Origin: a bacterium
GTDB taxonomy: Bacteria > NPL-UPA2 > JAGMAN01
Direction: 5' to 3'
Assembly: GCA_023130215.1 (NCBI GenBank)
Contig: JAGMAN010000006.1
Location: 1-24,214 of the forward strand
DNA length: 24,214 nucleotides
This document shows, one piece after another, positions 1 through 24,214 of the stretch. The first letter of the stretch is position 1. Every line of letters begins with the position of its first letter. The position numbers were made by a program, and so were the translations under genes. The notes below the pieces were generated by a model. That model saw only the letters and a program-made list of their open reading frames with translations, ran no database searches and was not told the DNA's origin.

Positions 1-40
1 AGGACATTTCTATTTCGTCTTGACAGGAAATTCCGCTTCA

Positions 41-70
41 TTGACAATCCATTTGGCAATGGGGTATAAT
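41..70 (+). promoter_or_regulatory. Sigma-70-type promoter upstream of the ECF sigma operon
   Basis: A consensus -35 box TTGACA (41-46) is followed after 18 nt by a consensus -10 box TATAAT (65-70). A second TTGACA lies at 20-25. Transcription would start near 77 and read a leader of about 100 nt into the sigma gene at 179. In that leader the arms TTGTAT (110-115) and ATACAA (122-127) form a 6-bp inverted repeat around a 6-nt spacer, a possible operator or hairpin. This would give housekeeping expression beside the separate ECF-type promoter just downstream. The assignment rests on consensus match only. Confidence 0.7.
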
Positions 71-130
71 TCAGGTCATTACTTCTATCCCTTACAAAGG
101 TATATTGTCTTGTATGGCAGTATACAAAAA

Positions 131-164
131 TTGAAGGTTTTTAAAAAAGTAGGTGTCTAACTAG
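131..164 (+). promoter_or_regulatory. ECF-type promoter, copy 1 (before the sigma gene)
   Basis: This 34-nt block matches 28 of 34 positions with 1352-1385, which stands before the propeller gene. The conserved ends are TTGAAGG (131-137) and GTGTCTAACTAG (153-164). GAAGG and TCTAA are 18 nt apart, the right spacing for an ECF promoter, and TCTAA fits the TCTRA-type -10 of the RpoE group. Transcription would begin around 167, leaving a leader of only about 12 nt. The inference is that the sigma factor at 179 drives its own operon. Confidence 0.55.
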
Positions 165-178
165 ATGAAGGCTCTTTA

Positions 179-748
179 ATGGACGAAAAGGAAACTCTTT
201 TAGTTGCAAGGTCTCAGGAAGGAGATGCGGAGGCTTTTGGTGAATTAGTTTCTCTTTACCAGAAGAGAATTTATGATCTTGCCTATCAGATGGTTCATAA
301 CCATGCAGATGCAGAAGATATTGCTCAGGAAGTGTTTATCAGGTTATACAAGAAAATCCATAAATTCAAAGGCAGGTCTTCCTTTCTTACATGGCTTTAT
401 CGGATGACGATGAATGTGTGTAAAAATTATCTAAGAAGTAGAACCGCCAATACTCTACCGTTTGAAGATGCAATAGGTGTCCAGGACTTAACAATGAAAA
501 GAGATAATCCTGCAGAAGAACTAATTTCCAAAGAAACAAACGAGGCAATTGGTAAAGCAATCGATACTCTTCCATTCAGACATAGAATGGTAATTATTCT
601 CCATGATATAGAAGGGTTTTCCCATAAGGATATTTCAAAAATAATAGGTTGCTCAGAAGGAACTGTCTGGTCAAGGTTGTTTTATGCAAGGAAAAAACTA
701 AAAGAAAAATTAACCAATCTCCTGAAATCAGAAAAAGAGGTGATTTAA
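179..748 (+). CDS. ECF-family RNA polymerase sigma factor (RpoE-like)
   Basis: This 189-aa protein has the two-domain layout of group 4 (ECF) sigma factors. Region 2 lies at about residues 20-89, with the DAEDIAQEVFIRLYKKI core-binding and -10-recognition helices. Region 4 lies at about 125-180, with a helix-turn-helix around GFSHKDISKIIGCSEGTVWSRL. There is no region 3 and no long extension. Such proteins direct RNA polymerase to a small regulon, usually in response to an envelope signal. The ATG at 179 has AAGG about 8 nt upstream. It also overlaps the stop of a five-codon frame at 165 (TAATG), probably by chance. The stop is 1 nt before the next gene, a zinc-binding membrane protein that fits its anti-sigma factor. 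The identical promoter-like motif before this gene and before 1398 suggests autoregulation. The family call is firm; the signal and regulon are unknown. Confidence 0.93.
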   Translation: MDEKETLLVARSQEGDAEAFGELVSLYQKRIYDLAYQMVHNHADAEDIAQEVFIRLYKKIHKFKGRSSFLTWLYRMTMNVCKNYLRSRTANTLPFEDAIGVQDLTMKRDNPAEELISKETNEAIGKAIDTLPFRHRMVIILHDIEGFSHKDISKIIGCSEGTVWSRLFYARKKLKEKLTNLLKSEKEVI

Positions 749-749
749 A

Positions 750-1343
750 ATGAGGGGATGTCATAGAATCCGAAAAATGCTTCTTCCTTATATTGACAAT
801 GCTCTCTTTGGCAGAGACAAAGAAAGGATAGAAAGACATTTGAATAAATGTGCTAATTGCCAAAAAGAATTGGAACTGTTAAAAAGAGTAGGTAACCTAT
901 TAGCGCAGAAGGCTAAAGCGGAGAGACCAAAAGAATACTGGCAGGAATTTCAAGATAAATTAAGGTATAGATTAACACCTCATTATCGTTTTTCCCCGGC
1001 TAAATCTTTCAAAATAAAGCCAGTTTTAGTTGCCTGCTCAATCATTTTCGTTTTTCTCGCTTCAGGAATTCTAATACGAGAGCACAATCGTATGCTTTCC
1101 TATCGGAATCAGATGCTCCAACTTCAGGTAAAATTGGAACGACTTGAAAGAGAGAAAGAGGCTCAGGAAACACAGCTTGCTTTTTTAGGAAAGATAGCCC
1201 AATCTCCGCGCTATCAAATAGTAGTTTTGCAGGAGCAAAACCCAGTAACCGGAAAAGGAGAACCTGCTATTTTCTACCGGGAAATAAGAGAGTCGGGATA
1301 TTTGGGAAAAGCCATCTACAATTTAGAGGAAAATACATTTTGA
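750..1343 (+). CDS. Membrane anti-sigma factor with zinc-binding (zf-HC2/ZAS-like) domain
   Basis: The N-terminal 50 residues carry the zinc anti-sigma signature H30-x3-C34-x2-C37, with C4/H5 as the likely fourth ligand. This is the domain that clamps ECF sigma factors in the cytoplasm. One membrane segment follows at about 91-109, then a charged heptad-like stretch (about 120-150, probable coiled coil) and a short outer domain. This is the standard topology for passing an outside signal to the sigma factor, by regulated proteolysis or conformational change. The ATG at 750 has AGAGGTGA about 8 nt upstream and lies 1 nt after the sigma stop, so the two are translationally coupled. The large exported protease encoded at 4407 is a conceivable partner in signal processing, but nothing in the sequence proves this. 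The family call is strong; the stimulus is unknown. Confidence 0.88.
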   Translation: MRGCHRIRKMLLPYIDNALFGRDKERIERHLNKCANCQKELELLKRVGNLLAQKAKAERPKEYWQEFQDKLRYRLTPHYRFSPAKSFKIKPVLVACSIIFVFLASGILIREHNRMLSYRNQMLQLQVKLERLEREKEAQETQLAFLGKIAQSPRYQIVVLQEQNPVTGKGEPAIFYREIRESGYLGKAIYNLEENTF

Positions 1344-1351
1344 TGAATAAT

Positions 1352-1385
1352 TTGAAGGAATTTTGAAAAGAAAGTGTCTAACTAG
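1352..1385 (+). promoter_or_regulatory. ECF-type promoter, copy 2 (before the propeller gene)
   Basis: This is the second copy of the block at 131-164 and fills most of the 54-nt gap between the anti-sigma stop and the ATG at 1398. It keeps TTGAAGG (1352-1358) and GTGTCTAACTAG (1374-1385) at the same separation, while the middle differs at six positions. Conserved ends with a variable middle is what a two-box promoter looks like. The predicted start near 1388 leaves about 10 nt of leader and no Shine-Dalgarno sequence. It would make the downstream envelope genes the target of the sigma factor at 179. Confidence 0.55.
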
Positions 1386-1397
1386 CAAAAGACCAAA

Positions 1398-2651
1398 ATG
1401 AAGAAAAAAAAGATACTTATACAGATATTGCTTTTGGTAGCTTTGGTTGGTGGAATCTTATGTATTATGTTGTTCCATGCCACTAGAGAAAAAATTTTGC
1501 CTCAGCAACCACGACAAACTACTGAGAAACAAACGAGGCCGGTAAAAGCTGAAGGAGAAGTAGTCTGGAGCAAAATATTCTCCGGGGCTTTGAATAGCAC
1601 AGGTGATTCTATCCAGCAGACTTCTGATGGCGGATATATAATAGCTGGTGATATTCGTTCAACTGCGGGTGGATATGATGTCTGTGTATTAAGATTGGAT
1701 GGTGAGGGCAATTTATTATGGGATAAAAAACTTGGTGGGACATGGAATGATGATAGGGCTGGCTGCATTCAGCAGACCTTAGATGGCGGATATATACTGG
1801 CTGGGATGACCAAGAAAACTGTTGTACCCGGCCAAACTGAATCTAAAGCAGGAGAGGAACATTCTCGGGTATGGAAGTTGGATGCCAGAGGCAATCTGTT
1901 ATGGGACAAAAAATTTGGCGGAAGCAGGCATGACAGGTTTCGTGGCATCAGGCAGACTTCTGATGGCGAATATGTAGTGACCGGCACCACCGCATCAAAA
2001 GGTGCAGGTGCTGGTGATGTCAGGATAATGAAACTGGACCCCAATGGCAATATTATATGGGACAAAGTATATGGAGGGAAAAGGAATGATTGGGCCTTTT
2101 CTCTTGCTTTAACTTCTGATAATGGATATGTGGTTACTGGATATACCACATCAAAAGGCGCTGGTGGCATGGATATCTGGGTGTTGAAGCTGGATACCAA
2201 TGGGAATCTTTTGTGGGACAAGACATTTGGCGGAACTAAGGATGACGATGCCTTTTCTATCCAGCAGACTTCTGATGAAGGATATATAGTGGCTGGATGG
2301 ACTAAATCAAAAGGCAGTGGCGACCTCGATATTTGGGTATTGAAGCTGGACTACAATGGCAATTTATTATGGGATAAGGTATTTGGTGGAAAAGGCAGTG
2401 ATTCAGCTGCTTCTGTCCAAGAGACTCCCGACGGTGGTTACATAATAGTTGGTCACAAGTGGAAAGATGATTGTGATGCATGGATATTGAGATTAGACAG
2501 CAATGGCAATCTGCTGTGGGACAAGACATTTAATAATGCTGATGCTAATTGTATTCAGTCTGCTTCTGGTGGCTGGTATATAGTATCTGGTCAGTTGATT
2601 GGTAGTGAAGTTGAGAAAGCTACCTGGATATTGAAATTAAGTGGGAAATAA
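1398..2651 (+). CDS. Membrane-anchored exported protein with seven propeller-type repeats
   Basis: The 417-aa product starts with a lysine-rich end and a hydrophobic segment (about 6-25) that acts as a signal anchor, so the body is outside the cytoplasmic membrane. From residue 55 to the end it is built of seven repeats. Each runs GNLLWDK-FGG, then a variable acidic stretch, then IQQTSDGGYIVAG, then D-W-LKLD. The WDK-type tryptophans are at 57, 108, 169, 221, 273, 325 and 374, a period of 49-61 residues. Seven such units suggest a closed seven-bladed beta-propeller; blades 1 and 7 are the most divergent. Repeats of this SIQQT-DGGYIVAG kind are common in exported proteins of uncertain role. 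There is no catalytic motif, so a binding or scaffold role is likely. It has its own ECF-type promoter, which ties it to the sigma/anti-sigma pair upstream. The ATG at 1398 has no Shine-Dalgarno sequence. Confidence 0.82.
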   Translation: MKKKKILIQILLLVALVGGILCIMLFHATREKILPQQPRQTTEKQTRPVKAEGEVVWSKIFSGALNSTGDSIQQTSDGGYIIAGDIRSTAGGYDVCVLRLDGEGNLLWDKKLGGTWNDDRAGCIQQTLDGGYILAGMTKKTVVPGQTESKAGEEHSRVWKLDARGNLLWDKKFGGSRHDRFRGIRQTSDGEYVVTGTTASKGAGAGDVRIMKLDPNGNIIWDKVYGGKRNDWAFSLALTSDNGYVVTGYTTSKGAGGMDIWVLKLDTNGNLLWDKTFGGTKDDDAFSIQQTSDEGYIVAGWTKSKGSGDLDIWVLKLDYNGNLLWDKVFGGKGSDSAASVQETPDGGYIIVGHKWKDDCDAWILRLDSNGNLLWDKTFNNADANCIQSASGGWYIVSGQLIGSEVEKATWILKLSGK

Positions 2652-2667
2652 AAATGGGAGGTGTGCT

Positions 2668-3573
2668 ATGAAAAAGCTTTATGTAATGAGTGTAATCTCT
2701 TTGGTAATCAGCATTGCGGCACTTAGTCTTGTTTTGTTAACTGTGTATCGATTTAACAAATTTTCTTATGTATATCGTACCCCTGATTCGGAATATCAAT
2801 ATTCCAGGGTTGATGTATCTGATATTGCGGATACAGGGGAGAAAGTAGAAAAGATTCTAGAAGAATTTGAAGGGGTAAATTCCTATACGCATGACAATGT
2901 ACTTGTAAAACAGATTATAAAAATGGGGGATGATGCTGTTCAACCGCTTTTGAATCAGTTAGATGATTTAGCTCCTGATAAGTGGGCTAAGAAATTCGCT
3001 ATAGAAAATGCATTGGAGATGCTACTAACGAAAGACCATAAGGAGACTATTTTGAAGATTTTTAAGGAAAAGGATGTCTGTCCCAAACTTATTAAAAAAT
3101 ATGGATTCCCTGAAGCTGAGGATATGGTAATGGATAAGATCAAATATAGCACACATGTAGACGATGACATAATTGATGTTGCTTTAATGCTAAACAAGGA
3201 GAGAGCCATTCCTCTTTTGATAAATTATGTAAGTTCGAGCCCAAGTGCTGTATATGCTGCTCAGAAGTTAGCAGCAATGCCTGATGTTGACATCATAGAA
3301 ATACTGAGGAAAGCTGCAATGAACGCTAGGGGTGTATGGTCACAAAGCGGCATAGCAAGGCTTATGATTGAAAGAGGCGTGAAGGAAGGCTTGGATCTTG
3401 CAATACAGGTTCTAAGAAGCACTGATGAACATTCTAAATACAGCAAAGAACAGCTCGGCAATACCCTGAGCGTGTATACAGATGCAAAAGGAGATTATAA
3501 GGAAATGGCCACCTGGCTGGAAAATAATAAAGATACCTTGGTATGGAATAAAGAATATAGGAGATTTAAGTAA
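2668..3573 (+). CDS. Single-pass membrane protein with HEAT-like helical repeats, function unknown
   Basis: I place the start at the ATG at 2668, which has GGGAGG six nt upstream, rather than at an upstream in-frame GTG (2641) that would overlap the preceding gene. The resulting 301-aa protein has an N-terminal hydrophobic segment (about 5-25) and then an all-helical body. Stretches such as MGDDAVQPLLNQLDDL and NKERAIPLLINYV resemble HEAT or Armadillo repeat helices, which usually serve as protein-binding scaffolds. No catalytic motif is visible. The gene lies 16 nt behind the propeller gene, in the same orientation, and is probably co-transcribed with it. The body would lie outside the cytoplasmic membrane. 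The HEAT reading rests on pattern only, and the specific function is unrecognised. Confidence 0.75.
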   Translation: MKKLYVMSVISLVISIAALSLVLLTVYRFNKFSYVYRTPDSEYQYSRVDVSDIADTGEKVEKILEEFEGVNSYTHDNVLVKQIIKMGDDAVQPLLNQLDDLAPDKWAKKFAIENALEMLLTKDHKETILKIFKEKDVCPKLIKKYGFPEAEDMVMDKIKYSTHVDDDIIDVALMLNKERAIPLLINYVSSSPSAVYAAQKLAAMPDVDIIEILRKAAMNARGVWSQSGIARLMIERGVKEGLDLAIQVLRSTDEHSKYSKEQLGNTLSVYTDAKGDYKEMATWLENNKDTLVWNKEYRRFK

Positions 3574-3592
3574 ATTCTGTAAAGATGAGATT

Positions 3593-4051
3593 ATGTACAA
3601 ATTAACAATTATTCCTTTGGTTTTGTTTCTCTATCAAGCTGTTGATATGGTTTTGAGAATTCCGGAAGGTAATTCTGGGATGTTTATTATGTTCGTCTAT
3701 GTCATTTCTGCTTGTGTTTTATTTGTTCTTATCAGTTTATCATTGCTTCGTGAACACAAACAGAAATTTAAAGTCACATTTATTTTATCCAGTATTGTTA
3801 TTGCGCCATGCTTGCTCCTTCCTTTGGTATGGTTAGCCCTTGCCACTCGATTGATTGATGGTGCTGGTCCAGGGACGATGTTTGTTATACTTTATTCTCC
3901 TGTAGCCATGCTTATATTTTTAATAACCATCTGGAATTTTTATAAAAAAACTAAAGATAAGAAAATTCTTGCTTTGTTTTTTTCTGGGATACCAATAATA
4001 GGTTATCCTTTTATAATTATGATCCATTTATTTATTTTTGGGCTTTATTAA
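3593..4051 (+). CDS. Small integral membrane protein (about five membrane spans), function unknown
   Basis: The open frame extends upstream to 3482 inside the preceding gene, but the ATG at 3593 gives a clean membrane protein and only a 19-nt gap, so I prefer it. The 152 residues hold five hydrophobic segments at about 4-22, 30-52, 61-86, 94-117 and 125-150, with short loops containing KTKDKK. No conserved enzymatic or transport motif is recognised. The Shine-Dalgarno sequence is weak (GATGAG just upstream). It sits within the row of co-oriented envelope genes that follows the ECF sigma pair, and co-expression is likely. What it does cannot be told from the sequence. Confidence 0.62.
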   Translation: MYKLTIIPLVLFLYQAVDMVLRIPEGNSGMFIMFVYVISACVLFVLISLSLLREHKQKFKVTFILSSIVIAPCLLLPLVWLALATRLIDGAGPGTMFVILYSPVAMLIFLITIWNFYKKTKDKKILALFFSGIPIIGYPFIIMIHLFIFGLY

Positions 4052-4171
4052 TTGAACCACCAATACCGTCTACTATCATGGTGGTGGAGCATAGATTTAG
4101 GGGTATAGTAAAGTCAGGATAATATCAATGTTCAATTATCCAAAGAATAGTTCATTAATCTCTAAGATAGG

Positions 4172-4414
4172 ATGCTCTTTTGTCTAGTTGGTCTTTCATG
4201 CATTTTGCTAACTACAATTATATTTATCGTTAACTATGTATCTGAAGTAATGTTCCCACCGAGGGATATGTATTTTTTTGGTTTGATAACTACCATAATG
4301 ATATTTTACGTAGCTCCTATTGGAGGTATTGCGCTTTTACTGGGAGGACTAATGTGTATTATAGGCAGCAGATTTACCCGCAAAAACAATTCGAGGGAGG
4401 CTGAAGATGTTTAA
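4172..4414 (+). CDS. Very small membrane protein, function unknown
   Basis: This 80-aa product has hydrophobic segments at about 2-22 and 33-66 (one or two spans) and a short basic, polar tail. The ATG at 4172 has AAGATAGG almost touching it, so the exact start is uncertain. The stop overlaps the ATG of the next gene by 8 nt, a sign of translational coupling to the exported dual-protease gene at 4407. That coupling is the main argument that this is a real gene. A role as membrane partner of that protein is possible but unproven. Confidence 0.55.
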   Translation: MLFCLVGLSCILLTTIIFIVNYVSEVMFPPRDMYFFGLITTIMIFYVAPIGGIALLLGGLMCIIGSRFTRKNNSREAEDV

Positions 4415-6233
4415 GAAAAAGTTAGGTAATATTGCAGTTGTAGCCACTTTGATTTTATTCTCTTCCGCTATAATAGGTAAAGCAGATGAGAAAACTTCAT
4501 TAACAAAGGAAAAGATTGATTATATTGTTTCAGAAATTGAAATTAAATATTCCATCAGTCTTTCTTATAAAAATATTAAAGCAACATGGAAGGAAATTAA
4601 ATATACAACAGCAGCGAAATCGGACTACGACCGATTACTTAGCTATCTAAGACTTTTTCAGGAAGAGTTTAATAAGTATCCAAAAGAATTTATTAAAAAG
4701 ACCAAACTGAAACTGGTTGTCTTTGTGAAAAATCTTTCTTGCGCAGGACAATTTAGGGCAGCTGTTCCTGATTATTACAAAGAAATTCTTTTCTATGATT
4801 TTGCGTATGGGCCCTGTAACACTATTTACCATAGGCACGTTATTCATCATGAGTTTTACCATATGATTGAAGAACAGTTTAATGGCGATCCATCCTGGAA
4901 AGACCCGAAATGGGCAAAGTTTAATGACAAAGATTTCAAGTATGGGGAGGGTGGCGCTGCAGCCTATGGCAAGCCTAACTTGTATCCAGTAACCCATCCC
5001 CAAAAGGGGTTTACCAGTTTGTACTCAATGTCCGGATTGGAAGAGGATAAAGCAAACATATATGCATGCTTGCTTGTTGGATCTGAAAATAGAAAAATTG
5101 CCAAATGGATTAAAGAAGATGATATTTTGAAGAAAAAAATAAATTATATGAAAACTTTTCTTTTTGGGATTTGCAAAGATATGAATGCTGAATACTGGAA
5201 GAAATTGTCCACAAAAAGCGTTACACATTCGATATCAGGCATATCAGATGGAAGAAATACTAGTAGGATGCGTATTATTCAAGGAGAGGCTGGAGATTTT
5301 TATTATGAAGACGGAACAAAGGTTCCAGGTGACATAGCAGAGCAGACAAGAGAGTCTCTTCAAAAGGGATTACCAGGAGACACTAAAGAACCAAAGCAAG
5401 CAATTAGGAGGGATGAATCTGGTGAGATTACAAAAGATGAAATCGTTAGCAAGAAACATTACAGCCTTCAAGACTTTTTTCAACTGGGAGTTTTATCCTT
5501 TTATGATGAGGCTAAAAGCCGTGGAGATGCTTTCATAGAGCTCATTAAGAGAATGCGGAATAGCACTGCAAGATTTAGTGCAGCCAAGCCTAAAGTGAAG
5601 GTTGGGGTTCCATCCCCTTCAGGTATAGGTATGGCCACAGCTGTGTTTTTGCCTGATGGATATGTATTAACAGCCGGACACTGTATAAGTAGGGTGGAAA
5701 AAGGCAAACTTACAAATATTCAGGTTGGGTCTGTAGATGGCAGCACGTTTAAAGTTGAGGTTGTTGATTCATCGTATACAGCACACTCATTTCGAACCGG
5801 TCGAACCGGTGTAGATGACTGGGCTGTTTTGAAACTCTTAGAATCTTATAAAGGCCCGAGTGTTTCAATTGGAACATATAAAAAGTTTGATGAGGTTATA
5901 ATAATGGGTTATCCTGTGGGGTTCTCCCATAATGAAAACTATAGAGTTTTTCGGTCACTTCCTCTGCCCTTTTCTCATAGTGGCGGGAAAAAAACATACG
6001 CTATCCCGTTTATGGGGAGAATAATTGGAGAAGATGAAGTTAGCTTAACAGTTGGAAGCGACATAATTTGCGGTTGTAGCGGGGGGCCGATTTTTAACCT
6101 CAAAGGTGAGGTTATAGGAATTTTGTCTGCTACTATGTTTGGGACTGATGCTACAATTAGATTTTGTCCTGTTGAGAAAATATTGAAGAAATTTCCAGAA
6201 CTTGCAGAAACAAGTGATGATGTCCATTGCTGA
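4407..6233 (+). CDS. Exported two-protease fusion: HExxH metallopeptidase plus trypsin-like serine peptidase
   Basis: The 608-aa protein opens with a signal peptide (about 1-26, KKK then a hydrophobic core). The first half carries H148-E149-F-Y-H152, the HExxH zinc site of gluzincin-type metallopeptidases. E212/E213 in EEDKANIYA lie 60 residues on and are good candidates for the third zinc ligand. A polar linker (about 270-350) follows. The C-terminal part is a chymotrypsin-fold domain of the S1 type, with TAGHC around H425, DDWAVL around D471 and CGCSGGP around S558. The whole catalytic triad is therefore present. GGGAGG-type spacing (GGGAGG about 8 nt upstream) supports the ATG at 4407, which overlaps the preceding small membrane-protein gene. 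The protein should act in the periplasm or outside. Its place behind an ECF sigma/anti-sigma pair suggests envelope quality control or signal processing (inference). An in-frame 9-nt tandem duplication (5793-5810) repeats RTG just before the triad aspartate. Confidence 0.85.
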   Translation: MFKKKLGNIAVVATLILFSSAIIGKADEKTSLTKEKIDYIVSEIEIKYSISLSYKNIKATWKEIKYTTAAKSDYDRLLSYLRLFQEEFNKYPKEFIKKTKLKLVVFVKNLSCAGQFRAAVPDYYKEILFYDFAYGPCNTIYHRHVIHHEFYHMIEEQFNGDPSWKDPKWAKFNDKDFKYGEGGAAAYGKPNLYPVTHPQKGFTSLYSMSGLEEDKANIYACLLVGSENRKIAKWIKEDDILKKKINYMKTFLFGICKDMNAEYWKKLSTKSVTHSISGISDGRNTSRMRIIQGEAGDFYYEDGTKVPGDIAEQTRESLQKGLPGDTKEPKQAIRRDESGEITKDEIVSKKHYSLQDFFQLGVLSFYDEAKSRGDAFIELIKRMRNSTARFSAAKPKVKVGVPSPSGIGMATAVFLPDGYVLTAGHCISRVEKGKLTNIQVGSVDGSTFKVEVVDSSYTAHSFRTGRTGVDDWAVLKLLESYKGPSVSIGTYKKFDEVIIMGYPVGFSHNENYRVFRSLPLPFSHSGGKKTYAIPFMGRIIGEDEVSLTVGSDIICGCSGGPIFNLKGEVIGILSATMFGTDATIRFCPVEKILKKFPELAETSDDVHC

Positions 6234-6250
6234 TGGATAAGATGAAGATT

Positions 6251-6742
6251 TTAATTTTTGGCTTTTGAAATTCGTAGTATCTTCCTTAATCCCCAAAAAA
6301 TGGGAAGAGATAAGGCAGTGTTAATAGCGATGTTTAAGGAAATGAGCTTAATGATTTTAGCGAGAAGGAAGGGCGGCACTGTGTAAATTGAGCTCAGGCA
6401 AAGATAAAGTAGTTCATGGGCGATGACCGCCGCAAGAGCAACCGTTAACTGAACAAGGGGACTTTCACGATATAACTTATTCCCTAAGAATCCGGCCAGA
6501 GTGCCAGCCACCGTCTTGGAAAGAGCACCCATTCCCAGCAGGCCTCCTGAGAAGAAGTCTTCCAACAGGCCTCCCAAGAAACCAACCAGTCCTCCTTTTG
6601 TCTCTCCCCGGTAAAGGCCAGCGAAGACCGAAAGCAGCAGAATGAGATCGGGTCGGACCCCATGAAGCTGTTGAGGGCTTAAGAGGGTAGTTTGTAAGAC
6701 TAAGGCAGTAATTAAGAGTAACGCCCAGAGAAGAATACTCAC
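6251..6742 (-). CDS. mreD: Rod-shape determining membrane protein MreD
   Basis: The 163-aa protein consists almost entirely of hydrophobic segments (five or six). It shows the MreD pattern near the N-terminus: RPDLILLLSVFAGLYRGETKG, then a glycine-rich GFLGGLLEDFFSGGLLG loop. MreD is an inner-membrane part of the elongasome, which guides lateral peptidoglycan synthesis along MreB filaments. Its start overlaps the mreC stop by four nt (ATGA), so it is translated with mreC. Its length is normal for the family. It ends 17 nt from the convergent protease gene at 4407-6233, and I see no clear terminator in that gap. The usual next genes of a cell-wall cluster (a class B PBP, rodA) do not follow here. 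Confidence 0.93.
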   Translation of the reverse strand: MSILLWALLLITALVLQTTLLSPQQLHGVRPDLILLLSVFAGLYRGETKGGLVGFLGGLLEDFFSGGLLGMGALSKTVAGTLAGFLGNKLYRESPLVQLTVALAAVIAHELLYLCLSSIYTVPPFLLAKIIKLISLNIAINTALSLPIFWGLRKILRISKAKN

Positions 6743-7548
6743 GGTTGGATTATTACCAGCACTTCCTCCAATCGGGAGAAATCAACGGTTGGAAGAACCA
6801 ATGCCTTTTGGAGGTAACTTTCCTTCTCCACTTCCATAATTTTACCTATCCTCAATCCGGAAGGATATCTGCCCCCAAAGCCGGAGGAGATGATGAGATC
6901 ACCCTTCTTAATATCAGCCTGAGGGGAAATATAGACCATCTCACAGATATTAGTTCCTCTTCCCTTCACTACTCCATTGGCCCGGCTCCTCTGCACTAAA
7001 GCGCCCACCGAGCTATCCCCATCTAAGATGAGCCTTACCTGAGAAGCATTCCCCCCTGCCTGGCTCACATATCCAACGACTCCCTGGTAACTAACTACGG
7101 GCATGTCCACTTCAATTCCATCGCCTCTACCCTTATTAATAACTATTGTTCTATACCAGTTGGTTGGCTCCCTTCCAATGACCTTGGCTCCTATACTCCC
7201 TGACAGGATATCCTTAAACGATCCACTCTCCTTGAAGGCAAGCAGTTGACGTAGCCTCTGGTTCTCCAATCTTTGCTCCTCTAATTCAGTTACCTTGGAC
7301 CTCAGATGCTGAACCTCCATTAAGATAGTCCCCTTATCTTCATCCAGAGAGATCCTTTCTTTCAGCTTACCGAGCCAGTCCCAGCCTGAGGTCACCGCAC
7401 CTTGAATGGGAGAAAGGAAGGCAAGAAAGAAAGACCCTGCTTTTTCCTTCTTCCCCCTAACAACGGAATCAACCGTCAATAAGAGAAAGGAGAAGAAAAT
7501 TAAGGCGATGGGAACGAGTACCTTTTTATATTTAAAGAAGATCTGCAT
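6739..7548 (-). CDS. mreC: Rod-shape determining protein MreC
   Basis: The 269 residues show the typical order. A short cytoplasmic end is followed by one membrane span (about 10-27), a coiled coil (about 70-105, with EVQHLRSKVTELEEQRLENQRL) and the beta-rich periplasmic MreC domain. That domain starts at about 118 and includes GAKVIGREPTNWYRTIVINKG and the DMPVVSYQGVVGYVSQ segment. MreC links cytoplasmic MreB to the periplasmic cell-wall synthases. The gene lies 5 nt after mreB and overlaps mreD, so the three form an operon. Its own Shine-Dalgarno sequence is weak, which fits coupling to mreB translation. Length is ordinary and no key region is missing. Confidence 0.95.
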   Translation of the reverse strand: MQIFFKYKKVLVPIALIFFSFLLLTVDSVVRGKKEKAGSFFLAFLSPIQGAVTSGWDWLGKLKERISLDEDKGTILMEVQHLRSKVTELEEQRLENQRLRQLLAFKESGSFKDILSGSIGAKVIGREPTNWYRTIVINKGRGDGIEVDMPVVSYQGVVGYVSQAGGNASQVRLILDGDSSVGALVQRSRANGVVKGRGTNICEMVYISPQADIKKGDLIISSGFGGRYPSGLRIGKIMEVEKESYLQKALVLPTVDFSRLEEVLVIIQP

Positions 7549-7553
7549 AGTTG

Positions 7554-8585
7554 TTACTCGGTGCTGACAGCCACCTTCTTCAAAATCCTGATCTCGTCTA
7601 AAATCTTACCGGTTCCCATAACCACAGTGTTCAAGGGATTCTCAGCCATATTCACGGGAAGACCAGTCTCCTCGCTTAGCCTTTTGTCCAATGCTTTTAA
7701 AAGTGAGCCACCACCAGCCATAGTTATTCCCCTGTCTACCAAATCGGCGGAAAGCTCCGGAGGAGTCTGCTCCAGGCTTAGCTTCACCGCCTCCACAACA
7801 GCGTTAATCGGCTCGGCCATTGCCTCTCTTATCTCCTGTGAAGAGATAGTTAAGGTTTTGGGCAGTCCAGCTACTAAATCTCTTCCCTTAACCTCCATGG
7901 TCGTTTCATCCTCTATTGGGAAGGCTGAACCAATCCTCATCTTTACTTCTTCAGCTGTCCGCTCCCCGACCATGAGATTGTATGCCCTCTTCAGATGCTG
8001 GATGATGGCTCCATCCATCTCATCGCCGGCAATGCGAACCGTTTTGCTGAGAACTATTCCTCCCAAGGAGATAACGGCCACTTCTGTGGTTCCCCCTCCT
8101 ATATCCACTATCAAGTTACCGCCAGGCTCCTCTACGGCAAGCCCGGCTCCAATAGCCGCAGCCATCGGTTCCTCAACCAGATAAACTTCCCTGGCTCCGG
8201 CCTGCTCGGCGGAATCGCTAACTGCCCTTTTCTCTACCTCAGTGATCCCGGAGGGCACAGCTATCACTGCTCGGGGGGCAAAGAAATTGCGGCGGTGATA
8301 AGCCTTTGATATAAAGTATCTTAGCATCTCCTCAGTGATAACGAAGTCAGCAATCACTCCATCCCTTAATGGTTTTATGGCTACAATGTTGCCCGGGGTT
8401 CTACCTACCATTCGCTTAGCTTCCACCCCTACCGCCAGAACTTTGTTTGCCCCCTTCTCTATCGCTACCACCGATGGCTCATCCAGAACGATCCCTCGGC
8501 CTTTAAGGTAAACCAGGGTATTAGCCGTTCCCAAATCTATTCCGATGTCGCTGGAAAACCAGCCAAAAATGAAATTAAAAGCCAT
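7554..8585 (-). CDS. mreB: Actin-like cell-shape protein MreB
   Basis: The 343-aa protein is a full-length bacterial actin. Phosphate-1 is seen as [11 protein letters not shown] (13-23), phosphate-2 as DIGGGTTE (161-168), and the adenosine motif as [12 protein letters not shown] (289-300). The N-terminal FNFIFGWF stretch is the membrane-binding amphipathic end found in many MreB proteins. MreB polymerises under the cytoplasmic membrane and organises cell elongation, implying a rod-shaped or elongated cell. AAGGAGA lies about 8 nt before the ATG. It heads mreBCD and is probably transcribed from the promoter at 8714-8743. The 120-nt leader would hold the repeat at 8628-8697 and the palindrome at 8604-8618. 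Confidence 0.97.
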
Positions 8586-8603
8586 TTCTGCGTCTCCTTT
8601 CCA

Positions 8604-8618
8604 CTGCCACAGTGGCAG
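8604..8618. promoter_or_regulatory. 15-nt palindrome in the mreB leader
   Basis: CTGCCAC and GTGGCAG are perfect inverted arms around a single central A, 5 nt upstream of the mreB Shine-Dalgarno sequence on the minus strand. It could be an operator, or an RNA hairpin that affects mreB translation. The call rests on symmetry only. Confidence 0.35.
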
Positions 8619-8627
8619 AAATCTTTC

Positions 8628-8697
8628 TTACCGTATAGGAAATTATAAATTTCCCATACGATAGTAAGTTGCGAGGCGATAGCCGAGCTAACTTGTT
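8628..8697 (+). repeat. Structured dispersed repeat, copy 1 (70 nt)
   Basis: All 70 bases occur again at 14227-14314, where an 18-nt segment is inserted in the left hairpin. The left part is an inverted repeat: CGTAT, one mismatch, GGAAATT, a loop ATA, then AATTTCC and ATACG (8632-8660). The right part (8668-8696) folds as AAGTTGC/GC-T-AACTT with an inner GGC/GCC stem and a GATA loop. GA faces GA between the two stems, so tandem sheared G-A pairs are possible on the plus-strand RNA. In the minus-strand mreB transcript the element fills most of the leader. It looks like a small non-autonomous interspersed element; no open frame lies in it. Confidence 0.85.
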
Positions 8698-8713
8698 GGC
8701 ACCCTCTTCTCGT

Positions 8714-8743
8714 ATTTTACCATTACTATACAGATAAGTTCAA
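8714..8743 (-). promoter_or_regulatory. Sigma-70-type promoter for mreBCD
   Basis: On the minus strand the -35 box TTGAAC (8743-8738) is followed after 18 nt by the -10 box TAAAAT (8719-8714). The start would be near 8707, giving an mreB leader of about 120 nt. An A-tract array lies directly upstream (8745-8770). The call rests on consensus only. Confidence 0.6.
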
Positions 8744-8744
8744 G

Positions 8745-8770
8745 AAAAAAATCCAAAAAAATCTAAAAAA
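8745..8770. promoter_or_regulatory. Three phased A-tracts between divergent promoters
   Basis: Runs of seven, seven and six A begin at 8745, 8755 and 8765, exactly 10 nt apart, separated by TCC and TCT. A-tracts in phase with the helix turn bend DNA, and A-rich stretches just upstream of a -35 box act as UP elements for the RNA polymerase alpha subunits. They lie between the mreB -35 box and the UPF0280 -35 box, so they could serve both promoters. Confidence 0.55.
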
Positions 8771-8771
8771 T

Positions 8772-8800
8772 TTGACTGGGAGCGAAAGTGATGATATATT
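8772..8800 (+). promoter_or_regulatory. Sigma-70-type promoter for the UPF0280-hyp operon
   Basis: The -35 box TTGACT (8772-8777) and the -10 box TATATT (8795-8800) are separated by 17 nt. The start would be near 8807, so the leader of about 46 nt contains the hairpin at 8815-8841. The -35 box directly follows the phased A-tracts. Consensus match is good; not otherwise tested. Confidence 0.65.
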
Positions 8801-8814
8801 CAGGGTATGTATTA

Positions 8815-8841
8815 GTATAGGAAACTGAAAGTTTCCAATAC
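8815..8841 (+). repeat. Related leader hairpin before the UPF0280 gene
   Basis: The arms GTAT-A-GGAAACT and AGTTTCC-A-ATAC pair around a GAA loop (8827-8829), with the single A-A mismatch at the same place as the mismatch in the hairpin at 8632-8660. The outer shared pattern is GTATAGGAAA on the left and TTTCC-n-ATACG on the right. It lacks the right-hand hairpin of the 70-nt repeat. It ends 11 nt before the ATG at 8853, where no Shine-Dalgarno sequence is visible, so it may influence initiation. Confidence 0.7.
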
Positions 8842-8852
8842 GTTATAAAATA

Positions 8853-9587
8853 ATGTGCGAAGCGCTTATTTTGCAGCCAAGGATTTACAGGGACTGGGTA
8901 AAGGATAAGGATTTAATCTCTTTCCGGGTGGTGGAGAAGGAGACAGACCTGCATATTCGAGCCAGGGTGGATTTGAGGGAGGAGGCTCGCCAATCGATTC
9001 TAAAATATCGCCGCCCCCTGGAAAATTACATCAGAGAAAACCCATCCTTCCATAGCTCCCTCAAACCGCTCCCGGCGATAAAGGATGCTCCCCAAATGGT
9101 AGTGGACATGGCCCAGGCTGCCGAGAAAGCAGGAGTGGGACCGATGGCCACGGTGGCCGGGGCAATAGCCCAGCTCGTTGGAGAGGACCTACTCAAGTGC
9201 TCACCTGAAGTCATCGTTGAAAACGGAGGAGATATATTCCTGAAGACCTCCAGGAGGAGACTGATTGGCATCTATGCCGGCCGCTCCGTCTTAACCGGAA
9301 AGATTGCTCTTCAGATTGAGCCGGAAGATACTCCCCTGGGAATCTGTTGCTCCTCCGGAAAGGTAGGCCATTCCCTCAGCTTTGGAAGAGCGGATGCAGT
9401 TATCGTCCTCTCACCATGCGCCACCTTAGCCGATGCGGCGGCCACTGCCATTGGCAACCTGATTAAGTCGGGTGGAGACATCTCCAAAGGAATAGAGTTT
9501 GCTAAAAACTTAGAAGGTTTAGAAGGGGTGGCTATCATCGAGGGAGACAAGATGGGAATCTGGGGAGAAGTGAAGATCTGCCGATGA
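8853..9587 (+). CDS. UPF0280 family protein (ApbE-superfamily-like, COG2122 type)
   Basis: The 244-aa protein matches the UPF0280 pattern over its length: YRDWVKDKDLISFRVVEKETDL near the N-terminus, LKPLP, then MAQAAEKAGVGPMATVAGAIA and EVIVENGGDIFL. The family is uncharacterised and is usually linked to the ApbE superfamily of FMN-transferase-like folds. The sequence alone does not show whether it is an enzyme. It opens the hyp operon and overlaps hypF by four nt (ATGA), a tight link to hydrogenase maturation that hints at a cofactor role (inference). An in-frame stop lies in the loop of the leader hairpin at 8826-8828. The ATG at 8853 is therefore the only usable ATG, despite having no Shine-Dalgarno sequence. 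Confidence 0.88.
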   Translation: MCEALILQPRIYRDWVKDKDLISFRVVEKETDLHIRARVDLREEARQSILKYRRPLENYIRENPSFHSSLKPLPAIKDAPQMVVDMAQAAEKAGVGPMATVAGAIAQLVGEDLLKCSPEVIVENGGDIFLKTSRRRLIGIYAGRSVLTGKIALQIEPEDTPLGICCSSGKVGHSLSFGRADAVIVLSPCATLADAAATAIGNLIKSGGDISKGIEFAKNLEGLEGVAIIEGDKMGIWGEVKICR

Positions 9588-11869
9588 TGAAAGGGGCTAA
9601 AATAAAGATAGAGGGAATTGTCCAGGGGGTTGGTTTCCGACCATTCGTCTACCGTTTAGCCAGTGGTCTGGGATTAAAAGGATGGGTGCTTAACTCAACC
9701 CGGGGAGTGATAATAGAAGTGGAGGGGGAGAGCCATAACTTAGAAGTCTTTATCAGGCGCCTTAAGGACAAATCCCCTCCTATGGCCAGAGTGGAGAAAA
9801 TGCTTGTAGAGGACTGCGCCCCTGAGGGTTACCAGGAATTTATCATTAAGCGAAGCAGTGAAGATGAGGAGAAATTCCTTCTCGTCTCGCCCGATATCTC
9901 CACCTGCAATGAATGTCGGGAGGAGCTCTTTCATCCGGATAACTTTCGCTTTGCCTACCCATTCATCAACTGCACTAATTGCGGCCCTCGCTTCACCATC
10001 ATAAAAGATGTCCCTTACGACCGTCCGCATACCACTATGGCTACCTTTAAGATGTGTCCCATCTGCCAGGCTGAATACGAGGACCCGGGCAATAGAAGGT
10101 TTCATGCCCAGCCCAATGCCTGCTCAGGCTGTGGCCCCCAGCTCCAACTCCGACAAGATGGCTCACTCTGTCAAGTAACAAATCCCCTGGACCGAACTGT
10201 GGAGTTGCTTAAGAACGGAAAGATAGTAGCCATTAAGGGATTGGGAGGATACCATTTAGCCTGCGACGGGGAAGATAACCAGGTAGTTATCCGCTTGAGG
10301 TCAAGAAAGATTCGGGAGGATAAGCCATTTGCCGTTATGTGTTATGATTTAAGTTCGGTGGATAGATACTGCTACCTCAATCAAGGGGAAAAAGAGCTCC
10401 TGGAGAGTCCCGAGAGGCCAATTCTGCTCATGCGGAAGAAGACAGACTGTCCCATTGCTTCCGCGGTTGCCCCCAATAATAGATACCTGGGAATAATGCT
10501 TCCCTGCACCCCATTACACTATCTTCTCCTTCGCCAATTTGGTCATGCCTTAGTGATGACCAGCGGCAACCAAAGTGATGAGCCAATTGCCTATGAGGAT
10601 GAGGATGCGCTTCGCAGGCTTTCCTCCATTGCTGATTATTTCCTAACCCATAATCGGAGAATTATGCGCCGCTGTGATGATTCAGTGGCCAGGGTCTTTG
10701 CTGGCCGCAGCATAATTATCAGACGCTCACGGGGATATGCTCCCCGACCGATCAGGTTGCCCGGGGCCGTTAATGAGATCTTAGCCTGCGGAGGGGAACT
10801 TAAGAATACCTTCTGCCTGACCAAAAATAACTATGCCTTTCTCAGCCATTACATTGGAGACCTGATTAACCTGGAGAGCCTGGCCTCCTTTGAAGAAGGA
10901 ATCCAGCATTTCCAGAAGTTATTTAACATTCATCCAAAAATTGTGGCTTATGATCTTCACCCTGATTATCTCTCCACCAAATATGCCTCTCAACTCTTAG
11001 CCACGAACCATGGGCTATCCTCGGTAGGCATTCAGCATCACCATGCCCACATTGTTAGCTGTATGGCTGAGAATGGATTGCGGGAGAGAGTTATTGGGGT
11101 AGCCTTTGACGGCACTGGTTATGGTTCTGATGGCACCATCTGGGGAGGAGAATTCCTGATAGCGGATTATGCCGATTTCAAGCGAGTGGGACACCTTCAG
11201 CCGCTGCCACTACCGGGGGCTGACGCGGCCATAAGAGAACCATGGAGAATGGCCGTTTCCTATCTTTATTCTGTCTATGGAGACAACTTCACAGATTTGG
11301 ATTTAGACTTCAATAGAAGGCTGAATAAAAGAAAGTGGCCCATCCTGAAGCAGGCCATGGATAAGAAAGTTAACTCCTCCCTTACCTCAAGTATAGGGAG
11401 GCTCTTTGATGCTGTAGCTTCGCTACTCGGCATTAGAGATACAATTAATTACGAAGGTCAACCTGCCATTGAACTGGAGCAGATAGCCGAAGATAGGATA
11501 GATAAATGGTATCCCTATAAAATCATAGAGGAGGAACCTTTCTTAATCGATCCTAGGGGGATGATAGAGGCAATAGTGGAAGATTTGAAGCATGGCACTT
11601 CGCGCTCCGTCATCGCCGGTAGATTTCAGCGCACCGTAGCTGAGTTCACCATAAATATGTGCAGAAAGATTAGAACTACTCATGGCCTGAACAAAGTGGT
11701 CTTAAGTGGAGGTGTCTTCCAGAACATTTTCCTTCTGCGCATCCTCTGGGAAAAACTGAGGCAGGAGGGACTGGAAGTCTTCATCCACCATCAAGTTCCC
11801 ACCAACGATGGTGGAATCTCATTAGGTCAGGCAGTTATTGCCAATGAGAGGGTAAAAAAATGTGCTTAG
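9584..11869 (+). CDS. hypF: Hydrogenase maturation carbamoyltransferase HypF
   Basis: The 761-aa protein has the full HypF domain order. An acylphosphatase domain comes first (about 5-92, with VQGVGFRPF at 13-21). Two zinc fingers follow, with pairs C108/C111, C130/C133, C158/C161 and C180/C183. Next is a YrdC-like domain (about 200-385, with KGLGGYHLACD and TSGNQSDEPI). Last is a Kae1/TobZ-like carbamoyltransferase domain (about 395-755, with H485-HHAH489 and FDGTGYGSDGTIWGGEF). HypF uses carbamoyl phosphate and ATP to carbamoylate the C-terminal cysteine of HypE, the first step in making the CN ligands of NiFe hydrogenase. The start may be 9584 or the adjacent ATG at 9587. The end overlaps hypC by 10 nt. 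Length is normal and no key motif is missing. Confidence 0.97.
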   Translation: MMKGAKIKIEGIVQGVGFRPFVYRLASGLGLKGWVLNSTRGVIIEVEGESHNLEVFIRRLKDKSPPMARVEKMLVEDCAPEGYQEFIIKRSSEDEEKFLLVSPDISTCNECREELFHPDNFRFAYPFINCTNCGPRFTIIKDVPYDRPHTTMATFKMCPICQAEYEDPGNRRFHAQPNACSGCGPQLQLRQDGSLCQVTNPLDRTVELLKNGKIVAIKGLGGYHLACDGEDNQVVIRLRSRKIREDKPFAVMCYDLSSVDRYCYLNQGEKELLESPERPILLMRKKTDCPIASAVAPNNRYLGIMLPCTPLHYLLLRQFGHALVMTSGNQSDEPIAYEDEDALRRLSSIADYFLTHNRRIMRRCDDSVARVFAGRSIIIRRSRGYAPRPIRLPGAVNEILACGGELKNTFCLTKNNYAFLSHYIGDLINLESLASFEEGIQHFQKLFNIHPKIVAYDLHPDYLSTKYASQLLATNHGLSSVGIQHHHAHIVSCMAENGLRERVIGVAFDGTGYGSDGTIWGGEFLIADYADFKRVGHLQPLPLPGADAAIREPWRMAVSYLYSVYGDNFTDLDLDFNRRLNKRKWPILKQAMDKKVNSSLTSSIGRLFDAVASLLGIRDTINYEGQPAIELEQIAEDRIDKWYPYKIIEEEPFLIDPRGMIEAIVEDLKHGTSRSVIAGRFQRTVAEFTINMCRKIRTTHGLNKVVLSGGVFQNIFLLRILWEKLRQEGLEVFIHHQVPTNDGGISLGQAVIANERVKKCA

Positions 11870-12081
11870 CGGCACCAGCCCGAATAACTAAAATAGAGGG
11901 AGAGAGAGGCTGGGTGGAGGTAGGTGGAGTGGTGCGGGAAGCAAATCTGCAGCTACTTCCAGAGGCAAAGGTAAGAGATTATGTCCTCTTACATGCTGGC
12001 TTTGCTATCCAGAAGCTGGACGAAGAGGAGGCTGAGAAGACCCTAAGAATCCTAAGAGAGATAGCAGAAATAGGCAATTAG
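11860..12081 (+). CDS. hypC: Hydrogenase maturation chaperone HypC/HybG
   Basis: This 73-aa protein starts MCLAAPARI, with the conserved Cys2 that carries the Fe(CN)2CO moiety between HypD and the hydrogenase large subunit. The small OB-like barrel (VEVGGVVREANLQLLPEAKVRDYVLLHAGFAIQKLD) is typical of the family. It overlaps the hypF end by 10 nt and lies 2 nt before hypD, so translation is coupled on both sides. The initiator methionine must be removed to expose Cys2, as in other HypC proteins. Confidence 0.96.
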   Translation: MCLAAPARITKIEGERGWVEVGGVVREANLQLLPEAKVRDYVLLHAGFAIQKLDEEEAEKTLRILREIAEIGN

Positions 12082-12083
12082 CC

Positions 12084-13166
12084 ATGAAATACATTGATGA
12101 GTTCAGGAATAGGGAATTGGCCCAGGGATTAATTAAGAAGATTGTGGAGCGCTCTACCCGCCCGGTTAAGTTAATGGAGGTATGCGGCACTCATACCGTT
12201 AATATCTTCAGGTATGGCATCAAGGAGCTACTGCCGGAGACGGTCACCCTTCTTTCCGGACCAGGCTGTCCCGTCTGTGTCACTCCCAATGAAACGATTG
12301 ATAAGGCCATTGCCCTCTCCCGGGAGAAGGATGTTATCTTAGTCACTTTTGGTGATATGATGGATGTTCCTGGCTCAAGCTCAAGCTTAGCCAAGGAGAA
12401 ATCTCAAGGCGCTGATATCCGGGTAGTCTACTCGGTCCAGGATGCCCTCAAGATAGCCACTGAGAATCCCAAGAAGAAAACTGTCTTCTTAGCCATTGGG
12501 TTCGAGACCACCTCCCCTACGGTAGCTGTATCTCTTATTGAGGCAGAGGAGCTTGGACTCCGGAACTATTTCATTCTCCAGGGACATAAGCTGATTCCAC
12601 CGGCTATGAAAGCTCTGGTTGAAGATGAGAATCTCGCTCTTGACGGCTTCATCTGCCCGGGGCATGTGAGCACCATCATTGGCCAAAGACCTTACCAATT
12701 TTTAGCCACTCAGTATAAGTTGCCCTGTGTCATCTCTGGCTTTGAGCCCTTAGATATCCTGCAGAGCATCTATATGCTAATTAACCAGATCGAGCAGGAT
12801 AGAGCCGAGGTCAAGATTCAGTATAAAAGAAGCGTTAAAGAAGAAGGGAATCCCTTAGCTCTCCAGAAGCTCTACCGGGCCTTTCAGGTAAGTGATTCTA
12901 ACTGGCGTGGTCTCGGTCTCATCCCGGGTAGTGGACTTAAGCTCAGGAATGAGTTCAAGAATTTCGATGTGGAAGAAAAATTTCCCATTGAAGTAGGGGA
13001 GGTAAAAGAGAATCCTGACTGCATCTGCGGTTCCATCTTAAAGGGAATAAAGACGCCTCTGGACTGTCCCCTCTTCAGGAAGGTGTGCCGTCCAGAGAAT
13101 CCGATTGGACCTTGCATGGTCTCCTCGGAAGGAAGTTGCGCTGCCTACTATAAATTCAGACAGTAA
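12084..13166 (+). CDS. hypD: Hydrogenase maturation iron-sulfur protein HypD
   Basis: The 360-aa protein contains the HypD signatures: MEVCGTHT around C34, and LSGPGCPVC with C62 and C65. A cysteine-rich C-terminus (CICGSILKG, DCPLFRKVC, GPCMVSSEGSC) holds the 4Fe-4S cluster and redox cysteines. HypD with HypC is the scaffold on which iron receives two CN and one CO. The start at 12084 is 2 nt after hypC with no obvious Shine-Dalgarno sequence, which fits translational coupling. Length is normal, and the operon order F-C-D-E agrees with the usual set. Confidence 0.97.
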   Translation: MKYIDEFRNRELAQGLIKKIVERSTRPVKLMEVCGTHTVNIFRYGIKELLPETVTLLSGPGCPVCVTPNETIDKAIALSREKDVILVTFGDMMDVPGSSSSLAKEKSQGADIRVVYSVQDALKIATENPKKKTVFLAIGFETTSPTVAVSLIEAEELGLRNYFILQGHKLIPPAMKALVEDENLALDGFICPGHVSTIIGQRPYQFLATQYKLPCVISGFEPLDILQSIYMLINQIEQDRAEVKIQYKRSVKEEGNPLALQKLYRAFQVSDSNWRGLGLIPGSGLKLRNEFKNFDVEEKFPIEVGEVKENPDCICGSILKGIKTPLDCPLFRKVCRPENPIGPCMVSSEGSCAAYYKFRQ

Positions 13167-13168
13167 GA

Positions 13169-13181
13169 CTTTAGACTAAAG
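13169..13181. promoter_or_regulatory. 13-nt palindrome between hypD and hypE
   Basis: CTTTAG and CTAAAG are perfect arms around one A, just after the hypD stop, in the 48-nt gap that is the longest spacing within the hyp operon. It may be an operator or chance. There is no T-run, so it is not a terminator. Confidence 0.2.
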
Positions 13182-13214
13182 CAGTGAAGTAGATGAGTGT
13201 GGGAGGATTAAATC

Positions 13215-14222
13215 GTGGAAGATAATATTCTGCTTGCTCATGGAAGCGGAGGGAAGCTCTCTCACCAGTTGATTAAAGATTTGTTCCTACCCCAGTATGA
13301 TAATCCAGTTCTGGCTAAGTTAGATGATGCCGCTAAACTGCGCTTAACGGGAGACTGCTTAGCCTATACCACGGATTCCTATGTAGTCAACCCCCTCTTC
13401 TTTAAAGGGGGAGACATTGGACGACTGGCTGTCTGCGGAACCGTGAATGACTTGGCCATGACGGGAGCAAAGCCCCTTTATCTCACGGCCTCCTTCATTA
13501 TCGAAGAGGGCTTACCTTTGGCTGCCCTTAAGAAGATTCTCATTTCTATGAAGCAGGCATCAGAGGAGGCCGAAGTAGAAGTGGTGGCCGGAGATACCAA
13601 AGTAGTGGAGAAAGGGGCAGCGGATAAACTTTTCATTACTACTTCAGGGATAGGTGTAATAGAGAAAGGGTTAAATATCGCCGGAGCTAATGCTAAGGCA
13701 GGAGACAGAGTCATCTTAAGTGGGGACATCGCAGAGCACGGAGTGGCTATTTTAGTTGAGCGGGAGGGAATGGAACTGGACGTAGAGATTAAGAGCGATG
13801 TAGCTCCCTTAAATCATCTGGTAGCGCAGATGCTGAAAGTGAGCAGAAAAATCAGGTGCCTGAGAGATCCCACCCGGGGAGGACTGGCTACCACTTTAAA
13901 TGAGTTAGCTACCCAGTCTGAAGTTGGAATCAGAATAGAAGAGGACAAGCTCTCTATCAAGGAAGGGGTAAGGGGCGTCTGCGAGATATTAGGACTGGAC
14001 CCTTTATATGTAGGCAATGAAGGGAAACTGGTAGCAGTCGTTGACCCCGAAGATAGTCAGTCGGTCCTGGAGAAAATGCGCCAACATCCTTATGGAACGG
14101 GTGCCCAGATCATCGGGGAGGTAGTAGAAAAGCCAACTGGCCGAGTATTCATGAAGACCTCCATTGGAGGAAGCCGCATCGTTGATATGTTAGCTGGCGA
14201 ACAACTGCCCCGCATCTGCTAA
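13215..14222 (+). CDS. hypE: Hydrogenase maturation protein HypE (carbamoyl dehydratase)
   Basis: The 335-aa PurM-like ATP-binding protein opens with ILLAHGSGGKLSHQLIKDLF. It contains the CLRDPTRGGLATTLNELA nucleotide-binding segment and ends PRIC. The terminal cysteine C335 is the residue carbamoylated by HypF and dehydrated to thiocyanate, from which CN is passed to the HypCD iron. The start is a GTG at 13215 with GGGAGG nine nt upstream. It closes the hyp cluster; hypA and hypB (nickel delivery) and the protease gene are not in this window. The repeat copy 2 begins 4 nt after the stop. Confidence 0.97.
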   Translation: MEDNILLAHGSGGKLSHQLIKDLFLPQYDNPVLAKLDDAAKLRLTGDCLAYTTDSYVVNPLFFKGGDIGRLAVCGTVNDLAMTGAKPLYLTASFIIEEGLPLAALKKILISMKQASEEAEVEVVAGDTKVVEKGAADKLFITTSGIGVIEKGLNIAGANAKAGDRVILSGDIAEHGVAILVEREGMELDVEIKSDVAPLNHLVAQMLKVSRKIRCLRDPTRGGLATTLNELATQSEVGIRIEEDKLSIKEGVRGVCEILGLDPLYVGNEGKLVAVVDPEDSQSVLEKMRQHPYGTGAQIIGEVVEKPTGRVFMKTSIGGSRIVDMLAGEQLPRIC

Positions 14223-14226
14223 TTTT

Positions 14227-14314
14227 TTACCGTATAGGAAATTACTTGTGCCCGTAAGGGTGTAAATTTCCCATACGATAGTAAGTTGCGAGGCGATAGC
14301 CGAGCTAACTTGTT
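14227..14314 (+). repeat. Structured dispersed repeat, copy 2 (88 nt, with 18-nt hairpin insert)
   Basis: It carries the same 70 bases as 8628-8697: the first 18 and last 52 are identical. An extra CTTGTGCCCGTAAGGGTG (14245-14262) is placed at the loop of the left inverted repeat. The insert itself folds as CCC/GGG around GTAA, a GNRA-type loop. The orientation is the same as copy 1. It fills the gap between the convergent hypE and gmk genes, and the last bases of gmk, including its TAG stop (14307-14305), lie inside it. No terminator-like T-run follows on either strand. Confidence 0.85.
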
Positions 14315-14871
14315 TTCTCAGCAGTAATAATAGACTTAATTTCCTCTACTGTCTGGGAGAGGTCCCGATTAACTACTGCATGATGGTAGTGCTTTAGAAA
14401 AGCAAGTTCCTCCCTGGCCCGGCGCAGACGCAGTTCCACTTCGGTCTTATCATCTGTTCTCCTTCTCTTAAGGCGAGAAGCTAAGACCTCGAAGGAGGGT
14501 GGCAGGAGAAAGATGAGACAGGCCTCCTTATATCTTTCCTTGATTTTGAGAGCCCCCTGCACGTCTATATCCAGGATAATGTCCCGACCATAATTTAGTG
14601 TTTCCTCCAAGAACTGGCGTGGTGTCCCATAACGATGGCCATGAACCTGGGCCCACTCGGCGAATTCATCTCTCTCTATCTTCTTATCAAATTCTTCTTC
14701 TGAAACGAAGAAATAATCTCTTCCATCTCTTTCCCCCGGGCGAGGACGACGGCTGGTCACTGATATGGAATAAGCAAGTTCAGATAACTCTTCCAGTATC
14801 TCCTGACAGATAGTCGTCTTACCTCCTCCTGAGGGAGAGGAGATGACGAATAAGATTCCCCTCTTCTTCAT
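14305..14871 (-). CDS. gmk: Guanylate kinase
   Basis: The 188-aa enzyme phosphorylates GMP to GDP with ATP. The P-loop SSPSGGGKTT (11-20, K18), the GMP-binding RRPRPGERDGRDYFF stretch (41-55), HGHRYGTP (78-84) and the DIDVQGALK segment (101-109) are all present. AGAGGAG lies about 7 nt before the ATG, within the end of comF, which stops 1 nt upstream. The last residues KTS and the stop lie inside the dispersed repeat, so the natural C-terminus may have been replaced by a few repeat-encoded residues. The usual partner rpoZ does not follow. Function should be intact, since the catalytic core is complete. Confidence 0.96.
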   Translation of the reverse strand: MKKRGILFVISSPSGGGKTTICQEILEELSELAYSISVTSRRPRPGERDGRDYFFVSEEEFDKKIERDEFAEWAQVHGHRYGTPRQFLEETLNYGRDIILDIDVQGALKIKERYKEACLIFLLPPSFEVLASRLKRRRTDDKTEVELRLRRAREELAFLKHYHHAVVNRDLSQTVEEIKSIITAEKTS

Positions 14872-14872
14872 C

Positions 14873-15604
14873 CTATTCTCCTCTGGCCACCGTCAAAACA
14901 GAAACCTCTTCTGCTCCTGCCTCCTTGAGCACTCGAGCGCACTCATTGACGGTGGCCCCGGTAGTAAAGACATCATCAATGAGAAGAATTCTCCTTCCCT
15001 TATATTCCTCCCGGCTCCTCACCTCAAAGAGACCCTTGACATTCTCTTCCCTTTGCTTGCGGCTCAATTGAGTCTGAGGCGGAACCCTTCTTGCCCTTCT
15101 CAGATTGCGGGAAGAGATGGTAATCTTAAAGTCTCTACTCACAACCTGAGCTAAGAGATGCGCCTGATTGAATTCCCTCTCACGGAATCTCCTTCCATCC
15201 AGGGGAACGGGGATGAGGAAGTCCGCCTCTCGTAAATCCTCATCATTGCTCATCCCATCAATGAGCATCTCTCCCAGAGGGCGGGCAAGATAAGCCTTCT
15301 TCTGATACTTGAAAAAATGGATACACTCTCTCAATACTCCTTCATAGACCCCAGCCGCCCGAGCCTTACTAAAAAAGTATTTCCTCTTCTGATTCTGACA
15401 GGAACTACAGACAGTTGGGAATGAGGGTCGTCCGCATTTAGAACAGACAGGCTCTTTTATTAATCTGATCTTTCCCCAGCAAGCCGGACAGAGATATTTC
15501 CTGTTATCTGACCCCAGGCCCCTATGGCATATGAGGCAATTAAGGGGAAAGAGCAAACTTAAAAAACCATTAAGGAACAAGATATGCCTCACTTCATTCG
15601 GCAA
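14873..15604 (-). CDS. comF: ComF family phosphoribosyltransferase-like protein
   Basis: It has N-terminal cysteine pairs C23/C26, C39/C42, C54/C57 and C66/C69 (zinc ribbons), then a type I phosphoribosyltransferase domain. The PRPP-binding motif is RRILLIDDVFTTGAT (204-217, D210-D211), and the upstream segments are IPVPLDGRRFREREFNQA and RVPPQTQLSRKQREENVKG. ComF proteins are associated with natural DNA uptake and, more broadly, with ssDNA handling. Here the partner is gmk, 1 nt downstream. The start is uncertain. 15604 is a TTG; an alternative TTG at 15580 has GTGAGG six nt upstream and would remove eight residues before the FLNGFLSLLFP segment. No other com genes are in the window. Confidence 0.9.
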   Translation of the reverse strand: MPNEVRHILFLNGFLSLLFPLNCLICHRGLGSDNRKYLCPACWGKIRLIKEPVCSKCGRPSFPTVCSSCQNQKRKYFFSKARAAGVYEGVLRECIHFFKYQKKAYLARPLGEMLIDGMSNDEDLREADFLIPVPLDGRRFREREFNQAHLLAQVVSRDFKITISSRNLRRARRVPPQTQLSRKQREENVKGLFEVRSREEYKGRRILLIDDVFTTGATVNECARVLKEAGAEEVSVLTVARGE

Positions 15605-15633
15605 TCAAAGGCGGCACTTTTATGACGCCCTAT

Positions 15634-15662
15634 ACTTTACCAGAAAGCCTGGCCGTTTGCAA
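15634..15662 (-). promoter_or_regulatory. Possible sigma-70-type promoter for comF-gmk
   Basis: On the minus strand TTGCAA (15662-15657) and TAAAGT (15639-15634) are separated by 17 nt, giving a start near 15627. The -10 box is imperfect. It is back-to-back with the promoter at 15699-15727. Confidence 0.4.
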
Positions 15663-15698
15663 CAAAAATGTGTTCTAGCAATTTTTCCGGAAATCATC

Positions 15699-15727
15699 TT
15701 GACTTTGAATAAGGCTGTGTGTAAAAT
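15699..15727 (+). promoter_or_regulatory. Sigma-70-type promoter for the GAF-kinase operon
   Basis: TTGACT (15699-15704) and TAAAAT (15722-15727) are 17 nt apart. The start would be near 15734, giving a leader of about 70 nt before the ATG at 15806. The match is good and the position is right for the co-oriented genes 15806-20044. Confidence 0.65.
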
Positions 15728-15805
15728 AGCCAACAGGTGTGGGAGGATGGCACTGCGGTCATGAGTTGAGGGACCAGAGTAGCAGATAGGAAAGGGGGTT
15801 TTAAG

Positions 15806-16084
15806 ATGGCGGTAGAGCAAGAAGCAATAGAGGTCATTGCCTTCATCCCGGGATATAGAATTATAGGATTGGTCCATTTGCATAGAGGTGGGAGGCTTTC
15901 TGACTTTATTAATGTTGGCGATAAGCATTTTTTCCCCATTACCAAGGCTAATATATATTCTGAGACGAGAGATGAGTTAGTATATAGAGCCGAAATTGTC
16001 AATCTGAACCGCAAATATGTAAGTCTAGTCTTCCCCACTACAAGTGCGGAGGGAAAGGATGGCCGGAAGGGTGAAGCAGGGTAA
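15806..16084 (+). CDS. Small unknown protein of DUF6812-like type
   Basis: The 92-aa product has a beta-rich look: a segment GLVHLHRGGRLSDFINVGDKHFFPITKANIYS, then VYRAEIVNLNRKYVSLVFPT, and a polar tail. The GRLSDFIN-F-PIT pattern resembles the small DUF6812 family as I remember it; I could not check this. AAGGGGG lies 7 nt before the ATG, a good initiation site. It is the first gene after the promoter at 15699-15727 and its stop overlaps the kinase Shine-Dalgarno sequence, so it is co-expressed with the kinase. No catalytic motif is seen. A small sensory or PilZ-like accessory role is possible but is only a guess. Confidence 0.7.
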   Translation: MAVEQEAIEVIAFIPGYRIIGLVHLHRGGRLSDFINVGDKHFFPITKANIYSETRDELVYRAEIVNLNRKYVSLVFPTTSAEGKDGRKGEAG

Positions 16085-16097
16085 GGGAGCTCCGAAA

Positions 16098-17831
16098 ATG
16101 GCAGAGCTTTCCCAGCACCCCAAGAAGTGGCGGGTTCTGCATAAGATAAGCCTGGCCATGAACTCTTGCCTTTCTTCAAGGGAGCTCCTTCAGCTCCTCG
16201 TCAGGGAAGCGGTCAATCTCCTGAAAGCAGATAGTTCCGTTATTTTTCTCCTGGGTGAGGATGGAAAAACGCTTGAGGCAAACGTTGTTGCCGGAAGAGA
16301 TAAGAAAGCTATGAAGAGAGTTAGCGTCCAGGTTGGTGATGGAATTATAGGCTGGGTTGCCAAGACCGGAAGACCGCAGTTTATCCCTGATGTAACCAAA
16401 GATAATCGCTATCTCCTTGTGGTGGAAGGTATAAGATCGGAGGCAACCGTTCCCCTCATTGCTGGGGATAGGGTGATAGGTGTGCTTAATGTCGAAAGCC
16501 GAAAGACTAAAGCCTTTGATAAGATAGATCTGGAACTTCTTACCATGTTTGCCTCCCAGGCAGCCAGGGTGCTTGAGAATGCCAGGGTGTATGAGGACAC
16601 CAATAGAAGATACAGGCAGATACAAGCTCTATACGAGGTTCAGCAAACAATGGTAGAGACGCTTGACTTTGAGAGAGTTCTTTCCCTCATTGCCGAGAAG
16701 GTTGTTGAAGTTATGGAGGTTAAAGCAAGTTCTATCCGGCTTCTTGACCCTGATGGAGAAGAACTGGTGATTGCTGCCTCCCACAACCTCAGCCGAAGGT
16801 ATCTTCACAAGGGAAGGGTTAAGCTAAAGGAAAGTTTTATTGACCAGGAAGCTCTGAAAGGAAATCTCGTTTCCATAATTGAGGTAGCTGATGATGAGAG
16901 ATTTGTCTTCAGAGAGGAAGCAAGAGCAGAAGGTGTCCATTCTCTTCTCTGCGCTCCCCTCCGGGTTGAGAATGAGGCCATGGGAGTAATCAGGGTATAT
17001 ACAGACATGCGGCGCTCGTTCAGTGATGATGAGCAGAAGCTTCTTTCAACATTTGCCGGGCAGGCCGCCTTAATAATAAAGAATGCAAAACTTTATAAGG
17101 AATGGGGAGAGAGGGGCTTCCAGCTCACCCGCTCTCAGTCAAAACTTAAAGAGGTTCGGGAAGCTCTGATAAAGAAGGAAAAGTTGGCCGCTCTCGGGCA
17201 GATGGCCGCCAGGGTTGCCCATGAGATAAGGAATCCACTAACCTCAATTCGCGGCTTCTCACAGAGGCTCTTCAGGAAGATGGAGGGACGGGAGGGACAG
17301 AGGTATGCGGAGATAATCATTGGCGAGGTGGATAGGTTGAACAGGGTAATCAGCGATATTCTGGATTTCGCCCGCCCTCTTCAGCCGGAGTTGAAAATGA
17401 CAGATATGAATGAGCTTATGCGAGAAGTTCTTGACCTTGTTGAGATCGAGGGCAGTCATATTACCCTAAAGAAAAAGTTCTCTACAAACCTTCCCATGGC
17501 AATGGTCGACAGACAGCACATAAAGCAGGCTCTTCTCAATCTCATCCATAACGGGATTGAGGCAATGGCAGAGGGAGGGGATCTCCTCATCGGGACTGAA
17601 AGTGCCAATGGAGCCGTCCTGGTCAGAATCACGGATAGTGGTCCTGGTATTGCGAAGGAGGTCCGTGGCAGAATATTCGAACCGTTCTTTACAACGAAGG
17701 CTCGCGGAACAGGGCTTGGTCTGGCCCTGGCAAATAAAATAATTGAGAGTCACAATGGAAAAATTGAAGTTGAGAGTAAACAAGGGAGAGGAGCAACCTT
17801 TACAATTCTTCTCCCGGAGGGGAGAGAATAA
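16098..17831 (+). CDS. Soluble double-GAF sensor histidine kinase
   Basis: I start at the ATG at 16098, which has AAGGGAG eight nt upstream, rather than at 16044 inside the preceding gene; this gives 577 aa. There is no membrane segment. Two GAF domains come first (about 25-165, with GDGIIGWVAKTGRPQFIPDV, and about 185-335). The HisKA helix follows, with the phospho-acceptor H375 in ARVAHEIRNPLTSIRGF. The HATPase domain then has its N box (ALLNLIHNGIEAM), G1 (DSGPGIA), F box (EPFFTTK) and G2 (GTGLGLALANKI). It should sense a cytoplasmic small molecule or redox/light-type signal and phosphorylate the receiver encoded next, whose ATG overlaps its stop by one nt. All catalytic motifs are intact; the ligand is unknown. 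Confidence 0.94.
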   Translation: MAELSQHPKKWRVLHKISLAMNSCLSSRELLQLLVREAVNLLKADSSVIFLLGEDGKTLEANVVAGRDKKAMKRVSVQVGDGIIGWVAKTGRPQFIPDVTKDNRYLLVVEGIRSEATVPLIAGDRVIGVLNVESRKTKAFDKIDLELLTMFASQAARVLENARVYEDTNRRYRQIQALYEVQQTMVETLDFERVLSLIAEKVVEVMEVKASSIRLLDPDGEELVIAASHNLSRRYLHKGRVKLKESFIDQEALKGNLVSIIEVADDERFVFREEARAEGVHSLLCAPLRVENEAMGVIRVYTDMRRSFSDDEQKLLSTFAGQAALIIKNAKLYKEWGERGFQLTRSQSKLKEVREALIKKEKLAALGQMAARVAHEIRNPLTSIRGFSQRLFRKMEGREGQRYAEIIIGEVDRLNRVISDILDFARPLQPELKMTDMNELMREVLDLVEIEGSHITLKKKFSTNLPMAMVDRQHIKQALLNLIHNGIEAMAEGGDLLIGTESANGAVLVRITDSGPGIAKEVRGRIFEPFFTTKARGTGLGLALANKIIESHNGKIEVESKQGRGATFTILLPEGRE

Positions 17832-18193
17832 TGATAAAGCATATACTTGTTGTTGATGACGAAAAAGATATAAGGATGCTTTTCAAGGATGAGCTTGTTG
17901 ATGCAGGCTATGGTGTTCTTTTGGCTGAGAGCGGGAAAGAGGCTCTTGAGAAGCTGAGAGAGCACAAGATAGACCTTTTGATACTTGACCTTCGTATGCC
18001 AGATATGGATGGCATAGAAGTTCTACAGCAGGTGCGAGAGTCTGACAAGGAACTTCCCATTATAGTTTGCACCGCAGTGAGAGGGCTGAAGGATGACTAT
18101 TCTATATGGGAAGGGAATGTTTCGGCATTCATAACCAAGCCCTTAGACCTCGATGAGCTGAGGAAGAAGGTTGATGAGATTCTCGCTAAGTGA
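17831..18193 (+). CDS. Single-domain response regulator (CheY/Spo0F-like receiver)
   Basis: The 120-aa protein is a receiver domain only. Acidic pocket D9/D10, phospho-acceptor D53 in LLILDLRMPDMDG, T81 and K103 in ITKP are all present. With no output domain it must act by protein contact or pass the phosphate onward. The TAATG overlap with the kinase gene makes it the obvious partner. Its end overlaps the next gene by about 20 nt, so the O-antigen ligase-like gene is in the same transcript. That is an unusual association which suggests surface glycan assembly is under this control (inference). Confidence 0.94.
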   Translation: MIKHILVVDDEKDIRMLFKDELVDAGYGVLLAESGKEALEKLREHKIDLLILDLRMPDMDGIEVLQQVRESDKELPIIVCTAVRGLKDDYSIWEGNVSAFITKPLDLDELRKKVDEILAK

Positions 18194-19991
18194 AATTCAA
18201 CCCCCTATCCCGCTTAGAAAAATCCTCCTGACGATAGTCTTTCTTGTTCCCCTGGTCATCCATAAGGGGACCTATAACCAGGTCTTGATTAAGCTCTCCT
18301 TAACTCAGGTCTTACTTCTCAGTAGCTTTATCCTCTGCATCGGAAGATACTCTTTAGCCCGTCTCAAGTTAATCAGGACTCCCCTAAATTTACCCATTCT
18401 CATCTTTCTTTCCTTGGCTCTCCTCTCTCTTGCGGCCTCTAAATATAAGTGGGCCGCAGTAGCCGAAGTCTATCGCTTACTCACCTATCTCCTACTCTAC
18501 TTTGTGACGGTGAGCACGGTTCGGGACAAGAACAGTTTAAATATGGTAACCTTCGTCTGGCTACTATCAACTGGCCTGGCCTGTCTATATGGCCTCTATC
18601 AGCATTCCTTTGAGGGGATGAGCCCCATTCGCTCAAGCTTCGGAAATGCCAACTTCTTTGCTGCCTATTTAGTCCTCGTCCTTCCTCTGGCTCTGGCTCT
18701 CCTCATCAACAATATTTTTCCCATGTTGAGGAAGAATTGGAGTAGTCATCGCTTCAAAGAAACACCGATGGCGTTCGTAAAGATAGGGCTGAGGATTCTG
18801 GCTTTAGCTATCCTCTTAGGGATAATGATTCTCTCTCTTTCTCTGGCTTCCTCCCGTGGAGCATGGCTGGGACTAACCATTGGCCTTATTTCCTTTGGCT
18901 GGCTCAGCTGTCTCAGGGTTAGTACAAGGCGGTCAAAGAGGATTGTCCCTGCTTTACTGCTCGCCCTTCTCATAATATTCTCTATCTCAACTCCCTCCCT
19001 ATTGAAAAAGAAGCCTGTCAAGGAGGAACTTGAGACAGGAACTCTGGGCTTAAGATTCCTCATCTGGGAAGGTACGCTGAGGATGATAGCTTCAAATCCA
19101 TTTATCGGGACAGGGATTGGCACCTTTTACATCGCTTATCCTGAATACCGCCTTCCGGAATACTTCCTCAATCCCCATGCTGTTGATTCCACCACCCATG
19201 CCCATAATGAATTTTTGGAGTTAGGCGGAGAGATGGGAATTTTAGGCCTGGGAGCTTTTCTCTGGATATTGGTTGTCTGCCTGCGGCAGGCAGTTACTCT
19301 GGTGAGGGTTACTGAGGATAAGCGCAGGCGAACTTTAGTCATCGGACTTATCTCCGGTGTAGCCGGGTTGATAGTCACTAATTTAGTTGGTGTTAATCTG
19401 CGTTTTCCTTCCTCAGCCATTTTCTTCTGGTTAACCTTGGGACTGGTGATAGGACAGTTACCACCGTCGAGCTACAAGAAAATCGCCTTCGGCGATAACT
19501 TTCAGGGGGGATTCCCCCTCAAGCTTCCCTCCCGCCTTAGGCGGGAGGCCTCCAAAGGCGACTCGCCGCGGCCAGATCGAGGTGAGGGGCTAACTTACAG
19601 TTACCGGTTAGCGGCTGTGCTCTTTGGATTATCCTTAGTCGCCTCCATCTGGGTAGGCTGGCAGATAGTGGCTAAACCATTTCTGGCCAATGTTCACTTT
19701 CAAAATGGGATTAACTACCGAAAGGTTGGGAATTGGGAGAGGACTATTTCTGAATATAAGAGGGCAATTGAATTTGATCCTTACTTTGTAAAAGTATACT
19801 ATCGGCTTGGATTTGCTTATGTGGCTAAGGGAGAGCTGGATAAAGCAATCTCTGCTTACCAGAAAGTTATGAGCTTAGCTCCTAACTTTGCTCGAATCCA
19901 TAATAATCTGGCCACCCTCTATCTCAGGAAAGGAGAGAAGGATGAGGCCGTAAAGAGCTTAGAGAGAGCTTTGAGGCTTAATCCTTATTAG
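18174..19991 (+). CDS. O-antigen ligase/polymerase-like (Wzy_C) membrane protein with C-terminal TPRs
   Basis: I take the ATG at 18174, with GAAGAAGG just upstream. The 605-aa protein has about 11-12 membrane spans. The Wzy/WaaL-type marks are SSFGNANFFAAY, LSLASSRGAWLGL, NPFIGTGIGTF, and the large outer loop ending THAHNEFLELGGEMGILGLGAF. Such proteins join or polymerise lipid-linked glycans at the outer face of the inner membrane. Three TPR units follow a last span (about 503-604). Two oddities stand out. Residues about 433-474, between two spans, come from a GC-rich run of palindromes. The frame also ends at LRLNPY while a TPR-like ending continues in another frame to 20044. The protein may thus be missing its natural C-terminus. 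Substrate is unknown. Confidence 0.85.
   Translation: MRFSLSEIQPPIPLRKILLTIVFLVPLVIHKGTYNQVLIKLSLTQVLLLSSFILCIGRYSLARLKLIRTPLNLPILIFLSLALLSLAASKYKWAAVAEVYRLLTYLLLYFVTVSTVRDKNSLNMVTFVWLLSTGLACLYGLYQHSFEGMSPIRSSFGNANFFAAYLVLVLPLALALLINNIFPMLRKNWSSHRFKETPMAFVKIGLRILALAILLGIMILSLSLASSRGAWLGLTIGLISFGWLSCLRVSTRRSKRIVPALLLALLIIFSISTPSLLKKKPVKEELETGTLGLRFLIWEGTLRMIASNPFIGTGIGTFYIAYPEYRLPEYFLNPHAVDSTTHAHNEFLELGGEMGILGLGAFLWILVVCLRQAVTLVRVTEDKRRRTLVIGLISGVAGLIVTNLVGVNLRFPSSAIFFWLTLGLVIGQLPPSSYKKIAFGDNFQGGFPLKLPSRLRREASKGDSPRPDRGEGLTYSYRLAAVLFGLSLVASIWVGWQIVAKPFLANVHFQNGINYRKVGNWERTISEYKRAIEFDPYFVKVYYRLGFAYVAKGELDKAISAYQKVMSLAPNFARIHNNLATLYLRKGEKDEAVKSLERALRLNPY
19277..19293. repeat. 17-nt perfect palindrome inside the ligase-like gene
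   Basis: CTGCCTGC and GCAGGCAG are perfect 8-nt arms around one G and encode part of VVCLRQAV in a membrane span. Short palindromes built on GCCTGC/GCAGGC are common dispersed repeats in some candidate-phylum genomes (recalled, not checked). It may be the core of such a repeat or may have arisen by chance in coding sequence. Confidence 0.4.
19482..19567. repeat. Cluster of four palindromes inserted in a coding frame
   Basis: Four perfect inverted repeats follow each other within 86 nt. They are ATCGCC/GGCGAT (19482-19496), AGGGGG/CCCCCT (19504-19519), CCTCCCGCC/GGCGGGAGG with a TTA loop (19528-19548) and GGCGA/TCGCC (19557-19567). They encode a basic, glycine-rich linker between two membrane spans with no sign of conserved structure. 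GC content is clearly above that of the flanks. This is the look of a palindromic intergenic repeat that entered a gene in frame, as with Rickettsia palindromic elements. Confidence 0.7.
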
Positions 19992-20044
19992 AACTTGACC
20001 CTGGAAACAAAGAGGCTCACCGACTGCTCAAGGAGATGGAATAG
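19991..20044 (+). pseudogene. Out-of-frame TPR-like tail of the ligase-like protein
   Basis: Two bases off the frame that stops at 19989-19991, an open stretch of 17 codons reads ELDPGNKEAHRLLKEME followed by TAG. That is a textbook end of a TPR protein. In the actual frame the protein stops after LRLNPY, the same position within the TPR unit. An indel, or a deletion of part of a repeat, has probably cut the natural end from the gene (or it is a sequencing error). The remnant overlaps the end of the convergent gene at 20017 by 28 nt. Confidence 0.65.
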
Positions 20045-21483
20045 AGACCAGCCACGATCTTCCCATTGATTCCTGGGAACTCTTTCATTTGTATCATATC
20101 GTAGTTCTCTTCAATCCAATCTTTAACTTCCCTTGAAGGACGGGATACTGGACTAAAGTCTTGAACCAGCCAGATTCTCTTCCAATTAGCAGTTAGCTTG
20201 GGGGACTTTTCCAGAATATCCTTTTCATGGATGCCAACTCTTGGAAGATTGCCACCATAGTAATAATCGAAGGCAAAGCCGATGTAGTTGGGATGGAAAA
20301 GGATTAGGTCCCTGGGTTGAGAGTTCTCTTCCACATACTTAGCTGCGCTCCTCCAGTCCTCCTTGACAAAGTCTCTTAAATAGTAGATATGCAGGGAAAC
20401 GAGATTTAAGGCGAACAGCGTGAGCAGAAGAGCTGCGCTCACCTTATGGCTCTTTAACTTGGTCAAACCCAGGGCTATCAGAATGTAGTAAGCAGGAGAG
20501 GCGAAGATGATGTGCTTGGACTGGAAGGAGTGCACCTTCAAAGGAATGAGGAGGGCAGCGAGAAGAGGGAGGAAAAGCCAGAGCAATAGAAGTATGTTCT
20601 TCTGCTTTAAAAGGAGTAGATTCCTTTCCTTAAATGCTCTCAAGAGAGAAAGGAAAAGGAAAGCGAGAACCACCAATGTTCCTAACAATATTTCCGGCCG
20701 AGACTCACCTAAGACGGAGTAGCCAAGGGTGAACTGAGAGAAAGTCCGCCAGGCGTTGGACAGGAGAGTTGAAAAGGGAGGACTGAATGAGTGCCTGACC
20801 CCAGCTAACTGCATCCTTTGGGCGAGAACCGGCATCCAGGGAAGGAAGAGGAGGAGAATGCCAATCTGAGAGATGATAAAAATCTTAAAGGCATTTCTAT
20901 ATCTCTTAAAGTTCAAGAAGAAAAATATATTTTCCACCAAGAGAATAAAGAAGCTGTAGAAGAAGGTGTAGAGGCTCAAGATAGTAAACAATATAAAAGC
21001 GAGCCAGAAGACAGTTCTCCCTTCTTTGAGGCTTCGATAGAAGAAATAGAGGGAAAGGAGAATGAGCAAAGTGACCAAGGTTTGCAGTCTAGCCTCCTGG
21101 GCATAGAAGACCTGGTAGGAGGAGAAAGCGATGATGAGGGCGCTGATAAGTCCCACCCTTCTTCCAAAGAGGAAAGAGGCAAATTTGTAAATGACTAAAA
21201 TAGTCAAAATACCAAACAATGAAGACAGTCCCCTCATCCAGCCCTCTCCCCTACCCTCATAGACCCAGAAGTGGAGCAGTGCATTATATAAGGGAGGATG
21301 AGCATCGTTTTTGGCGATATCCTTGATCATAGGCAGGAAAGCTTTTTCGGCTCTCGAGAGGCTACAAGCCTCATCCAACCAGAGGCTCTTTGAGCCAATC
21401 TGGTGGAGTCTAAGGAAAGTTCCCAGGAGGAGGATAAGAGAAATGAAAATAGGAACAGCAACCTTTTTCGCAACCCTTTTCAT
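20017..21483 (-). CDS. GT39-like (PMT/ArnT-type) membrane glycosyltransferase
   Basis: The 488-aa protein has a basic start, about 11-12 membrane spans and a soluble C-terminal end. The family marks are all in the first 140 residues: the first outer loop R-QIGSKSLWLDEA (D37-E38 is the catalytic acidic pair), then DAHPPLYNALLHFW (H62-PP) and SSYQVFYAQEARLQTL. Such enzymes move a sugar from a polyprenyl-phosphate donor to a protein or lipid at the outer face of the inner membrane. Acceptor and sugar are unknown. It converges with the ligase-like gene, and both are likely in surface glycan assembly. The promoter at 21493-21521 leaves only 9 nt between the -10 box and the ATG. The mRNA should therefore be leaderless or nearly so; no Shine-Dalgarno sequence is seen. 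Confidence 0.9.
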   Translation of the reverse strand: MKRVAKKVAVPIFISLILLLGTFLRLHQIGSKSLWLDEACSLSRAEKAFLPMIKDIAKNDAHPPLYNALLHFWVYEGRGEGWMRGLSSLFGILTILVIYKFASFLFGRRVGLISALIIAFSSYQVFYAQEARLQTLVTLLILLSLYFFYRSLKEGRTVFWLAFILFTILSLYTFFYSFFILLVENIFFFLNFKRYRNAFKIFIISQIGILLLFLPWMPVLAQRMQLAGVRHSFSPPFSTLLSNAWRTFSQFTLGYSVLGESRPEILLGTLVVLAFLFLSLLRAFKERNLLLLKQKNILLLLWLFLPLLAALLIPLKVHSFQSKHIIFASPAYYILIALGLTKLKSHKVSAALLLTLFALNLVSLHIYYLRDFVKEDWRSAAKYVEENSQPRDLILFHPNYIGFAFDYYYGGNLPRVGIHEKDILEKSPKLTANWKRIWLVQDFSPVSRPSREVKDWIEENYDMIQMKEFPGINGKIVAGLYSISLSSR

Positions 21484-21492
21484 ACCGGCTCT

Positions 21493-21521
21493 ATTTTACT
21501 GCCATCGGTGAAAATTGTCAA
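21493..21521 (-). promoter_or_regulatory. Sigma-70-type promoter giving a near-leaderless GT39 transcript
   Basis: On the minus strand TTGACA (21521-21516) and TAAAAT (21498-21493) are separated by 17 nt. Only nine bases lie between the -10 box and the ATG (21483-21481), so transcription would begin 0-3 nt from the start codon. Confidence 0.65.
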
Positions 21522-21554
21522 TTTTTGCTAAGAAAAATTTTGCAAGAAAAAAAC

Positions 21555-21582
21555 TTGACATTATTTTCATGCATGGTATTAT
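21555..21582 (+). promoter_or_regulatory. Sigma-70-type promoter for the AAA ATPase gene
   Basis: TTGACA (21555-21560) and TATTAT (21577-21582) are separated by 16 nt, with A-rich sequence just upstream. The start would be near 21589, giving a leader of about 69 nt. It is back-to-back with the GT39 promoter. Confidence 0.68.
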
Positions 21583-21657
21583 TACATAGCAAAGGATTAC
21601 AAAGATGTAAATACTTACTGTGGTAAATAGATAAGGTTTACAAAGGAGGCTTTAGCC

Positions 21658-22785
21658 ATGTTAAGCTATTTCCCAACAGGCAAACCAGTAAGCGGTAGAG
21701 ACCTCGTTGGCAGAAAAAATGAGATTCAGCAAGTGTTAGATTTAGTAAAAGGGGGGCAAAGTGTAATCCTGATAGCTCCGCGGAGATTTGGAAAAACCTC
21801 AATAATTCTCTCGGTACTTGACCGTCTAAGAAGAGAAAAATATCTCATAGGTGATACAGACCTCTTCAATACGACGTCAAAGGCCGATTTGGCAGAACAT
21901 ATAATTGAAGAGACACTAAAAAACGACAGGATTCCCATCCGGAGAATAATAAAGAACCTTAAAACCAATTTAATCACTGCCCTTAAGAATATAGAAATAA
22001 AAAAGATCATAGACACTTACGAGGTGGTTCTAAGCCTGGCCGATAAGGGTGCTGATGAAGAGAGACTCTTAGATGAAGCATTAGATTTCCCTCAAATATA
22101 TGCAAAGAAAAAAAAGAAAAAGATGGTTTTTTCATATGACGAATTTGGAGATCTATTCAAGTGGAACGGCCGTGACCTTCTAAAGAAAATGAGAGCAAAA
22201 CTGCAGAGACATACCGATGTAACCTATATATTCTCTGGTAGCCAGGAAAGTCTTATGACCCGTTTATTTCTGAATAAGGCTGAGGCCTTTTATCGCTTTG
22301 GTAGAATTATACCCATCAAAGCCGTGCCTGTTGACGAGTTCAAAAAATATATAAAGGAGACCTATGCTCGCTTAGGGATTTCTATAGAAAATTACCTTAT
22401 TGATAACATATTGAAAAAAAGTCAGTGCCACCCTTACTATACGCAGCTTCTATGTCAGTTAATTTATTTTTCAGTGAAGGGAGAAAAAAACAGGATTGAA
22501 GAAAAAGACATTTTCTCCTGTTTCGAAGAAGTTCTTTTGAAAGAAAAATCTGGTTTTGATAATATCTGGCTCAGCTTAATGGAGAAAAAAAATCATACAG
22601 AGATAATCTCTGCTATAGCTAAGGGCATGTCCCCATACAACTTAGGGAAGCTAGGCAGACAGAATATAAATCGCATCTTAACTTCTTTAGAAGCAATGGG
22701 TTTGATCGAGAGAATCCGCCGCGGAGAATATGAAATTAGAGATCGCTTTTTTAAGGAGTGCATACTGAGGAAATATGAAGAATAA
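21658..22785 (+). CDS. Archaeal-type AAA/STAND-like ATPase (ATPase_2 family)
   Basis: The 375-aa protein starts PVSGRDLVGRKNEIQQV, the box VII-like start of this family. Walker A is APRRFGKTS (40-48, K46) and Walker B is VFSYDEFGDL (157-166, D161-E162). A sensor stretch FSGSQESLMTRLF follows at about 194-206. The C-terminal part holds a winged-helix-like segment (LGKLGRQNINRILTSLEAMGLIERIRRGEYEIRDRFFKECI). These ATPases are frequent in archaea and in some candidate bacterial phyla. Roles are mostly unknown, with some linked to signalling or defence. AAAGGAGG lies 8 nt before the ATG, the strongest initiation site in the window. The gene is AT-richer than the glycan genes before it, which could mean transfer. 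It stands alone apart from a 59-codon frame 2 nt downstream. Confidence 0.88.
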   Translation: MLSYFPTGKPVSGRDLVGRKNEIQQVLDLVKGGQSVILIAPRRFGKTSIILSVLDRLRREKYLIGDTDLFNTTSKADLAEHIIEETLKNDRIPIRRIIKNLKTNLITALKNIEIKKIIDTYEVVLSLADKGADEERLLDEALDFPQIYAKKKKKKMVFSYDEFGDLFKWNGRDLLKKMRAKLQRHTDVTYIFSGSQESLMTRLFLNKAEAFYRFGRIIPIKAVPVDEFKKYIKETYARLGISIENYLIDNILKKSQCHPYYTQLLCQLIYFSVKGEKNRIEEKDIFSCFEEVLLKEKSGFDNIWLSLMEKKNHTEIISAIAKGMSPYNLGKLGRQNINRILTSLEAMGLIERIRRGEYEIRDRFFKECILRKYEE

Positions 22786-22787
22786 TA

Positions 22788-22967
22788 GTGACACTTACCG
22801 TCAACCGTGACCATCCACTTCATCAACGAGCTATGAAGGACCGTGGAGTATATCTCTTTTATCTTGCTCGAATTATTACCCAAGAAATTTCTCTTATGAA
22901 AGACCCGCGAAATCCCCGCCAGGCATACCAGCGCCAGAGCAAATTGCTCAAGGATGCCCTCGCCTAA
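22788..22967 (+). CDS. Small 59-codon frame after the ATPase, unknown or remnant
   Basis: A GTG at 22788, 2 nt after the ATPase stop, opens a 59-residue frame. It contains DHPLHQRAMKDRGVYLFYLAR and ISLMKDPRNPRQAYQRQSKLLKDALA. The composition looks like real, helical, basic protein rather than chance. There is no Shine-Dalgarno sequence, so translation would depend on coupling. It could be a small accessory protein or the surviving end of a larger gene. I do not recognise the family. Confidence 0.38.
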   Translation: MTLTVNRDHPLHQRAMKDRGVYLFYLARIITQEISLMKDPRNPRQAYQRQSKLLKDALA

Positions 22968-23037
22968 GCCCCAATTTTTCTTTAAAATCCTTGCCAAAGC
23001 TACTTTTCTATGTTAAAACACATATTGACAAAGCAAG

Positions 23038-23379
23038 ATGAAAATCATAAAAGATAAAATCTCTATTAATGAATTAGTGCAAATGGCAGAAAGGGTGTTC
23101 GGCAATCTTGTTAAGGCTGTAGTTGATATTGAAAAAGAAATAATGGCTGTAGATGCTGAACTCCATTCTGATGAGGAAGCATTGCTTTTGGAAAATGGTT
23201 CTGAACAAAAAGACCTCTGGGGTATCAATTTATACCCGGAATTGGCTAACGAAGATTTTATTGAATTTGACTCAATGATAAATCTGCGACCTTCATATGG
23301 TAATCTCAGCCGTGATATTGACAATCCAAAAATTCGTGAAAGAATTATTACAATAATTAACAAATTGGTGGAAAAGTGA
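23038..23379 (+). CDS. DUF5674 family small protein
   Basis: The 113-aa product matches what I recall of DUF5674 along its length: ISINELVQMAERVFGNLVKAVVDIEKEIMAVDAELHSDEEALLLENGS, then DLWGINLYPEL, FIEFDSMINLRPS and GN-SR-I-NP-IRERI. The function of the family is unknown. It is mostly seen in candidate phyla, often as the first of two small genes. The GTG of the next gene overlaps its stop by 4 nt (GTGA), so the pair is co-translated. No Shine-Dalgarno sequence precedes the ATG at 23038. A toxin-antitoxin-like role is conceivable from the layout alone; no catalytic motif supports it. Confidence 0.82.
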   Translation: MKIIKDKISINELVQMAERVFGNLVKAVVDIEKEIMAVDAELHSDEEALLLENGSEQKDLWGINLYPELANEDFIEFDSMINLRPSYGNLSRDIDNPKIRERIITIINKLVEK

Positions 23380-23705
23380 ATTGTCAGCATAAACAATTGG
23401 CACAGGGGCAATGGCAAAAGTTGTCTTTAGTTGCTCAACTTGCAAACATAGGGAGTGAGGTTGAAAGAGCTTTGAAATGGAAAAATAAAAATAATTCTAA
23501 ATATTTTATGCTGGCATTTGAGCGAGCGTTGGAGCTCATTGATCTTACTGCCTCTGACAAAAAAAATATTAAACGCTTAAAAGAGCTTATGCGTGTACGG
23601 GAAATGCTCGTTGATTATTTTTTATATGATAATGTATACCATTCAACAGATAGGCAATGGCAAAACTATTTTTATTATTTCAATTATGCAAGTAGAATGA
23701 AATGA
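23376..23705 (+). CDS. Small helical protein paired with DUF5674, unknown
   Basis: It starts at a GTG overlapping the DUF5674 stop and encodes 109 aa. The body is predicted all-helical: LSLVAQLANIGSEVERALKWKN, then KYFMLAFERALELIDLT, then RLKELMRVREMLVDYFLYD and a tyrosine-rich end RQWQNYFYYFNYASRM. The charged helical pattern is reminiscent of HEPN-type or helical-bundle proteins. The spacing of R and H (RVREMLVDYFLYDNVYH) is too long for a standard R-x4-6-H site. I recall it as a regular partner of DUF5674 but cannot check. Translation depends on the upstream gene. Function is unknown. Confidence 0.75.
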   Translation: MNCQHKQLAQGQWQKLSLVAQLANIGSEVERALKWKNKNNSKYFMLAFERALELIDLTASDKKNIKRLKELMRVREMLVDYFLYDNVYHSTDRQWQNYFYYFNYASRMK

Positions 23706-23713
23706 ATAGATGC

Positions 23714-24214
23714 TCACACATTTCTTCCAATCAACTCATAGACATCGTCGGGCTTGATTATTTTTAGGCATAAGTTGTCCTTGCAGGCTGAGTCTCTATT
23801 GTTCAGGGCAGATAAACAGGGAGAGCATGGTAATCCCGAGTAGATTATCCATTTATCTTCTCCTAAGGGGCTAAAAACGGTTGGAGTCTCTGGCCCAAAA
23901 ATAATAAATTTTTTTGTTGAGGCAAGAGAAGCTAAGTGAGCTAAACCACAATCATTACAGATTAAAGCATCTGCCATGTTGAAAAGTGCTAAGAGTTCGG
24001 GTAAACTTGTTTGACCGACTAAATTCAAGCACCTTTTACTGCGAACGTCGGCACAAAGCCGCTCAGCTTTTTTAAAGCCACTTTCGGTGCCTGCCAGGAT
24101 TATATAGTTATTGGCATCTTCCAGGAGCCATTTAGATAAAATGACAAAATTCTCTAAAGGCCACTCCCGCAAAGGCAAGATTCCTTCTCCGGGATTGAGT
24201 AAAAAGAGTTTATT
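23714..24214 (-). CDS. GT9 (heptosyltransferase-type) glycosyltransferase, 5' end beyond window
   Basis: Only the C-terminal 166 codons are visible; the frame is open to the window edge. It begins NKLFLLNPGEG, the start of the second Rossmann domain of GT9 enzymes (NPGEG-ILPLREWPLENF). Further marks are YIILAGTESGFKKAERL, LVGQTSLPELLALFNMADALICNDCGLAHLASL and FGPETPTVFSPLG. Cysteines in PCSPCLSALNNRDSACKDNLCLKII are typical of this family's end. GT9 members add heptose or another sugar to lipopolysaccharide core from a nucleotide donor, at the cytoplasmic face of the inner membrane. It converges with the DUF5674 pair, 8 nt away. The true start is outside, and the TTG at 24178 is an internal codon. 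Confidence 0.88.
   Translation of the reverse strand, partial: NKLFLLNPGEGILPLREWPLENFVILSKWLLEDANNYIILAGTESGFKKAERLCADVRSKRCLNLVGQTSLPELLALFNMADALICNDCGLAHLASLASTKKFIIFGPETPTVFSPLGEDKWIIYSGLPCSPCLSALNNRDSACKDNLCLKIIKPDDVYELIGRNV

Follow-up and report, generated by a model that had tools for sequence, protein, structure and literature searches.

Single-strand transposition by HUH enzymes, as described for the IS200/IS605 family and for PATEs (palindrome-associated transposable elements), involves elements that lack terminal inverted repeats (TIRs), carry hairpins at their ends and use a target on a fixed side which is not duplicated (PMC6006769, PMC3119063). The PATEs of Haloquadratum are non-coding, have palindromes near their termini, and show neither TIRs nor target duplications; a conserved targeting oligonucleotide lies outside the element, and deletions occur between internal direct repeats (PMC3119063). 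They are related to IS200/IS605 and are mobile although their transposases are mostly pseudogenes (PMC3119063). IS1294, of the IS91 family, likewise has no inverted repeats, makes no target duplications and shows a preference for GTTC or CTTG (PMC6052338). Here we describe a real, mobile, PATE-like family of elements whose sequence is apparently undescribed; no mention of the hairpin sequence turned up in a search of the literature.

The window analysed is a stretch of 24,214 nucleotides (contig JAGMAN010000006.1 of assembly GCA_023130215.1) from a bacterium of the lineage NPL-UPA2, whose genome (G000) comprises 136 contigs and 1.01 Mb and is about 90% complete. A first-pass annotation had reported an identical 70-nt structured element at two sites, one of them with an inserted 18-nt hairpin. 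Direct reading and a repeat search confirmed that 8628-8697 and 14227-14314 are identical at 70/70 shared positions, and that the 18 additional nt of copy 2 form a CCC-GTAA-GGG hairpin within the hairpin 1 loop, in which GTAA is a GNRA tetraloop. Chance is excluded for this identity because further copies are present in the genome (BLAST E about 1e-28). The two sites stood, but the reported boundaries included target bases, and comparison of copies and empty sites corrected the limits of this element, M1, to those in Table 1; a related element in the window, M3, had been overlooked. That the two M1 copies bracket the UPF0280-hyp genes, as also pointed out at first pass, looks incidental. Both copies are more stable than any of their dinucleotide shuffles, with folding z scores of -5.5 (copy 1) and -5.2 (copy 2) on the + strand and of -8.9 and -6.4, respectively, on the - strand.

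Table 1. Elements, target tracts and replacement start codon in the window
Feature	Position	Strand	Description and basis
Target tract TTTCTTA, outside element	8624..8630	+	5' of copy 1; 5'-flank consensus; at other copies, the empty sites already contain the tract
M1 copy 1, 65 bp	8631..8695	+	Hairpin 1 GTATAGGAAATT/AATTTCCCATAC, hairpin 2 AAGTTGCGAGGCGATAGCCGAGCTAACTT, end CTTG
M3 element, 61 bp	8813..8873	+	Two hairpins; flank search, also recovered by the M1 covariance model
ATGTGCGAAGCGCTTATTTTG inside M3	8853..8873	+	Replacement ATG in frame with the UPF0280 gene, MCEALIL/QPRIYRDW
Target tract TTTTTTA	14223..14229	+	5' of copy 2; 5'-flank consensus
M1 copy 2, 83 bp	14230..14312	+	Extra 18-nt GUAA-capped hairpin in hairpin 1 loop

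Copies were counted by sequence searches of the host genome, and nine genomes of the phylum were searched, including the congeners G001 (MAG CSMAG_2268, publicly labelled Nitrospirota) and G002, and G007 (MAG CSMAG_2088) from another family of the phylum. The genome-wide count, which the first-pass annotation had proposed as a check, gave about 10 M1 and 7 M3 copies in the host. Beyond the window, the 70-nt query matched contigs C107, C61, C102, C122, C81 and C136, as well as copies that are cut off where contigs C17 and C16 end; since several contigs end at an M1 copy, the true number of M1 elements is probably higher. The 7 M3 copies, including that in the window, are near-identical and have unrelated flanks. 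The M1 covariance model (R1) recovered M3 with E values of 2e-7 to 8e-5, and also found a wider set, M4, of longer relatives (75-204 bp) with extra hairpins in G000, G001, G002 and G007. M1 itself is present in at least 5 copies in G001, as one clear copy and one further possible fragment in G007, and as one copy, whose hairpin 1 contains two compensatory pairs, in an Omnitrophota MAG (JAGLHE, L052).

All of these elements share a left end, CNGTATAGGAAA (in M3, TAGTATAGGAAA), and most family members have the right end TTCTTG or CTTG. Comparison of the ends of M1, M3 and M4 detected no TIRs, and subterminal palindromes are present at both ends of the elements. The modular growth suggested by the first-pass annotation extends to other copies: the M1 elements on C122 and C81 carry the 18-nt hairpin plus a further two-hairpin module of 60-odd nt, M2, which is also found alone in relatives. 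M2 is a separate two-hairpin repeat family with one unpaired T in its second stem, free-standing in G002 (L021, L026, L031 and L035; also L012 1550-1612) and embedded within M1 copies in G000.

The joined flanks of copies were searched in the congeners, and the G001 loci on C150, C151 and C161 were compared by direct alignment. Empty counterparts were identified at 7 insertion loci, with an exact junction at most of them. Where the host has TATGTAT-M3-CAGCC in the window, G001 has TATGTATCAACC (TATGTAT/CAGCC), and the M3 on C51 has an exact empty site in both G001 and G002. The M3 locus on C100 is empty in G002, which reads ATTTTCTTGCCCTC, showing that the target TTTTCTTG pre-existed at this locus. 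The M1 locus on C61 is likewise empty in G002, with TTTTCTTG present once (as CAAGAAAA, on the other strand). Among the G001 insertions, the M4 on C150 is missing from G000 and G002, the M4 on C151 is missing from G000, and the M1 on C161 has an approximate empty site in G002, with a few base differences close to the junction. Rearrangement prevented a judgement at the remaining loci, and for the two M1 copies in the window the searches yielded no informative empty site. Target duplications, another of the proposed checks, were seen at none of the 7 loci compared. The multiple copies and the empty sites in relatives support recent activity of a non-autonomous mobile element, where the earlier proposal had named activity or strong constraint as alternatives; the window elements belong to a mobile family rather than a fixed RNA.

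A T-rich TTT(C/T)TT(A/G) tract (TTTYTTR) lies immediately 5' of the elements. In 29 M1 and M4 copies, the 5' flank is strongly T-rich from -7 to -2, with C/T predominating at -4 and A/G at -1, although only -7 to -4 provide a free test, since the patterns used to collect the copies fixed part of -3 to -1; the 3' flanks of the same copies are unconstrained. T occupies -7, -6 and -5 in 12 or 13 of 13 M1 flanks, and M3 targets are T-rich only loosely. By inspection, some targets resemble terminator T-runs (flanks of L143 and L144). The end of an element is the same kind of sequence as the target, and other elements therefore insert behind a copy: in G002 (C40) an M4 is followed directly by a second M4, and in G007 (C9) an M4 has an M1 immediately after it.

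This anatomy is that of non-autonomous single-strand transposons such as archaeal PATEs, which makes an HUH-type mechanism the most likely one. We consider it probable (about 0.62) that M1, M3 and M4 are non-autonomous, PATE-like single-strand transposons. On this model the element strand would fold to form its two end hairpins, and an HUH transposase acting in trans would make two cuts, one on the 3' side of the TTTYTTR tract in the left flank and one on the 3' side of the TTYTTG with which the element itself terminates. The excised strand would be joined to the 3' side of a further TTTYTTR tract. As a result the target would not be duplicated, and the 3' end of the inserted element would become a fresh target for the next insertion. 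A circle junction would then have CTTG joined to CCGTATAGG.

The likeness to PATEs covers the lack of TIRs and of target duplication, the near-end palindromes, the conserved target outside the element and the non-coding content, and extends to internal repeat-mediated deletion, as the M1 copy on C136 has lost the stretch between two GATAG repeats. The present elements differ in belonging to a bacterial candidate phylum, in being as small as 61-65 bp, in having loops that gain hairpin modules, and in that no related full-length IS was found. They also differ from PATEs in that hairpin 1 begins right at the edge of the element, so that there is no room 5' of it for the guide tetranucleotide of IS200/IS605. 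Pairing of the target with a guide in the element's own interior was not above that in shuffles. Since the enzyme is missing and guide pairing does not exceed shuffles, we liken the working of the family to that of a PATE and make no claim of IS200/IS605 membership. PATE-like elements are thereby extended to bacteria whose draft genomes measure about 1 Mb, and a very small, apparently undescribed transposon family free of target duplications is documented by empty sites in a poorly sampled bacterial lineage.

The particular HUH route could be IS91-like, with rolling-circle mobilisation by a Y2 enzyme, a doubtful reading that nevertheless fares best among the alternatives. Like IS1294, the elements have neither TIRs nor target repeats, and CTTG, among the favoured targets described for that element (PMC6052338), occurs in many of their targets and at their ends. 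A decayed IS91-type Y2_Tnp fragment also lies near two TTTTCTTG sequences in G001 (C104; L210 323-740). However, many targets are TTTTTTA instead of CTTG, the target here is a longer T-rich tract (TTTYTTR), and no full-length Y2 element carrying these ends was found; Y2 (PF04986) was not detected in the host, and the G001 fragment is the only one, in one of three congeners. Somewhat more doubtful is a single-strand family of elements as small as 61 bp whose 3' terminus is a copy of the target, which chains head to tail and grows by hairpin modules, and which would be moved by an unrecognised enzyme other than the known Y1 and Y2. The family offers a defined query for finding the enzyme that moves it, TTTYTTR/CNGTATAGGAAA...CTTG.

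Unlikely, and less credible than either of these, is that the elements are REP-like sequences moved by a domesticated TnpA-REP (RAYT). They resemble REP, BIME and REPIN sequences as short, multi-copy, hairpinned DNA that is mostly intergenic and largely near gene ends, and Y1 genes occur in several members of the phylum. One of these, in G001 (C78; L055/L078), is a RAYT-type transposase; however, it has inverted GGTCGCTGTCCC on both sides as its own ends, and represents a different REP system. The elements described here have two fixed ends and a specific target tract, and lack the GTAG tag at the hairpin foot. Y1 (PF01797), and with it any RAYT, was not detected in the host (about 90% complete) or in G002, so that the REP-associated transposase which the first-pass annotation had proposed to look for did not materialise. 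The Y1 loci of relatives are without the M1-family ends, no cognate transposase with these ends was found, and no TnpB had matching ends; one TnpB fragment lies at a contig edge in G005, followed by apparent reverse-transcriptase sequence.

A constrained regulatory RNA or bidirectional terminator, kept in place by selection, would account for strong hairpins with compensatory changes, for near-identical copies and for the location of several copies in 5' or 3' untranslated regions. Among the sequences selected by hand for the covariation table, hairpin 1 has compensatory changes at 3/12 pairs, where pairing is kept when A-T is replaced by G-C, when T-A is replaced by C-G and when T-A, C-G and G-C stand for one another; a position that is often imperfect reads A-C, A-A, A-T or G-C. 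The outer stem of hairpin 2 occurs in five fully complementary versions: AAGTT/AACTT, AAGAA/TTCTT, AAAATAA/TTATTTT, GAAAATCGC/GCGATTTTC and GAAAATTCC/GGAATTTTC. Both stems thus covary, as the first-pass annotation had proposed to check, and this pattern supports selection on the hairpins, which may act on them as DNA or as RNA. However, the element is missing at orthologous sites of congeners, copies lie in both orientations between unrelated flanks, and some are within genes. The suggestion that it may work as RNA also found no backing in folding or in Rfam: the + strand folded better in 18/27 elements and the - strand in 9/27, with no consistent preference, and Rfam gave no match in the window at the gathering threshold and no meaningful match on any element at a relaxed threshold. 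We regard a fixed RNA as very improbable. An Acido-Lenti-1 candidate at 11376-11427 fell below its cut-off and lies inside hypF. A classical DDE MITE that duplicates a 4-bp CTTG target is scarcely credible. CTTG does terminate those M1 copies that have TTTTCTTG as their left flank, but CTTA or TTTA often stands on the left while the right end stays CTTG; M3, the topA M4 and the C151 M4 show no duplication at exact empty sites, and TIRs are lacking.

The genes flanking the copies are mreB, the UPF0280 gene (PRK04334 family), hypF, hypD, hypE and gmk. At 8807-8873, M3 sits behind the second codon of the UPF0280 gene and has brought in a TAG stop, and the protein that begins MYQPRIYRDW in G001 would begin MCEALIL-QPRIYRDW in the host; from the reading frame, the ATG within M3 probably serves as the start codon. 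M1 copy 2 overlaps the 3' end of gmk and provides its stop codon. In G001, a 174-bp M4 (C150; L178 1504-1677) lies in frame and open within topA, recognised from its sequence, adding 58 codons; the topA orthologues of G000 and G002 are without this insert. In its manner of insertion, this resembles the Rickettsia palindromic elements, which are palindromic and insert in frame in protein genes, whereas most copies here are intergenic. The family thus illustrates two routes of gene change, a new start codon (UPF0280) and the addition of an open in-frame segment (topA). Several M3 copies (L065, L067 and L068; G000 C101, C68 and C51) are followed closely by a ribosome-binding site and start codon, and some of them come right after promoter-like sequences.

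Outside these genomes, phage and plasmid records gave no match, and the hairpin-2 core and the M4 right end were unmatched in viral contigs. The left-end 17-mer had four chance matches in viral contigs, with the rest of the element absent, and a Betaproteobacteria match (L050) was a chance 21-mer without flanking structure. Two unrelated features were observed in the host: a cobalamin riboswitch on the - strand of C107 (L002 1945-2149; 85 bits) and, at 1611-2531 of the window, tandem repeats, each about 156 nt long, that code for a repeat protein (ORF 1398-2651).
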